Shown here in pieces: positions 1 to 64,000 of a stretch of DNA of 64,000 bases (its first letter is position 1; each line of letters starts with the position of its first letter). The stretch is from assembly GCF_004216555.1 (NCBI RefSeq), contig NZ_SGWQ01000015.1:1-64000 (forward strand), read 5' to 3'. A program made the position numbers and the translations under genes. This stretch comes from Herbihabitans rhizosphaerae (GTDB lineage Bacteria > Actinomycetota > Actinomycetes > Mycobacteriales > Pseudonocardiaceae). The notes beneath the pieces were generated by a model that worked only from the letters and a program-made list of their open reading frames with translations, searched no databases and was not told the DNA's origin.

Positions 1-107
1 GGCGGCGCGGAGGAGGGATGGCGGGGGCCGCGGCCGCAGTTGTGGACACCTGGGCGCATGTGGCCTACCCGCCGGTCGGGGCGCCCGTTTGTGGGGTCTT
101 CGTGCCA

Positions 108-125
108 CCCCCCCCCCCCCCCCCC
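108..125. repeat. Poly-C homopolymer tract (18 C)
   Basis: Eighteen consecutive C residues lie just upstream of the palindromic promoter of the first TetR gene. The stretch before it (1-107) shows no convincing gene. Homopolymers of this length are prone to replication slippage and also to sequencing length error, so the exact count should be treated with caution. Confidence 0.9.
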
Positions 126-132
126 GCCAATC

Positions 133-187
133 TGAGTGAGTCCTCACTCATTGACATGAGTGAGGACTCACTCATACACTCGCCACC
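133..187 (+). promoter_or_regulatory. TetR-type operator pair around a consensus promoter
   Basis: Two 18-bp elements, TGAGTGAGTCCTCACTCA (133-150) and TGAGTGAGGACTCACTCA (157-174), are exact reverse complements of each other, and each is itself nearly palindromic. They flank a perfect -35 box, TTGACA (151-156). A -10-like TACACT (175-180) follows with an 18-bp spacer, so transcription should begin at about 187-188, on the ATG of the TetR gene. The second element fills the whole -35/-10 spacer, so a bound regulator would block polymerase. Autoregulation by the downstream TetR is inferred from position. Confidence 0.8.
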
Positions 188-841
188 ATGTCCCAACGAA
201 CCCGTGCGCCGGCCATGAGCACCGAGGACCGGCGTGCCGCGATCATCGAGGCGACCCTGCCGCTGCTCGCCGAGCACGGCATGAAGGTCACCACCGGCCA
301 GATCGCCAAGGCCGCCGGAATCGCCGAGGGCACGGTGTTCCGCGTCTTCGCCGACAAGCAGGAGCTGATCCAGGCCTGCGTGCTCAAGGTGATGAGCCCC
401 GAGGAGGCGCCGCGCTACCTCGAGACGCTCCCGGACGATCTCGAGCTGAGCGAGCGGCTCTCGCGCGTCGGCCACGAGATGGTCGCCGGCATGCGGCGGG
501 TCGGCGCGCTGATGCACGCTCTGATGGCGACCGGCTACAAGCCCGATCGCTCCGGCGGCCAGTTCCACCGGTCGCGCCAGGAGTCGCTGCGGATCTCGAT
601 CGACGCGCTGACCGCGGTGTTCGAGCCGGAGGCCGCGTCGTTGCGGCTGCCGCCGCGCCGGGCGGCGCAGATGTTCCTCGGCGTGATCTTCAGCTCGCAG
701 TTCACCAGGCAGATGACCGGTCGCGACGACCCGCACGCCGCGGCCGAGGAGGGAGACGAGGTCACCATCGACGACCTGATCGACGTGTTCGTACACGGTG
801 TGGTCAAGGAAGAGACCAAACGCAAGAGGGGGAAGAGATGA
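188..841 (+). CDS. TetR/AcrR family transcriptional regulator
   Basis: This 217-residue protein has the TetR layout: an N-terminal helix-turn-helix at about residues 35-54 (ending GTVFRVF) and a variable helical ligand-binding domain. It is the first gene of a three-gene operon; its TGA stop overlaps the ATG of the ABC ATPase (ATGA). The promoter carries two mirror-image 18-bp palindromes, so the likely role is autorepression and control of the drug exporter, relieved by the exported compound. The predicted transcript start coincides with the ATG, implying a leaderless mRNA. The ligand cannot be inferred. Confidence 0.9.
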   Translation: MSQRTRAPAMSTEDRRAAIIEATLPLLAEHGMKVTTGQIAKAAGIAEGTVFRVFADKQELIQACVLKVMSPEEAPRYLETLPDDLELSERLSRVGHEMVAGMRRVGALMHALMATGYKPDRSGGQFHRSRQESLRISIDALTAVFEPEAASLRLPPRRAAQMFLGVIFSSQFTRQMTGRDDPHAAAEEGDEVTIDDLIDVFVHGVVKEETKRKRGKR

Positions 842-1779
842 CCGAGCTCATGATCGAGGCGGAGCACGTCCGCAAGGTCTTCGGTGACGTGGTCGCGCTG
901 GACGACGTCAGCCTCCGGGTGCCGAAGGGCACCGTGATGGGGCTGCTCGGCCACAACGGCGCCGGCAAGACGACGCTGGTCAACGTGCTCACCACGGTGC
1001 TGCCGGCCGAGTCCGGGCGCGCCTCGGTGGCCGGCAACGACCTGACGACCGCGCCGGACAAGGTGCGCTCCAGCATCGGCGTCACCGGACAGTTCGCCTC
1101 CGTTGACGAGCTGCTCACCGGTCGGCAGAACCTGATCCTGGTCGCCCGGCTGCTCGGCGCGAGCCCGGGGCAGGCACGGGAACGCGCGTCAGACCTGCTG
1201 GAGCTGTTCGACCTCGCCGACGCGGCCGACCGCAAGGCGTCGACCTACTCCGGCGGCATGAAGCGCCGCCTGGACCTGGCCACCAGCCTGCTCGGACACC
1301 CGGAGGTGGTGTTCCTCGACGAGCCCACGACCGGGCTGGACCCGACCAGCCGGGTCAGCCTGTGGGAGATCGTCGAGCGGCTCGTGGACGACGGCACCAC
1401 CGTGCTGCTGACCACGCAGTACATGGAGGAGGCCGACCGGCTGGCCGACTCGATCACCGTGCTCTCCAACGGCTCGGTGGTCGCCGCGGGTACCGCCGCC
1501 GAGCTCAAGGCCGACGTCGGCCAGCGCACCGTCGCGGTCACGCTGACCGGCGAGTCCGACCCGGCGGCCGCGCTGGAGTCGTTGCGCCGCAAGGGATTGC
1601 GCCCGATGAACGAGAAGCCGCAGCGAGCGCTCACCATCCCGGTCGGCGCGGCGAGCGACGTCGCCGTCGTGGTGCGCGCGCTGGACGACGTGGACGCCGA
1701 GGTGTCCGAGCTGAACGTGCACGAGCCGACGCTGGACGACGTGTACCTGGCACTCACCCGCACGAAGACCGCAGCTTGA
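838..1779 (+). CDS. DrrA-like ABC exporter ATP-binding protein
   Basis: This 313-residue ABC ATPase powers a two-component drug exporter of the daunorubicin-resistance (DrrAB) family. Walker A is GHNGAGKTT at residues 38-46; the signature YSGGMKRR, Walker B VVFLDEPT and the DrrA-type LTTQYMEEAD segment follow. The C-terminal third (after about residue 215) is the DrrA-type extension ending in LDDVYLALT. The start at 838 overlaps the TetR stop; an ATG at 850 is a possible alternative. The permease follows 13 bp downstream. Substrate unknown; the TetR/DrrAB arrangement suggests an inducible efflux or self-resistance unit. Confidence 0.93.
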   Translation: MTELMIEAEHVRKVFGDVVALDDVSLRVPKGTVMGLLGHNGAGKTTLVNVLTTVLPAESGRASVAGNDLTTAPDKVRSSIGVTGQFASVDELLTGRQNLILVARLLGASPGQARERASDLLELFDLADAADRKASTYSGGMKRRLDLATSLLGHPEVVFLDEPTTGLDPTSRVSLWEIVERLVDDGTTVLLTTQYMEEADRLADSITVLSNGSVVAAGTAAELKADVGQRTVAVTLTGESDPAAALESLRRKGLRPMNEKPQRALTIPVGAASDVAVVVRALDDVDAEVSELNVHEPTLDDVYLALTRTKTAA

Positions 1780-1792
1780 TCGAGGGGACACG

Positions 1793-2617
1793 ATGACCAC
1801 CACCACGGAGAGACCCACCCGAACGGACGCGCCGGCCGACGCCTGGGGCGGCACGAGCATGGTCACGCAGATCACCGTGCTCACCGGCCGGTCGCTGCGC
1901 GCGCTGCGCGACCCGCGGATGCTGATCATGAGCATCCTGCAGCCGCTGATCATGCTCACGCTGTTCAGCCAGGTGTTCCGCAGCGTCGCGGAGTCACCCA
2001 ACTTCCCCAAGGACCTGGACTACATCGACTATCTGATGCCCGCGATCCTGGTCACCACGGGCAGCCAGGCCGCGATGTGGGCCGGCGTCGGTCTCGCCAA
2101 CGACCTGAAGAACGGCGCGCTGGCGCGGTTCCGCACGCTGCCGATCAACATGATGTCCGTACTGGCCGCGCGGAGCCTGTTCGACATGGTGCGCAACGGT
2201 TTGCAGCTCAGCATCCTGCTGATCGCGGCGACCCTGCTGTTCGGATTCGGCCCGGCCGGCGGGGTGCTCGGCGTACTCGCCGCGCTCGCGCTGGCACTGG
2301 TCATCGGCTGGGGCCTGGCGTGGGTGTTCCTGGCGCTGGCCGCCTGGGTGCGCAACCTCGAGGTCATGCAGATGATCGGCATGGTGGCGATGTTCCCGCT
2401 GATGTTCGCCTCCAGCGCGTTCGTCACCACCGACAGCCTGCCGGGCTGGCTGCGCGTGATCGCGGAGATCAACCCGCTCACCTACGCCATCGACGCGTCA
2501 CGAGGCCTCGCACTCGGCGACCCGTCCTGGTCGCCGGTGTTCGGCGCGCTGATCACCAGCGGCGTGATCGCCGCGGTCGGCGCGGTCTTCGCCTTCCGAG
2601 GTGTCCGCAAGCCGTGA
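1793..2617 (+). CDS. DrrB-like ABC-2 type permease
   Basis: This 274-residue integral membrane protein is the permease partner of the preceding ATPase. A hydrophilic N-terminus of about 40 residues precedes roughly six hydrophobic segments, and the LMFASSAFV...LPGWLRVIAEINPLTY region is typical of ABC-2 permeases. A GAGGGGAC ribosome site precedes the ATG. The gene ends 3 bp from the stop of the convergent glycosidase-like gene, so a short bidirectional end region is shared. The substrate cannot be deduced from sequence. Confidence 0.92.
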   Translation: MTTTTERPTRTDAPADAWGGTSMVTQITVLTGRSLRALRDPRMLIMSILQPLIMLTLFSQVFRSVAESPNFPKDLDYIDYLMPAILVTTGSQAAMWAGVGLANDLKNGALARFRTLPINMMSVLAARSLFDMVRNGLQLSILLIAATLLFGFGPAGGVLGVLAALALALVIGWGLAWVFLALAAWVRNLEVMQMIGMVAMFPLMFASSAFVTTDSLPGWLRVIAEINPLTYAIDASRGLALGDPSWSPVFGALITSGVIAAVGAVFAFRGVRKP

Positions 2618-2620
2618 GAG

Positions 2621-3559
2621 TTATCTGGCTGGCGTCCACTTGAGGGGCGCCAGCCAGAGGCCGCGCATGCCCCAGCCGGCGCCGGTGATGCCGACGTATC
2701 CGTCGTGGTCGGTGATCACTTCGGAGGCGTGCGCGTCGATCCGGCCGGCGGGGGCGTCCATCGAGAACGACAGCGGATCGCGGCTGCGGTACACCCGCGT
2801 GTCGGTGTATCCGTCCTCGCAGCAGACGAACAGGTACCACCAGTCTCCTTGGCGCACAACGAAAGGCGACTCGGTCGGCCCGCCGTAGGTACCGACCGTC
2901 GGGTGTTCGAATGCCACCTTCTTCTCGCTCCAGCGCAGCAGATCACGACTGGTGCGATACGCCACCTGGTGCTTGCCGCCGAGCGGCTCGCTCGTGGCGG
3001 TGTAGTACACGACCCACTGGTCACCGATCCGCCGGACCATCGGGTCACGCCCGTCGTAGCCGTCCACGAACAGCGGGTTGGCCGGGCTTCTGGTCCACGT
3101 GACGAGGTCGGTCGAGGTCGCCAGGTGCATCCGGTAGCGGGCGTGGTCGGGTGTGCCGGCCGCGTAGAACAGGTAATAGACGCCGTCGGAGTGGATCACG
3201 TGCGGCGCCCAGATGTGGCTCTCCCCCGCGGCCGGGTCGGCGGTCAGCGCGAACGGCTGCTTGGTCCACGGGCCGTGCGGCGACGGCGCGGTGGCGTGCC
3301 CGAAGTTCTTCTCGTCCAACGGGTTCGCCGGTTCGGCGTGCGTGATCGCGAAGACGTGCCACAGCCCGGTGACCACGTCCCGCACGAGCGTGTGGTCGTT
3401 GTAGTACCAGGGCTCGTCCTCGCCGACCGACGGGTCGTACACGTTCCTGAACGGGCCAGCCGAGACGTTGTCCTGCGGCGGCGGTGCGGCCGAGGCGGGC
3501 GTGACGGCGAGCGCGGCCGCCGACACCGTGGCGAGCAGGACGGGGAGCAGTCGACGCAT
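2621..3559 (-). CDS. Secreted five-bladed beta-propeller (GH43/GH32-like) protein
   Basis: An N-terminal signal peptide (MRRLLPVLL... up to about ASA) precedes a mature domain of some 290 residues. Repeated blades carry motifs seen in furanosidase/arabinanase-type propellers: YDPSV near the start, HIWAPHV, DGRDPMV and TESPFVV. The acidic residues in these motifs are candidates for the general acid/base set of clan GH-F/J enzymes. The ATG at 3559 is preferred over a GTG at 3568 because AAGGG sits 8 bp upstream of it. It probably acts outside the cell on plant or wall glycans; exact substrate and GH family are uncertain. Confidence 0.75.
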
Positions 3560-3582
3560 GGCACGCACCCTTCACGTGGGAT

Positions 3583-3630
3583 CCCGGGCCGGCGGCTGGT
3601 CGTATCCGAGGGCCCAACCGCCGGCCCGGG
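3583..3630 (-). terminator. Hairpin downstream of the cutinase-like gene
   Basis: A perfect 13-bp inverted repeat (CCCGGGCCGGCGG at 3583-3595 against 3618-3630) lies 5 bp beyond the stop of the leftward esterase gene. It has no clear T-run, as is usual for actinobacterial terminators. Confidence 0.65.
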
Positions 3631-3634
3631 TTGA

Positions 3635-5410
3635 TCAACGACCCGGCGCGACCGCCTTCGCGACGGCACCCAGGTCACCCAAGTTCGCGCCGCGCAACGC
3701 GTTCAGCACCTCGCCGGCCATGACGACCGAGCGCATCAGCAGGTGCGGCACCCGCACGAGGCCCATGGGGTCGCCGGCGGCGGCGAGATCGCCGAACTCC
3801 CTGCCGATCGCCATGATCTCGTACTTGTCGACCTTGTTCAGCGCACGGCCGACGTTGGCGAGCGTGGTCATGGCCGCCAGCATCTGCGGCGTGCGCGCCT
3901 GCTCGGGGAGCTGCGAGTAGATCAGCGCGCCGTCGGGCGTGTTCGGGTCGAGCACGTCGAGCACGTCGGCGATCTGCGGCAGGTTCGCGCCCGCCTCGTA
4001 CATCCGCAGCCCGTCGGACAGGATCGCGAGCCCGGACGAGGTGAGCAGGCCCGCGCCCTGCACGGTCTGCAGGAGCGCCTGCGGCGTCGGCGCGGCACCC
4101 AGTGCGGCGCCGCCCGCCGAGACCTTGGCCACGCCCTCGGCGAACCGGTTCAGCTCGTTCGGGTCGACGGCGAGCACGATGTCCCCGAAGTCGGCCGCGG
4201 CGTGCATCGCCTTGACGACCGCGTCCTGCGTCAGTTGTGGATCACGCTTCACCAGCGCGTTGGCCACGAGCGTGGTCAGCTTCTCTTGCGGCGCGTGCAC
4301 ACCGACGCCGTCCAGGTTCTCCCGCAACGGCTTGCCGGCGGTGACGCCCTTGACGAGTGCCTGGAACAACGTGAACCCGGCGACGCCCGGGTCCTGCGTC
4401 GGCGAGGTGGAGGTGCCGTCGCCCTGGCTCAGCGGCGGACCGCCGGCCGAGGCGCCGCCCAGATCGTCACGAATCCGGTTGGCCGCCCACTCGACGGCGG
4501 TCTGCCCGTTGATGTTCAGCCGCCCCTTGTCGGCGTAGACGCCGTGCCGGTTCTCCCGGTTGTACGCCTCGACCGCGGCGGCCGTGCCGGCGATCCGTAT
4601 CCCGGCGGTGATCGGGTCCGGCGCGCCGATGTGGTTCGACCACTTGGTCAGGTCGAACTGGTTGTCCTGCAACGCTTTCAGCACCTTCTGTACGAAGGTG
4701 ACGTTCGCCGTGCCGGAGTACTCCTTGGCGAGCGGGGCGAGGACCGTGGCGTTCGGGTCGTTGTCGCACGGCAGGTCGCCGGCACCGCAGAAGGTGAACG
4801 TCCTGCCGTGCACGGCGCCGAACCCGCCGGGCCGCACGCCGTCCACGCCGACGCCCTTCACCCGCGGGCCGACGAGCTGGTCGGCGGCGGTGCGATGCGG
4901 GTCGGAGAACAGGATTCCGGTGCTCAGCTTGTCGGCGGGGATCGGGCCCCTGCCCTGACCGATGTCGGCCAGCACGTCACCGGCGACACCGGCGCCCTGG
5001 GAGTAGCCGGCGATCGCGAACCTTGTGTCACCGCAGCGCTTGGCGATGTCGGCGATGCGCGAGCGCACCATGTCGGCACCGATCTTGACCGACTCCCGGT
5101 ACGAGATCAGCACGCCGATCTCCGCGGGCTGCACCACCTGCTCGTAACCGATCGTCCCCCTGGCCCGCTCCGGGCCGAGCAGGTTGGACACGTCGGTGAT
5201 GAACGGGTTGGGCTGCAACGGGTTCAGCCCGTTCGGCTGCCCGGGCGCCGACCACGTGACGTAGTAGTGCGTGCCGGGCACACCGATCAGCTGGATGTTG
5301 GGGCAGCCGCCCTCGGCGGACGCGGTGTTCGTCGTGGTGATCACCGCGGTGACGCCGATGCCGGTGGCGAGCGCCGTCGCGGCGGCGATCATTTTGGTCG
5401 TGTTCCTCAT
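3635..5410 (-). CDS. Secreted cutinase-family esterase with long C-terminal extension
   Basis: This 591-residue exported protein has a signal peptide of about 32 residues. The next 230 or so residues match the cutinase/Culp fold: GYSQGA with Ser137, an Asp candidate in GDLPCD (212) and a His near 260 (SNH), i.e. a Ser-Asp-His triad. Cutinases are usually 200-230 residues; here some 330 further residues follow, helical and Ala/Leu-rich from about 350, with no recognised family. The ATG at 5410 has GGGGAT upstream and avoids overlap with the preceding gene, unlike an ATG at 5446. It probably hydrolyses lipid or polyester substrates outside the cell. Confidence 0.8.
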   Translation of the reverse strand: MRNTTKMIAAATALATGIGVTAVITTTNTASAEGGCPNIQLIGVPGTHYYVTWSAPGQPNGLNPLQPNPFITDVSNLLGPERARGTIGYEQVVQPAEIGVLISYRESVKIGADMVRSRIADIAKRCGDTRFAIAGYSQGAGVAGDVLADIGQGRGPIPADKLSTGILFSDPHRTAADQLVGPRVKGVGVDGVRPGGFGAVHGRTFTFCGAGDLPCDNDPNATVLAPLAKEYSGTANVTFVQKVLKALQDNQFDLTKWSNHIGAPDPITAGIRIAGTAAAVEAYNRENRHGVYADKGRLNINGQTAVEWAANRIRDDLGGASAGGPPLSQGDGTSTSPTQDPGVAGFTLFQALVKGVTAGKPLRENLDGVGVHAPQEKLTTLVANALVKRDPQLTQDAVVKAMHAAADFGDIVLAVDPNELNRFAEGVAKVSAGGAALGAAPTPQALLQTVQGAGLLTSSGLAILSDGLRMYEAGANLPQIADVLDVLDPNTPDGALIYSQLPEQARTPQMLAAMTTLANVGRALNKVDKYEIMAIGREFGDLAAAGDPMGLVRVPHLLMRSVVMAGEVLNALRGANLGDLGAVAKAVAPGR

Positions 5411-5430
5411 TGGTGAAATCCCCGTCCTGG

Positions 5431-6579
5431 TCAGCGTGTCTCGCACAAGGCGGCGTCGACCGCCTCGCTGGCCGTCTTGATGATCGCGTCGTTCTGCGGG
5501 AAGCCGCCGTTGATCACGACCGAGGCGTGCCGGCCGTCGTCGGTGGCCATCATCAGCGTGTGGTAGCCCGGAATCAGGCCGTTGTGCCCGAACGCCTGGC
5601 CGCCGCAGGACAGGTTCATCCCGTACAGGCCGAGCCCGTACGGCGTGTCCTTCGGAGCGGGCTTGCGCATCTCGGCGAGTTCGGCCTTGCCGATCACCTT
5701 CCCGTCCGCGAGGGCCTGGGCGAACGTGGCCATGTCGTCGAGGGAGGAGACCATCGCACCGGCGGCGCGGCCGTAGCTCGGCTCGAACGGCGTCACGTCG
5801 ATGTAGCCGGCGACCGGGCCGAGCGGCCCGCCGAGGTAGCCGCGCGCGTGCGCTCCGGCGATCTCCCTGTCCCCCGGCTTCGGGAGCGTGGTCTCGTCCA
5901 GACCCAGCGGCCGGACGATCCGGGCGTCGATCTCGTCGCCGACGTCGCGGCCGGTGACCTTCTCGATCAGCAGGCCGGCGAGCACGTAGTTGGTGTTGAC
6001 GTACTCGAAGCTCGTGCCGGGCTCGAACCTCGGCTTGGTGCGCAGCGCCGCGCGTACGAGGTCTTCCTGCTTGTGCTGGCGCAGCATGTTGAGCGGGTTG
6101 AGCGGCCCGCCCTGGTAGTTGCCGAAGAAGTCGGCGATGCCGCTGGTGTGCTGGAGCAGTTGGCGCACCGAGATGCGGTTGCCGTCGTAGCCGTTGCCCT
6201 GCACGCGTCCGGGCAGGTACCGCTCGATCGGCGCGTCCAGTTCGACCGTGCGTTCACTGACGAGTTGGAGCACGACCGCGGCGACGAAGGTCTTGGTGTT
6301 GCTCGCGATCCGCACCCGATCGGTCGGCTGGATGGGTTGGTTCACGCCCAGCCGGCCGGTCCCCCGGCTCAGGTTCCACGCGCTGTCCTTGTCACCGGCG
6401 ACGACGGCGGCACCGAGCAGGCCCTGCTCGCCGGTCAGCCGTTCCAGCGCCTGGGTGGTCCGCGCGTGGTCCTCGACCGTCCCGGCACCCTTGGCCAGGG
6501 CGGACGGCGCGACCAGTGCGGCCGCCACCAGCGCGGTGGCGAGCGTCGCCCCCACGATCCATTTCGTCTTCTTTGCCAT
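5431..6579 (-). CDS. Secreted serine hydrolase, beta-lactamase/DD-peptidase fold
   Basis: This 382-residue protein has a signal peptide (about residues 1-30) and class C beta-lactamase-fold motifs: SNTK at 93-96 (nucleophile Ser93), YVN at 192-194, and GHNG near the C-terminus replacing KTG. HTSGI at about 143 is typical of D-alanyl-D-alanine carboxypeptidase/EstB-like enzymes. It probably hydrolyses peptidoglycan-derived peptides or esters outside the membrane. It lies 20 bp upstream of the cutinase-like gene, so the two may be co-transcribed. Its promoter region is shared with a divergent SDR gene and carries two GAAC-N6-GTTC sites. Confidence 0.88.
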   Translation of the reverse strand: MAKKTKWIVGATLATALVAAALVAPSALAKGAGTVEDHARTTQALERLTGEQGLLGAAVVAGDKDSAWNLSRGTGRLGVNQPIQPTDRVRIASNTKTFVAAVVLQLVSERTVELDAPIERYLPGRVQGNGYDGNRISVRQLLQHTSGIADFFGNYQGGPLNPLNMLRQHKQEDLVRAALRTKPRFEPGTSFEYVNTNYVLAGLLIEKVTGRDVGDEIDARIVRPLGLDETTLPKPGDREIAGAHARGYLGGPLGPVAGYIDVTPFEPSYGRAAGAMVSSLDDMATFAQALADGKVIGKAELAEMRKPAPKDTPYGLGLYGMNLSCGGQAFGHNGLIPGYHTLMMATDDGRHASVVINGGFPQNDAIIKTASEAVDAALCETR

Positions 6580-6634
6580 CTTCCCCTCACTCTTGGCTCG
6601 CGATCGAGCACGTCGTGTTGAGCGCGAGGTTAGC

Positions 6635-6716
6635 GAACATCGGCGTTCTTAGGAACAGGTCCGTTCATCAACTTACTTTTGCGAACGGCGACGTTCCCCG
6701 ATGCTACTGTGTACTC
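6635..6716. promoter_or_regulatory. Divergent control region with two GAAC-N6-GTTC sites
   Basis: GAACATCGGCGTTC (6635-6648) and GAACGGCGACGTTC (6683-6696) are two 14-bp inverted repeats between the divergent hydrolase and SDR genes. A -10-like TACTGT (6705-6710) ends 6 bp before the ATG at 6717, so the rightward transcript is probably leaderless. The paired sites look like operators for a dimeric repressor; the protein is unknown. Confidence 0.55.
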
Positions 6717-7613
6717 ATGAGTAGCTTTCACGGACCGACGCTCGCCGGACGACGCGTCTTGATCACGGGCGGCGCCCGGGGAATCGGCGCGGCACTGGCG
6801 CGGCGGATGCACGAACGCGGCGCCCGGGTCGCCATCGCCGGCCTCGAGCCCAAGCTGCTCGCCGACGTGGCGTGGGACTGCGGCGACGCGCCATGGCGGT
6901 ACTGCGACGTCGGCGACCGGGTGGCCGTGGACGCCGCGGTGAACGAGCTGGTCGGCGAGCTCGGCGGGCTGGACGTGGTGGTCGCCAACGCCGGGATCGC
7001 GGCACAGTTCCCGCTCGTGCACGGCGACCCCGAAGTACTGGAGCAGACGCTGCGGGTGAACGTGCTCGGCACCTACTACACGCTGCGCGCCGCCGGCCCG
7101 CACGTGAGCCACCCGCTCGGATACGCGCTACCGATCGCGTCCATGGCGGCCGCGGTGCACCTGCCGCTGCTCGGCGCGTACAGCGCGTCCAAGGCCGCGG
7201 TCGAGGCGCTCGGCGACACGCTGCGCGAAGAGCTGCGACACACCGGCGCGCAGGTCGGCGTCGGCTACTTCACCGAGATCGACACCGACATGACCTCGCG
7301 CGGGTTCGGCACCGCGGCGGCGAAGGCGCTCACCAAGGGCAAGTCGCTGTCGATCAGCTCGGTGCTGCCGCTGGACAGCGCGATCGACGCGCTCGAACGC
7401 GGGATCGCGCGCCGGTCCCGGCGAATCGTGGCGCCACGCTGGGTCGGCCCGGCGCTGCACGTGCGGATGGCGCTGCAGCGGATCGTCGCCATGGACCGCC
7501 GGCTGGCCTCCGTGCCGGAGGCGCTGCGAGTGGCGGCCGACGAGAAGGCCCCGCTGACCACGCCGCAGCCGGAGCGCGGCGACCACGAGCAGCCCACGGA
7601 TGCAACACCGTGA
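6717..7613 (+). CDS. Short-chain dehydrogenase/reductase (SDR)
   Basis: This 298-residue classical SDR has the NAD(P)-binding glycine motif GGARGIG at about residues 17-23, NAG in the fourth strand and the catalytic YSASK (Tyr-x3-Lys). The C-terminal extension of about 50 residues ends in a hydrophilic tail. The ATG at 6717 was chosen because a -10 box ends 6 bp before it; the open frame extends further upstream without a better start. Its stop overlaps the GTG of the next gene (GTGA), so the pair is co-translated. The substrate is unknown. Confidence 0.88.
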   Translation: MSSFHGPTLAGRRVLITGGARGIGAALARRMHERGARVAIAGLEPKLLADVAWDCGDAPWRYCDVGDRVAVDAAVNELVGELGGLDVVVANAGIAAQFPLVHGDPEVLEQTLRVNVLGTYYTLRAAGPHVSHPLGYALPIASMAAAVHLPLLGAYSASKAAVEALGDTLREELRHTGAQVGVGYFTEIDTDMTSRGFGTAAAKALTKGKSLSISSVLPLDSAIDALERGIARRSRRIVAPRWVGPALHVRMALQRIVAMDRRLASVPEALRVAADEKAPLTTPQPERGDHEQPTDATP

Positions 7614-8179
7614 ACCAGCCGAGAATCCCACCCGGCACGCGCCGCGACATCGGCATCGGCGCGTGGCTGCTGATCAGAGTGCTCGGACTGGTGGCCCGAA
7701 CCGAACCGCCGAAGCTGTTCAGCGTCCTGGCCAGACACCGGCCGCTGTTTCGCGGCTGGCTGTCCTTCGCCCGGCGGCTGATGCCCGGCGGCACGCTCCC
7801 CCGGCGCGAGACCGAACTGGTGATCCTGCGGGTGGCGCTGCTGCGCGGCTGCTCCTACGAGCTGGCACACCACCGGCGGCTCGGCGAGCGTGCCGGCGTC
7901 ACCGACGCCGATCTCGCGCGGCTGGTCGACGGATCCGAGGCCGAGGGCTGGCCCGCCCGTGACCGCGCGGTGCTGCGCGCCGCCGAGAGCATGATCGAGC
8001 GGCACGACGTCGACGACCGGTCCTGGGACGAGCTGCGCGAGCACCTCGACGAGCGGGAATGCGTCGAGTTGTGCCTGCTCGTGGCGCACTACGACATGCT
8101 GGCCACGGTCATATCGACCCTGCGCATTTCGCCTGATCTCTCCAGCAAAGAAGCACGACGAGAACGCCGGCGACGCTAG
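7610..8179 (+). CDS. Carboxymuconolactone decarboxylase/AhpD-like protein
   Basis: This 189-residue protein matches the CMD/AhpD fold: RETELVILRVALLRGCSYELAHH carries a Cys and a downstream His in the region where AhpD-type proteins place a redox or catalytic site. Only one Cys is present there (GCSYE), not the CxxC of AhpD peroxidase partners, so decarboxylase-like or non-redox chemistry is equally possible. The GTG start overlaps the SDR stop. Co-translation with an SDR suggests both act on the same small organic substrate. Confidence 0.8.
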   Translation: MNQPRIPPGTRRDIGIGAWLLIRVLGLVARTEPPKLFSVLARHRPLFRGWLSFARRLMPGGTLPRRETELVILRVALLRGCSYELAHHRRLGERAGVTDADLARLVDGSEAEGWPARDRAVLRAAESMIERHDVDDRSWDELREHLDERECVELCLLVAHYDMLATVISTLRISPDLSSKEARRERRRR

Positions 8180-8370
8180 AAAGGAGCCACAAGAGAATAG
8201 CCGCGGCTAGCCGGCCGCGTGATTGACGATGCCTACTTCGAATTGCGGCACTACGTATTTCACGGCGAATTCACGCCAAGCTCTTCCCTTCGCCGGCGCG
8301 CCCCCACCAAGATGGGTGGACGATCACCAGACCCGCGAAGGGTCGGAAACTCACCGACGAAGGGAAGAAG

Positions 8371-9009
8371 ATGCGCAGGAGGTTACTCGTCGCGTCACTC
8401 GCGCTGGCCTCGCTCGGCGTGCTGACCACCCCGCTGGTGGCCAACGCCGCGCCGGCCCTGACGCAGGTGGCGTCCGCCGCCCCCGTGCAGCCCAGGGGCA
8501 CCGTCACGCTGAAGGTCGACTACCAGGTCCAGGAAACCGGATACTGGTGCGGCCCGGCCGCCACCCGAATCGCGCTGTCCGCGCGGGTGGGGCCACCCAG
8601 CCAGGCCACGCTCGCCGAGCAGCTCGGCACCACGCAGAACGGCACCGACTGGATCGGCCAGGTCACCGGCGTGCTGAACCAGAACCTCGGCAACGGCTAC
8701 TACGAGACCAAGGAAATGCCGAACGATCCGCCGTCACAGCAGCAGAAGGAGCTGCTGTGGAACGACATCGTGCTCGACATCAACAACAACTATCCGATCG
8801 TGGCGAACATCGTCGCACCGCCGGGAAACCAGCCGCCCGGATACCCGCCGGACCAGACGATCTACCACTACTTCACGATTATCGGCTATGACGACGTGAA
8901 CCGGACCGTGCAGATCGCCGACCCGGCGTCGTTCTCCGGAAATCAGATCTACTGGCTCACCTTCGACCAGCTCGCGTCGCTGATCCCGCCGAAGGGGTAC
9001 AGCGCCTGA
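8371..9009 (+). CDS. Secreted C39-like papain-fold peptidase
   Basis: This 212-residue protein has a signal peptide of about 26 residues, then a single peptidase_C39-like domain. The catalytic Cys is in GYWCGPAA (Cys60), the His in YHYFTIIGYDD, and an Asp in IADPAS follows, as in papain-fold enzymes. Gln53 or Gln55 could form the oxyanion hole. The 190-bp gap upstream (8180-8370) holds no other gene I can recognise; an AAGGGAAGAAG ribosome site precedes the ATG. It probably cleaves peptides outside the cell; no bacteriocin exporter is nearby, so a leader-peptidase role is unlikely. Confidence 0.82.
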   Translation: MRRRLLVASLALASLGVLTTPLVANAAPALTQVASAAPVQPRGTVTLKVDYQVQETGYWCGPAATRIALSARVGPPSQATLAEQLGTTQNGTDWIGQVTGVLNQNLGNGYYETKEMPNDPPSQQQKELLWNDIVLDINNNYPIVANIVAPPGNQPPGYPPDQTIYHYFTIIGYDDVNRTVQIADPASFSGNQIYWLTFDQLASLIPPKGYSA

Positions 9010-9041
9010 CTCGAAGGCTGAACCGAACACGGCGCCACCGG

Positions 9042-9671
9042 CTACAGCCCGAAGTGCTCCAGCAGGTCCATGATCGGCTTGCGCAGCTCAGGCAGCTCCT
9101 CGGGCTTGCCGGTGGCGACCGTGCTCACCACCAGCGAGCTGATCGCGCCGACCAGCACCCGGCAGGCGAACGCCGGGTCGGGCAGCGTCTGCCAGGAGGG
9201 CTCGGTGGCGAAGTTCGCGATCATCGCCTGGACGAACTTCTCCTGGATGTCGAACCGCCGAAGCTGCGAGGCGCGCCCGGCGGCGAACGAGTCGATGAAG
9301 AACGCGCGCGCCACCGCCGGCTCGGCGGCCAGCGTCGCCAGATAGGCGCGCAGCGCGCGGTCGAGGCGCTCCTTGGGCGGACCCGAGTTGTCCACCAGCT
9401 CGCCGCCCATGATCCCGACCAGGATGGTCGCCGAGTGGTCGAGCGACGCGAGGAAACACGCTTCCTTGTCGGCGAAGTTCTGGTAGAAGGTCTCCCGCGA
9501 CACGCGCGCCCGCTTCAGCACGTCGGCGACGGAGGTGTGGACGTACCCCTTCTCCGCGACCGCGTCGGCCATCGCCACCAGCAGCCGGCTGCGCTGCGAC
9601 TCCACCACTTGCTCGCGGGTCAGCCGGTGCCGGCCCCGGGGCAGTGCCTCGAATGCGGGCGATTCGTTCAC
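9042..9671 (-). CDS. TetR family transcriptional regulator
   Basis: This 209-residue regulator has a helix-turn-helix at about residues 44-63 (TSVADVLKRARVSRETFYQNF) and an all-helical C-terminal effector domain. It is transcribed away from the heme oxygenase gene across a 216-bp intergenic region that contains a perfect 17-bp inverted repeat (9762-9778), a plausible operator. The ligand and regulon are unknown. Confidence 0.9.
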   Translation of the reverse strand: MNESPAFEALPRGRHRLTREQVVESQRSRLLVAMADAVAEKGYVHTSVADVLKRARVSRETFYQNFADKEACFLASLDHSATILVGIMGGELVDNSGPPKERLDRALRAYLATLAAEPAVARAFFIDSFAAGRASQLRRFDIQEKFVQAMIANFATEPSWQTLPDPAFACRVLVGAISSLVVSTVATGKPEELPELRKPIMDLLEHFGL

Positions 9672-9761
9672 AGCGGCAGGTTAACAATCAGTGGCGCGCC
9701 CCGACAGCCAATCACGCGAATCGGTGATCTTCGGAGTGTCGGAAGCGGCAAGATTAGTCCT

Positions 9762-9778
9762 CTGTGGACAGTCCACAG
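9762..9778. promoter_or_regulatory. 17-bp inverted repeat, candidate operator
   Basis: CTGTGGACAGTCCACAG is an 8-bp perfect inverted repeat around one central base, lying between the divergent TetR and heme oxygenase genes. Size and symmetry fit a TetR-family operator. Confidence 0.55.
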
Positions 9779-9854
9779 TGGTCGTTCGGTCACCGAGCGG
9801 ATCTTTCTGGACTGGATCGACCGCCGCGACCGGACTATCCTCGAATGCGGCGCC

Positions 9855-9874
9855 AAGTAAGGGCAGCCTAACTT
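9855..9874. promoter_or_regulatory. IdeR/DtxR-like iron box upstream of heme oxygenase
   Basis: AAGTAAGGGCAGCCTAACTT is an 8-4-8 imperfect palindrome. Its reverse complement matches the mycobacterial/corynebacterial IdeR/DtxR consensus (AGGTTAGGCTAACCTAA core) at about 13 of 17 positions. It sits 14 bp before the heme oxygenase ATG, where a bound repressor would block transcription when iron is plentiful. Confidence 0.7.
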
Positions 9875-9887
9875 GGATGGTGGATAC

Positions 9888-10529
9888 ATGGCGGGACTGG
9901 CGGAACGACTGCGCGCGGAAACCCGCGCGGAGCACGAGCGGACCGAGCAATCCCCGTTCGTGATGTCACTGCTCGACGGACAGCTCGATCGCGGCTGCTA
10001 CGCGCGCCTGCTCGGCCAGAGCTGGCTGTTCTACCAGGTGCTCGAGGAGGCGGCGGAGGCGTGGCGATCCGACCCGGTCACCGGCGCGTTCGTGTTCGAC
10101 GGCCTGCACCGCGGCGCCGCGCTCGAAGCCGACCTGCGCTGGCTGCACGGCGAGGCGTGGCGCGACGCGGTGGTGCCGCTGCCGGCCACCCGGCGCTACG
10201 TCGACCGGCTGCGCGCGGTGTGCTTCGACTCCCCCACCGCGTTCGTCGCCCACCACTACACCCGCTACCTCGGCGACCTGTCCGGCGGCCAGATCATCCG
10301 CCGCCGGCTCACCTCGATCTACGGCCTGACCACCGACGGCGTGCGGTTCTACGTGTTCGACGAGGTGCCGAAGCCCAAGCGGTTCAAGGACGCCTACCGC
10401 GAGCTGCTCGACCAGGCACCCTGGACGGCCGAGGACCACGACGACGTCGTCGCGGAGGCCAACGAGGCGTTCCGCCTCAACCGCGCGGTGTTCGAGGACC
10501 TGGCCGACGCCTCCGGACTCGCCGCCTGA
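9888..10529 (+). CDS. Biliverdin-producing heme oxygenase
   Basis: This 213-residue, all-helical heme oxygenase opens heme to biliverdin, CO and Fe2+. The proximal heme ligand is His16 in TRAEHERTE, and the distal-helix motif GDLSGGQII at about residues 130-138 matches the glycine-rich kink of HO family members such as HmuO. The ATG at 9888 has GGATGGTGG upstream; a TTG at 9873 is possible but falls inside the iron box. The IdeR/DtxR-like site implies induction under iron limitation, i.e. iron recovery from heme. No heme importer is adjacent. Confidence 0.92.
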   Translation: MAGLAERLRAETRAEHERTEQSPFVMSLLDGQLDRGCYARLLGQSWLFYQVLEEAAEAWRSDPVTGAFVFDGLHRGAALEADLRWLHGEAWRDAVVPLPATRRYVDRLRAVCFDSPTAFVAHHYTRYLGDLSGGQIIRRRLTSIYGLTTDGVRFYVFDEVPKPKRFKDAYRELLDQAPWTAEDHDDVVAEANEAFRLNRAVFEDLADASGLAA

Positions 10530-10530
10530 C

Positions 10531-12546
10531 CTACTTCTTCGGCCCGGCCAGCTTGCGCAGCATCTCGTTGTAGGCCTCCAGGTCGGCGTCCCCGGTGACC
10601 TCCTCGCGGCGGTCCAGCCGGCGCGCGTCCCGCTCGTCGGCCCTGATCCACTGCGCCAGCAGCGTGATCACCACGACCAGCAGCGGGATCTCGCCGGACG
10701 CCCACGCGATGCCGCCGCCGAGCCGCTGGTCGGCCAGCAGATCGGGCACCCACGGCAGGGTCAGGCCCCGGTAGAACAGCTCGCCGATCACGGTCTGCTT
10801 GCTCATCAGGATCACGCCGAAGAACGCGTGGAACGGCATCGAGGCGAACACCAGGCCCAGCCGCGCGAGGTGCGGCAGCCGGCGCGGCGCCGGGTCCACG
10901 CCGATCACCGGCCAGTAGAAGACGTACCCGGCGAGCAGGAAGTGCGCGTTCATGGCCAGGTGCGCCCAGTGATAGTTCAGCGCGGAGTCGAACAGGCCGG
11001 AGAAGTACAGCGCGAAGAACGAGCCGACGAACAGCGCCAGCGCCACGATCGGGTGAGTGAGCGCGCGGGACACCGGCGAGTGCACCGCCGCGAGCAACCA
11101 CTCGCGCGGGCCGGGCGGCGCGTCCTTGCCCGCCGCCGGCAGCGCCCGCAGCGCCAGTGTCACCGGCCCGCCGAGCACCAGCAGCACCGGCGCGAGCATG
11201 GACAGCAGCATGTGGCTGGTCATGTGCACGCTGAACATCGCCGGCGCGTACCGGCCGATGCCGGACGAGGTGGCGATCAGGATCGTGAGGCAGCCGAGCG
11301 TCCAGGCGATCGTGCGGCCGACCGGCCACGCGTCCCCGCGCTTGCGCAGCCGCCGCACGCCGAGCAGGTACGCGACGCCCGCCACGATCGCCGCCGTGCC
11401 GTAGACCAGGTCGAAGCGCCAGTCGAACAGCAGCCGCAGGAACGTCGGCGGGCCGTCGAGCGTGTACCCGATCAACAGCTCCACGTTGGACAGCTGGGCG
11501 GCGACCTCCTGCGGCGGCGGGGTGCGCGACAGGGCGACGGCCAGGCCGATCGTGCCGAGCATGATCAGCACCTCGACCGCGGCCATGCGCACCAACGCGG
11601 ACGCCGAGCCGCTGGTGGTGATCTCGCGGAGACTGCGCTCGCGGTGGTACGCGCCGATCGCGCCGAGCACGGCCAACGCGGCGATCTTGCCGAGCACCAG
11701 CAGCCCGTACGGCGTGTCGAACAGGTCGTCCAGCCGCACCCGCACCAGCGCGTTGATCACGCCGGAGACGGCCAGCGTGAGCCAGCAGGCCAGCGCGAGC
11801 ATGGAGAACCGGCGCGCGGCGAGGTCGACGTGATCGCCCCGGCGGCGGCCGTGGGCCAGCAGCGCGACCAGCCCGCCGCCCCAGAGCGCGGCGGCGACCA
11901 GGTGGTACAGCAGGCTGTTGGTGGCCAGGTCGTGCTGGCCGCCGCTGGACGAGTGCCCGGTGACGGCGACCGGGAGCAGGCCGACGACGGCGAGCAGGAA
12001 CAAGGTCGTCGTCCAGCCCCAGGACACGACGAAGCGCGCCGCCACGGCGATCACCAGGGCGATGCCGGCGGTGATCAGCCACGCCTTGGCCTGCTCGAGC
12101 GCGCCGGTGAACTCGACGACCAGAGACGGGTCGAGGTCCTCCACCGGCCGGCCCAGCGCGTCGGCGATCGTGAACGGGATGGACGCCAGCGCGCCGGCGA
12201 ACCAGACGACGGCCGACCACATGGCGGTGCGCACGGCCGCGTACCCGTCGATGGTGAGCACGCCGGAGGTCTTGGGTGGCACCAGGAAGGCGGCGAACAG
12301 CAGCGAGCCGATGCACAGCACGGCGCCGATGTCGGTGATCACCCGGACGGCGGCGATCCCGTAGCCGGTGAGCGCGCCCGGGTCGGGCAGCAGGGCGACG
12401 GCGTACCGGTCCTCCGCCGAGAGCGCGGTGAGGGCCACCGCCACCATCGCGGCGAGTAGCGCGCCGACGATCAACAGCGGCGCGAGCCCCGACCGGCGCC
12501 TGCGCCTGGCCGGCTCGGTCGCCGTCGCGCTGTCGTTCACGGTCAC
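10531..12546 (-). CDS. CopD-CtaG fusion membrane protein
   Basis: This 671-residue polytopic protein joins two families. The N-terminal half (to about 330) is a CopD-like copper-resistance domain of about eight membrane segments, with GHSSSGGQHD and ALWGGGL. The C-terminal half is the Caa3/CtaG-like domain with the metal-ligand-type motifs FSVHMTSHM, HWAHLAMNAHF and MPFHAFFGV. Such fusions are common in actinobacteria and are thought to handle copper, probably for cytochrome c oxidase maturation. It converges with heme oxygenase (1-bp gap); both relate to respiratory metal cofactors, but no shared control is visible. Confidence 0.88.
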   Translation of the reverse strand: MTVNDSATATEPARRRRRSGLAPLLIVGALLAAMVAVALTALSAEDRYAVALLPDPGALTGYGIAAVRVITDIGAVLCIGSLLFAAFLVPPKTSGVLTIDGYAAVRTAMWSAVVWFAGALASIPFTIADALGRPVEDLDPSLVVEFTGALEQAKAWLITAGIALVIAVAARFVVSWGWTTTLFLLAVVGLLPVAVTGHSSSGGQHDLATNSLLYHLVAAALWGGGLVALLAHGRRRGDHVDLAARRFSMLALACWLTLAVSGVINALVRVRLDDLFDTPYGLLVLGKIAALAVLGAIGAYHRERSLREITTSGSASALVRMAAVEVLIMLGTIGLAVALSRTPPPQEVAAQLSNVELLIGYTLDGPPTFLRLLFDWRFDLVYGTAAIVAGVAYLLGVRRLRKRGDAWPVGRTIAWTLGCLTILIATSSGIGRYAPAMFSVHMTSHMLLSMLAPVLLVLGGPVTLALRALPAAGKDAPPGPREWLLAAVHSPVSRALTHPIVALALFVGSFFALYFSGLFDSALNYHWAHLAMNAHFLLAGYVFYWPVIGVDPAPRRLPHLARLGLVFASMPFHAFFGVILMSKQTVIGELFYRGLTLPWVPDLLADQRLGGGIAWASGEIPLLVVVITLLAQWIRADERDARRLDRREEVTGDADLEAYNEMLRKLAGPKK

Positions 12547-12728
12547 CCGGCGAGCCTATGCGCCCGGTCCCGGTGACCCCGGCGGTACCCTGGTGGTGGG
12601 TGCGCATCATGGTTGACCTGCGAAGTCGTCGATTGGGTCACTCGTCCGGCTGGCGAAGAGAAACGACAGAGCCGTTCGGAACGATCACACCGGGCGGGAC
12701 GGTTAATCTGCCTCGCAGCGCCGCCCAC

Positions 12729-12801
12729 GCCCTGGTAGCTCAGCGGATAGAGCAGGAGCCTTCTAAGCTCTTGGCCGCAGGTTCGAGTCCTGCCCAGGGC
12801 A
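12729..12801 (+). tRNA. tRNA-Arg (anticodon TCT)
   Basis: A complete cloverleaf folds here. The acceptor stem pairs GCCCTGG with CCAGGGC, the D-arm is GCTC...GAGC, and the anticodon stem GGAGC/GCTCT encloses loop CTTCTAA (anticodon TCT). The T-arm holds GTTCGAGTC. The discriminator is A and the 3' CCA is not encoded. A decayed serine recombinase lies immediately 3', so this tRNA is a likely former attachment site of a mobile element. Confidence 0.95.
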
Positions 12802-12829
12802 CCGGTCCAGCCAATGCGCGAACCTTACG

Positions 12830-13370
12830 GTCCGCCACCACCGTTTCCGCGGTGGCGGCGGCGCGCTGTGGAGGAATCCCACCGCCGGGGATGACGAAGA
12901 TGGGTTTGGCCTGGTCGCGGCCGATGATGTCGACGCGGTGGACAAAGGTTCGCATGATCGCACGGAGCGTCTCAGGGCTGCCGGCGTCAGTTGCGGCTTG
13001 GATGTCGGCCCGCAGTGTGTCCAGGACGCCGGTATCGGGGAGTTCGGGTTTCCGCACGCGGGGTGAGCACACGTCCTCGTCCATGGTGCCGCTTTCGAAC
13101 GCACTGAGGTAGCGATCGACAGCTTCCTCGCTCCTCGCGATGTCGCGCTCCACAGCAGCGAGTTCGTCGGCCTAGGTGGTGCACTGGTCGTCGACTTCGC
13201 TGGCGGTGCTGGCCAGTCCCTGTTCGATGAGATCGCTGCGCGCGAGGGTGTCGATCAGCGAGGTGAGCACGGCTTGTTCGAGTTGGTCGGCGGGCAGCCG
13301 GTCGGCGGGGCAGTGCAGGGGAGCCGTACCGCTGCTTGGTGAAGCAGGTGTAGTAGCGGTATGCGCCTGC
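12830..13370 (-). pseudogene. Remnant of a large serine recombinase (integrase), C-terminal part
   Basis: Read leftwards, the region holds the zinc-ribbon end YYTCFTKQRYG, then after a frame change CPADRLPADQLEQAVLTSLIDT, a nonsense TAG at about 13172, and DELAAVERDIARSEEAVDRY and later segments. Together these match the C-terminal ribbon and coiled-coil of large serine recombinases. At least one frameshift and one stop break it, and the N-terminal catalytic domain is missing. It lies head-on against tRNA-Arg(TCT), where such integrases often sit. The last codons of the open frame are only antisense tRNA. Interpreted as the scar of an excised or eroded integrative element. Confidence 0.75.
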
Positions 13371-13510
13371 GTCAGCCACCCGGCGACCTGGGCGCGGTTG
13401 GCGAAATCGAGCTCGACGAGAATGTTGCGCACCTGAGTGCCCGCGGTGCGCGCGGAAATCACCGGTTGTCCGACGTTCTCGCTGTTGATCAGCCAACCCG
13501 GCGCGACCAC
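13371..13510 (-). pseudogene. Remnant of a LuxR-family helix-turn-helix domain
   Basis: About 40 codons read leftwards as VISARTAGTQVRNILVELDF followed by ANRAQVAGWLTQ, the C-terminal half of a LuxR/GerE DNA-binding domain. The frame then runs without a stop into the out-of-frame recombinase remnant. No N-terminal regulator domain is visible upstream, and 13511-13622 contains nothing I recognise. This is a junction of two unrelated gene fragments, probably from decay of an integrated element. Confidence 0.6.
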
Positions 13511-13622
13511 GACTCCGACCTTTCACGGCGAGCACTGGTACGCGCACGCTGGGCCAACGTGCATTCACGATCAGGCAGCCGACGTGGTGGGCACCGCCGT
13601 GCCGAGGCGGGGCCACAGCAAA

Positions 13623-13662
13623 CGGCGTCTCGGCCCGCCGAAGATGGCGGGCCGAGACGCCG
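13623..13662 (-). terminator. Strong hairpin terminator
   Basis: A perfect 17-bp stem (CGGCGTCTCGGCCCGCC, 13623-13639, against 13646-13662) with a 6-nt loop lies 8 bp beyond the stop of the leftward peptidase gene. Confidence 0.8.
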
Positions 13663-13670
13663 CTGGTGGT

Positions 13671-15290
13671 TCAGCGCGTCCGGAACGGGGCTTTGAGGGT
13701 GTTTTCCAGACCGGCTGGGCGTTGGCTCATCTTGAGCCCGCTCCTCGGTCCGCCGAGGGCTTTGGGAACTGGCTGGGAAGCGGGTTCGCACTCCATGTCC
13801 GCCTGATCGCCGGGCTTCCGCGTGGGAAGAGTGGTGATGTCGGCGAAGAAGCTGGCGATCGCGTTGTCGACGCAGGTGTTGCCGGACAACGAGTTGGAGT
13901 GGGTCGTGCCGCCGGGCAGTCCGATGAGGCTGGACTTGGTCAGCAGCTTGCGCAGGGCGAGTCCGTCCTCATACGGAGTCGCTCCGTCGAACTGCTCGTG
14001 GATCAGCAACGTGGGCGGCGCGTTCTCGCCGTCGACCTGGACTGGTTTCTCGAGCGCTCCAGCGGTCCAGTAGTTGCACGGCAGGGCGCCCCAGGTGCTG
14101 GGCCAGGCGTAGAAGGGCTCCTGGGCGTGACCTTTCCAGGCGTCGGCCGACCACTGTGCCCAGTCGTCCGGGTACGGCGCGTCCGTGCAGAGCACTGCCT
14201 CAAGCACAACATCGCCGCTCGTTTTCGGCGCCTGCGTTTCGTCGTAAAGCTTTTGCAGCGCCTCCCATTGGCCATTGTTCACCCAGCCTGAAAAGGCCGT
14301 CGCGATACGGTCCCACTCGCCTTGGCCCGGTACCGCTGAATAGAACAGCTCCGTCCATTCAACGGAGCCGATCCTTCCGCCTGCCGCTGCCCGGTCAAGC
14401 CGGTCCCGCTCGCCGAACCAGCGGGTCTCAACCTCCGTCCCGGTGGCACCAAGGTGATAGACTCTGTCATATTTTGCAATCCATTCGAAGAACTTGCCGA
14501 GCGTGCGGCCTGCAGCCTTCGCCTGATCGTGGTTGGACCTATACCACGCCGTCTGTGGATCGACGTTGCCGTCCAGGATCATCCTTTTGACCTTGCCCGG
14601 AAACATCGTGCTGTACACCGGGCCGAGATACGTTCCGTAGGAGTATCCGAAATAGTTGATCTGCTCGACGCCGAGGGCGAGGCGGATAGATTCCATGTCC
14701 TCGGCGGCGTCGGTAGTCTTGATGTGTTTCAGCAGTTCGCCGCTGTTCTTTCCACACGCGTCGGCGTGCCCGCTCGCCTTGTCCTTGAGCGCCTGTTCCG
14801 TGATGTCGCTTCGCGGCACCAGGTCCGGCTGGTCGTACTTGATCCCCTGGTCCGGGCCACAGGACAGAGTCGGCCCACTGTCGCCGACCCCCCTGGGATC
14901 GAACCCGATCCAGTCGTAGTACGCACCGACACCGGAAGGGATCCGACTGCCGATAAGAGACATGTCGAGGCCCGAACCGCCAGGACCGCCGGGATTGCCG
15001 AGCACGACACCTTGATATGCGTCACTGGACGACGTGTGCTTGACCCGGGAGATCGCGATGTCGATTTTCTCGCCGCCGGGGTTGCTGTAGTCGAGGGGAA
15101 CCTTCACCTTCGCGCATTCAGCACCGGCGTCGATCAGGTCTTGATTCGTACACTGCGTCCACTCGACGGGTGACGGCTCGTACCTCGGTGTCGCATTCGG
15201 AAAGGCCCCGACAGACGGTGCCGCGACAACGCCGGCCGCGATTACCGTGGCGCCCACGAAAATGAGGCCAGCCGTCCTTCTACTGTTCAC
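13671..15290 (-). CDS. Secreted alpha/beta hydrolase, tripeptidyl aminopeptidase-like
   Basis: This 539-residue exported protein has a signal peptide of about 30 residues. It matches the SlpD/E and Tap family of Streptomyces: the oxyanion region GNPGGPGGSG, the nucleophile elbow GYSYG, Asp in HEQFDGATPYE and His in GGTTHSNSL, with the TAP C-terminal segment before the end. It probably removes tripeptides from secreted proteins. The gene has its own strong terminator. The C-terminal 40 residues are basic and Pro/Gly-rich. Confidence 0.88.
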   Translation of the reverse strand: MNSRRTAGLIFVGATVIAAGVVAAPSVGAFPNATPRYEPSPVEWTQCTNQDLIDAGAECAKVKVPLDYSNPGGEKIDIAISRVKHTSSSDAYQGVVLGNPGGPGGSGLDMSLIGSRIPSGVGAYYDWIGFDPRGVGDSGPTLSCGPDQGIKYDQPDLVPRSDITEQALKDKASGHADACGKNSGELLKHIKTTDAAEDMESIRLALGVEQINYFGYSYGTYLGPVYSTMFPGKVKRMILDGNVDPQTAWYRSNHDQAKAAGRTLGKFFEWIAKYDRVYHLGATGTEVETRWFGERDRLDRAAAGGRIGSVEWTELFYSAVPGQGEWDRIATAFSGWVNNGQWEALQKLYDETQAPKTSGDVVLEAVLCTDAPYPDDWAQWSADAWKGHAQEPFYAWPSTWGALPCNYWTAGALEKPVQVDGENAPPTLLIHEQFDGATPYEDGLALRKLLTKSSLIGLPGGTTHSNSLSGNTCVDNAIASFFADITTLPTRKPGDQADMECEPASQPVPKALGGPRSGLKMSQRPAGLENTLKAPFRTR

Positions 15291-15856
15291 AGTATCTCCC
15301 AGAGGATATTCGAACCAACTCCGTGCTCGACTTGGTTCCGCGTAGTGGAGCGAAGGGAGATTAGCAGGTCGCAGACGCGCCGATCGGACGTAGCTCCTTA
15401 TGCGGCGTGGCCGCTAATCCAGATGGGATACTGTCAGTTGAAACATTAGACGAAACGTCACACCAAGGTGTAGTAATGCGACGGAATCGGTAACCAGAAA
15501 CGTCGCGATTCGGTCATGAGACGCGCTGGGTTCACCCGTTCGTGCACCCGGTCCGCGGATGCGGTTCTCGAGTCGAACAGGCAAGGAAGCCCATGCCGCG
15601 GCGAGGCGGTCCTCGACATCCCCGCCGCGCCGGTGGCCTCGTTCGCCGCGAATCAGCACATTGCCGAAAGCCCTGCGTTCGCGGCGTACAGGTGACTGGC
15701 GGCACGGTCGAGCCGCCGGTGCCGCCCAGATCCGCCGTGACATCCAGCCGTGACGTCCAGCAGTCGGGTGGTGGTGGTTGGTGCGACCCCGCCGGGTGCT
15801 CGCGTGGTGGCTGAGGGACCGCGAGCATGGCCGATGCCGCGGCTGGCGGCGGTCGG
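15291..15856. other. 566-bp intergenic region without a recognisable gene
   Basis: No frame here has convincing coding character on either strand. The part next to the peptidase gene (15300-15540) is less GC-rich and probably holds its promoter. The remainder is GC-rich with short open frames that resemble no family I know. It may contain eroded sequence. Confidence 0.5.
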
Positions 15857-17044
15857 TTACGCGGGCACGCCGCTGATTTCGTTGGGCACGCCGGGGAGTG
15901 TGCCGGTCGCGGTCCTGGCGCCCGAGGCGAGGTCGACGGCGTGGATCTGTTTCTTGCCCGGGTCGCTGATGTAGGCGGTGGCGCCCCGGACGAAGATCGC
16001 CGGTCGTGGTTGCTGCCACTCCAGTGGCTCCTGCCAGGGACCGATCACGGGAATCCTGCGTGTGACCGTGCCGGCGACAGGGTCGATCACGTGGATCTGG
16101 CCGTCGGTGCCCAGCACCAGGCCCTCCCCGTGAGGCCCGCGGGCCAATGAGCGGAAGGTGTAGCTGGTGCCGAGTTCGACGTGTCGCAGTGTCGCGCGGT
16201 CGGTGTCGATCAGCGATACCCGGGTCGGGCGCTCCAACTCGGCTTCCTTGTCGATCTTGTAGTCGCCGAGGGTGATCGGGGAATGTTCGGAACCGGCCTG
16301 GTTGCCGATGCGCCCGTAAGGGTCGGGGCTGGTGACCTTGGTGATGGTGCCGTTGCGGTAGATCAGCGCCCCGGTCTCGCAGCCGATCACCACGGTCTCG
16401 CCGCGTGCGGTGGCCTCGCCGTGCACGCCGGGGCACTGCTCGTTGCGCGCGATCTCCTTGCCGTCCCTGTTCAGCACCACGATGCCGGGGCGCGAGTCCT
16501 CGTTGCCGATGGTGGTGACCAGTTCGCCGTTGGCCAGCTCGACCGCCACGCCGTGGTGTGCCTGCGGCGTGCGGTGCCGGAGCGCGGGCAGCTTGCCGGA
16601 TCCCAGCGCCGCCGGCTCGGCCACGGTGATCTCGCCGGTGCCGTCGGCGAAGAGCACGGTCTTGCCCGCGTGTCGCACGACGTGCCCCGGTTTGGCGGCC
16701 TTGACCTCGATGCCGGTCAGCGCGGCGCGCGAGGCGTCGAGCACGCGGAACCCGGTGGAGGTCGAGACCAGCAGGTGCCGGTCGTCCCCGGCCGGGTTGA
16801 GGCGGTTGAAGCCGTCCAGCCGAATGTCCTTGGCCATCGTGAGAGTCTTGCCGTCGAGCACGTGGATCCCGCCGTCGTAGGTGACCGCGACCGGCGCGGT
16901 CACCGTGGCTTCGTTCTGTGCCGCGGCGTTGCCCTGCGGCGGCGGAGGTTGCTCGGAACCGCAGGCCGACAGCGCGAGTGCGGCCGCCGCGGTGAGTGCG
17001 GCGCTCCGGGCGGTCGACCGCCGGGCGAACAGCGATGTTGCCAT
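15857..17044 (-). CDS. aztD: AztD-like zinc chaperone lipoprotein (copy 1)
   Basis: This 395-residue predicted lipoprotein has a lipobox at LSACG (Cys about 28) and then a seven- or eight-bladed beta-propeller-like chain of repeats. PGHVVRHAGKTVLFADGTGE and HHGVAVELANGELVTT match the AztD family, extracytoplasmic zinc chaperones that pass Zn2+ to AztC. It is the last gene of the leftward operon aztB, aztD-like, aztC, aztD. It lacks the HGDHVHYYR His cluster of its paralogue two genes upstream, so the two copies may differ in zinc affinity. The family call rests on context and remembered motifs. Confidence 0.8.
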   Translation of the reverse strand: MATSLFARRSTARSAALTAAAALALSACGSEQPPPPQGNAAAQNEATVTAPVAVTYDGGIHVLDGKTLTMAKDIRLDGFNRLNPAGDDRHLLVSTSTGFRVLDASRAALTGIEVKAAKPGHVVRHAGKTVLFADGTGEITVAEPAALGSGKLPALRHRTPQAHHGVAVELANGELVTTIGNEDSRPGIVVLNRDGKEIARNEQCPGVHGEATARGETVVIGCETGALIYRNGTITKVTSPDPYGRIGNQAGSEHSPITLGDYKIDKEAELERPTRVSLIDTDRATLRHVELGTSYTFRSLARGPHGEGLVLGTDGQIHVIDPVAGTVTRRIPVIGPWQEPLEWQQPRPAIFVRGATAYISDPGKKQIHAVDLASGARTATGTLPGVPNEISGVPA

Positions 17045-17092
17045 GTTTGCTGCACCTTTCGTCTTTCGTGTGGTCTCGGCCGTTCCCGGTGG

Positions 17093-18013
17093 TCAGGGCC
17101 GGGTCAGGCTGGTCGCGATCGCCTCGGTGTTGGCGCGCATCATTTCCAGGTAGGTCGCGGCACCCTTTCCTGGTTCGGTCAGCGACTCGGTGAACAGTGG
17201 CCGCACGGTCACGTGCAGCCCGGCCTGCTCGGCAAGTACGCGGGCGAGCCGATCGGATTGGGAGGAGTCGGCGAAGATCGCCGGTACTCCCGCGGCGCGT
17301 ACCGCGTCGGACAGTGCCCGCAGGTCGGCGGCGCTGGGTGAGGCGAGGGTGGTGCCGCCCGGGATGACGGCGCCGATGATCTCGAAGCCGAACCGCTGCG
17401 CCAGGTAGCCGAAAACGTGGTGGTTGGTCACGAGTTTCCGGCGCGCCGGTGGGATTTCGGCGAACCGGCGGGTCATCGTGGACTCGAGCGCGGCGATCTC
17501 GTCGCGGAGGCGTGCGGCGTTGGCCCGCACCACGGCCTCGTCCACTCCGCGCACGTGCGCGATGACCTGGTCGGCGATCACCGTGACCGCCTCGCGCATC
17601 CGGCCGGGGTCGGTCCAGAAATGCGGATCGGGCTGCCCGGCGTTCTCGCCACCGGTGTAGCTGATCGGGTTGGTCCGCTCCCCAACCGGCACGGTTGGCA
17701 CTCCGCTGCCGGCTGCCGAGGCCACGGTGCGAAGCACGCCTTCCTCGAGGCCGAGTCCGTTGTAGACGACCAGGCCCGCGCGCTCCAGCTGGGCGGCCTG
17801 CTGGGCTGAGATCCCGAAGGAGTGCGGGTCGGCGTTCGGTTTCATCAGCACCGTCACGTCAGCCTGATCACCGACGACGGTGCGGGTGATGTCGCCGAGA
17901 ATGTTCGTGGTCACCACCACCGAGGGCCGCCCTTCGGTGGTGCCGGAGCAGCCCGCGACGAGCAGCAGCACGGCGATGAGGCCTGTGGCGAGCCGCGTGG
18001 CTGTGCGGCTCAT
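17093..18013 (-). CDS. aztC: Zinc ABC transporter substrate-binding lipoprotein AztC
   Basis: This 306-residue cluster A-I (TroA/ZnuA-like) binding protein has a lipobox LVAGC (Cys22). Metal ligands are the expected His64 (DPHSFG), His131 (DPHFW), His198 or His199 (TNHHVFGY) and an acidic ligand near Asp249 (FADSS). It lacks the long His-rich loop of ZnuA, as AztC does; loading is then thought to depend on AztD. Its ATG overlaps the stop of the upstream aztD-like gene (ATGA), and another aztD-like gene follows 48 bp downstream. Zinc is favoured over manganese because of the AztD partners and the Zur-like box. Confidence 0.92.
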   Translation of the reverse strand: MSRTATRLATGLIAVLLLVAGCSGTTEGRPSVVVTTNILGDITRTVVGDQADVTVLMKPNADPHSFGISAQQAAQLERAGLVVYNGLGLEEGVLRTVASAAGSGVPTVPVGERTNPISYTGGENAGQPDPHFWTDPGRMREAVTVIADQVIAHVRGVDEAVVRANAARLRDEIAALESTMTRRFAEIPPARRKLVTNHHVFGYLAQRFGFEIIGAVIPGGTTLASPSAADLRALSDAVRAAGVPAIFADSSQSDRLARVLAEQAGLHVTVRPLFTESLTEPGKGAATYLEMMRANTEAIATSLTRP

Positions 18014-19257
18014 CGGCCGGTCTCCACGATGTGGCTGGCCTTGCCGCCGACGGTCAGCGTCCTGGCCCGGCGAAGGCCGTCGTTGTAGTCGATCTCGTAT
18101 ACCTGTCCGGAGCTCGGGTTGTTGACGTAGGCGCGGGTGTTGTCGATCTGGATGCTCGGCGCGGCGGCCAGCGTCGTCGCCTCTGGCGCCATCAACTGGG
18201 TTCGTGCCCGCTCCGCGCCAGTGGTGGTGTCGTAGGCGCGCAAGATCCCGTCCCGGGTCAGCGCCAGCAGCGGCGCCCCCTCGCCGACGGCGTTCACGGC
18301 GGCGAGTGGACCGGTCTCTATCCGACGCCACGTCCGCCGGGCGGTGTCCAGCAGCCATGCGCCGCTGTCGCCCGCCGGCGCGGTGAGCGTGCTGCTGCCC
18401 GGCCGGTGGGTGAACCGGATGGCGCGTTCCCCTGGGTCGACCTGGCGCGGGTACGGGATCTTCTCGCCGGTGAACGCGCCGTCCTTCTCGGTCACGAGCA
18501 GCGCCCCGTCCGCGCAGCCGAAGACGACACCGCGCCGGGTGACCGCCTGGCCCTGGAGTTCCGGGCACGGTTGCGCGACCTCGGCGACCGGGTTGCCCTG
18601 CCGATCGTGGACCCGCACCCCGCGTGCGTGCCGCTGCCCCGGATCGGCGACCGAGGCCAGCACACGCTCGCGGTAGGGCACCGCGGTGCTCAGGTGCGCG
18701 GTGCGGGCGATGGTTGCCAGCTCGGCGACCGAACCCTTGTCGAGCTTCGCCCGGTCGAGCAGGCTGGTCGTGCCGTTCGGGAAGGACACCGCCGTGACCG
18801 CGGGGTCGCTGTAGGCGGCCACCGGCCCCGCGCCTGGCCCCGAACTCGGCACGATGCCCGGTACCACGCCGACCTCGCGGACCGGAGCGCGGTAGTAGTG
18901 CACGTGATCGCCGTGGTCGACCATCCAGGAGCCACTGTCGACCACGCGAACCGACCCGTCCCGGCCGGTCAGGTACCCGAACCGGCCGTCCCCGGTGATG
19001 CCCCGCACACCATCGACCCGCCCAGCCGGAACGACCTGCTCGGTGATCAGGTCCACCACGTGCACCAAGCCGGTGCCGGCATCGGCCACGATCAGCCTGG
19101 ACTGCGTCTCGGCGGTCTCCTCGGCGCCCTCGACGTAACCGTGCGGCACTCCCCCGGCGGGCGCGCCGGCCTGCGGCCCATCGCCACCGCAGGCCGCCAG
19201 CAACAGCGAAACCACAACGAGCAGACCGGCTCCGCGACCGGTGAGGCGTTTCATCAT
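18010..19257 (-). CDS. AztD-like lipoprotein with His-rich motif (copy 2)
   Basis: This 415-residue predicted lipoprotein (lipobox LLAACG) has a propeller-like repeat structure. Near residues 112-120 it carries DHGDHVHYYR, a dense His/Asp cluster expected to bind Zn2+, as in AztD chaperones. The C-terminal part contains YVNNPSSGQVYEIDYNDGL, echoing the ISDPGKKQIHAVDLASGA segment of the paralogue. It is second in the operon, 42 bp after aztB, and overlaps aztC by 4 bp. Two AztD-like proteins in one operon are unusual and suggest division of labour between zinc capture and transfer. Confidence 0.75.
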   Translation of the reverse strand: MMKRLTGRGAGLLVVVSLLLAACGGDGPQAGAPAGGVPHGYVEGAEETAETQSRLIVADAGTGLVHVVDLITEQVVPAGRVDGVRGITGDGRFGYLTGRDGSVRVVDSGSWMVDHGDHVHYYRAPVREVGVVPGIVPSSGPGAGPVAAYSDPAVTAVSFPNGTTSLLDRAKLDKGSVAELATIARTAHLSTAVPYRERVLASVADPGQRHARGVRVHDRQGNPVAEVAQPCPELQGQAVTRRGVVFGCADGALLVTEKDGAFTGEKIPYPRQVDPGERAIRFTHRPGSSTLTAPAGDSGAWLLDTARRTWRRIETGPLAAVNAVGEGAPLLALTRDGILRAYDTTTGAERARTQLMAPEATTLAAAPSIQIDNTRAYVNNPSSGQVYEIDYNDGLRRARTLTVGGKASHIVETGR

Positions 19258-19299
19258 CGAAGAACTCGATCCCAGTTGTCGGACAGCGAACCCGCGCGC

Positions 19300-20121
19300 T
19301 CAGCCGCGGGACGGCACGACGGCGGACAGCAGAGCGGACAGGAAGAACAGCAGGACCGCGCTCACGACGATGCTCGCGCCGGCGGCCGTACCGCCGTGCC
19401 AGGAGACGAGCAGCCCGGCCACCGTCGCCAGGCCGCCCAGCAGTGCGGCGACCAGCATGATCGTGGAGATCCGCCGCGCCCAGAACGTCGCGGCCGCCGC
19501 GGGCGCGATGAGCAGGCCGAACACCAGCAGCGTCCCGACCACGCGGAACGACGCCACGATCGTCACCGTCACCAGCGCGAGCAGCAGCGCGTTGGCCAGC
19601 CCGGGGCGCAACCCCAGGGTGTGCGCCTTGCGCGCGTCGAAGGTGAGCGCGACGAAAGACCGGTGCCCCAGCGCCGACACCACCGCCACGAGCGCCAACG
19701 CGACCGCCAGACCGACGAGGTCACCGGCCCCGACCGCGAGCACGTCGCCGAACAGGAAACCCGTGAGGTCGACCGCGAACGACCGCGAGTGCGACACGAT
19801 GATCACCCCGGTGGCGAGCATGCCCACGAACAGCAGCCCGATGCCGGTGTCCTGCGACAGCCGCCGCGAACGCCCGAGCGCCGTGAGGCCCACCGCCATC
19901 ACCGTGGCGCTGAGCAAGGCCCCGAACAGCAGGTTCACCCCGGCCAGCGAGGCCAACGCGACCCCGGGCAGCATCCCGTGCGACAGCGCGTCGCCGATGA
20001 AGGCCATGCCGCGCAGCACGACCCAGGTGCCCACGATCGCGCACGCCGCCGCGACCAGCACGCCGGCAACCAGTGCCCGCCGCACGAACGACACCTCGAA
20101 AGGGATGAGCAACCAGTCCAC
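19300..20121 (-). CDS. aztB: Zinc ABC transporter permease AztB
   Basis: This 273-residue ABC-3 family permease has about eight hydrophobic segments and the family hallmark FIGDALSHGMLPGVAL. The GTG at 20121 is chosen because a -10-like TATAGT (20133-20128 on this strand) ends 6 bp before it, implying leaderless translation. The longer open frame from 20181 would run through the promoter and the Zur-like box. It heads the leftward operon and is divergent from its ATPase gene, so both halves share one control region. Confidence 0.92.
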   Translation of the reverse strand: MDWLLIPFEVSFVRRALVAGVLVAAACAIVGTWVVLRGMAFIGDALSHGMLPGVALASLAGVNLLFGALLSATVMAVGLTALGRSRRLSQDTGIGLLFVGMLATGVIIVSHSRSFAVDLTGFLFGDVLAVGAGDLVGLAVALALVAVVSALGHRSFVALTFDARKAHTLGLRPGLANALLLALVTVTIVASFRVVGTLLVFGLLIAPAAAATFWARRISTIMLVAALLGGLATVAGLLVSWHGGTAAGASIVVSAVLLFFLSALLSAVVPSRG

Positions 20122-20127
20122 GCCACC

Positions 20128-20149
20128 ACTATACTGATAACGATTTTCA
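20128..20149. promoter_or_regulatory. Zur-like box and overlapping divergent promoters
   Basis: TGATAACGATTTTCA (20135-20149) is close to the actinobacterial Zur consensus TGAAAATGATTTTCA, differing at two positions. It adjoins ACTATACT (20128-20135), which reads as -10 TATACT rightwards (aztA) and TATAGT leftwards (aztB). One zinc-loaded Zur dimer here would silence both transcripts, de-repressing the importer under zinc starvation. Confidence 0.8.
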
Positions 20150-20170
20150 TCGTCGTCTAGGTGGTGGTCC

Positions 20171-20878
20171 GTGACCGGCAAAGGAACGATCGTGCTGCGT
20201 GACCTCAGCGCGAGCTACGGCCGGCGGGAGGTGCTGCGCCGCGTCACCGCGGAGGTGCCGGCCGCGCGCATCACCACGGTCGTCGGGGCGAACGGGGCCG
20301 GGAAGTCGTCCCTGCTCAACGTGATCGCCGGGGTGCTTCCCGTCAGCTCCGGCTCCGTAGTGACCGGGGGCTGCGGGCGTCCCGCGTACGTGACCCAGCA
20401 CAGCGAGGTTTCCGACTCCGTTCCCATCACCGTGCGCGCGGCGGTGACCATGGGACGTTGGGCGCACCGGGGCCCGTGGCGCAGGCTGACCCGACGCGAC
20501 CGGGCCGTGGTCGACGATTGCCTGGCGCGGCTGGACATCACCTCGATCGCCGACCGCCGGCTGGGCGTCCTCTCCGGCGGACAACGCCAACGCGCCCTGG
20601 TCGCACAGGGCCTGGCCCAACAGTCCGACCTGCTGCTGCTCGACGAACCGTCCGTCGGACTCGACCTGCCCGCCCAGGCGCGGATCGAAGAAGCGCTCCA
20701 GGACGCCGGCCGCGACGGTGTGACCGTGCTCCGCGTCACCCACGACCTCACCGTGGCGGGCCGCGCCGACCACTGCCTGTTGCTCAGCGCGGGCACGCTG
20801 CTCGCCGAGGGCCCGCCCAACACGGTGCTGACTCCGGAGCGAGTCGCCACCGCGTGGGGCGTGCCGCCGATCCACTGA
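20171..20878 (+). CDS. aztA: Zinc ABC transporter ATP-binding protein AztA
   Basis: This 235-residue ABC ATPase energises zinc uptake through AztB. Walker A is GANGAGKSS (about residues 38-46), followed by signature LSGGQRQR and Walker B LLLLDEPSVGLD; the Q-loop segment is VTQHSEV. The start is GTG at 20171. It is divergent from the permease and ends 27 bp from the convergent P-type ATPase gene. Expression should follow the Zur-like box. Confidence 0.93.
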   Translation: MTGKGTIVLRDLSASYGRREVLRRVTAEVPAARITTVVGANGAGKSSLLNVIAGVLPVSSGSVVTGGCGRPAYVTQHSEVSDSVPITVRAAVTMGRWAHRGPWRRLTRRDRAVVDDCLARLDITSIADRRLGVLSGGQRQRALVAQGLAQQSDLLLLDEPSVGLDLPAQARIEEALQDAGRDGVTVLRVTHDLTVAGRADHCLLLSAGTLLAEGPPNTVLTPERVATAWGVPPIH

Positions 20879-20905
20879 TCACCGCCGGACGCGTCGGAAT
20901 GATCC

Positions 20906-22870
<1,965 letters not shown>

Positions 22871-22923
22871 CAGGCACCTCCGGGAGAACGTGTACCGAAC
22901 TCGCCCGACCATAACAGGAATAA

Positions 22924-22939
22924 ATGAAGAGGTCTTCAT
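22924..22939. promoter_or_regulatory. ArsR/SmtB-type operator
   Basis: ATGAAGAGGTCTTCAT is a perfect 7-2-7 inverted repeat between the divergent P-type ATPase and ArsR genes, resembling SmtB/CzrA operators (TGAA-n-TTCA). The arsR -10-like TAAACT (22954-22959) ends 7 bp before its ATG, so that transcript may be leaderless. Confidence 0.75.
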
Positions 22940-22966
22940 GCGTTCCCAAGGGTTAAACTGCGGTCC

Positions 22967-23329
22967 ATGGGACACGGGGTGCAGGGCCGGGACCGGCCCG
23001 CCGCACGGCTGGACGCCGACGCCGCAACCCACGTGGCGACCACCCTGCAAGCCCTGGCCACTCCCAGCCGGCTGCTGATCCTCACCGAACTCCGCAACGG
23101 CCCCCGCCCGGTCACGGAACTGGCCGACGCCGTCGGGATGGAACAGTCCGCGGTCTCCCACCAACTCCGGCTACTGCGCAACCTCGGCCTGGTCACCGGC
23201 ACCCGGACCGGCCGCAACATCGTCTACAACCTCTACGACAACCACGTCGCCCAACTGCTCGACGAGGCCATCTACCACAGCGAACACCTGCGCCTCGGCC
23301 TGACCGACCGACCCGACACCGCCGGCTGA
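22967..23329 (+). CDS. ArsR/SmtB family metal sensor with alpha-5 zinc site
   Basis: This 120-residue winged-helix repressor has a recognition helix around SAVSHQLRLLRNLGLV. The C-terminal alpha-5 helix contains Asp91, His93, His104 and His107 in the spacing DxHx10HxxH, the complete interfacial Zn(II)/Co(II) site of SmtB and CzrA. No alpha-3 cysteine pair is present, so it should sense a hard divalent metal rather than arsenite, cadmium or lead. It is divergent from the efflux ATPase with a 16-bp palindromic operator between them. Predicted role: derepress efflux when zinc or cobalt is in excess. Confidence 0.92.
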   Translation: MGHGVQGRDRPAARLDADAATHVATTLQALATPSRLLILTELRNGPRPVTELADAVGMEQSAVSHQLRLLRNLGLVTGTRTGRNIVYNLYDNHVAQLLDEAIYHSEHLRLGLTDRPDTAG

Positions 23330-23347
23330 CGCACCGCGTTCCCGGCC

Positions 23348-23599
23348 TCAGCCGAGCCGGTTGACGGCCGTCTCGATCGCGGCGAGTAGGCGGCGCGGGT
23401 CGTTGTTGGAGGCCGTGCGGCCCGCGAAGTAGCAGGTCATGCCGATCTCGGCAGCCAGTGCCGCGATCTCGGGCGTGGCTCCCCGTTCGGCCAGCCGGGC
23501 GGTGACCTGATCCACGTAGCCGCGTTGCTTGACGACGCTACGGGCACGCAGCGCGGGCTGTTCGGCGACCAGCGGCCGCAGGGCTCGCTCGTCCGCGGA
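23348..23599 (-). pseudogene. C-terminal fragment of a TetR family regulator
   Basis: An open frame of 83 codons, closed upstream by an in-frame TGA at 23600-23602, reads ERALRPLVAEQPALRARSVV and then GYVDQVTARLAERG, ending AIETAVNRLG. This is the C-terminal ligand-domain tail typical of mycofactocin-associated and other actinobacterial TetR proteins. There is no start codon context and no helix-turn-helix; the sequence upstream (23603-23758) is not recognisable. It is interpreted as the 3' remnant of a deleted regulator gene. Confidence 0.6.
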
Positions 23600-23758
23600 T
23601 CACTATCCGTCATCAGCCACACGGGTGCGCCTGTAGCCGGCACGGCGGATCTTCGCGTGAGTCGGCCGCACAGCGACCGGCAAGCCACTGACCAGCGAGA
23701 TGTGCCGATGATCCCGCCGAGGGCGGCGGTAGTGCCGTCCTCGGCGCTCGGTCGGGTG

Positions 23759-24823
23759 TCAGCGGCGGGTTTCGATCTTCAGGTCGCCTGCGGTCACAGT
23801 GCGGATGTGGTCACTGGCGAGCAGGTCGTGCGGGTAGCCAAGGTCGATCGCGCTGACCTTGTCGAGGCGGGCCAGCTGATCGGCGGTGAAGTCGACCTCC
23901 AGGGCGCCCAGATTCCCCATCAGTTGCTCGGGGGTGCGAGCGCCGATGACGGGTGCCGTCACGCCCGGGTTCCGCAGGGTCCAGGCCAGTGCGACCTGGG
24001 CCGGTGTGCGTTCCACCTCCGCGGCGACCTCCCGCACGATGTCGGCGATGGCGAGGGTGCGCTCGGTGACCATGCCCAAGCCGGCGTTGAAGCTCTTGCG
24101 GTTGCTGTCACCGGAGTCGGCGCTCGTCGCGGTCAGGTCGGCGCGGCCGTACTTGCCGGAAAGCACGCCGCCGCCCAGCGGTGAGTACGGGGTCACCCCC
24201 AGCCCCATCGCCCGTGCCATCGGGATCAGGTCACGTTCTCCACCCCGGTTGATGAGGCTGTATTCGATCTGCAGCGCGACCAGCGGCGACCAGCCGCGCA
24301 GGTCGGCGATCGCCTGCATGCGCGAGATCTCCCAGGCCGGAGCGTTGGACATCGCCACGTACAGGACCTTGCCGTGGCGGACCAGGTCGTCCATCCCGCG
24401 CAGGATCTCCTCAACCGGTGTCGTGAAGTCCCACACGTGCAGGAAGAGCAGATCGAGGTAGTCCGTGCCGAGCTGCCGCAGGCTGGTCTCCACCGACGCG
24501 AACAGGCTCTTGCGGTGAGCGCCCCCGGAGTTCGGGTCGCCGGGACGGCGCGACGTCGTGTACTTCGTCGCCAGCACCAGGCTCTCGCGGTTCTCGCGGG
24601 TGAATTCGCCCAGCATGCGCTCGGAGCTGCCGTTGGTGTAGGTGCTGGCGGTGTCGATGAAGTTGCCGCCGCGCTCGACGTAGGTGTCGAACAGCTTGCG
24701 CGCATCGTCCTGCTCGGCGCCCCAGCCCCACTCGGTGCCGAAGGTCGCCGTGCCCAGTGCCAGTGGTGAGACCCGCAGCCCGGAGCGGCCCAGCAGCCGG
24801 TAGGTGTCGAGGGTGAGCGACAT
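23759..24823 (-). CDS. Aldo/keto reductase
   Basis: This 354-residue AKR has a TIM barrel that reduces aldehydes or ketones with NADPH. The catalytic tetrad is visible as Asp in IDTAS, the Tyr in STYTNG, Lys in ATKYT and His in FLHVWD. The NADPH-binding C-terminal region carries VIGARTPEQL. The ATG at 24823 has AGGAGAAC directly upstream and is preferred to the ATG at 24859. It is divergent from an XRE-family regulator across 116 bp containing a GTTCC-TG-GGAAC palindrome, a common regulator/target arrangement. Substrate unknown. Confidence 0.92.
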   Translation of the reverse strand: MSLTLDTYRLLGRSGLRVSPLALGTATFGTEWGWGAEQDDARKLFDTYVERGGNFIDTASTYTNGSSERMLGEFTRENRESLVLATKYTTSRRPGDPNSGGAHRKSLFASVETSLRQLGTDYLDLLFLHVWDFTTPVEEILRGMDDLVRHGKVLYVAMSNAPAWEISRMQAIADLRGWSPLVALQIEYSLINRGGERDLIPMARAMGLGVTPYSPLGGGVLSGKYGRADLTATSADSGDSNRKSFNAGLGMVTERTLAIADIVREVAAEVERTPAQVALAWTLRNPGVTAPVIGARTPEQLMGNLGALEVDFTADQLARLDKVSAIDLGYPHDLLASDHIRTVTAGDLKIETRR

Positions 24824-24897
24824 GGTGTTCTCCTGTGCTTGTGATCCGGTGTCGAGCACCAGCCTGAGACCACCGCGCGCCGGGGTAAGGGAAGGAA

Positions 24898-24909
24898 GTT
24901 CCTGGGAAC
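24898..24909. promoter_or_regulatory. Palindrome between AKR and XRE genes
   Basis: GTTCCTGGGAAC, a 5-2-5 perfect inverted repeat, lies 30 bp before the XRE regulator ATG and 75 bp before the AKR start. It is a candidate operator for the XRE protein. Confidence 0.45.
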
Positions 24910-24939
24910 AGCAGTCCTACCCGAGCTGTTGGACCAGCC

Positions 24940-25773
24940 ATGATCACCAGCACCGTGGACGTGACACAGGAGCTGGCCGCGTTCCTGCGGACCCGGCGCG
25001 AGCGCCTGGATCCGCGGGATTTCGGCCTGCCGGCGCGTCGGCACGCCCGGCGGACCCCGGGATTGCGCCGCGAAGAGGTCGCCGAACTGGCCGGGGTCAG
25101 CGTCGACTACATCGTGCGGCTGGAACAGGCCCGCGGGCCGCGGCCCTCAGCGGACGTGGTGGAGGCGCTGGCCAGGGCGCTGCGGCTGGCCCCCAACGAA
25201 CGCGCCTACCTCTTCGGCCTGGCCCAGCAGCGTCCCCGCGACGCCGGCAAGCTCGCCACCACCGCGGCGCCGTCACTGGCCCGGCTGGTCGCCGACCTGT
25301 CGCCGCTGCCGGCCATGCTGATGAACCACCGCTACGACATCCTGGCCTGGAACGGCGAAATGGCGAGGCTGCTCCTGGATTTCGACACCCTGCCGCCGTC
25401 GCAGCGCAATGCGATGTGGCTGTGCCTGATGCATCCGGAGACGCGGGAGTTCTATGTCGACCGCGAACGCGTCGTGCGGGAAGGGGTCGCCCACCTGCGC
25501 GCTGCGTGGGCCGCGCATCCGGAGGATCAGGCGTTGACCCACCTCATCGCCGAATGCATCACTCGTGACGAGCAATTCGCGCGATTGTGGAACGATCGAG
25601 ACGTCAAGGTCAACGGTCGCGGACACAAGGTGATGCGACACCCGGAAGCCGGTGTGATCGCAATGCGTTTCGAAACGCTTACGCCACTTCAAGATCCAGA
25701 CCAACTGCTAGTGATCTACCGCGCCGCGGACGAGGAGAGCCAGTCGGCATTGGACCGGTTGTGCACACGGTGA
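24940..25773 (+). CDS. XRE family regulator with MmyB-like C-terminal domain
   Basis: This 277-residue protein has an N-terminal XRE helix-turn-helix (residues 35-75, TPGLRREEVAELAGVSVDYIVRLEQ) and a C-terminal PAS-like MmyB ligand domain beginning near 105, with MLMNHRYDILAWN. This domain pairing is widespread in actinobacteria, usually beside an oxidoreductase gene, as here (divergent AKR). Fatty acids have been reported as ligands for some MmyB-like regulators; that is family knowledge, not shown here. Confidence 0.9.
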   Translation: MITSTVDVTQELAAFLRTRRERLDPRDFGLPARRHARRTPGLRREEVAELAGVSVDYIVRLEQARGPRPSADVVEALARALRLAPNERAYLFGLAQQRPRDAGKLATTAAPSLARLVADLSPLPAMLMNHRYDILAWNGEMARLLLDFDTLPPSQRNAMWLCLMHPETREFYVDRERVVREGVAHLRAAWAAHPEDQALTHLIAECITRDEQFARLWNDRDVKVNGRGHKVMRHPEAGVIAMRFETLTPLQDPDQLLVIYRAADEESQSALDRLCTR

Positions 25774-25967
25774 TGTCGAATCGTCCATTCGCGTACTGTG
25801 CCGTACCGTCATTCCGGCGTGTTTTCGAGACCGACGCCCACCAACCACGGATACCTTCGAGGCTCGTAGCGCCGTGGACATGCCAGGGTGACGTGATCAC
25901 ACGAGACCTTGAAGTACCTGTTGGTACCGTGGGTCGACGGAGTCCACAGCGCGCACAAGGAGCCGAT

Positions 25968-26024
25968 ATGCCGGAGCCGGTCTACGACCTGGTGAAGGTC
26001 ATCAACGGTGGAGTGAGTCTCTGA
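25968..26024 (+). CDS. Possible 18-residue leader peptide or microprotein
   Basis: A short frame, MPEPVYDLVKVINGGVSL, starts with ATG at 25968 behind a good ribosome site (AAGGAG, 7 bp upstream) and ends 41 bp before the likely start of the next gene. The 190 bp before it (25774-25967) hold no other candidate. It could be a regulatory leader peptide, a small signalling or RiPP-like peptide, or simply the true 5' part of the downstream gene with a frame error. I recognise no family. Confidence 0.35.
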   Translation: MPEPVYDLVKVINGGVSL

Positions 26025-26065
26025 CCGCCGATCCGCAGTGGGACACCGTCGCGACCCAGCGCACC

Positions 26066-27703
<1,638 letters not shown>

Positions 27704-29802
27704 GGCAGCCTTGATCCGATCGGTGTCCGGCCGGAAACCGCATGCCTCGGTGACGGCCAGCGCCTCCTGGTAGCGGCGGCTCGCCAGTCGCGAATCGCCC
27801 TGCGCGTTCGCCAGCGCGCCCAACGCCTCCAGGCACAGCGCCCGGTCGTAGGTCCGGTCATGGTCACGCATGAGCTGGAGAGCTGTGTTCAGCTCGTCGC
27901 CGGCCTGGGCGAACCAGCCGAGGCCGGTCGCGACGCGACCCAACCACAGCCGCGCCTTGGCCACGTTCACCGGCTCGGGCGGGCTCAACTCGAGGAAGCC
28001 GTCCAGCGCGGCGGTCAGCGACGCATGGGCCTGCTCCGGATCGACGGCCTTGCCCAGGTGCAGGCGAATCAGTGCCGATCGTCGCGGATCACCGATCACC
28101 TCGGCGAGCTCCAAACTGCGCCGCAGCCAGTGCGCGGCGGAGTCGCGCCGCCCCAACGCCAGCGCGGCAAGCCCGGCGACCTCCGACGCGGACGCTTCGA
28201 GCTCGATCTGGCCGGCCGCCGCGTCCACCGCGCGTTCCGAAGCCGCCAGCGCGGCCTCGGGTTTCCCCTCGTGCAGCCACCCGAAAGCCTGCTGCTGCCC
28301 GGCCAACGAGGCCAGATCGGACCGCGCCAGCTCATCCGCCGCGGCGAGTGCGGCGGCGTTGACGGACACCTGATCCTCGACGTACTTGCCATGTTCGTGC
28401 AGTGGCCACAGCGCGACGGCCATCAGGCACACGTCCAGCCACCGACCGCGATCGGCCAGCGCGTCCACGACCGCCCTGGTGTTCACCCGCTCGGCCTCGA
28501 GCCAGCTCATCGGCTCCTCGGGCGCACCGTCGGCGAACCCGTCGGGGGCGAACCGGCGCAGCCAGATACGCCCCGGCATCGCGGCGTGCCCCGCCGCGAT
28601 CGTGGTCCGCAGGTAGTAACCGAGCATCCGGTCGAGTACGACCTCGCTGTCCTCGCCCGGCGCCACGCCGCGGGCGTGCAGGCGGGTCATGCCGTGCATG
28701 ACCACCCGCTCGTCCTCGGTCTCCCGCACCAGCCCGGCCCTGACGAGTTCATCGATCAACCCGTCCACCTCGCCGCCCAGCACCATCTCCAGCACCTCGG
28801 CGGACACGCTGCCAGCGCCCGGATGCAGGCCGAGCACTCGGTAGAGTCCCCGTGTGGCGGGCGAAAGTCGCTCGTAGGCGGTGTTGAACACGGCCGTCAC
28901 CGACAAATCGTCGTACCGGGACAGCGCCATCAGACGTCGTCGTTCGTCCGCGAGCTCAGCGACCTGCCGGGCCAGCTTCCGGTTGGGCCGCCCAGCCAGC
29001 AACGCACCCACGACACACAGCGCGATCGGCAGCCCCTCGCACGCCGCGGTCAGCGCACGTGCCGCTTCCGGCTCACGGTCGACCCGCTCCCGCCGGATCA
29101 ACCGAGCCAGCAACTCGACAGCGGCCTCGTCCTCCAGCGGCGTCAACTCGATGTACTCCACCGAATCGCGCTCCCCGAGGCCAGGCATCCGCCCGGCCGC
29201 GGTCACCAGCATCACCGACTCCCCCGGCCCGGGCGACAGCATCCGCACCTGACGCGGGGTGAGCGCGTTGTCGACCGAGACCAGCACCTTCTTGTCCGTC
29301 GACCAACTCCGAAAGCAGGCCGCGCGCCCTTCCTCGTTGCCGGGAATCTCCGACGGATCCAGACCGGCCGCGATCAGGAACTCGCGCAGCGCGGTGGCCT
29401 CTCGCCCCTCCGCGCCGACCGAGAGATCAACGTGGAACTGCCCGTCCGGAAAGCTCTCGCACCGACGCCCACCCCACTGTCGAGCGGCCTCTTTCCTGCC
29501 CGACCCAGGCAGCCCGCAGAACACCAGCGTGCGCAGCCCATGGATGTCGAACGCGGCGTCGGCCTGCCCCAACACCCTGAGCTGATTGACGAAGTAGGGA
29601 GTCACCGACGGCATCATCCGCGCGGGCTCGGCACGTCGCCGGCCGTAGATGTGGTTGTGCACTCCACCGTGGATGTCGCGGGCCAGCAGGGCGTTCTCGG
29701 CGCTGCCGGACAGCTCGTTGTGTACGCCCGGCTGATCGTCATTCATCAGCGATTACCCCCAAGTCGACCACCGCGTCAGCGTACCGACTCCACTACCGAT
29801 AG

Positions 29803-30468
29803 TCACCCGTGCTGTCGGCGCACCATCTCGGTGATCCAGACGGGCGCGAACGGCGACGTGCAGTTCGGGGGCGTCGGGTAGTCCTTGAGCACCTCGAGGC
29901 GCTCGCCGATGTCGAGTGCGCGGGCGCGGTGCTCGGCGTGCTCGATCCCGATCTGGGCCAGGCAGTGATTCATCGCCCACTGCAGGCGATCCGAAGCGTC
30001 CTTCATCTCCGCCTCGATCACGTCGAGCAGTCCCGCGAGGTCGAGGCCCTCGGGCTTGCGCGCCACCCGTTCGGTGGTCAGCGCCCAGCCGGCACTCGCC
30101 ACCACCGGATCCGAATCGGCCGACCAGGCCAGGCGCAGCTCCTCGGCGTGCGGGCTCTTCTTCACCACGTAGTTCACGAGCCAGTCGTGCACCTTGGGAG
30201 TGCGCGCCTCCCGCAGCATGACGTCCAGCTCGTCACGCTCGAACGCCTTCGGACGGCAGATCAACAGCGCCAGCAGTCTGGCCGCGGTGTCGGCCGTCCC
30301 CCACAGCTCGCGCGCGAGTTCCTGGCGCGTCTTCAGCCGCTTCGCGATCGCGCGCAGCCTGCCGAGGTTCACACCGTGGTCGTCACCGTGTTTCTCGTTG
30401 ACCTCACGCACTTTCGGGTCCTCGAGCGCGGCCAGTTCGGCCATCACCCCGGCCACCGTCTCCGTCAC
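29803..30468 (-). CDS. AlkD-like DNA alkylation repair protein
   Basis: This 221-residue, helix-rich protein fits the AlkC/AlkD HEAT-like repeat family of DNA glycosylases: LGRLRAIAKRLKTRQELARELW at the start, then repeated two-helix units with LVNYVVKKSP and WALTTERVARK. The GTG at 30468 has GGGAGG 5 bp upstream and overlaps the stop of the preceding SDR gene (GTGA); an ATG at 30480 is the alternative. In AlkD an Asp/Trp pair mediates base flipping; the corresponding residues cannot be assigned with certainty. Presumed to remove alkylated bases. Confidence 0.75.
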   Translation of the reverse strand: MTETVAGVMAELAALEDPKVREVNEKHGDDHGVNLGRLRAIAKRLKTRQELARELWGTADTAARLLALLICRPKAFERDELDVMLREARTPKVHDWLVNYVVKKSPHAEELRLAWSADSDPVVASAGWALTTERVARKPEGLDLAGLLDVIEAEMKDASDRLQWAMNHCLAQIGIEHAEHRARALDIGERLEVLKDYPTPPNCTSPFAPVWITEMVRRQHG

Positions 30469-31217
30469 TCGGCCTCCCACTCGGCACGGGGAATCACACT
30501 CTCCGGGACCACCATTTCCCGCGGTTTCCGGTCGGTGTGCATGGTCCAGAGCAGTTCGGCCAACTCGACCGGGTCGGCGGCGGGCATGTCCGGCACCGGC
30601 CGACCCGCGGCTTCTTCGGCCTGGAACGCGGCGTCGAACGGGGTTCCGGTGATGCGCGCGCCAATGTACAGCGTGCCGACGTACACGCCCTGGCCGGCGA
30701 TCTCGGCCGCGAGGGACTGGAGGTAGTTGCGCTGGGCGGCCAGCACCGGCGACCAGCCGCTCAGGTGCGGGCGGCCCCGAAGAGCGGCGGCTCCCTGGGC
30801 GTTGAGGATCGCGCCGTCGCCGCGCTCGATCATTGCCGGGAGGAATTCCTTGATCAGCGCGATCAGGGTGTAGACCGTCATCGGCATCAGCTCGTGCAGT
30901 CGTTCGGGGCGCAGATCGACGGCACTGGTGAACGCCGGGTCCGTGGCTGGGCCGTAGTAGAGGGCGGTGGGGTCACCGACCTTCGCGCGAATTCGCTCGG
31001 CGACGACGGGCACGAGGTCGGTCTCGGACAGGTCGGCCGTCACCACGTGCGCGGTGATGCCGTGGGCGGCCAGCTCCTCGGCGAACTGGTCCAATGGATC
31101 TTGGCGGCGGGCGATCAGGGCGACGTCGTACCCCGCTTTCCCGTATCGGCGGGCGACCGCCCGACCGACGCCGGGACCGGCTCCGAACACCGCGATGGAT
31201 TTGGGCGTGTTGTTCAT
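30465..31217 (-). CDS. Atypical SDR oxidoreductase
   Basis: This 250-residue SDR-fold protein has the nucleotide motif FGAGPGVGRAVARR at residues 10-23. The usual Tyr-x3-Lys site is not apparent: the region reads LSGWSPVLAAQRNYLQSLA, so the catalytic Tyr/Lys pair seems to be missing and it may be a divergent or non-canonical SDR. Its ATG at 31217 has CTCGGGG upstream. It is divergent from a broken AraC-type regulator, which probably once controlled it, and is coupled to the downstream alkylation-repair gene. Confidence 0.8.
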   Translation of the reverse strand: MNNTPKSIAVFGAGPGVGRAVARRYGKAGYDVALIARRQDPLDQFAEELAAHGITAHVVTADLSETDLVPVVAERIRAKVGDPTALYYGPATDPAFTSAVDLRPERLHELMPMTVYTLIALIKEFLPAMIERGDGAILNAQGAAALRGRPHLSGWSPVLAAQRNYLQSLAAEIAGQGVYVGTLYIGARITGTPFDAAFQAEEAAGRPVPDMPAADPVELAELLWTMHTDRKPREMVVPESVIPRAEWEAE

Positions 31218-31289
31218 GCCCCGAGCAAACCCCAGCGTGCGCAGACGATCCATGGGCAACCGTCGAAGATTGCTTTGTGAACGTCTACC

Positions 31290-32196
31290 GTGACTGCTGT
31301 GGACGTGCTGACCGACTTGCTGCACCGGGCCCGCGCCAGGACCGCGCTGGTCCGGCAGTTGATCCAGACGCCGCCGTGGTCGGTCACCTACGCCGACGCT
31401 CCCGCGCTGACCGTGATGGCCGCGCTCGGCGGCCACGCGTCGATCCGGCTCGAGGGCTCCGGGGCCGCGCCGGTGCGCCTCGCCGCCGGGGAGATCGCCC
31501 TGGTCACCGGGACCGGCGAGTCCACGATCGCCGACGACCCGAACACTCCGCGCCAGGTCACGATCCGCGGCGGCCGCAAGTACCTCCCCAGCGGAGAACA
31601 GACAGCGGGCCACCCGGCTCTGGCGCCGCGCACCTATGGCGACGGCCTGCCCGGGGCGACGATCATGCTCCGGGCCGCCTACGAACTCCACGGCGACGTC
31701 GGCGAACGACTGCTCGGCCTGCTGCCACCGCTGGCCGTGGTGCCGGCCGGGCCGCGGACCGCGACGACGTTGGACCTGCTGGCCGCCGAGGTGTCCCGCG
31801 ATGAACCCGGCCAAGACGCCGTCCTCACCCGGTTGCTGGATCTGGTGCTCGTACTGGCGTTGCGGGCCTGGTGCGCCGAGTCGGCGACCCTGCCCGCCTG
31901 GTACCGCGCGCTGGGCGATCCGGCCATCGGCGAAGCGCTGCGCCTGCTGCACACTGGCCGCCAAGGTCGGCTTGTCCCGCGCCGCGTTCGCCGCCCGGTT
32001 CGCCGCTCTGGTCGGCGAGCCCCCGCTCACCTACCTGACCGGCTGGCGGATGACGCTCGCGGCGGATCTGTTGCGGGACACCGAGGAGACGGTCGCGGCG
32101 GTGGCCGGCGAGGTCGGCTACACCGACGCGTTCGCGTTCAGCGTGGCCTTCAAACGCGCCCGTGGCGTCAGCCCCTCGGTCTGGCGCCGTCAGTGA
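31290..32196 (+). pseudogene. AraC family regulator disrupted by deletion/frameshift
   Basis: The first about 220 codons encode an intact N-terminal cupin-type domain (TPPWSVTYADAPALTVM) and linker up to DPAIGEALRLLHT. The frame then shifts, and the AraC helix-turn-helix continues in another frame (LAAKVGLSRAAFAARF, GWRMTLAADLLRD, GYTDAFAFSVAFKRARG) to the natural stop at 32196. The junction (31955-31965) lacks the roughly ten residues that normally lead into the first recognition helix, so a short deletion caused the frameshift. The nearby divergent SDR would have lost its regulator. Confidence 0.85.
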
Positions 32197-32810
32197 GCGG
32201 CGGTCGCGAGGCGGACGGCCACCGCGCCGAGGACCATCCCGGTCACCTGCTCGATACGCGCACGCACCCGCGGTCGCCGCAGCCAGCGGCCGAGCCGGTC
32301 GACGGCGATGAGGTAGACGCTGAACCAGGCCAGGTACAGGATCGCGAAGATCCCGGACAGCACCAGCCCCTGGAGCTGCGGCGAGCCGGTGTCACCGGAG
32401 AGGAACTGCGGCAGGAAGGTGACGAAGAACAGCGCGACCTTCGGGTTGAGCGCGTTGGACAGGAATCCCTGCCGCAGGCACGCCGACCGTCGCTGGGGCG
32501 CCACGAGCGCGTCGGTCCGCTCCGGGGCGCGGCGGGTGCGCCTCGCCGACCACAGCATCTGCGCGGCCAGCCACAGCAGGTAGACCGCGCCGACGATCTT
32601 CAGGATGGTGAACGCCGTCGCCGAGGCGAGCAGCAGCGCGGAGACCCCGAGTGCGGCCAGCGCGGCGTGCACGGCCACGCCGAGCACGCCACCGAGCATG
32701 GTCAGCGCTCCGCCGGACCGGCCACCGACGAGGGCGTTGCGGGTGATGAGCGCCTGATCCGGGCCGGGCAACATGATGAGCACCAGCGCGGCGATCGCGA
32801 ATTCCGTCAT
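32190..32810 (-). CDS. LysE/RhtB family amino-acid exporter
   Basis: This 206-residue membrane protein has the LysE/RhtB pattern of six hydrophobic segments: MLPGPDQALITRNAL in the first helix and loop, and LSNALNPKVALFFVTFLPQFL in the middle, both family signatures. The ATG at 32810 is chosen over 32852 because it gives the typical N-terminus (MTEFAIAAL). It exports amino acids or related small solutes by proton antiport. A LysR regulator gene lies 58 bp upstream in the same orientation and may control it. Confidence 0.9.
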   Translation of the reverse strand: MTEFAIAALVLIMLPGPDQALITRNALVGGRSGGALTMLGGVLGVAVHAALAALGVSALLLASATAFTILKIVGAVYLLWLAAQMLWSARRTRRAPERTDALVAPQRRSACLRQGFLSNALNPKVALFFVTFLPQFLSGDTGSPQLQGLVLSGIFAILYLAWFSVYLIAVDRLGRWLRRPRVRARIEQVTGMVLGAVAVRLATAAH

Positions 32811-32868
32811 GAGAAAAGCGTGACGCAGGCCGATCGATAGGTCCAATGTCAAATTCAGCCGATACCCA

Positions 32869-33753
32869 TCAAGCAGGTTGATGAGTGAGACTCTGCGCGG
32901 CCGCTTTCAGGGTGTCGATGAGCGCGGTCGTCGCGGGCGGGTCCGGCGGCTCGCCGTACGTGACGGCGTAGATGTGGCGGGTGCTGCCGGGGATCTCGGT
33001 GGCGTGAACTCCCCGCGTGCGGTGCGCCGCGAGCGCGAGCCCGGGCAACGTGGCGACGCCCATCCCGGCCGCCACGAGTGACTGGATCACCACCATGTCG
33101 TCGGTGGAGTACGCGATCCGCGGGGTGAAGCCGGCACGCTCGCAGACGGTGATCATCGCCGCCCGGCAGCGCTCGCAGCCGCCGACCCAGACGGAGTCGC
33201 GATGGTCCTCCAGACGCTGGTCCGGCTCCTGGCTGATCAGGTACAGCGGATCGTCGAGCAGGTAGGTCAGCCGCAGTTCCTCGTCCTCGTCCGGCGTGTC
33301 GTCGTGCCGGAAGACCACGGCGACGTCGACGTGTCCGGCGCGCAGCATCCGCAGCCCTTCGACCGGGTGCACGTCGACCAGATTCAGCTCCACGCCCGGG
33401 TACGCCTCGGCCATCTCCGCGGCCGCCCTCGGCACGATCGTGCTGAGCACCGTCTGAAAGCCCGCGAGACGAACCCGCCCGGACCGCAGCCCCACCTGGG
33501 CGGCCAGCTCGACGGAGGCGGCGTCCACCCGACCGACGATCTCGCTGGCCCGCTGGGCGAGCAACTCACCCTCGGGGGTCAGCCGGATCCCACGACCCAC
33601 GCGTTGGACGAGCCGGGCGCCGGTCTCGGCCTCCAGCCGCCCGAGGTGGTGGCTGACCGACGGCTGCGAGTAGTGCAGCTCCTTGGCCGCCTTGGTGACC
33701 GACCCGTGCCGGGCGACGGCGTCGAGTACTCGCAGGTGCGTCAGGTTCAGCAT
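32869..33753 (-). CDS. LysR family transcriptional regulator
   Basis: This 294-residue LysR protein has an N-terminal winged helix-turn-helix (HGSVTKAAKELHYSQPSVSH, about residues 16-35) and a C-terminal substrate-binding-like co-inducer domain. An ATG at 33762 is an alternative start adding three residues. It precedes the LysE-type exporter gene on the same strand, and regulator/exporter pairs of this type are common (LysG-LysE), so an amino acid may be the co-inducer; this is inference. It is divergent from an APC permease. Confidence 0.9.
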   Translation of the reverse strand: MLNLTHLRVLDAVARHGSVTKAAKELHYSQPSVSHHLGRLEAETGARLVQRVGRGIRLTPEGELLAQRASEIVGRVDAASVELAAQVGLRSGRVRLAGFQTVLSTIVPRAAAEMAEAYPGVELNLVDVHPVEGLRMLRAGHVDVAVVFRHDDTPDEDEELRLTYLLDDPLYLISQEPDQRLEDHRDSVWVGGCERCRAAMITVCERAGFTPRIAYSTDDMVVIQSLVAAGMGVATLPGLALAAHRTRGVHATEIPGSTRHIYAVTYGEPPDPPATTALIDTLKAAAQSLTHQPA

Positions 33754-33830
33754 GATTGACATTCAACGCCATGATGATCGCGGTACGGCATGCTTGGCCC
33801 GACCATCGACTTTGATCACGGGGGTTTCGA

Positions 33831-35807
33831 GTGAGCGCGGACGCGGACTACGTGGTGCCCGCCGAGGTGACCAGCCCGGTGCCGCCGAAGACACCGGGCG
33901 GCGGCTTCGGCAAGTGGATGTTGCAGCACCGGGTGTCGACGCCGGGCCCGGAGGCGGACGAGGCGCACAAGCCGCAGGCGTGGTGGAAGGTCATGTGCCT
34001 GACCGGCGTCGACTACTTCTCCTCGCTGGCCTACATCCCGGCGATCGCCGCGTTGGCCGCCGGGGCGATCTCGCCGCTGGCGACGCTGTTGATCGTGGCG
34101 CTGACGTTGTTCGGCATGTTGCCGGCGTACCGGCGGGTGGCCAAGGAGAGCCCACACGGCCAGGGTTCGGTGGCGATGCTGGAGAAGCTGCTGCCGTTCT
34201 GGCGGGGCAAGCTGCTCGTGCTCGCGCTGCTCGGGTTCGTCGCGACGGCGTGGATCGTCACGATCACGATGTCGGCCTCCGACGCCTCGGTGCACCTGGT
34301 GGAGAACCCGGCGTTCCCCAGCTTTCTGCACGGCCACGAAGTGTTGATCACCGTGGTCCTGCTGCTCATCCTCGGCGCGGTGTTCCTGCTCGGGTTCAGC
34401 GAGGCGGTGGCGGTGGCTATTCCGCTGGTGGCGCTGTTCCTCCTGGTCAACGCGATCGTCGTGGTCGTCGGCATGGTCGACGTGTTCGGCTCGTCGGACG
34501 CGCTCGCCCGCTGGACCGACGCGCTCACCGCCGGCGGGCTGGATTTCAGTGGTCTGGTGTGGCCGGCCATCGCGGCGTTCCCGCTGCTCGCCCTCGGCCT
34601 GTCCGGCTTCGAGACCGGCGTGAGCATGATGCCGCTGGTCGCCGCGCGCGGCGAGACGGCGAAGGAGCGGCTCGCCTCGCGGATCACGAACTCGAAGAAG
34701 TTGCTCACCTCCGCCGCGCTGATCATGTCGTGCTACCTGATCGCGACCAGCTTCATCACCACGATCCTCATCCCTGCCAAGGAGTTCCAGCCAGGGGGCG
34801 CGGCGAACGGCCGGGCCATGGCGTATCTGGCGCACCACGAATTGGGCAGCGGATTCGGCACGGTGTACGACATCAGCACGATCCTGATCCTGTGGTTCGC
34901 CGGGGCGTCGGCCATGGCCGGGCTGATCAACATCGTGCCGCGGTACCTCCCCGCGTACGGCATGGCGCCGGAGTGGAGCCGCGCGGTGCGGCCGGTGGTG
35001 CTGGTGTACACCGGCATCACGCTGGTGATCACCATCGCGTTCGACGCGGACCCGAACAAGCAGGCGGGCGCGTATGCCACCGGGGTCCTCGCGATGATGG
35101 TGTCGGCCGCGTTCGCGGTGGCGGTGTCCGCGCTGCGGCAGGGTCAGCGCCGCGCGGCGCTCGGGTTCTCGGTCGTCACACTGGTGCTGGGCTACGCGAT
35201 CGTCGCGAACATCGTCGAGCACCCGGACGGCATCGCCATCTCGGCCGGGTTCATCGCCGGGATCGTGGTGATCTCACTGATTTCCCGGGTGTCCCGAACC
35301 ACCGAGCTGCGGGCGGAGAAGATCGAGTTCGACGACACGGCGCGCCGGTTCGTCACCGACTCGATCAGCCACGACAGCCGGCTCACGCTCATCGCCAACA
35401 AGCGCCAGGCCGGCGACAAGGCCGAGTACGACGAGAAGGAGAGCGAGCAGCGCGACATGAACCCGGTCCCCGGAGCGGCGGACGTGCTCTTCTTGGAGAT
35501 CGAGATCAGCGACCCGTCGGAGTTCAGCGGCGCCCTGCGGGTGCGCGGCATCGAGGTCGACGGCCACCGGATCCTGCGCGCGGAGAGCCCGGCGGTGCCC
35601 AACGCGCTCGCCGCGATCCTGCTCGCATTGCGGGACAGCACGGGCATGAGGCCGCACTGCCATTTCGAATGGACCGAGGGCAGCCCGCTGTTCCACATGT
35701 TCCGGTACCTGGTGCTCGGTCAGGGTGACACGCCGCCGGTGGTCCGCGAGATCATCCGCAAGGTGGAGCCCGATCCCAAGCAGCGCCCCGGAATCCACGT
35801 CGGCTGA
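33831..35807 (+). CDS. APC superfamily permease (amino acid or K+ transporter-like)
   Basis: This 658-residue protein has a hydrophilic N-terminus of about 55 residues, then about twelve hydrophobic segments. [17 protein letters not shown] is the start of the APC-fold core (cf. GxDxxSS of KUP/KimA-like carriers). A cytosolic C-terminal domain of about 160 residues follows. The start is GTG at 33831. KUP/KimA-like potassium uptake is as plausible as amino-acid transport. A second APC carrier lies 2 kb downstream on the other strand. Confidence 0.8.
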
Positions 35808-35924
35808 CCGTGCAGGCGGTGTCTGATAACTCGGGCAAGGCCGCCGCTCGTTCGGCTCCGCCGAAACGGGCTTGTGGTCGTTTTGCGTGGGTGGCCGACC
35901 TCGGCGTAGTTCTCAGACATGTTC

Positions 35925-36554
35925 TCAAGCGACCCGTGCCGTGACCCGGCCGGCGACCGTGACGGCGTGGTCGGCGAACCGTTCGTAGTTGCGGCTGATC
36001 ATGACGGCGTCGACCGCGGTCCGCGTGCCGTGCAGCCACTCGGTGCAACTCACCACCGGGAACAGCGACCGGTGCAGGTCGTCGATGTCGTCGTCGATCA
36101 CCGTGATCGTCTCGACGAGCCGCTGGTTGTGCGTGCGGATCGCCCGGCCGGCGGTGGTGGCCAGTTCGGTGGCGACGGCACCCATGTGGTCGAACCGGGT
36201 GGACAGCGTCGCCGGGATCGCGGCGGCCGGCCGGCGGCGCGTGACGGCGAGCGCGATGTGGTGTGCCAGATCGCCCATCCGCTCGATGTTCTCCGCCGAG
36301 TACACGGCGGCCAGCACCCGCCGCAGGTCGGTCGCGACCGGCGACTGCAACGCCAGCAGGGTGAGCGCGTCGTGCTCCATCGTGGTCCTGGCCGCGTCCA
36401 GTGTCACGTCGTCGGCGACCACCCGGTCGGCGAGCCGGAAATCGTTGTGCACCAACGCGTTTGTGGCATGCCGGATCGCCGCCGCCGCGAGATCGCACAT
36501 GTCGGCGAGCTGGAGTTCGAGCACGTCGAGCTGGTGGTGGAAGTTGTCGCGCAT
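35925..36554 (-). CDS. phoU: Phosphate-signalling protein PhoU
   Basis: This 209-residue protein is two tandem three-helix bundles. Each repeat shows the PhoU metal-cluster pattern: ENIERMGDLAHHIA in the first and SRNYERFADHAVTVA in the second. It modulates PhoR and the Pst transporter at the membrane. No pst or phoR gene is adjacent; it stands alone between a permease and an SDR, so it may be a second, dispersed PhoU paralogue. The end is convergent with the APC permease across 117 bp with no clear feature. Confidence 0.93.
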   Translation of the reverse strand: MRDNFHHQLDVLELQLADMCDLAAAAIRHATNALVHNDFRLADRVVADDVTLDAARTTMEHDALTLLALQSPVATDLRRVLAAVYSAENIERMGDLAHHIALAVTRRRPAAAIPATLSTRFDHMGAVATELATTAGRAIRTHNQRLVETITVIDDDIDDLHRSLFPVVSCTEWLHGTRTAVDAVMISRNYERFADHAVTVAGRVTARVA

Positions 36555-36582
36555 CGGATCGGCGCCCCTCTCGAAGGTGAGT

Positions 36583-36615
36583 GCGGCTCCAGCAGCCGCG
36601 GACTGCTGGAGCCGC
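36583..36615 (-). terminator. Hairpin terminator after the SDR gene
   Basis: A perfect 13-bp stem, GCGGCTCCAGCAG (36583-36595) against 36603-36615, with a 7-nt loop lies between the SDR stop and the phoU start. It probably separates the two transcripts. Confidence 0.75.
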
Positions 36616-36629
36616 GTCCCGTGGGGTGA

Positions 36630-37439
36630 TCAGGCCACCGGTGCGGTGATCAGCCGTTCGCTGAGCTTCCACAACCGGTCGCCGGCACGGGAGTCCAGGA
36701 CGACGGGTGACGGCGTGCCGAGCACCCGCTCGTCGTAGTAGCCGCCGTTGCGCACCGTCGTGTTCGGCGAGGCGAGGTGCGCGATCACGTCAGCGGCCGC
36801 ACCGACCGGCCGGCCACGGTGGCCGTAGGCGCGCAAGACCGCGGTGTCCACGACCCCCGGGTGCACGCTGATCGCCGTGCGGGCGCCCGCCGTGCCACGC
36901 GCGAACGCCGTGGTGAACACGGTCAGCGCGAGCTTGGACTGCGCGTACGCGGCGCCCCGCAAGTACCGCTGCCGCCGGTTGATGTCGGTCCAGTCGATGT
37001 CGCCGCCCTTGTGCAGCGACGAGCTCACGTTGATCACGCGGGCGTTCCCGGCGCGGCGCAGCGGCTCGTCCAGCAGCCGGGTCAGCAGGAACGCGGCGAG
37101 GTAGTTGACCTGCAGTGTCACCTCGTTGCCGTCCTCGGTGAGGGTGCGCGCGTCCGGCCCGGCGATGCCGGCGTTGTTGACCAGCAGGTCGATCCGCTGG
37201 TAGCGCTCGACGATCTCGTCGACCATCGTGACGACCTCGTGCAGCCGGGTGAAGTCGGCCACGGCGAAGTCCAGCAGGGCCGGGTCCACCCCGGCGGCGC
37301 CCAGCCTGCGGACCGTCGCGACCCCGTCATCGTGGGTGCGGGTGTGCATGATCACGGTGCGGCCCTCGCCGGCGAGGCGGCGCGCGGTCTCGAACCCGAT
37401 TCCGCTGGACGCGCCCGTGACGAGCGCGATTGAAGACAC
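36630..37439 (-). CDS. Short-chain dehydrogenase/reductase (retinol dehydrogenase-like)
   Basis: This 269-residue SDR has GASSGIG at residues 9-15, NNAG at about 90 and YAQSK as the catalytic Tyr-x3-Lys. The HTRTHDDG segment after the second strand suggests NADP preference. The C-terminus (GGYYDERV...RLWKLSERL) is typical of the WWOX/retinol-dehydrogenase-like subgroup. The start is GTG at 37439 with a weak GGAAA site. The 205 bp upstream (37440-37644) hold no recognisable gene. Substrate unknown. Confidence 0.9.
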   Translation of the reverse strand: MSSIALVTGASSGIGFETARRLAGEGRTVIMHTRTHDDGVATVRRLGAAGVDPALLDFAVADFTRLHEVVTMVDEIVERYQRIDLLVNNAGIAGPDARTLTEDGNEVTLQVNYLAAFLLTRLLDEPLRRAGNARVINVSSSLHKGGDIDWTDINRRQRYLRGAAYAQSKLALTVFTTAFARGTAGARTAISVHPGVVDTAVLRAYGHRGRPVGAAADVIAHLASPNTTVRNGGYYDERVLGTPSPVVLDSRAGDRLWKLSERLITAPVA

Positions 37440-37644
37440 AGTTGTTTCCGATCTGCGAATAGAAATGAGAAGCGCGCGTTCGTGCGCGACGAATTCGAGT
37501 ACAGCCGGTCGAGATCAGACCGGCTGTCGATGCGGCGGCCGGTCGTCGTGGCGCAAAGCCCATGCGCGCACTCGAGCCATCCCGGTTGCCATGCCTCGAT
37601 GAAACGCGCGCCGACGCTCCCCGGCAAGACTTCGCCGGCCGTTC

Positions 37645-39504
37645 TTACGCGTTCCTTTCACCCAACGTGATCCGGAATCGCAGCCGGCACACCACGGCGT
37701 CGGTGCGCCGGCGCAGCGCCCGGGCCAGCACGGTGCCGCGCTGGTTCTGCAGCACGCGCTGCCACACGTGCGCCGGCTCCACCTCGGCGATCAACACGAA
37801 CACCTGCTTGCAGTCCACCCCGCGCAGGTACTCCACCAGCGGCTCGCCCAGCCTGTGCCGCTCGTCGTGCACCCGCACCAGCGGCACACCGGGATCCCAC
37901 TCGTCCCAGGCGGCCACCAACTCGCGCGCCCGCGCCTCGTCGCCCGGATGCGTCACGTGCACGGCCACCACGCGATCGCCCAGCGACAGCGCGGCGGCCA
38001 GCGCCTGCCTGGTCAGGTCGGACACCGCGCCGACCGGTACGACCACCAGCGACCGGTTCGGCCGGGGCGGCGGTGGCACCTCGCCGAGCCGCAACCGCCC
38101 GCCGATCTCGTCGTAGCCGCGGTTCACCCACTCCATCAACGCCACCAGTACCGGCAGCGCCACGATGATCAACCAGCCGCCCTCGCCGAACTTCGTCGCC
38201 GTCACCACGACGGCCGCGATCCCGGTCAGCACGGCGCCGAACCCGTTCAGCGCGGCCCGCCCGCGCCAGCCCGGCCCGCGTTCACGCCGCCAGTGCAGCA
38301 CCATTCCGGTCTGCGACAGGGTGAACCCGACGAACACGCCGATCGCGAACAGCGGCACCAGCAGGTTCATCTGCCCGTTCGCCACCACCAGCAGAATCGC
38401 CGAGGTGATCGCGAGGAAGGCGATCCCGTACCGGTGCACCTGCCGTTCGGCTCGCAGCGCGAACAGGTGCAGCAGATTGTTGTGCCGCGCCAACAGTTGC
38501 GCGAGCACCGGCAGCCCGCCGAAGGACGTGTTCGCGGCGAGCGCGAGCAACACGACGGTGGCGAACTGGACGAGGTAGAACCCGAAGCCGTCGCCCAGTG
38601 CCGCGCCGGTCACCTGGGACAGCACGGTCACGCCGTCGACCGGGTGGATCGCGAACTTCTCGATCAGCACGGCGATCCCGAGCAGCATCACGGCCAGCAG
38701 CGCACCGAGCGCCACCTCCGCGTGCTGGGCGTTGCGCGCTCTCGGACGGCGGAACGACGGCACCGCGTTGGCGATCGCCTCCACCCCGGTCAGCGCCGCG
38801 CATCCGTTCGCGAAAGCCTTGAGCAGCAACAGGATTCCGACCGCCTGCAGGTTCCGCGCGTGCTCCGGCGCGGTGAACGTGGTGGCCGGCTCGCCGCGGA
38901 TCAGACCGGCGATGATCACCACGAGGATCGACCCCACGAAGATCACCGTGGGCACGACGAACGCCCGCGCGCTGTGCGCGATCCCCCGCATGTTCACCGC
39001 CGTCACGATCACCAGCACCGCCAGGCACAGCCAGACCGTGGCCGGCCGCAGCTCGGGCACCGCCGAGGTCAGCGCGGCCACGCCGGCGGCCACCGACACC
39101 GCGACGTTCAGCACGTAGTCGATCACCAGCGACGCGGCGGCGACCAGGGACGCGCGCCGGCCCAGATAGGTGCGGGAGACCCCGTAGGCGCCGCCGCCCT
39201 CCGGGAACGCGGCGATCACCTGCCGGTAGGACAGCGTCAGCACGGTCAGCAGTACGGCGATCGCGAAGGTCACCGGCAGGGTGAACCCCAGACCGGTGCC
39301 ACCGGCGAGGGCCAGCACCAGGACGATCGCCTCCGGGCCGTAGGACACCGACGCCATCGCGTCCAGCGACAGCGCGGCGAGGCCTCCGACGACCGTCAGG
39401 CGGTGTCGTTCCTTGGGCCGTTCCTTGGGTCGGGTGTCAGGGAGCTGTTCGGATAACGCGGTCACGCGCACAGGTTGATCTCGCCACGTTCGATCGTGCG
39501 CCAT
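37645..39504 (-). CDS. APC superfamily permease, KimA/KUP-like
   Basis: This 619-residue carrier has about twelve membrane segments and a cytosolic C-terminal domain (about 460-619) with a Rossmann-like USP-type pattern (SLVVVPVGAVS...VVAVHVTHPGDE). The first helix LSLDAMASVSYGPEAIVLVL parallels SSDALSSVAYGTEQ of the K+ importer KimA, suggesting proton-coupled potassium uptake, with amino-acid transport as the alternative. No c-di-AMP riboswitch can be fitted in the 83 bp before the gene. It is divergent from a small membrane protein. Confidence 0.82.
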   Translation of the reverse strand: MAHDRTWRDQPVRVTALSEQLPDTRPKERPKERHRLTVVGGLAALSLDAMASVSYGPEAIVLVLALAGGTGLGFTLPVTFAIAVLLTVLTLSYRQVIAAFPEGGGAYGVSRTYLGRRASLVAAASLVIDYVLNVAVSVAAGVAALTSAVPELRPATVWLCLAVLVIVTAVNMRGIAHSARAFVVPTVIFVGSILVVIIAGLIRGEPATTFTAPEHARNLQAVGILLLLKAFANGCAALTGVEAIANAVPSFRRPRARNAQHAEVALGALLAVMLLGIAVLIEKFAIHPVDGVTVLSQVTGAALGDGFGFYLVQFATVVLLALAANTSFGGLPVLAQLLARHNNLLHLFALRAERQVHRYGIAFLAITSAILLVVANGQMNLLVPLFAIGVFVGFTLSQTGMVLHWRRERGPGWRGRAALNGFGAVLTGIAAVVVTATKFGEGGWLIIVALPVLVALMEWVNRGYDEIGGRLRLGEVPPPPRPNRSLVVVPVGAVSDLTRQALAAALSLGDRVVAVHVTHPGDEARARELVAAWDEWDPGVPLVRVHDERHRLGEPLVEYLRGVDCKQVFVLIAEVEPAHVWQRVLQNQRGTVLARALRRRTDAVVCRLRFRITLGERNA

Positions 39505-39587
39505 CGTGACGCCACTCTTACGGCGACGACGCCAATCCGCATACCGCGCTGATGGCGCACCGCGCCGGCGTGGAGTGAGCTGAGTGA

Positions 39588-39992
39588 ATGACGCGACGGG
39601 TGACCGGTTGGTTCGGCTTCCCGCTCGGGTTCGCGAGCGCGATCGTCGCGACGATCCTGGCCGTGGCCATCGGCGCGACCGGACACCCGATCGCGTCGGT
39701 GCTGCTGCACATCGTGGTGATCGCCGTGACCAGCACCGCGCCGGCGGCTCTTGCGACCGCGGTGACCTGCTGGGCGATGCACGCCGGCTTCGTGCTCGGG
39801 CGGCACGGCGAACTCGCGACGAGCGGCCAGGCCGGGCACGACGCGTTCGTCCTGCTGCTGAACACGCTCATCGTGGCCACCCTCGTCTCGGTGGCGCGCA
39901 CGGCGGTGCGGCACCACCCGGAGGTACGCCTCCCCGACCAGCGGAAAGCCGGCGAATCGGTGTCCGCGATTCGCGACGGCGCGCCAGCCTGA
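39588..39992 (+). CDS. Small membrane protein of unknown function
   Basis: This 134-residue protein has three or four hydrophobic stretches (about 10-30, 35-60, 62-75 and 85-103) and a charged C-terminal tail. I recognise no family. It is divergent from the KimA-like carrier and ends 47 bp before the ribbon-helix-helix gene. The start ATG has GAGTGAGC-type sequence upstream, a weak ribosome site. It may be a regulator or accessory of the neighbouring carrier; this is speculation. Confidence 0.65.
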   Translation: MTRRVTGWFGFPLGFASAIVATILAVAIGATGHPIASVLLHIVVIAVTSTAPAALATAVTCWAMHAGFVLGRHGELATSGQAGHDAFVLLLNTLIVATLVSVARTAVRHHPEVRLPDQRKAGESVSAIRDGAPA

Positions 39993-40003
39993 GCCAACTT
40001 GGC

Positions 40004-40038
40004 TTGACATGGCGCCACGATGGCGCCATAGTTGTGCC
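40004..40038 (+). promoter_or_regulatory. Promoter with tandem TGGCGCCA operator repeats
   Basis: The -35 TTGACA (40004-40009) and -10 CATAGT (40027-40032) are 17 bp apart. Two palindromic octamers TGGCGCCA (40010-40017 and 40021-40028) sit between and over them, 11 bp apart, about one helical turn. Ribbon-helix-helix proteins bind such tandem sites cooperatively, so autoregulation by the next gene is likely. Transcription would start on its ATG at 40039. Confidence 0.75.
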
Positions 40039-40536
40039 ATGGACCTCAGGATGTACGTCGAGAACCTCCGGCACGAGCTCGCGGTGGCCGCCGAGACCGG
40101 CGGCGAGGACGCTCGGGCGCTGGCCGAGCGGCTGACCGCGCCGCTCGAGTCGGCGGTCCGACTCACCCTGCTGGACGCGCTTTCCGCCGCCACCGACGAG
40201 ATCACCCGCGATCTCGCACCCGGTTCGGTGGAGCTGCGACTGCGCGGACGTGACCCCGAGTTCGTGGTGACGCCACCGCCGGCCGAGTTGGCGTTCGATG
40301 ACGCCAACGTGGCGCCACCGTCGACGCCGGCTCCGGTGGACGACGACAGCGCCACCTCGCGGATCAACTTCCGGCTGCCGGAGAACCTCAAGGCACGGAT
40401 CGAAGAGGCCGCCGGCCGGGAAGGGCTCTCGGTCAACGCCTGGCTCGTCCGGGTCGCCGCCGCCGCACTGGAGCCGGAGCGGCCCCGCCGAAGCGGCGGC
40501 GGAATCGGCCAGCAATACACCGGCTGGGTGCACTGA
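40039..40536 (+). CDS. Ribbon-helix-helix (HicB/Arc-like) DNA-binding protein
   Basis: This 165-residue protein has an N-terminal helical region (about 1-80) and a C-terminal ribbon-helix-helix domain: SRINFRLPENLKARIEEAA, then EGLSVNAWLVRVAAAAL. This resembles the RHH half of HicB-type antitoxins, but no HicA toxin is next to it. Instead it leads an operon with a DUF4097 protein and a DrrAB-like exporter, so it is probably the local repressor acting at the TGGCGCCA repeats. The ATG at 40039 coincides with the predicted transcript start. Confidence 0.82.
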   Translation: MDLRMYVENLRHELAVAAETGGEDARALAERLTAPLESAVRLTLLDALSAATDEITRDLAPGSVELRLRGRDPEFVVTPPPAELAFDDANVAPPSTPAPVDDDSATSRINFRLPENLKARIEEAAGREGLSVNAWLVRVAAAALEPERPRRSGGGIGQQYTGWVH

Positions 40537-40593
40537 CCGCACCCCGCTTTCTCACACCTCGCGTTTTCACACCACACCCAGGAGGGCACAGCC

Positions 40594-41436
40594 ATGCCTA
40601 ATTTCGATACCCCCAACCCCATTTCGGCCACCATCGAACTCGTCGTCGGCAACACCCGCATCACCGCGAGCGACCGTGGTGAGACGGTCGTCGAGGTCCG
40701 CCCCAGCGACCCGGACAACCAGCTCGACGTGAAGGCCGCCGACAAGACCACGGTCGACCTCACCAACGGCGGACTGCTGGTCAAGACGCCGAAGCTGAAC
40801 AGCTTCTTCAGCAGCAAGGTCGGCTCGATCGAGGTGACGGTCGAACTGCCGGCGGGCTCCACCGTGACCGGCGAGACCTCGATCGGCGAGTTCCACGCCG
40901 ACGGCCGGTTCGGCGAGTGCCGGTTCAAGACCGCGATGGGCACCATCAGGCTGGCCGAGACCGGCCCGCTGCACGTGAAGACCACCGGCGGCAAGGTCGT
41001 CGTGGATCGCGTGAACGGTCGCGCCGAGATCACCAGCAGCAACGGCGAGGTGCGCGTCGGCCGGATCGACGGTCCCGCGGTGATCAAGAACGCCAACGGT
41101 GACATCGACGTCGGCGACGTCACCGGCGACCTGCGGTGCAACACGGCCAACGGCAACATCGCCGTCCAGCAGGCGCTGGCCGGTGTCAACGCGAAGACGG
41201 TCAACGGCAGCGTCCGGATCGGCGAGATCGTGCGCGGCGAGGTCGTCGTCGACACCACGGCCGGCGAGCTGGAGATCGGCATCCGCAAGGGCACCGCCGC
41301 CTGGCTGGACGTCAAGTCCGTGTCCGGTCGGGTGCACAGCTCGCTGGATTCCGCGAGCGGCCCGGAAAGCTCCGAGGAAACCGTCAAATTGCGCGCCCGC
41401 ACCATTACCGGCGACATCGTCATCGGCCGGTCCTGA
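40594..41436 (+). CDS. DUF4097 family beta-strand repeat protein
   Basis: This 280-residue protein is almost entirely short beta-strand repeats with the recurring pattern T.NG.I.V (SSNGEVRVG, NANGDIDVG, TANGNIAV, TVNGSVRIG), predicting a beta-helix-like stack as in DUF4097 adhesin-like proteins. It has no signal peptide or membrane segment, so it is probably cytosolic. AGGAGGGCACAGCC precedes the ATG. It lies between the RHH regulator and an ABC exporter, a gene order I have seen repeatedly in actinobacteria; its role there is unknown. Confidence 0.85.
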   Translation: MPNFDTPNPISATIELVVGNTRITASDRGETVVEVRPSDPDNQLDVKAADKTTVDLTNGGLLVKTPKLNSFFSSKVGSIEVTVELPAGSTVTGETSIGEFHADGRFGECRFKTAMGTIRLAETGPLHVKTTGGKVVVDRVNGRAEITSSNGEVRVGRIDGPAVIKNANGDIDVGDVTGDLRCNTANGNIAVQQALAGVNAKTVNGSVRIGEIVRGEVVVDTTAGELEIGIRKGTAAWLDVKSVSGRVHSSLDSASGPESSEETVKLRARTITGDIVIGRS

Positions 41437-41465
41437 CCTTCCTGATCTCCCGAAGGGGTAACAAC

Positions 41466-42434
41466 ATGAATAACTCATTGGCGATCGAGGCCACCGGACT
41501 CCGCAAATCCTACGGCGACAAACTGGTACTCGACGGAATCGACCTCAGGATTCCAGCGGGAACGATTTTCTCGCTGCTCGGGCCGAACGGCGCCGGCAAG
41601 ACCACCGCGGTCCAGATTCTGTCCACCTATATCGGCGCCGACGCCGGCGAGGCGCGAATCGCCGGTCACGATCTGGCCACCGAGCCCGATTCGGTACGCG
41701 CCGCGATCGGCGTCACCGGTCAGTTCTCGGCGGTGGACGGCTTGCTCACCGGCGAGGAGAACCTGGTGCTGATGGCGAAGCTGTGCCACCTCGGCAAGCG
41801 GGCCGGCCGGCGGCGCGCGTCCGACCTGCTCGAGCAGTTCGATCTGGTCGAGGCCGGCAAGAAGATGGTCGCCACCTACTCCGGCGGCATGCGGCGCCGG
41901 CTGGACCTGGCGATGACCCTGGTCGGCAGCGCGCGGATCATCTTCCTGGACGAGCCGACCACGGGCCTGGACCCGCGCAGCCGGCACACCATGTGGGAGA
42001 TCATCCGCGGCCTGGTCGCCGAGGGTGTCACGATCTTCCTCACCACGCAGTACCTGGAAGAGGCCGACGAACTGGCCGACCGGGTCGCCGTCCTCGACCA
42101 CGGCAAACTGGTCGCCGAGGGCACCCCGGCCGAGCTCAAGCGCCGGATTCCCGGCAGCCACGTCCAGCTGCGGTTCGCCGACTCCGCCCGGCTCGATCTG
42201 GCCGCGCGCACCTTCGGCGGTGCCGCACGCGACGACAACGCGCTGACCCTGCAGGTGCCCAGCGACGGCGGGGTCCGGTCGCTGCGCGCACTGCTCGACC
42301 GCATCGACGACGACTCGATCGAGGTCGACGAATTGACGGTGCACACGCCCGATCTCGATGACGTCTTCTTCGCACTGACCGGCCACCCCAGCACAGACAG
42401 TAACCCCAGCAAAGAGAGGGAAACCGCCCGATGA
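41466..42434 (+). CDS. DrrA-like ABC exporter ATP-binding protein (second system)
   Basis: This 322-residue ABC ATPase has Walker A GPNGAGKTT (about 39-47), signature YSGGMRRR, Walker B IIFLDEPT and the DrrA-type LTTQYLEEAD segment. The C-terminal extension ends LDDVFFALTG. It is paralogous to the DrrA-like protein at 838-1779 (both share IGVTGQF and related blocks). AAGGGGTAACAAC precedes the ATG at 41466, and the stop overlaps the permease start (ATGA). Substrate unknown; control by the RHH protein is likely. Confidence 0.93.
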   Translation: MNNSLAIEATGLRKSYGDKLVLDGIDLRIPAGTIFSLLGPNGAGKTTAVQILSTYIGADAGEARIAGHDLATEPDSVRAAIGVTGQFSAVDGLLTGEENLVLMAKLCHLGKRAGRRRASDLLEQFDLVEAGKKMVATYSGGMRRRLDLAMTLVGSARIIFLDEPTTGLDPRSRHTMWEIIRGLVAEGVTIFLTTQYLEEADELADRVAVLDHGKLVAEGTPAELKRRIPGSHVQLRFADSARLDLAARTFGGAARDDNALTLQVPSDGGVRSLRALLDRIDDDSIEVDELTVHTPDLDDVFFALTGHPSTDSNPSKERETAR

Positions 42435-43216
42435 GTACTCTCGCCTACGCGGTGCGCGACACGAGAACAATGCTGCACCGGGACTTCATGCATTCTCTCC
42501 GATTCCCGGTCATGACGCTCAGCGGCGTGATCACCCCGGTCTTCTTCCTGGCGATGTTCGTCTACGTACTCGGCGGGGCGCTGGGTACCGGTATCGGCGC
42601 CGGCGACGAGTACATCAACTTCATCGCCCCCGGAATTCTCGTGATGGCCGTCGGCACCGGCAGCGCGACGACCGCGGTGAATGTCAATACCGATATGACC
42701 GAGGGAATCATCGCCCGATTCCGCACCATGTCGATCTCCCGCCAGTCGGTATTGACCGGGACGGCCGTCGGAGCGGTGATCCGCACGATGCTCAGCCTGG
42801 TCCTGGTGACCGCCGCCGCGATGCTGATGGGCTTCGACACCACCGCGAACGTCGGCGAATGGCTGGCCGCCGCCGGGGTACTCGCACTGTTCGCACTCGC
42901 GCTGACCTGGGTGTCGATCGGACTGGGCCTGTGGGCGAAGTCGCCGGGCGGCGCCAACGGCTCCACCATGATCGTGCAGTTCCTGCTGCCGTTCCTGAGC
43001 AGCGCGTTCGTCCCCACCGGGTCGATGCCGTCCTGGCTGCGCGCCTTCGCCGAGAACCAGCCGTACACGCACCTCATCAACACCATGCGCGGACTGCTGC
43101 AGGGTGAGCCGATCGGTGACAGCGCGGTGCTCGCGGTGATCTGGTGCGTCGCCATCGGCACCATCGGCTACCTGTGGGCCAGGAAGCTCTACAACCGCGA
43201 TCCCGCGGCGAGCTGA
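42431..43216 (+). CDS. DrrB-like ABC-2 type permease (second system)
   Basis: This 261-residue membrane protein has six predicted segments and ABC-2 hallmarks such as LLPFLSSAFVPTGSMPSWLRAFAENQPYTHLI. It is the partner of the preceding ATPase with a 4-bp overlap and is the last gene of the operon: a strong terminator begins 12 bp after its stop. Probably exports a hydrophobic compound. Confidence 0.93.
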   Translation: MSTLAYAVRDTRTMLHRDFMHSLRFPVMTLSGVITPVFFLAMFVYVLGGALGTGIGAGDEYINFIAPGILVMAVGTGSATTAVNVNTDMTEGIIARFRTMSISRQSVLTGTAVGAVIRTMLSLVLVTAAAMLMGFDTTANVGEWLAAAGVLALFALALTWVSIGLGLWAKSPGGANGSTMIVQFLLPFLSSAFVPTGSMPSWLRAFAENQPYTHLINTMRGLLQGEPIGDSAVLAVIWCVAIGTIGYLWARKLYNRDPAAS

Positions 43217-43227
43217 ACCAGTCCAGT

Positions 43228-43265
43228 CGGGCCGGAAACCGTTGGGAGGAACGGTTTCCGGCCCG
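43228..43265 (+). terminator. Strong hairpin terminator of the second exporter operon
   Basis: A perfect 16-bp stem, CGGGCCGGAAACCGTT (43228-43243) against 43250-43265, with a 6-nt loop, is followed by ATTTCCC. It lies 12 bp after the permease stop and 18 bp before the end of the convergent GNAT pseudogene, so it may serve both strands. Confidence 0.85.
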
Positions 43266-43282
43266 ATTTCCCTGTGCTGGTT

Positions 43283-43726
43283 TCAGTGCCAGGTCATGTT
43301 GATCGCGCGTTCGAAGTTGACGTATCCGACGAACCCGACCGGCTCGCCGTCCGGCAGCGTCGCGGTCCGCCACCAGTCCCGAGGGCTCCGGTAGCCCGCC
43401 AGTTCGTCCTCGAAGTGTCTGACCGCCGCCTCCCGAGCGGGCATCCGGGTCAGATCGTCCCGGCTGTGCGCGTCCAGCGTCCCGTCCAGGTCCTCGACCA
43501 CGCGCCGGCCACCTCGTCCTCCCGCCAGTCGGGCGGGATCATGCGGCCGTACTCGGGCGGACGGGTGCCTGCCGGGACGACCTCGGCCATGGCCGTCCGT
43601 AGCAGCCGCTCAGGGCGACCCACATCCACTCCGGCCGGCGAGGTCGTCGGTGAGGACGTAGGGCAGTCGGCAGAAGAGATCGAGCTCTTCGCGCCGGGTG
43701 ATCGGGCGCATGATCAGGTGATCCAT
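43283..43726 (-). pseudogene. GNAT N-acetyltransferase gene with several deletions
   Basis: The ATG at 43726 overlaps the TetR stop (TAATG). The reading starts MDHLIMRPITRREELDLFCR, jumps frame to RPEWMWVAL, then again to LRTAMAEVVPAGTRPPEYGR and MIPPDWREDEVA, and finally to VEDLDGTLDAHSRDDLTR with GYVNFERAINMTWH at the end. These are ordered fragments of one GNAT protein of about 300 residues, as I remember the family; only about 150 codons remain, with at least three internal deletions. It is clearly inactive. An open 72-codon frame at the 3' end is just the last fragment. Confidence 0.75.
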
Positions 43727-44361
43727 TACTCCTGAGCCGCGTTCAGGCGACGCATGATGAGGAACTCGGCGAATTCGGCGACCAGTTCGAGCCGGCGTTC
43801 CTCGGCGACCGGGTCGGGTGAGATCTCCCGGCGGATCGCCTCGCCGTCGAACATGTGCTCCAGACTGGTGACCAGCATGTCGAGATCTTCCTCGCCGAAC
43901 AGCTCGGCACCCGGCACCAGGCGGGCGGCCTCGACGATCTCGGCGAAGAACTGGCGCCCGGTCTCGCTCAGCCGAGTTCGCAGGTCCGAGTCGGTGCGGG
44001 AGGCCACCATGAGCTCGAACCAGACGACGTTCTCCACGTCGCGGTGACGGTTGCGCATCACCCGGAGCGCTTCAATGAGCGTCGGTTCCCGCAGGTCCGC
44101 CAACCGCTGCCGGGCCGCGACGATGTGCCGCCGGCCGACCTCGGCGGCCGTGGCGACCATCAGGTCGAGCCGCGAGTCGAAGTGCCGGAACAGCCCTCCC
44201 CGGGACACGCCGGAGCGTTCGCAGATCACGCCGAGCGAGGCGTTCGCGTATCCCGCCTCGGCGATGACCGCGATCGTCGCGTCGATCAACCGGTTGATCA
44301 TCGTCTCGCGGCGCTCCTGCTGGGTGCGCCGTCGCGGCACGGTCGGGGCAGGCTCCACCAT
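43726..44361 (-). CDS. TetR family regulator of the lipase/amidohydrolase genes
   Basis: This 211-residue TetR protein has a helix-turn-helix at about residues 42-61 (ASLGVICERSGVSRGGLFRHF) and a helical C-terminal effector domain. It is divergent from a secreted lipase. Sites with consensus GACCGATCGGTC occur in its own upstream region (three) and before the amidohydrolase gene (two), so all three transcripts are probably repressed by this protein. Its inducer may be a lipid or acylated compound handled by these enzymes; that is inference. Confidence 0.9.
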   Translation of the reverse strand: MVEPAPTVPRRRTQQERRETMINRLIDATIAVIAEAGYANASLGVICERSGVSRGGLFRHFDSRLDLMVATAAEVGRRHIVAARQRLADLREPTLIEALRVMRNRHRDVENVVWFELMVASRTDSDLRTRLSETGRQFFAEIVEAARLVPGAELFGEEDLDMLVTSLEHMFDGEAIRREISPDPVAEERRLELVAEFAEFLIMRRLNAAQE

Positions 44362-44395
44362 GTCGATCAGGCTACGGGATGGTGAGCAATTTAAA

Positions 44396-44471
44396 GACCG
44401 ATCAGTCGTTACTCATGACAACTTAGAGACTGATCGGTCTTCATCGGTTGCCTGTTTGCGACCGAGCGGTT
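44396..44471. promoter_or_regulatory. Three GACCGATCGGTC-type operators, TetR/lipase divergent region
   Basis: GACCGATCAGTC (44396-44407), GACTGATCGGTC (44428-44439) and GACCGAGCGGTT (44460-44471) are near-identical 12-bp palindromes. The third lies in a block (GTTTGCGACCGAGCGG then TTTCTATCT) that recurs almost unchanged before the amidohydrolase gene, so a promoter element is shared. Confidence 0.8.
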
Positions 44472-44519
44472 TCTATCTGGCACTGGCGTGTCACGTTCCA
44501 ACTCAACGCGGAGTACCGG

Positions 44520-45785
44520 ATGTCCCTTTCCCGCCGTCATCGCTTGATCGCCGCCGTGACCGCGACGGTGGTCGCCAGCGCGGTCGCGATCTTGACGGTA
44601 GGCACCTCGGCCAGCGCCAAGGGCGCCTCGTCGGTCGCCGACACAACGTCGGTCTACACCGCGAAGTCGCCGCTGCCCGAGGGCCAGAACGGCGACGTGG
44701 TCAAGTCCCAGCCCTCGACCTACAACGGCGCGAAGGCGACCAGGATCCAGTACCTGTCCCGGGACGCCAAGAACAAGCAGCTCCCGGTCAGCGGCACGGT
44801 CCTGGTGCCGAACGCCCCGTGGTCCGGCCCCGGCGAGCGACCGATCGTGGCCTACGCGCCGTTCACCTTCGGCATGGCGCCGCAGTGCGCTCCCTCGAAG
44901 ACCCTGGCCGGCGAGGGAGCACAGGACATGGTGTCCGGCTTCCAGGGCAGCTTCGTCAACGCGCTGCTGAGCGCCGGGTTCGCGGTGGCGCAGACGGACT
45001 ACCTCGGGCCGTGGGTCGAGGGCACCGGCGAGCACCCGTACGTGATGCGGCTGCCCGAGGCGCACACCGTGCTCGACGTGATCCGCGCGGCGCAGCGGCT
45101 GCCGGGGACCGGCCTGCCCCCCAACGGTCCGGTGGGCATCGCCGGCTACTCCGAGGGCGGCAGCGCCGCGGCGGCCGCGGCCGAGTTGGCCGCCACCTAC
45201 GCGCCCGAGCTGAAGGTCAAGGGCGTCTACTCCGGCGCGCCGCCGGCCGACAAGGGCGTGCTGGCCAAGACGCTGGACGGCAGCATGTACGCCGCGTTCC
45301 TCGGCTACGCGCTGATCGGCATCAACCAGGCCTACCCCGAGGCCAACCTGATGGGCCTGGCCAACCAGGCCGGCGCCGACCTCTTTCTGAAGGCCCGGCA
45401 GACCTGCACGCTGCCCGCCGTCTTCCAGTTCATGTTCACGCAGACGAGCACGTTGACCAAGGACGGTCAGCCGGTGTCCGCGTACCTGTCCAAGCCGCCG
45501 TTCGACAAGATCGTCGCGGAGAACAGGATCGGCAACATCAAGCCCGCCATGCCGGTCATGGTCCAGCACAGCCCGATGGACGACGTGATCCCGGTCGCCA
45601 TGGGCAAGCAGATGGCCAAGGACTGGTGCGACAAGGGCGCCAACGTCCAGTGGAAGGACCTGACATCGTTCGCGCCGTTCTTCTCCCACGCCATGGGCAT
45701 GATGACGGCACCCAATGACGCCAGCGCCTGGCTGCAAAGCGCGTTCAAGGGCCAGCCAGGCAACGGCAACTGCGGCCAGTTCTGA
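44520..45785 (+). CDS. Secreted lipase (secretory LIP-type alpha/beta hydrolase)
   Basis: This 421-residue exported protein has a signal peptide of about 34 residues, ending near ASA. It follows the LIP/secretory-lipase layout: oxyanion region APFTFGM, nucleophile elbow GYSEGG, Asp in HSPMDDVIP and a C-terminal His (FSHAMG). The ATG at 44520 follows a GGAGTACCGG ribosome site; an upstream GTG at 44448 would put the operator inside the gene. Probably hydrolyses acylglycerols or esters outside the cell. Expression should respond to the divergent TetR. Confidence 0.88.
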   Translation: MSLSRRHRLIAAVTATVVASAVAILTVGTSASAKGASSVADTTSVYTAKSPLPEGQNGDVVKSQPSTYNGAKATRIQYLSRDAKNKQLPVSGTVLVPNAPWSGPGERPIVAYAPFTFGMAPQCAPSKTLAGEGAQDMVSGFQGSFVNALLSAGFAVAQTDYLGPWVEGTGEHPYVMRLPEAHTVLDVIRAAQRLPGTGLPPNGPVGIAGYSEGGSAAAAAAELAATYAPELKVKGVYSGAPPADKGVLAKTLDGSMYAAFLGYALIGINQAYPEANLMGLANQAGADLFLKARQTCTLPAVFQFMFTQTSTLTKDGQPVSAYLSKPPFDKIVAENRIGNIKPAMPVMVQHSPMDDVIPVAMGKQMAKDWCDKGANVQWKDLTSFAPFFSHAMGMMTAPNDASAWLQSAFKGQPGNGNCGQF

Positions 45786-45807
45786 TCACCACTGGGCCGC
45801 TGGTGAC

Positions 45808-45857
45808 GTGAAGGGGCCTTTCCCGGTGCTAGCGCCAACCGGGGAAGGCCCCTTCAC
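45808..45857. terminator. Hairpin terminator after the lipase gene
   Basis: A 20-bp stem (45808-45827 against 45838-45857, one G-U-type mismatch) with a 10-nt loop lies 22 bp after the lipase stop. Confidence 0.8.
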
Positions 45858-45877
45858 GGCGATCTGACAACTTTAGA

Positions 45878-45921
45878 GACCGATCGGTCGCTACCTCTTG
45901 ACGGTTTGCGACCGATCGGTT
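45878..45921 (+). promoter_or_regulatory. Two GACCGATCGGTC operators before the amidohydrolase gene
   Basis: GACCGATCGGTC (45878-45889, a perfect palindrome) and GACCGATCGGTT (45910-45921). A -10-like CTATCT (45923-45928) ends 5 bp before the ATG at 45934, implying a leaderless mRNA. Confidence 0.8.
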
Positions 45922-45933
45922 TCTATCTTTGTC

Positions 45934-47712
45934 ATGACCTGGGACACGATCATCCGCGGTGGCCGCTGGTTCGACGGCACGGGCGCACCGTCGGCGGTGC
46001 GGCATCTGGGCATCCGGGACGGCCGGGTGGCGGCGGTGTCCGAGGCGCCACTGGACACCACGGGGTGCCGGCAGGTGATCGAGGCGGCCGGGCAGTGGGT
46101 CATGCCCGGGTTCATCGACATCCACACGCATTACGACGCCGAGGTCCTGCTCGCCCCCGGCCTGACCGAGTCGGTCCGGCACGGCGTCACGACCGTGCTG
46201 TTCGGGTCGTGCTCGCTGGGCACCGTGCACGTCGATCCGATCGACGCGGCGGACCTGTTCAGCCGGGTGGAGGCGGTGCCGCGCGAGCACGTGATCCGCG
46301 CGCTCACCGAGTACAAGTCCTGGTCGACCGCGGCGGAGTACGTCGCCGCGCTCGAGTCACTTCCGTTGGGCCCCAACGTGACCGCCTTCCTCGGGCACTC
46401 GGACCTGCGCGCCGGCGTCATGGGGCTTGGCCGCTCGACCGACCGCCGCGTGACACCGAGCCCGGCGGAACTGCACCGGATGCGGGACCTACTCGCCGAC
46501 GCGCTCGACGCGGGGCTGATCGGCCTGTCCGAGATGCGCAACCCGTGGGACAAGCTGGACGGTGACCGGTACCGGTCGCGCACCCTGCCGTCGACCTACG
46601 CGTCGTGGCGGGAGTACCGCATGCTGCACCGGGTCCTGCGTCGCGAAGGCCGGGTCCTGCAATCGATCCCGAACCTGACCACCCCGTTCAGCCTGGCGCT
46701 CTATCTGGTCGCGTCGATGGGATTCGGGCTGCGCCGCGCGTTGAAGACCAGCTTCCTCACCGCGGCCGACGTGAAGGCCAACCCGTTGCTGCACCACGCC
46801 ATGGGCCCGATCGCCCGGCTGGCCAACAAGCTCGGCCGCGCCGACTTCCGCTGGCAGCACCTGCCGGTCCCGTTCGACATCTTCGCCGACGGGATCGACC
46901 TGGTGGTGTTCGAGGAGCTCAGCTCCGGTGCCGCCGCGTTGCACCTGCAGGACGAGGCCCGCGACGAGCTGATGCGCCACGAGGGGTACCGGCGCTGGTT
47001 CCGGAAGGAGTACGACCGCAAGTGGACGCCGCGGATCTGGCACCGCGACTTCTACGACGCGCACATCCTCGCCTGCCCGGACACCTCGGTCGTCGGCAAG
47101 ACCTTCGGGCAGGTCGGCGACGAGCGCGGGCTGCACCCGGTGGACGCCTTCCTCGACCTGGTCGTCGAGTACGGCACGAAAGTTCGTTGGTACACAACGA
47201 TTTCCAACCACCGGCCGAAGGTGCTGGACAAGCTCTCCGCGCTCCCCGAGGTCCAGATGGGCTTCTCCGACGCCGGCGCCCACCTGCGGAACATGGCCTT
47301 CTACAACTTCCCGCTCCGCCTGCTGCGGCGGGCCAACGAGACCGGGTTCATGACCGTCGAGCGCGCCGTGCACCGGCTCACCGGCGAACTCGGCCGGTGG
47401 TACGGGATCGACGCCGGCACCCTCCGCGAAGGTGACCGGGCCGATCTCGTGGTGGTCGACCCCGCCGGCCTCGACGAGTCGGTCGACCGGCACGCCGAGG
47501 CCCCGATCGAGGTGTTCGGCGGCATGAGCCGCATGGTCAACCGCAACGACCAGGCGGTCACCGCCACCCTGGTCGCCGGCAACCGCCTCTACGGCGCCGG
47601 AGAGTTCGACCTGGCCGCCGCCCAGCGGCGGACCGGTCGCTTCCTCCGGGCCGGCGAACCTCGCGGCACCGTCGACCCGGCCACTCAGCCGGTGGGGATC
47701 ACTCGTCCGTGA
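45934..47712 (+). CDS. N-acyl-D-amino-acid deacylase-family amidohydrolase
   Basis: This 592-residue amidohydrolase has metal ligands HTHYDAE near residue 67, and later His and Asp candidates in GHSDLR, HHAMGP and SDAGAHLRN. It has the N- and C-terminal beta-sandwich of the D-aminoacylase family (IIRGGRWFDGTG; LREGDRADLVVVDP). The ATG at 45934 is preferred over a GTG-type start at 45898, which lies within the operator. It probably hydrolyses N-acyl-D-amino acids or a related amide in the cytosol. It shares operators with the TetR/lipase pair, and its end overlaps the convergent PNPOx gene by 14 bp. Confidence 0.88.
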   Translation: MTWDTIIRGGRWFDGTGAPSAVRHLGIRDGRVAAVSEAPLDTTGCRQVIEAAGQWVMPGFIDIHTHYDAEVLLAPGLTESVRHGVTTVLFGSCSLGTVHVDPIDAADLFSRVEAVPREHVIRALTEYKSWSTAAEYVAALESLPLGPNVTAFLGHSDLRAGVMGLGRSTDRRVTPSPAELHRMRDLLADALDAGLIGLSEMRNPWDKLDGDRYRSRTLPSTYASWREYRMLHRVLRREGRVLQSIPNLTTPFSLALYLVASMGFGLRRALKTSFLTAADVKANPLLHHAMGPIARLANKLGRADFRWQHLPVPFDIFADGIDLVVFEELSSGAAALHLQDEARDELMRHEGYRRWFRKEYDRKWTPRIWHRDFYDAHILACPDTSVVGKTFGQVGDERGLHPVDAFLDLVVEYGTKVRWYTTISNHRPKVLDKLSALPEVQMGFSDAGAHLRNMAFYNFPLRLLRRANETGFMTVERAVHRLTGELGRWYGIDAGTLREGDRADLVVVDPAGLDESVDRHAEAPIEVFGGMSRMVNRNDQAVTATLVAGNRLYGAGEFDLAAAQRRTGRFLRAGEPRGTVDPATQPVGITRP

Positions 47713-48217
47713 GGTGCCGGCCGTCCGGGGTGAACGTGAGCGGCTTGCGCCACATGACGTGCACCCGATGGTCGGACCACAACGCCTCGATCGGACGAAC
47801 CCGGAAGAACGCGCGCTTCGGGGTGTCCACGTGGTCGTAGAGCCGCGAGTCGGCCAGCCACGGGAACTGCTCGCGGCTCACCCGGACCGCCAGCTCCACC
47901 TCCTCGGGATCGTCTACCAGCGACGCATGGCCCTTGACCTGCACGGACTGCACGCCGTCACGCTCGACGTAGCCGGCGTCCGGCAGGTGTGAGACCACAT
48001 AGGACACGCGCGGGTCGCGCAGCATCTGCTCGTACTTCCGCGCGCTGGTGAACGTGTGCAGGTAGACGATCAGCCCGTCGGCGGCGATGTGCATGTCCGA
48101 CGCCGACGGCCAACCGTCCACATCGGACAGGGTGGCGAGTGCGCCGACTTCCTTGTACGCCAACAGATCCACGATGTCCTGCTCGATCTGCTGGAGCGGC
48201 GGTTCGACGATTCTCAT
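47699..48217 (-). CDS. Pyridoxamine 5'-phosphate oxidase-fold protein
   Basis: This 172-residue split-barrel flavin-type protein begins with a helix, then VGALATLSDVDGWPSASDMHI. The core SARKYEQMLRDPRVSYVVSH is typical of PNPOx-like F420- or FMN-binding proteins. The ATG overlaps the stop of the FAD oxidoreductase gene (ATGA). It is the last gene of the leftward polyketide arm, so a role as a reductase or oxidase on the polyketide, or as flavin partner of the upstream enzyme, is plausible but unproven. Confidence 0.83.
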   Translation of the reverse strand: MRIVEPPLQQIEQDIVDLLAYKEVGALATLSDVDGWPSASDMHIAADGLIVYLHTFTSARKYEQMLRDPRVSYVVSHLPDAGYVERDGVQSVQVKGHASLVDDPEEVELAVRVSREQFPWLADSRLYDHVDTPKRAFFRVRPIEALWSDHRVHVMWRKPLTFTPDGRHLTDE

Positions 48218-49770
48218 GGCGTGCCGACCACCTTGGCGAAGTCGTAGCCGAGGTCCTCCAGCACGACCCGCGCACCCGCACGGGCACCGCCGGTGACGCC
48301 CTGACCCGGGTGGGTGGACGGGCCGACGAGGTAGAAACCCTTGGCGGGCAACCGATATCCCATGTTCGGCAGCGGCCGGTAGCCGAGGAACTGGAACAAC
48401 TGGCAGCCGAAGTGGCCGGGGTCGCCACCGGGCCAGGCCGCGTTGAACCGGGCCGAGTCCAGCGGGCTGTGCACCACCCTGGCCAGCACCTTGTCCGCGC
48501 TCATGTTGGTGGTCTGCGCGCAGAACGTGTCGAATACCCGGTCGAAGATCTCCTCCTTGCGGCTGTCCCAGTCGCCCTCGGCCAGTTCGGTCGGCGCGTA
48601 GCTGAGCAGGTAGAGCGTGTGCTTGCCGTCCGGCGCGCGGGTCGGGTCCCACACGCTGGGCACCGCGATGCTCGGGATGGAGTGGATCGGCTCGCCGTAC
48701 TTCAGCTTGTCGAACGCGCGCAGCAGATCCGGCAGCGGCGCCGTGATCTCCTGGAACCCGGCAGCGCCCGCGTGCTCCCCCGCGGTGAACACCGGCGCCT
48801 CGGACAGCGCCAGATGTCCTGCCAGCAAACCGAATCCGACCGGTTTGATCCGCTCCACCTTGCGCCGCCAGTCCGCGCCGAACCGGTCGCCGGTCATCTC
48901 GGGCAGCTGCTTGATGTTGAGGTTCGCGACCACCGCGCGCTCGGCGCGCAACTCCTCGCCGGTGGTCAGCTCGACGCCGGACACGCGGTCGCCGTCGAAC
49001 AGGAACCGCCGCACCACCGCGCCGGTGCGGATGCGCCCGCCGTGCTCGGTGATCGAGGCGACCAGCGCGTCGGTGAGCGCGCCGGACCCGGTCTCCACGT
49101 AGCCCATGCCGTAGCGGTGGATGAACGGCACCATCATCAACAGGAACGCGCCGGTGCCGCCCTCCTCCGGCGCGATCAGCAGCTCGGACACCCAGCGGGT
49201 CAGCGCCGCGATCACCTTCGGGTGCTCGAACCACTCCCGGCACACGTCCAGGTAGCTCATCATGAGTACCCGGATCATTTCCTGGCCGGTCTCGGTGGAG
49301 TCGAGCTGCGAGAGCAGCGCGCCCATCGGGGCCGGCGGCGCGAAGAACGCCGGCAGCAGCATGTCCAGCAGTGGGCTGGCGAACTCGTGGAAGCGCAGGT
49401 AGTTCTCCGCGTCCGGCCGGCTGATCGCGGCGATGGTCTCCGCGGTCTTGTGCACGTCGCGGTGGAAGGCGATGAAGTCGCCGTCCGGGAACACCACCGA
49501 CATGCTCGGATCGGGGTGCACGTAGCGCAGCCCGTGCCGGGACAGCAGGCCGAGTTCGTCGTCGCTGATCATCGGGTTGCCGTGGATGAAGATGTGCGCG
49601 ATGGCGTGCAGGTCGTGCCGGAACCCGGGCAGCGTGGCCTCGTGCGTGACCACCCCGCCGCCGAGTTCTTCCTTGCCCTCCAACACTTCCACGTCGAGTC
49701 CGGCCTTCGCCAGATAGGCCGCGGCGGTCAGGCCGTTGTGCCCGCCGCCGGCCACGATCACCTCAGGCAC
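48214..49770 (-). CDS. Phytoene desaturase-like FAD-dependent oxidoreductase
   Basis: This 518-residue flavoprotein begins with VIVAGGGHNGLTAAAYLAKAG, the dinucleotide-binding motif of the CrtI/FAD-oxidoreductase family. It ends with GFYLVGPSTHPGQGVTGGARAG, the second FAD contact of CrtI-like enzymes. The GTG at 49770 is chosen because AAAGGGG lies 5 bp upstream; a GTG at 49776 would overlap that site. It overlaps the SDR upstream and the PNPOx-like gene downstream, so it belongs to the polyketide operon. It may oxidise or desaturate the polyketide; no carotenoid genes are present. Confidence 0.87.
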   Translation of the reverse strand: MPEVIVAGGGHNGLTAAAYLAKAGLDVEVLEGKEELGGGVVTHEATLPGFRHDLHAIAHIFIHGNPMISDDELGLLSRHGLRYVHPDPSMSVVFPDGDFIAFHRDVHKTAETIAAISRPDAENYLRFHEFASPLLDMLLPAFFAPPAPMGALLSQLDSTETGQEMIRVLMMSYLDVCREWFEHPKVIAALTRWVSELLIAPEEGGTGAFLLMMVPFIHRYGMGYVETGSGALTDALVASITEHGGRIRTGAVVRRFLFDGDRVSGVELTTGEELRAERAVVANLNIKQLPEMTGDRFGADWRRKVERIKPVGFGLLAGHLALSEAPVFTAGEHAGAAGFQEITAPLPDLLRAFDKLKYGEPIHSIPSIAVPSVWDPTRAPDGKHTLYLLSYAPTELAEGDWDSRKEEIFDRVFDTFCAQTTNMSADKVLARVVHSPLDSARFNAAWPGGDPGHFGCQLFQFLGYRPLPNMGYRLPAKGFYLVGPSTHPGQGVTGGARAGARVVLEDLGYDFAKVVGTP

Positions 49771-50518
49771 GGCCACCCCTTTGGTAGCCGCCGTCGATGT
49801 CCCACACCGACCCGGTGACGAACGCGCTCTCCCGCTCGTCCAGCAACGTCAGCACCGGCCGGGCGATCTCCTCGGCGTCGGCGATCCGCTTGATCAGGTT
49901 GGTGCCGATCACCATGTCGCGCAGGCCCGGGATCGCCTCGGAGCCGGCCTGCAGGCCCGGTGTCTCGGTGATGCCGGCGCACACGCCGTTCACCCGGATG
50001 CCCAGCGACGCGAGCTCCGTCGCCCAGGTCGGCACCAGATAGTGCAGCGCCGCCTTGGTGGCGCCGTACACGCCGAGGCCGGCGGCGGGCTTGCGCCCGA
50101 TGGACGAGGTGATCACGACGATCGCGGTGTCCGGACGCTTGGCCAGCGCCGGCGCGGCGGCGGCCACGCTGGCGATGGTGCCGCGCAGGTTCACCCCGAT
50201 CACATGGTCCACTTCGGACAGCGGCTGGTTGAGGATCGACCCGGGAAGGAGCACGCCGGCGTTGCACACCAACAGATCCAGGCCGTCGTAGGTGTCCGCG
50301 GCGTGTGCCACGGCGCGTTCGGAGGTGTCCTGGTCGGTCATGTCACCGGCCACGTAGGACACGCGCGGACCGAGTGCCGCGCTGGCGTCGACCAGACCGG
50401 CTTCACGCCGGGCGGTGAGCACCACGTTCGCTCCCTCGGCCACCAGCGCCCGCGCGATCGCGAAACCGATCCCCGCGCTGGCGCCGGTGACCAAGGCGGT
50501 CTTGCCCTGGAAGCGCAT
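49763..50518 (-). CDS. SDR family ketoreductase (FabG-like)
   Basis: This 251-residue SDR has GASAGIG at residues 11-17, NAG at about 88, the catalytic Ser in ITSSIG and YGATK (Tyr-x3-Lys). It starts 5 bp after the acyl carrier protein segment and overlaps the FAD oxidoreductase, placing it in the leftward polyketide operon. FabG-like enzymes reduce beta-ketoacyl-ACP; here it may be a second ketoreductase or a tailoring enzyme beside the ActIII-like reductase of the other arm. Confidence 0.88.
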   Translation of the reverse strand: MRFQGKTALVTGASAGIGFAIARALVAEGANVVLTARREAGLVDASAALGPRVSYVAGDMTDQDTSERAVAHAADTYDGLDLLVCNAGVLLPGSILNQPLSEVDHVIGVNLRGTIASVAAAAPALAKRPDTAIVVITSSIGRKPAAGLGVYGATKAALHYLVPTWATELASLGIRVNGVCAGITETPGLQAGSEAIPGLRDMVIGTNLIKRIADAEEIARPVLTLLDERESAFVTGSVWDIDGGYQRGGRA

Positions 50519-50523
50519 TGCCG

Positions 50524-50763
50524 CTACCCGCAGAGCTTGTCGGCGAGTTCGTCGAAGGTCAGCGTGTTCGCGTCCTCCGGCAGCTCGGGCACGCCGTGCT
50601 CGGTGCGCAGCAGGACGCCCAGTTCGACCAGGGCGATCGAGTCGAGGCCCAGGTCGTCCAGCGCGGTCTGCCGCTGCTTGTCCAGCACCTCGCCGTCCAG
50701 GCCGACCTCGACAACCAGGATCTCGCGCAGCGTGATCGGGTCCAGCGTCGTGGTGTCGTTCAT
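50524..50763 (-). CDS. Acyl carrier protein (C-terminal domain or separately initiated)
   Basis: A 79-residue ACP starts at the internal ATG, with GAGGAGTGAAGTC (GAGGAG 8 bp upstream) as ribosome site. Ser42 in LGLDSIAL is the 4'-phosphopantetheine attachment site; helix I begins ITLREILVVEV and helix III ends FDELADKL. In known type II clusters the ACP is a separate protein, so this start may be the one used, with the upstream carboxylase frame merely lacking a stop codon. It carries the growing chain for the KS and its short partner. Confidence 0.65.
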   Translation of the reverse strand: MNDTTTLDPITLREILVVEVGLDGEVLDKQRQTALDDLGLDSIALVELGVLLRTEHGVPELPEDANTLTFDELADKLCG

Positions 50764-52131
50764 GACTTCACTCCTCGTGGGTTCGGTGTGCATGTGTTCG
50801 AGCAGGTCGGTGGTGTGCTGTCCGGCACGGAACAGCGGATGGTCGACGACCCTCGCCACGAACGGCGTGGTGGTGGCGATCCGGTCGCCCTCGACCACCA
50901 ACTCATCGAGCGCGCGGGCCATCCGGGAGCACGCCTGCGCGCGCGTCGGCGCCCAGGTGACCACCTTGGCCAGCAGGCTGTCGTAGTCCGGCGGAATGCG
51001 ATAACCGTTGTGCGCGTGGGTATCCACCCGGGTGAACGGGCCGCCGGGCGGGTCGAACCGGGTCAGCACCCCGGGTGTGGGGCGGAACTCCTGGTCGGGA
51101 TCCTCGGCGTTGATCCGGCACTCGATCGCCGACCCGCGCAGGGTGATCTCGGCCTGGGACAGCTCCAGCTTGTCGCCCTGTGCCACCCGGATCTGCTGCT
51201 CGACCAGGTCGACTCCGGTGACCATCTCGGTGACCGGGTGCTCGACCTGCAGCCGGGCGTTCATCTCCATCAGGTAGAACTCGCCGGCGTCGTCGACCAG
51301 GAACTCCATCGTGCCCGCGCCGGTGAAGCCGACCGACAGCGCGCCGCGCACCGACGCCTCGCCCATGGCCGTACGGGTGGCCTCGGGCAGGTTGGGCGCC
51401 GGCGCCTCCTCCACCAGCTTCTGGTGCCGCCGCTGGGTGGAGCAGTCCCGGTCGCCGAGGTACACGCCGTTGCCGTACTGGTCGCACAGCACTTGCACCT
51501 CGATGTGCCGCGCGCCGGTGAGGTACCGCTCCAGGTAGACCCGACCGTCACCGAACACCGCCGCGGCCGCGGCCCGGGTGCGGGTGAACGCGGCGGGCAG
51601 GTCGGCGCGGGAGCGCACGATGCTCATGCCCCGCCCGCCGCCGCCGGCCACCGCCTTGAGGATCACCGGGAAGCCGATCTCGCCGGCGATGTCGGTCGCC
51701 TCGGCCGCGGTGGCCACCGGCTCGACCGTGCCGGGCAGCAGCGGCAGCCCGGCCTCGCTCATCAGTCGTCGGGTGGTCGCCTTGTCCCCCAACGCTTTCA
51801 TCACCTCGGGGCGCGGGCCGACGAACAGCAGGTCCTCGGCCGCGCACACCTCGGCGAAGTCGGGGTCCTCGGACAGGAAGCCGTAGCCGGGGTGCACCGC
51901 GTCGGCGCCGGAGACCCTGGCCGCCTCGATGATCGCGGGCACCGACAGGTAGCTGCGCTTGGCCGCCGCCGGTCCGATGTGGACGGAGTCGTCGGCCATC
52001 CGCACGACCGCGGAGTCCCGGTCGGCCGAGGAGTACACGGCGACCGTGCCGATACCGATCTCCTTGCACGTCCTGGCGATCCGGACGGCGATCTCGCCCC
52101 GGTTGGCGATCAGCAGCGTGCGTATCGTCAT
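50524..52131 (-). CDS. accC: Acetyl-CoA biotin carboxylase continuous with acyl carrier protein
   Basis: A single uninterrupted frame of 535 codons. Residues 1-450 are a complete biotin carboxylase: IANRGEIAVRI at the start, ATP-grasp glycine loop KAVAGGGGRGM, EMNARLQVEHPVTE and the C-terminal barrel. From Met457 the frame continues into a complete ACP with the phosphopantetheine site LGLDSIAL (Ser498). No stop codon separates the two; an internal ATG at 50763 with GAGGAG upstream could also start free ACP. The ATG at 52131 overlaps the accB stop. It makes carboxybiotin for malonyl-CoA supply and, with ACP, directly links precursor supply to chain assembly. Confidence 0.88.
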   Translation of the reverse strand: MTIRTLLIANRGEIAVRIARTCKEIGIGTVAVYSSADRDSAVVRMADDSVHIGPAAAKRSYLSVPAIIEAARVSGADAVHPGYGFLSEDPDFAEVCAAEDLLFVGPRPEVMKALGDKATTRRLMSEAGLPLLPGTVEPVATAAEATDIAGEIGFPVILKAVAGGGGRGMSIVRSRADLPAAFTRTRAAAAAVFGDGRVYLERYLTGARHIEVQVLCDQYGNGVYLGDRDCSTQRRHQKLVEEAPAPNLPEATRTAMGEASVRGALSVGFTGAGTMEFLVDDAGEFYLMEMNARLQVEHPVTEMVTGVDLVEQQIRVAQGDKLELSQAEITLRGSAIECRINAEDPDQEFRPTPGVLTRFDPPGGPFTRVDTHAHNGYRIPPDYDSLLAKVVTWAPTRAQACSRMARALDELVVEGDRIATTTPFVARVVDHPLFRAGQHTTDLLEHMHTEPTRSEVMNDTTTLDPITLREILVVEVGLDGEVLDKQRQTALDDLGLDSIALVELGVLLRTEHGVPELPEDANTLTFDELADKLCG

Positions 52132-52589
52132 CGGTCCACGCTTTCCTGATCGCGCAACGGTTCCAGGGTCAGCAGCGGCTGGTCGAACTCGACGCCGTCG
52201 CCGTTGGGCACCAGGACGTCGCGCACCACCCCGGTGGTCTCCGCGGTGATCCGGTTCAGCAGCTTCATCGCCTCGACGATGCCGATCACGGTGTCCGGCG
52301 TGACGGTCTCGCCGACCGACACGAACGGCGGCTCGCCGGGCGCCGGCGCGTGGTAGAACGTGCCGACCATCGGCGACCGCACGACCGTGGTGTCGGTGTC
52401 GTCCGAGGATTCCGGCTCCGGCGGGTCCACTGTGGACACTGGTGCGACGGCCGGCTCGGGTGGCCGCCACTCCATCTCCACCGCGGTCGTGCCGACGCGC
52501 ACCTGGACCCGGCTCAACGGCCCGGCCACGTCGGCCGCCAGCCGGCGCGCCTCCTCGCTCAACGTGCGCAGTAAATCGTCCTCGCTCAT
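52128..52589 (-). CDS. accB: Biotin carboxyl carrier protein
   Basis: This 153-residue carrier has a helical N-terminal part (1-40), a flexible acidic/proline-rich linker (45-68) and the biotinyl domain, with the biotin attachment Lys109 in EAMKL and the thumb-containing RSPMVGTFYHAP. The ATG at 52589 has GGAGGACG upstream. It overlaps accDA and accC by 4 bp on each side, making one tightly coupled acetyl-CoA carboxylase operon. Confidence 0.93.
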   Translation of the reverse strand: MSEDDLLRTLSEEARRLAADVAGPLSRVQVRVGTTAVEMEWRPPEPAVAPVSTVDPPEPESSDDTDTTVVRSPMVGTFYHAPAPGEPPFVSVGETVTPDTVIGIVEAMKLLNRITAETTGVVRDVLVPNGDGVEFDQPLLTLEPLRDQESVDR

Positions 52590-54268
52590 TTCACGTCCTC
52601 CGTCCACTGTGGAGCGCCGATCCGGCGCAGCCGCTCGCGGCGGCGGGCGACGAGCTGGTCGGCGGGAATCCCGCCGAGCTCGCCGATGGTGGTCCGCACC
52701 GCGGCGGCGAGGTTGGCAGCCGCCGCGGTGGGGTCGGTGTGCGCGCCGTCGCCGGGTTCCGGGATGACGCCGTCGACCACGCCGAGGCGGAGCAGGTCCG
52801 GCGCGGTGATCCTCAGTGCCTCGGCGGCGCGCGGCGCGGCGGTCGCGTCCCAGAGGATCGCGGCGCAGCCTTCCGGCGAGATCACCGAGTAGACGCCGTT
52901 GGCGAACATCAGCACCTGGTCGCCGACGGCGAGCGCCAGCGCGCCGCCGCTGCCGCCCTCACCGGTGATCACCGGGATCACCGGCACCCGCAATCCGGTC
53001 AGCGCCAGGATGTTCGTCGCGATCGCGCCGGCTTGACAGTTCTCCTCCGCGGCCACTCCGGGGTACGCGCCAGGGGTGTCGATCAGCGTCACGACCGGCA
53101 GGCCGAGCTTCTCGGCGAGCCGGAACAGCCGCAGCGCCTTGCGATAACCCTCTGGCCCGGCCATGCCGAAGTTGGTGGCCAGCAGTTCGCGGGTGGAGTG
53201 CCCCTTCTGCGTGGCCACGACCATCGCGCTGATCCCGCCGAGGTCGGCGATCCCACCGATGATGGTCGGCGAGTCGGCGCCCATCCGGTCACCGTGCAGC
53301 TCCAGGAACGACTCGGCGATCAGGTGCGTGTACTCGCGCCCGGTGGGCCGTTCCGCGTTGCGTGCCAAGGAGACCACGTGCCACGGGTCCCGCTCGGGCA
53401 GGTCCCGACAGTCCCGTATCAGTCCACTTGGGACGGTCGGCGGCGGTGCGGACGGTCCACCGGCGGCGCGCAGCAGCCGGGACAGCACGTCGCGCAGTTC
53501 GGCCCGGTCCGCGACCACGTCGAGCGCGCCGCGGGCGAGCAGGAACTCGGCGGTCTGGAAGCCGTCGGGCAGCTCGGCGCGCACCGTGTCGCGGATGACC
53601 CTGCGGCCGGCGAAACCCAGCCGCGCACCCGGTTCGGCGATGATCACGTCCGCCTGCGTGGCGAACGACGCGGCGACGCCACCGTAGGTCGGGTCGGTGA
53701 TCAGCGACACGAACAGCAGGCCCGCCTCGTTCAGCGCGGCGATCGCCTGACTGACTTTTGCCATCTGCAGCAGGGAAAGCACGCCCTCCTGCATCCGAGC
53801 GCCGCCCGAGGCGGTCACCACCAGCAGCGGCAGGCGCCGGGCCAGCGCGTCCTCGGCGGCCAGCGTCAGCAGCTCGCCGACTCCGGTACCCAGGCTGCCG
53901 CCGAGGAACCGGAAGTCCATCACGGCGAGCACCAGCGGCCGGCCGTCGATCGCGGCCGCGCCGCACACCACCGCCTCCCGCTCCCCCGTGTCGCGTCTGG
54001 CGTCCTCGACCCGCCGCGGGTACGGCCGGCGGTCGGTGAAGCCGAGTGGATCGGTGTCCGGAAGCCGGTGGATCTGCTCGCGGAACGTGCCGGGGTCGAC
54101 CAGTTGGCGGATCCGCTCACGAGCGGTCAGCCGCCCGTGTGCCCCGCATTCCGGGCAGACGCCGGCATTCCGGTTCCACCTTTTGGCGTAGACGAGTTCC
54201 CTGCATGTGGGGCAGTGCAGCCATTCCGCCTGCGTTACCCCCAAAGACTCCTGCTCGACTGTCGTCAT
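52586..54268 (-). CDS. accDA: Acetyl-CoA carboxylase carboxyltransferase, beta-alpha fusion
   Basis: This 560-residue protein fuses AccD and AccA. The N-terminal zinc ribbon has CPTC (19-22) and CPEC (38-41). The beta half contains GGSLGTGVGE and TASGGARMQEG; the alpha half has SFLELHGDRMGADSP, DTPGAYPG and GEGGSGGALAL, the oxyanion-forming loops. It transfers CO2 from carboxybiotin to acetyl-CoA to make malonyl-CoA. It is the first gene of the leftward arm and divergent from the KS gene. Such dedicated carboxylases occur in several aromatic polyketide clusters (jadomycin, gilvocarcin). Confidence 0.93.
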   Translation of the reverse strand: MTTVEQESLGVTQAEWLHCPTCRELVYAKRWNRNAGVCPECGAHGRLTARERIRQLVDPGTFREQIHRLPDTDPLGFTDRRPYPRRVEDARRDTGEREAVVCGAAAIDGRPLVLAVMDFRFLGGSLGTGVGELLTLAAEDALARRLPLLVVTASGGARMQEGVLSLLQMAKVSQAIAALNEAGLLFVSLITDPTYGGVAASFATQADVIIAEPGARLGFAGRRVIRDTVRAELPDGFQTAEFLLARGALDVVADRAELRDVLSRLLRAAGGPSAPPPTVPSGLIRDCRDLPERDPWHVVSLARNAERPTGREYTHLIAESFLELHGDRMGADSPTIIGGIADLGGISAMVVATQKGHSTRELLATNFGMAGPEGYRKALRLFRLAEKLGLPVVTLIDTPGAYPGVAAEENCQAGAIATNILALTGLRVPVIPVITGEGGSGGALALAVGDQVLMFANGVYSVISPEGCAAILWDATAAPRAAEALRITAPDLLRLGVVDGVIPEPGDGAHTDPTAAAANLAAAVRTTIGELGGIPADQLVARRRERLRRIGAPQWTEDVK

Positions 54269-54536
54269 TGCTCACCTTCCCCTTACTTAGCGGCGAGACT
54301 CGGCGAACGGAATTCATGAGACAGGCGGTTCAGCACTGCCGTCAATACGCTTTGTCAGATACTCCAAGAACGGCGAGCAGGGGTTGTAGGGGTCAGTAAA
54401 TCAGCAGGTCAGAGCACAGATCACAAACAATTGGCGTCGATCCTGTCGTTCGCCCCATAGGGGTTCACACCCCCTGCCGGCTAACTTCGTGACGGTCCGA
54501 AACATTTGAGTCACACCCCGCCGAGAAGGATGTGCC
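54269..54536. promoter_or_regulatory. Divergent promoter region of the polyketide cluster
   Basis: This 268-bp region is less GC-rich than its surroundings and should hold both operon promoters. Visible signals are a direct repeat GGTCAG (54391-54396 and 54407-54412), the palindrome CCCCATAGGGG (54453-54463) and GGGG-TTCACA-CCCC next to it. AAGGAT serves as ribosome site for the KS gene. No SARP regulator is in the window, and I could not recognise its heptamer repeats. Confidence 0.5.
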
Positions 54537-55781
54537 ATGGGGACGGTCGACGGCGATTCCGAGAATTATTCGATTGGTCTAAACAATGGAGCACGCAGGC
54601 GAGTCGTGCTGACCGGAGTCGGCGCGGTGTCACCGGCCGGGCCGGAGTCGAAAGCGCACCTGTCCGGCCTGCTGGCCGGCCGGTCGGCGGCCAGGGAACT
54701 CACCGAGGACTGGTTCGCGCCGTTCGCCAAGTCGATCGGCGCGCCGGTGGACTCCGTGACGCCGGCGGCCGGCCTGCCCCGGCACGTCGCCTACGCCGAC
54801 CTCGCCATCACCGAGGCGCTGGCCGAGGCCGGCCTGGACGCCGAGGAACTGGCCGGCACGCACCTGGTCACCTCGACCGCGATCGGCGCGTCGGTCGAGC
54901 TCGAGACGGCTTTCCGGGACGCGAGCGTGATCCCGCCGGGCTGGTTCGGCTTCGACCTGGTCACCGAACGGGCGCGCGAGCAGCACAAGGTCGGCCGCCA
55001 CGGCTGGTCGATGACGCTGTCCACCGGGTGCACCGCCGGGCTCGACGCGCTGGGCACCGGATACGACGCGGTGGCCGCCGGCCGGGCGCGCCGGGTGTTG
55101 GTCGTGTCCGCGGAGGCCACCATGTGCCCGATCGTGCTGGCCGCGTTCCAGAAGATCGGCGCGCTGTCCAACCGCGATGTCGAGGCCGAGCGCGCCTCCG
55201 CGCCGTTCTCCCGCCAGCGCGACGGATTCGTGCTCGGCGAGGGTGCCGCCGCGGTCCTCTTGGAGGACGCCGAACTGGCCACCGCCCGCGGCGCACAGCC
55301 GCTGCTGGAGGTCCTCGGCTGGGCCTCGGTGTCCAGCGCGTACCACATGACCAGGATTCGCCGGTCCGGCGAGGACATCGCCGCCTCGATCCGCCAGGCG
55401 CTGGACGACGCCGGCCTGCCGCCGGACGCGGTCGAGTCGATCGACGCGCACGGCACGTCCACTCCGCTCAACGACGCCAGCGAGACCGCCGCGTATCACG
55501 ACGTGTTCGGCGCTCGGGCGAACCGGCTGCCGGTCGTCGCGCAGAAGGGCGTCACCGGGCACGCGCTGGGCGCGTCCAATCTGCTGGAGATCGCGGGCCT
55601 GGCCCGATACCTGCCCGGCGGCGCGCTGCCGCCGACCGCCAACACCACCGCCGAGACGCTGGACGCCGATCTGGACGTGGTGCTCGACGAACCGCGCCTG
55701 GCCGAGCCGGAGATCGTGGTGAAGACCAGCAGCGGCTTCTCCGGCATCCACAGTGCCGCGGTGCTGAGGAGGATCTCGTGA
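54537..55781 (+). CDS. Type II polyketide beta-ketoacyl synthase (KS-alpha)
   Basis: This 414-residue FabF-like condensing enzyme has the full catalytic set: Cys165 in STGCTAGLDALG, His305 in DAHGTST and His342 in KGVTGHALGAS. The sequence AGLDALG after the Cys is typical of aromatic-polyketide KS-alpha proteins. A 20-residue leader precedes VVLTGVGAVSP. Its stop overlaps the GTG of the KS-like partner. It condenses malonyl-ACP units on the ACP. The starter unit and chain length cannot be read from sequence. Confidence 0.93.
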   Translation: MGTVDGDSENYSIGLNNGARRRVVLTGVGAVSPAGPESKAHLSGLLAGRSAARELTEDWFAPFAKSIGAPVDSVTPAAGLPRHVAYADLAITEALAEAGLDAEELAGTHLVTSTAIGASVELETAFRDASVIPPGWFGFDLVTERAREQHKVGRHGWSMTLSTGCTAGLDALGTGYDAVAAGRARRVLVVSAEATMCPIVLAAFQKIGALSNRDVEAERASAPFSRQRDGFVLGEGAAAVLLEDAELATARGAQPLLEVLGWASVSSAYHMTRIRRSGEDIAASIRQALDDAGLPPDAVESIDAHGTSTPLNDASETAAYHDVFGARANRLPVVAQKGVTGHALGASNLLEIAGLARYLPGGALPPTANTTAETLDADLDVVLDEPRLAEPEIVVKTSSGFSGIHSAAVLRRIS

Positions 55782-56641
55782 GAAAACCCCTGCACGAACT
55801 GGAGATCGCCGCCGCGGCGACCGCGCTGCCGCCCGACGGCGAACGCGCCACCGTGGACCTGCGCCGGTCGGGCCCGCCCGACCGTGGCGACACGGTCGAC
55901 CTGCCCGCGTTCGCCACCGACCCGCGCACCGATCCGGCGGTGCCCGCCCCGCTGCGCCGGCGCATCGACCGGTTCGCCGCGGTCGCCCACCTCGCGGTCA
56001 ACCGGGTGCTCGCCGACCTGCCCGACCGCCCGCCGCGCGAGCGGATCGGCGTGTTCCTGGTCAACGCCAGGGCCGGCTGGTCCTACGGCGAGCCGGAGCT
56101 GGCGCTGCTGGTCGACCAGGGCGCCGAGGCGATGCACGCCTACCAGGCCACGGCGTGGTTCCCGGCCGCGGCGCAGGGCGAGGTGACCATCGACCTGGAC
56201 CTGCGCGGGTGCGCCAAGACCACCGCCGGGCGCGCGTCCGGGTTCGCCGAGGCGCTGTGGCTGGCCAGGGACGCGCTGGAGCGCGACGCGGTCGACCTGG
56301 CGCTGGTCGGCGCGGCCGAGTCGCTGGTGAACGGGTTCGTGCTGCGCGACTGGCCCGCCGAACAGGCGCTGCCGGACTCCGGCCCGGCCGAGGGCGCGGT
56401 GGTGTTCGCGCTGCGCCGCCCCACCGACGAGCCGGCTGATCACCCGGCAACCCGGTTACACGACCTGCGTCACGAGCCGGAAACGGCCACGCCCCAACAG
56501 GTTTGGGCGCCGACACTGTCGGCGGCCGCCGACCTGTACGCCGCGCTGGCCGCGGCGGCACCAGCCGACGTCGACCTCGGCGGCGGCTTCCGGATCACCG
56601 TCCACCCGCGAAGGAGTAACAGTGAACACGGTACTGAGTGA
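55778..56641 (+). CDS. Short KS-beta/chain-length-factor-like thiolase-fold protein
   Basis: This 287-residue protein occupies the KS-beta position but is about 120 residues shorter than usual CLFs. It retains a thiolase-like core (RIGVFLVNARAG, RGCAKTTAGRASGFAEALWLA, VDLALVGAAES) and ends where the C-terminal half with the HGT and GH motifs would begin. I see no Cys-His-His triad and no CLF-type Gln replacement I can align. It resembles stand-alone beta-ketoacyl synthase N-terminal-like proteins and may be a minimal structural partner. Its GTG overlaps the KS stop, and its end overlaps the cyclase gene by 20 bp. Confidence 0.75.
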   Translation: MRKPLHELEIAAAATALPPDGERATVDLRRSGPPDRGDTVDLPAFATDPRTDPAVPAPLRRRIDRFAAVAHLAVNRVLADLPDRPPRERIGVFLVNARAGWSYGEPELALLVDQGAEAMHAYQATAWFPAAAQGEVTIDLDLRGCAKTTAGRASGFAEALWLARDALERDAVDLALVGAAESLVNGFVLRDWPAEQALPDSGPAEGAVVFALRRPTDEPADHPATRLHDLRHEPETATPQQVWAPTLSAAADLYAALAAAAPADVDLGGGFRITVHPRRSNSEHGTE

Positions 56642-57104
56642 GATCGTCCCCGCCGGAAACCTGGCCGCCGTGGCCCGGCACGAGCTGCACATCCCCGGCC
56701 CGGTCGCCGAGGTGTTCGAGATGACCAGGGACGTGACCCGCTGGAGCGAGTACATGCCGGCGGTCACCGAGGCCAAGTTCGTCGAGGACCACGCCGACGG
56801 CGACGTGGTGGAGATCAGCGCCGAGGCCAACGACGAGAAGCACACCTGGCGCTCCCGCCGGGCCGTCGACCGTACCGAGCGGACGATCGAGTTCAGTCGG
56901 ATCGGCGCGACCGAGCCGCTGGTGACCATGACCGGCAAGTGGGAGTTCCAGGCTGACGGCGACGGCACCCGTGCGGTGCTCACCCACCGCTTCGTCACCA
57001 CCACGACCGAGGCGCTGGAGTTCTTCGGCAACGCCACCCGCTCCAACGCCACCCGCGACCTCGAGGGCCTCGCGGACCACTTCACCAAGGAGGCCGCGCG
57101 ATGA
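56622..57104 (+). CDS. SRPBCC polyketide cyclase/aromatase
   Basis: This 160-residue START/Bet v1-fold protein of the polyketide cyclase family has the N-terminal strand VARHELHIPGPVAEVFEM, the TRDVTRWSEYMP helix region and the C-terminal long helix ending in GLADHFTKEA. It probably guides the regiospecific first-ring cyclisation or aromatisation of the poly-beta-keto chain. The GTG at 56622 has AAGGAG upstream. It is coupled to the ketoreductase (ATGA). Confidence 0.88.
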   Translation: MNTVLSEIVPAGNLAAVARHELHIPGPVAEVFEMTRDVTRWSEYMPAVTEAKFVEDHADGDVVEISAEANDEKHTWRSRRAVDRTERTIEFSRIGATEPLVTMTGKWEFQADGDGTRAVLTHRFVTTTTEALEFFGNATRSNATRDLEGLADHFTKEAAR

Positions 57105-57892
57105 GCGCCGTACTGCGGGACAAGGTCGCGCTGATCACCGGCGGCAGCCGGGGCATCGGCCGGGCCTCGGCGACCACGCTGGGCACCATGGGCGCGACCG
57201 TGGTGATCACCGGCACCTCGACGGAGACCGTCGACACGGGCGTCGCCGCGCTCAAGGACGCCGGCCTGCCGAAGGTCAGCGGCCACGTGGCCGACGTACG
57301 CGAGCAGAGCAGCGTCGACGCGCTGTTCGACGACGTGCTCGCCGAGCACGGCCGGGTCGACGTACTGGTCAACAACGCCGGCGTCGGCGGAGGCGGCTGG
57401 ACCCACGAGATCCCGTACGACACGTGGGAGCAGTTGATCGACATCAACCTCAACGGCGTGTTCCGGGTGACCCGCACTTGGCTGCTGCGCTCCGGCGCCC
57501 GCGACCGCGGCTGGGGCCGAGTGATCAACATCGCCTCCACCGGCGGCAAGCAGGGCGTGCGGCTGGCCGTCGCCTACACCGCCAGCAAGCACGGCGTGGT
57601 CGGGCTGTCCAAGTCGCTGGCCCACGAGACGGCCAAGCACGGGATCACGGTCAACGCGGTGTGCCCCGGCTTCGTGGAGACCGAGCTGTCGATCGGCTCG
57701 CGGCAGCGCTACGCGGCCGCGTGGGGCATCACCCCGGAAGAGGTGCTGGAGAAGCAGAACGCGCGCTTTCCGTTGGGGCGCCACGTGAATCCGGACGAGG
57801 TCGCACGGCTGGTGGGGTTCCTCGCCGACCCGGCGGCGGAGGCGATCACCGGCCAGGCGATGAACGTCTGCGGCGGACTCGGGCTTTACTGA
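57101..57892 (+). CDS. ActIII-like polyketide ketoreductase
   Basis: This 263-residue SDR has GGSRGIG at residues 14-20, NNAG at about 89, ASTGGKQGV carrying the catalytic Ser, and YTASK (Tyr-x3-Lys). STGGKQGV and the surrounding loop match the actinorhodin C-9 ketoreductase family. It reduces a specific keto group (usually C-9) of the nascent chain. It lies between two cyclases in one operon, 20 bp before the fused cyclase-hydrolase. Confidence 0.93.
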   Translation: MSAVLRDKVALITGGSRGIGRASATTLGTMGATVVITGTSTETVDTGVAALKDAGLPKVSGHVADVREQSSVDALFDDVLAEHGRVDVLVNNAGVGGGGWTHEIPYDTWEQLIDINLNGVFRVTRTWLLRSGARDRGWGRVINIASTGGKQGVRLAVAYTASKHGVVGLSKSLAHETAKHGITVNAVCPGFVETELSIGSRQRYAAAWGITPEEVLEKQNARFPLGRHVNPDEVARLVGFLADPAAEAITGQAMNVCGGLGLY

Positions 57893-57912
57893 CCAGAGAG
57901 GGACCTGATCCG

Positions 57913-59490
57913 ATGACAACCGCCACCGCGACCGTGGTCGTCAACTCCATCCACGTCGACGCCTCCCCCGAACTGCTCTACCAGTCCTGTGTGGACGTCG
58001 GGTACTGGCCGCTGATCTTCCCCACCGTCGAGAAGGTGGACACCACGGCGACCGCGCCGGACGAGATCACCATGGACATGACCGTGGCCAACGATCTCGG
58101 CCGCAACGCCGTCCGCTCGCACCGCGTCTACCACCGCTCCACGCTACGCATCGACTTCACCATGTCCACGCTGCCGCCGGCGATCGCCGCGATGGACGGG
58201 CACTGGATCGTCGAGGCGGACGGCACCGGTGCGCGGTTGGAGATCACGCACAGCGTCGTGCCCAGCGACCCGTCCGAGACCGCCGCGCTGGTCGAAACCC
58301 TGTACGGCACAACGGAAAACGTGCTCGGACAGCTCAAGGGCTGGGTGGAGTCGGAGCGCGAGCTGGACGAGCTGTACACCGAGATGCGCGCGTCCACCAG
58401 CAAGGTGTCGCCGGAGATGTACTCGGTGTGCGAGCTGTTCTTCAGCCGGCTCGGCCTGTGCGGCCTCGACTGGGGCGACATCGTCATGGTCTGCAAGGAC
58501 CTGCGCAAGAAGAACACGCACGAGGACTGGGCGGACTGGCACCGCCGGTGGTCCGCACTCGGCCGGCACTACCAGACGCGGGCCGAGGCGGCGTTCGCCG
58601 ACGGGCGGATCGAGACCGGCCGGCTGTGCGTCGGCCGGGCGGCGGCGGCTTTCCACTTCGCCGAGTTCTTCTTCTTCGACGAGCCGGAGCTCAAGGACCC
58701 AACCAGGGCCAGGGTGACCGCGGTGTTCGAGCGCGGCCGGGAGTACTCGCGCACCCCGATCCGTCCGTTGCGGATTCCCTTTCGGGACTTGGAGTTGCCG
58801 GGGTACCTGATGACGCCGGACGGCGAGGGACCCTGGCCGACGGTGATCCTGGTCAACGGTCTCGACTCGGCCAAGGAGGTCGAGCTGCTGGCGTTCGCCG
58901 AGTCGTTCCTGGCCCGCGGGATGGCCGCGGTCGTGTTCGACGGACCCGGCCAGGGCGAGCTCGCCGGGTCGCTGCCGATGGAGATCCAGTACGAGAACGT
59001 GGTCGACGCCGTGCTCTCCGTGCTGGCCGGCGAGTCCGATGTGGACAGTGAGAGGATCGGGATCTTCGGGGTGAGCTTCGGCGGCTACCTCGCACCCCGT
59101 GCGGCCGCCTGCCTCGACACGATCAAGGCCTGCGTGAGCCTGTCCGGCGGGTTCGACCACGACGGCTACGAAGACCTGAACATCATGGTGCAGAAGGACT
59201 TCAAGCACGTGTTCCACATCGACGACGATGTCGAGATGGCCGAGCTGAGCCGCGCGAAGCTGAACCTGCGGGAGGTCCCGCCGCTGCGGGTTCCGCTGCT
59301 GTCGGTGCACCCGGAGGAGGACAAGATCATCCCGTTCGAGTCCTGCCTGCGGATGATCGAGTGGGCCGAGGGCGACACCGAGTTGCTGCGCTACCCCGGC
59401 GCCCGGCACGTGGCACCCGAGCACTTCGCCGACTACATCCCGTTCTTCGGCGACTGGATGGCGCGGCACCTGGGAGTGCTTCCGCGATGA
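57913..59490 (+). CDS. Polyketide cyclase fused to an alpha/beta hydrolase (FrsA-like)
   Basis: This 525-residue two-domain protein has a START-type cyclase at residues 1-150 (VVVNSIHVDASPELLYQ, WPLIFPTVEKV). After a helical linker (160-285) comes an alpha/beta hydrolase of the FrsA/DUF1100-like family, with nucleophile Ser388 in GVSFGG, Asp470 in PEEDK and His499 in ARHV; the lid helices come before the core. Cyclase and hydrolase may work in series: ring closure, then release or C-C/ester cleavage of the ACP- or CoA-bound product. The GAGAGGGACC site precedes the ATG at 57913. The stop overlaps the next gene. Confidence 0.88.
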   Translation: MTTATATVVVNSIHVDASPELLYQSCVDVGYWPLIFPTVEKVDTTATAPDEITMDMTVANDLGRNAVRSHRVYHRSTLRIDFTMSTLPPAIAAMDGHWIVEADGTGARLEITHSVVPSDPSETAALVETLYGTTENVLGQLKGWVESERELDELYTEMRASTSKVSPEMYSVCELFFSRLGLCGLDWGDIVMVCKDLRKKNTHEDWADWHRRWSALGRHYQTRAEAAFADGRIETGRLCVGRAAAAFHFAEFFFFDEPELKDPTRARVTAVFERGREYSRTPIRPLRIPFRDLELPGYLMTPDGEGPWPTVILVNGLDSAKEVELLAFAESFLARGMAAVVFDGPGQGELAGSLPMEIQYENVVDAVLSVLAGESDVDSERIGIFGVSFGGYLAPRAAACLDTIKACVSLSGGFDHDGYEDLNIMVQKDFKHVFHIDDDVEMAELSRAKLNLREVPPLRVPLLSVHPEEDKIIPFESCLRMIEWAEGDTELLRYPGARHVAPEHFADYIPFFGDWMARHLGVLPR

Positions 59491-60398
59491 CCGCCACCGA
59501 GGAGACCCCCGCGTCCTCGGCGGTCCCAGCGTCCTCGGCGTCCACGGCATCCGCTGTGGACGCCGGGGGCGCGCGGCCGGTGATCGTGGACCTGAGCGTG
59601 CCGGTCGACCCGGAGTACTGGGAGCCGGAACCGGTGCGGCGCAAGGTGATCGGCCACCGGGAGGGCGCGGACCTGCTCGGCCGGTCCTACGCCTACCTGC
59701 GTGCGCCGAACCGCCTCGCGCGGTGGGTCAGCGTGCTGCTGCACCGGCTCGGCCGCGGAGTGAACCACCGCGACTTCCCGGACGGCAAGGGCCTGTCGCT
59801 GATGCACTACACGCTCACCACGCACACCGGGACGCACATGGACGCGCCGTGGCACTACGGCGACCTGACCGCGTCCGGCGAGCGGGCGCGCACCATCTGC
59901 GAGGTGCCGCTGGACTGGTGCCACGGCGACGGCGTGCTGCTGGACCTGCGTGCCGGGCCGGCCGACCAGGCCGTCACGGCCACGGAGATCGCGGCGGCCC
60001 TGGGCGCGATCGACTACACGATCAAGCCGTTGGACATCGTGCTGCTGTGGACCGGCGGGGACACCGAGATCGGGACGCGCGGGTACTTCCAGCGCTTCCG
60101 CGGTGTCACCCGGGAGGCCACGGCGTACCTGGTCGAGCGCGGCGTGAAGGTGATCGGGGTGGACAGCTTCGGGTTCGACGCGCCGTTCCTGCGCATGCTG
60201 GAGTCCTATATGGACAGTGGCGAGGTCGCCGACCTGTGGCCGGCCCACCTGTACGGCAGGGAGGCCGAGTACTGCCAGTTGGAGCGGCTGACCAACCTCG
60301 GCGCGATCGGCCGGCCGCACGGGTTCCGGGTCAGCTGCTTCCCGGTGAAGCTGGCCGGCGGCGACGCCGGCTGGACCCGCGTGGTGGCGCACGTCTGA
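59487..60398 (+). CDS. Metal-dependent cyclase family protein (kynurenine formamidase-like)
   Basis: This 303-residue protein of the cyclase superfamily (PF04199 type) has the metal-binding signature HTGTHMDAPWH at about residues 112-122. A low-complexity Ser/Ala leader of about 30 residues precedes the domain. Members hydrolyse N-formylkynurenine or act as cyclases in polyketide clusters. Its ATG overlaps the hydrolase stop (ATGA), so it is the last gene of the rightward polyketide arm. Possibly catalyses a late ring closure or lactone/amide hydrolysis. Confidence 0.85.
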   Translation: MTATEETPASSAVPASSASTASAVDAGGARPVIVDLSVPVDPEYWEPEPVRRKVIGHREGADLLGRSYAYLRAPNRLARWVSVLLHRLGRGVNHRDFPDGKGLSLMHYTLTTHTGTHMDAPWHYGDLTASGERARTICEVPLDWCHGDGVLLDLRAGPADQAVTATEIAAALGAIDYTIKPLDIVLLWTGGDTEIGTRGYFQRFRGVTREATAYLVERGVKVIGVDSFGFDAPFLRMLESYMDSGEVADLWPAHLYGREAEYCQLERLTNLGAIGRPHGFRVSCFPVKLAGGDAGWTRVVAHV

Positions 60399-60500
60399 CA
60401 ACTCGTCGTGTCGGTGGTCGCGAGTTCCGCGCTGTGCATCGCGCGAGTTGCGCCGTCGTGGCTTTGAGTCGCATCGTCGTTGTGGCTTGGGGTGTGGCGG

Positions 60501-60651
60501 CGCGGAATTGTGCGGGCCGATACTCACAAGTCAAGGGCGCCTACGGCGTCGCTTCGCGACTCGCTTCGCTCGCCCTGGACTTGCGAGCCTCGATCGGCCC
60601 TAAGGCAGGCGACATCGGGGCAGGCCGGGGGCCTGCCCCGAATTGTCCGCG
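60501..60651. repeat. Nested palindromic intergenic element
   Basis: Within the 315-bp gap 60399-60713 a set of nested inverted repeats spans about 150 bp. The inner arms CAAGTCAAGGGCG (60527-60539) and CGCCCTGGACTTG (60571-60583) pair at 12 of 13 positions. GGGCCGAT (60514-60521) pairs with 60593-60600. The outer ends CGCGGAATT (60501) and AATTGTCCGCG (60641-60651) are nearly complementary. A perfect 11-bp hairpin (60616-60626 with 60630-60640) lies inside and could terminate the polyketide arm. The element resembles a MITE or a structured RNA; no family is known to me. Confidence 0.65.
60616..60640 (+). terminator. Hairpin, possible terminator of the rightward polyketide arm
   Basis: CGGGGCAGGCC (60616-60626) pairs perfectly with 60630-60640 around a GGG loop. 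It lies 218 bp after the last polyketide gene and just before the HNH gene. Confidence 0.5.
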
Positions 60652-60713
60652 CCGCCACCTTGCTCCTATTGATTCACCCCATAGTGGTCGATCTTTTTCG
60701 GTAGAATCGAGGT

Positions 60714-61931
60714 ATGAGGGGACAACAACTACTCGACGAGCTACACGCTCGCGAAATAGCGATCCGAAAACAACAATTCGAGCAACTACGGCTCATCAAA
60801 CAAATAGAGGATGAAGGCATCGCTAGGGAAATGGGTGCCTACTCCACGCCGGTGCTGTTGCGCGGCAGACTACGAATCAGTCCAGGCGACGCGCGACGGC
60901 GAGTCGAGGACGCCAACGCGTTGTTCGGCTCCGCCACGTTGACCGGCCAGCCCATCGAGCCACAGATACCCGTCGCGGCGCGAGCGTTGGCCGAGGGGGT
61001 GATCAGCCGCGACCACATCCAGGTCGTGCGCGCCACCCTGAAGAAGCTTCCCGCCGAGCATCACGCCGAGGTCGAGCAGCGGCTCGTGGAGGAAGGCGCA
61101 GCTTTCGACCCGGTGAAGCTCAGCAAGATCGCCACTCACATCCGTGCGTACGTACAGCCTGAACAGGTTGTGCTCAACGAACAACAAGCCCGCAAACGCA
61201 TGGAACTGTCGATGGTCGAGGACCTTGACGGCATGATCCACATTCGTGGGCAGCTCTCACCCGAGTGTGCCGAAGTCCTCAAAGCCGCACTCTCCCCGCT
61301 CGCGAAACCGGCCGGGAAGGACGACGTCCGCTCCGCCGCGCGGCGGTGGGCCGAGGCGCTGGTCGAACTTGCGAATCGGGTGCTCGACTCGGACACGCTC
61401 CCGCAAGACGGTGGACGGCGACCGCACCTGGCGGTGACGATTTCCTACGAACAACTTCGCCAGCAGATCGGGCTCGGCCACGGTGACTTCGGTGCGATGA
61501 TCACCCCACAGACGATTCGGCAGATCGCCTGCGACGCGGGCATCACGCCCATCGTGTTGAACAGCGAAGGTCAACCACTCGACGTCGGACGCGAAGAACG
61601 ACTCGTCACCAAAGCCATTCGAGCCGCACTCATCGCACGCGACAAAGGCTGCTCATTCCCCGGGTGCGACCGGCCGCCAGAGTGGACCGACGCACACCAC
61701 ATCATCCACTGGATCGACGGCGGAATAACCTCGGCAGAACTCATGACCTTGCTATGTCGATACCACCACACCACCGTTCACGAACAAGACTGGGAAATCG
61801 TCATGCGCGATGGGATCCCCTACTACATCCCGCCCGCATGGGTAGATCCGGATCGCAAACCGATCCGCAACACCATGCACACCGCCGTTGAACGCGGATA
61901 TTCGCCGAGTTCTCAGGTTAGATCTTGGTGA
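60714..61931 (+). CDS. DUF222 domain HNH endonuclease (13E12 repeat family)
   Basis: This 405-residue protein has an N-terminal helical DUF222 region (1-260) and a C-terminal HNH domain with zinc-binding CSFPGCDRPPEW and the catalytic DAHHIIHWIDGG and CRYHHTTVH. Proteins of this family (REP13E12-type) occur in many copies in actinobacterial genomes and behave as repeated, possibly mobile genes of unknown function. The N-terminal codons are A-rich and lower in GC than their neighbours, which fits horizontal origin. A structured palindromic element lies immediately upstream. Confidence 0.88.
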   Translation: MRGQQLLDELHAREIAIRKQQFEQLRLIKQIEDEGIAREMGAYSTPVLLRGRLRISPGDARRRVEDANALFGSATLTGQPIEPQIPVAARALAEGVISRDHIQVVRATLKKLPAEHHAEVEQRLVEEGAAFDPVKLSKIATHIRAYVQPEQVVLNEQQARKRMELSMVEDLDGMIHIRGQLSPECAEVLKAALSPLAKPAGKDDVRSAARRWAEALVELANRVLDSDTLPQDGGRRPHLAVTISYEQLRQQIGLGHGDFGAMITPQTIRQIACDAGITPIVLNSEGQPLDVGREERLVTKAIRAALIARDKGCSFPGCDRPPEWTDAHHIIHWIDGGITSAELMTLLCRYHHTTVHEQDWEIVMRDGIPYYIPPAWVDPDRKPIRNTMHTAVERGYSPSSQVRSW

Positions 61932-62133
61932 TGCCGGGTTTGCCCGCCTCGACGATGGCGGTCCGCTCCTTCTGCAGACTTTGCCTCGGGTCGTCCAGCT
62001 TGTATTCGCGATTCTCGAGAAGCATCCAGGTGTGTTGGACACTATCGGGGCGCACAACGAGCTTGCCGAAGCCGCTATTGCTCCGCTCCAGCAGAGACCG
62101 CTCGAGCCGGGCGTGGCTGTAGTCGTCGCGCAC
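61918..62133 (-). CDS. Possible small protein of 71 residues
   Basis: This leftward frame begins with GTG directly after the TAG stop of the PucR gene (TAGGTG), in the same phase. It ends with its stop overlapping the HNH gene end by 14 bp. The product is hydrophilic (RDDYSHARLERSLLERS, QHTWMLLENREYKL) and matches no family I know. It may be translationally coupled to PucR, a readthrough extension of it, or not a gene. Confidence 0.35.
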   Translation of the reverse strand: MRDDYSHARLERSLLERSNSGFGKLVVRPDSVQHTWMLLENREYKLDDPRQSLQKERTAIVEAGKPGITKI

Positions 62134-63231
62134 CTACCCCGGTGAGCCCAGCGCGTCACGGCCGAGCGAGCGGTGAGTCAGCACCCAGAGGAGTTCGAAG
62201 ACGGCGATCGGGTTGCCGCGCAGGCTCACCCCCGCCAGCTCCTCGAACCGGGCGATCCGGTACCGGACCGTGTTCGGGTGCACGAACAGCTGCTCGGCCG
62301 TGCGCGCCACGTTCTTGCCCTCCAGCAGGTAGGCGTGCAGAGTGTCGGCGATCTCGACGGCGGAGTCGTTGTGCCCCAACGGTTCCAGGTATCGGCGGGT
62401 CAGCGCGCCGCTGATCGTGCCGTCGGTGCCGACGGTCGGTAACAGGCCGAGCTCGTCGAACTCGTGCACGCCCGTGCGGCCGTGCCGGCGGGCGGTCTCC
62501 AGCGCACGCGAGGCCATCCGAAACGACTCGGGCAGCCGATGAGGTGGGCGGGGCGGACCGACCCCCAGGGTGCCCCGACGGTCCGCCCCTTGCCCCGGCC
62601 GGGCGGGCAGCACCCCGGCCAGGTCTTCGCCGATCACGGTCACCAGGCCCGCCGCGCCGCCGTACCCGGCGATCAGGCCGTAGGCGCGCGCGAGGTCCTC
62701 CGGCCGCATGCCGGGTGCCGGCCGGCCGCGGACCGCGAGGTACTCCCGGTCCGGATCCAGTCCACAGTGGACGGCGTCCTGCCGTGCCGTGGTCGCCGTG
62801 GTGTCGAACAGCAGCCGCCGCAGGAAGTTCGCGCGCACGCGGTGGTGCTCGGCGTTCTGGTAGCCCTCGGCCACCGCGGCGGCCAGCGCGTTGCACCGCT
62901 GGACCACCTCGTCCACCGTGCCGAGCACGACCTCGGGCGGCGTGCCCCGAACCGCTCCCGCGTCACGCAGATGATCGACGATCACGCGCAGCGCCGCCTG
63001 GTACACGGCGGCGACCTGGCCCGGCGGGTAGCCATCGGCGGCCCACGCGGCGCCGATGGTGACCAGCCGCGCCCGGTCCGTCGCCGGCGTGCCGATGACA
63101 CGTCGGATCAGGGCACTCAGCAGATACTCGGCGTCGGTCAGCTGCGGCATGGCCCGCGCGTTGCGGCGCACCGCCCCGACGATGTGCGCCCGCAGCGCCT
63201 CGGTGTCCAGCGACTCGACGATCTCGCTCAC
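62134..63231 (-). CDS. PucR family transcriptional regulator (first)
   Basis: This 365-residue PucR/CdaR-like regulator has a helical N-terminal sensory part, a GGDEF-related central domain (about 165-280) and a C-terminal helix-turn-helix of the HTH_30 type, with GKNVARTAEQLFVHPNTVRYR. The GTG at 63231 overlaps the stop of the second PucR gene (GTGA). The two share block order and motifs (LPESFR, ESLGLLPT-like, HPNTVRYR), so they arose by duplication. They are candidate regulators of the neighbouring polyketide genes, by proximity only. Confidence 0.88.
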   Translation of the reverse strand: MSEIVESLDTEALRAHIVGAVRRNARAMPQLTDAEYLLSALIRRVIGTPATDRARLVTIGAAWAADGYPPGQVAAVYQAALRVIVDHLRDAGAVRGTPPEVVLGTVDEVVQRCNALAAAVAEGYQNAEHHRVRANFLRRLLFDTTATTARQDAVHCGLDPDREYLAVRGRPAPGMRPEDLARAYGLIAGYGGAAGLVTVIGEDLAGVLPARPGQGADRRGTLGVGPPRPPHRLPESFRMASRALETARRHGRTGVHEFDELGLLPTVGTDGTISGALTRRYLEPLGHNDSAVEIADTLHAYLLEGKNVARTAEQLFVHPNTVRYRIARFEELAGVSLRGNPIAVFELLWVLTHRSLGRDALGSPG

Positions 63232-64000
63232 CGAGGGCCTCCCGCGCCGAGCCGGGTCATGTACGCGTCGTACCGCAGCGCCCACCAGACCTCCATCGCG
63301 TGCACCGGATCGCGCAGCCGCGCACCGGTCAGCTCCTCGAACCGGGACATGCGGTACCGCAACGTGTTCGGGTGCAGATAGAGCACCTTGGCCGCCTGGT
63401 GCACGTGCATCCCCTGTTCGAAGTAGACGCGCAGGCTCTCCAGCACCTCCGCGCCCGACTCCACCGAGGACAGCGGTGCCAGATAGCGCCGGCGCAGGGC
63501 GTCGCCGACATCGCCGTCGGCCAGGATCGTCGGGAGCAGGCCCAGCGACTCGATGGTGTGCACGCCGGTCAGGCCGAACGCGTAGGCCGACTCGGCGGCA
63601 CGGCTGGCCAACCGGAACGACTCCGGCAGGCGGTCAAGCGTGCGCGGTGGCCCGATGCCGATGGTGACGTCCGCCAGGTCGGGTGGCGGGCAGGCGCCGA
63701 ACCCGACGACGTCGCCGTCCATCTCGGCGAGCATGCGATCACCGAGCGGTTCGGTTCCGGTGAGCCGTTCGGTCAGCTCGCCGCGGCGCAGGCCGGCCCG
63801 CGGTCGGGCGCGGAACGGCACGTACAGACGCTCGGTCCCGATGCCGTAAACGGTGACCTGCAGGCGCAGGTCCGGCGAGGTCGGCAGGCCGAGCAGCAGG
63901 ATGCCGGCGAGCCGGTTGCCGTACTCGGAGTCGAACGAGCTCCGGTCCACCGGGCGACGAATCCCGTTGTCCCCCAACATGATCGCCGACGCGGACACGT
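63228..64000 (-). CDS. PucR family transcriptional regulator (second, cut by window end)
   Basis: About 257 C-terminal residues are visible, and the frame is open to the right edge, so the start lies outside. The central domain (VTVYGIGTERLYVPF) and the C-terminal helix-turn-helix (HVHQAAKVLYLHPNTLRYRMSRFEELTG) match PucR regulators. It is the upstream member of a tandem pair with a 4-bp overlap. Nothing can be said about its promoter. Confidence 0.87.
   Translation of the reverse strand, partial: VSASAIMLGDNGIRRPVDRSSFDSEYGNRLAGILLLGLPTSPDLRLQVTVYGIGTERLYVPFRARPRAGLRRGELTERLTGTEPLGDRMLAEMDGDVVGFGACPPPDLADVTIGIGPPRTLDRLPESFRLASRAAESAYAFGLTGVHTIESLGLLPTILADGDVGDALRRRYLAPLSSVESGAEVLESLRVYFEQGMHVHQAAKVLYLHPNTLRYRMSRFEELTGARLRDPVHAMEVWWALRYDAYMTRLGAGGPR

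Follow-up and report, generated by a model that had tools for sequence, protein, structure and literature searches.

The question raised by this locus is whether one protein could combine ring formation with chain release in an aromatic type II PKS, a setting in which release of the chains from the carrier protein is described as largely unknown (PMC11476836). The window, the whole stretch of 64,000 nucleotides analysed from Herbihabitans rhizosphaerae, contains a gene that the first-pass annotation described as a START-type cyclase joined through a helical linker to an FrsA-like hydrolase, and suggested would be an unusual offloading enzyme if it closes a ring and then cleaves or releases the product.

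The gene is a single ORF from the ATG at 57913 to the TGA at 59490, encoding 525 aa with no internal stops. The same two-domain protein was found in two other genomes, Streptomyces albiflavescens (L004) and one more of that genus (L062), which rules out a chance ORF or an assembly artefact or join and confirms the two-domain observation as real. The predicted boundaries between the parts were revised. Because the match to the hydrolase AntI starts at residue 162, the supposed helical linker corresponds to the helical domain of AntI itself, one half of the AntI/DHPON-hydrolase fold, and the real linker is only about 15 residues long. The Ser388-Asp470-His499 triad had been numbered correctly and is intact, aligning with AntI Ser245/Asp326/His355. 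The features of the gene and its surroundings are listed in Table 1.

Table 1. Features of the fusion gene and the surrounding PKS cluster, by position in the window.
Feature	Position	Strand	Basis
FAD-dependent oxidoreductase	48214..49776	-	identity of 71-79% (by segment) in the two fusion-bearing Streptomyces-genus clusters
Second SDR (KR2)	49763..50518	-	66-67% identical in both fused Streptomyces-genus clusters
AccC biotin carboxylase with in-frame C-terminal ACP (ACP ATG about 50763)	50524..52132	-	domain matches
AccD-AccA carboxyltransferase (malonyl-CoA supply)	52586..54268	-	domain matches
KS-alpha, 414 aa, active-site Cys present (STGCTAG)	54537..55781	+	actinorhodin KS E 2e-60; 6smo_B (AntD) E 2e-57
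Short CLF, 287 aa, best match AntE	55778..56641	+	6smo_C E 4e-14; Act CLF E 4e-6
Mono-domain ARO/CYC, like first half of di-domain ARO/CYCs	56622..57104	+	BexL E 2e-18, ZhuI; tree
SDR ketoreductase KR1	57101..57892	+	counterparts at 48-54% identity in all AntI-type clusters analysed in detail
Fused ARO/CYC - AntI-type hydrolase, 525 aa	57913..59490	+	single ORF, domain matches, fused homologues L004 and L062
START/helix-grip ARO/CYC domain, residues 6-150	57928..58362	+	BexL E 1e-10; ZhuI/TcmN fold match
Arg71 codon (= TcmN Arg69)	58123..58125	+	alignment; arginine role in PMC12664062
Interdomain linker, about residues 151-165, variable among homologues	58363..58407	+	alignment with L004 and AntI
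Helical substrate-pocket (N-)domain of AntI fold, about residues 166-280, including Arg179 (= AntI Arg24)	58408..58752	+	AntI alignment from residue 162
Alpha/beta-hydrolase core, about residues 281-521	58753..59475	+	Pfam and PDB matches
GLDS loop, residues 316-319 (= AntI 173-176)	58858..58869	+	AntI alignment; role in PMC11165489
Ser388 nucleophile (GVSFGG)	59074..59076	+	translation and AntI alignment
Asp470 (catalytic) and Lys471 (at AntI gate Asp327 position)	59320..59325	+	AntI alignment
His499, catalytic	59407..59409	+	AntI alignment
PF04199 putative cyclase, overlaps fusion gene end	59487..60398	+	E 2e-31; 49% to Crinalium cluster gene

The N-terminal domain was compared with known cyclases by profile, sequence and fold. 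The Pfam families Polyketide_cyc2 (residues 8-142, E 1.6e-4, 22.4 bits) and Polyketide_cyc (E 9.8e-4) both matched, with scores under the Pfam cut-off for the window protein and over it for two fused homologues (E about 1e-9). Among PDB sequences, residues 1-160 matched the ARO/CYC BexL at E 1e-10 and TcmN weakly. For the AlphaFold model of the domain, with per-block pLDDT mostly 67-93, the best fold matches were ZhuI, TcmN and StfQ (ZhuI/TcmN TM 0.77-0.85 of target, rmsd about 2.1-2.5 Å), placing it in the helix-grip fold of TcmN/ZhuI-type ARO/CYC domains. The cyclase assignment is thus upheld by both sequence and fold, and the domain is not the unrelated lid that the first-pass annotation had considered as an alternative.

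Trp32, Ser69 and Arg71, equivalent to TcmN Trp28, Ser67 and Arg69, are kept in all three fusions; in the alignment, the equivalents of TcmN Tyr35 and Trp65 are not kept in the fusion N-domains. TcmN Arg69 is needed for C9-C14 cyclisation and ZhuI Arg66 for activity (PMC12664062). An arginine equivalent to Arg71 also aligns in BexL's second domain, and in BexL it is the first domain that is reported as active (PMC12664062), so Arg71 is no proof of N-domain activity. In the domain tree, the fusion N-domain groups with the second halves of di-domain ARO/CYCs with moderate support (88/81), and the window's stand-alone cyclase (56622-57104) groups with the first halves. Since this second cyclase resembles a di-domain first half, the cyclase role of the fusion would be late ring closure or aromatisation. 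These groupings suggest that the two proteins could jointly supply both halves of a di-domain function. Both Streptomyces-genus relatives encode a full di-domain ARO/CYC besides the fusion, and the N-domain identity in their clusters is 47-49%.

The C-terminal part carries the Pfam label FrsA-like (PF06500; E 1.3e-14, residues 208-411). Its PDB matches were AntI (E 2e-43, residues 162-518), DHPON hydrolase (2e-33), Yg1 (3e-14) and FrsA (5e-12), and the match to AntI runs over its whole length, including the helical N-domain. The earlier name FrsA-like is therefore correct as a family label, but AntI and not FrsA is the relevant relative. A generic FrsA or esterase reading was rejected on the same weak FrsA match and on a score of 64.9 bits against the NCBIfam FrsA equivalog cut-off of 477. 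AntI pairs a helical N-domain with an alpha/beta C-domain, and in type II PKS anthraquinone biosynthesis it offloads the chain, trims it by a retro-Claisen reaction and closes the last ring by a Dieckmann reaction (PMC11165489). Offloading by an AntI-type hydrolase is thus already known chemistry; what is new is the covalent union of the two domains and the missing gate described below.

Along with the triad, the GLDS loop of AntI and the equivalent of its Arg24 (Arg179) are present in the window protein. The combination of GLDS and Arg24 was rejected as an AntI signature, as it is found superfamily-wide; because both are conserved in non-PKS relatives too, their presence alone does not demonstrate a polyketide substrate. 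In AntI, the gate residues Tyr20, Arg282 and Asp327 close the pocket, and the gate mutant D327A gives about 30% octaketide shunt products (PMC11165489). None of the three is found in the window protein, which has Leu175, Ile424 and Lys471 at these positions; the S. albiflavescens protein has Leu/Val/Thr and the third fusion Leu/Ala/Thr, and gate absence is listed for the window protein, L004 and L052. The Tyr/Arg/Asp gate was present in all nine discrete AntI rows and absent from more distant relatives. From this pattern, it looks as though the gate was either gained by the discrete AntI proteins or lost by the fusions.

To place the hydrolase, a tree was built with IQ-TREE from 44 rows chosen by similarity to the window protein, with the AntI, DHPON and Yg1 rows partial and taken from printed alignments. 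The three fusions grouped together (96/96) as the sister clade of the nine discrete AntI rows (100/100) and not inside them, with support of 98/96 for the joint clade. DHPON hydrolase grouped with L013-L015 (100/99), away from the fusions, which do not belong to its clade; it and other actinobacterial relatives fell outside the joint fusion/AntI clade. An AntI-type role is supported because AntI is the best solved relative and because the fusions and discrete AntI form one clade.

The fusion gene and the aromatic PKS genes around it form a compact cluster of about 12 kb (48214-60398). The forward-strand order is KS, short CLF, ARO/CYC, KR1, fusion and PF04199 cyclase, with genes overlapping or closely spaced; the reverse strand carries AccDA, AccC with ACP, KR2 and the FAD oxidoreductase. 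At 287 aa, the CLF is unusually short compared with the AntE chain (371) and the Act CLF (415), has no recognised C-terminal KS domain, and has an ATAWFPAA stretch in common with AntE. The only evident ACP of the cluster (50524-50770, reverse strand) is in frame at the AccC C-terminus; its own ATG is preceded by a GAGGAG ribosome-binding-like site, with a TGA there in another frame. The AccC-ACP fusion may be real, or AccC may have lost its stop or contain a base error. Stand-alone ACPs were seen in the related clusters L004, L062 and L043.

In both L004 and L062, the fusion sits beside KS, CLF, KR, ARO/CYC, second SDR and FAD oxidoreductase genes. KR1 is 48-50% identical in these two clusters, and KS, CLF and ACC are also common to them, at lower identity. 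The fusion co-occurs with KR2 and the FAD oxidoreductase in all three genomes, and the strong sequence conservation of these two enzymes suggests a tailoring route common to the three clusters.

The distribution of the fused form was determined by several screens, which together found it in the three genomes above; the S. albiflavescens protein is 57% identical to the window protein over the whole length. Samples of the order, class and family, which overlap in part, gave one case each (1/399, 1/395 and 1/348), in every instance the window genome itself, and the genus of S. albiflavescens gave two among 394 genomes, that species included. When one genome for each of 84,980 species was scanned by pattern, a method that detects close relatives only, L004 was the only full-length relative found. 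On 72,556 plasmids there were discrete hydrolases only and no fused protein, and a screen of 118 class genomes with the FAD oxidoreductase gene gave no match beyond the window genome itself. Apart from the window protein, the listed order, class and family matches start at about residue 149 or later, and a fusion common in primary metabolism, which would have undercut the first-pass reading, was rejected; the fusion is rare and cluster-bound. No paper on such an ARO/CYC-hydrolase fusion was found in the open-access papers searched (subscription papers were outside the search).

The two functions do occur as separate genes elsewhere, as the first-pass annotation had proposed to check. Discrete AntI-type hydrolases were found in type II PKS clusters of G692 (L043/L044), G029 (L045), G612 (L046), and G987, G893 and G1045 (L067-L069), whose neighbourhoods contain ARO/CYC, a KR1 counterpart and KS or CLF, and in G1080 (L064), where the stretch read contained KS and KR1. 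The discrete AntI-type hydrolase of the cyanobacterium Crinalium epipsammum (L041) has as neighbours a type I PKS, an aromatase/cyclase and an SRPBCC protein, along with a KR1 counterpart. The SRPBCC and hydrolase genes share a boundary base in Crinalium and the ARO/CYC and hydrolase genes overlap in G029, so the cyclase and hydrolase functions are neighbours even when unfused. AntI-like sets of KR, ARO/CYC and AntI-type hydrolase span a cyanobacterium, on a plasmid (L041), and actinobacteria (L045, L046, L067-L069). L041 and L046 also contain a CoA-ligase/AMP-binding gene. A ligase-like ORF was seen in L045, where the ARO/CYC gene that overlaps the hydrolase gene start (L045:10516-12426, reverse strand) has three SRPBCC repeats, the third weak. 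A further locus, L047 (G134:C2:42001-62000), has three genes of the AntI/DHPON-hydrolase superfamily in a span of about 16 kb, with two of the three almost side by side; no PKS genes were found there with the window queries.

Among known systems, AntI of Photorhabdus luminescens/laumondii (PDB 6HXA, 8QBH; PMC11165489) has the same two-part fold, Ser-Asp-His triad, GLDS loop and Arg24 equivalent, and its setting is likewise a type II PKS with KR, ARO/CYC and AntE-like CLF. It is, however, a separate protein with a gate, whereas the window protein is fused, lacks the whole gate, is about 30% identical and belongs to a sister clade. TcmN likewise joins an ARO/CYC, of the same helix-grip type as ZhuI, to another pathway enzyme in one chain, but its partner is an O-methyltransferase and not a hydrolase, and the TcmN/ZhuI pocket residues differ from those of the fusion. 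In the di-domain ARO/CYCs BexL, the nearest PDB sequence match of the N-domain, and StfQ, the partner is another ARO/CYC. The 2,6-dihydroxy-pseudo-oxynicotine (DHPON) hydrolase (2JBW, E 2e-33), a C-C hydrolase, and the fungal Yg1 hydrolases (8QD1, 8QD7; E 3e-14 for 8QD7) share the fold and C-C hydrolysis but are unfused, have other substrates and lie outside the AntI and fusion clade. FrsA (3MVE) has the PF06500 label in common but is a far weaker match. AlpS and StmF-type thioesterases (PMC11476836), compared by description only, are also proposed chain-release hydrolases of type II PKS, but are ordinary type II thioesterases without an ARO/CYC partner.

Taken with this context, our preferred reading, to which we assign a probability of about 0.5, is that the fusion would be a late-acting enzyme with two active sites, coupling ring closure or aromatisation of an ACP-bound intermediate to its offloading and trimming. 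We infer the reaction steps, their order and any channelling from the computational results on domain identity, residues, gate absence, context, rarity and phylogeny. The minimal PKS, reduction by KR1 and the stand-alone ARO/CYC would give an ACP-bound polyketide with its first ring closed, and the helix-grip domain of the fusion would then close or aromatise a further ring. The tethered AntI-type domain would accept that intermediate, still on the ACP, in the pocket that lies between the helical and alpha/beta halves, where Ser388-His499 would hydrolyse the thioester and cleave a beta-keto C-C bond by a retro-Claisen reaction, so that one polypeptide would form the ring first and then offload and trim the chain. 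As the fusion lacks the three residues with which AntI closes its pocket for the final Dieckmann step, closure of the last ring probably takes place outside the hydrolase pocket, by another enzyme (e.g. the PF04199 cyclase encoded next) or spontaneously. The earlier proposal of ring closure followed by release is partly supported, by the ARO/CYC domain, the intact-triad hydrolase and the type II PKS cluster, with 'cyclase' to be taken in the late sense given above. The ARO/CYC domain may also take over guarding of the pocket entrance. A stricter version, in which it hands the ring-closed ACP-bound chain directly to the gate-less domain for offloading and C-C trimming and physically replaces the gate, is possible but more doubtful; the AlphaFold prediction for the C-domain and the domain arrangement is a poor model from a two-row alignment.

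The missing gate also bears on what the hydrolase would do. As AntI uses the gate in its coupled reaction, its absence is consistent with a C-domain acting purely as a thioesterase that, like AlpS, offloads the cyclised chain from the ACP without a C-C cut and leaves a full-length product, and chain release by discrete thioesterases is described for type II PKS (PMC11476836). This is rather unlikely given that the closest relatives by sequence and tree are C-C hydrolases, as reported for AntI and Yg1 (PMC11165489). The same absence leaves room for a lid role of the START domain, which might be catalytically silent and serve in docking, dimerisation or as a lid, the hydrolase being the sole enzyme. 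The grouping with di-domain second halves, the half not named active in BexL (PMC12664062), and the loss of the Tyr35 and Trp65 equivalents point the same way. We consider a silent domain unlikely, however, as Arg71, Ser69 and Trp32 are invariant among the fusions and the two Streptomyces-genus clusters keep the domain despite their full di-domain ARO/CYC.

Least probable is action after release, with the hydrolase cleaving a C-C bond of the free aromatic product in the manner of DHPON hydrolase or Yg1. The Yg1 enzymes combine the same fold with diffusible substrates (PMC11165489), and the fusions resemble the DHPON-hydrolase and Yg1 relatives in having no AntI gate, but the tree places them with AntI. 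ARO/CYC domains work on carrier-bound or nascent chains, and fusion to one argues for action before release.

The fusion is a genuine, rare variant of known parts. With ring-forming and releasing or trimming domains in covalent union, the order and coupling of the steps become testable in one purified protein, and the gate-less sister group is a natural experiment on the function of the AntI gate. The fusion is also usable as a genome-mining marker for an unexplored cluster family.
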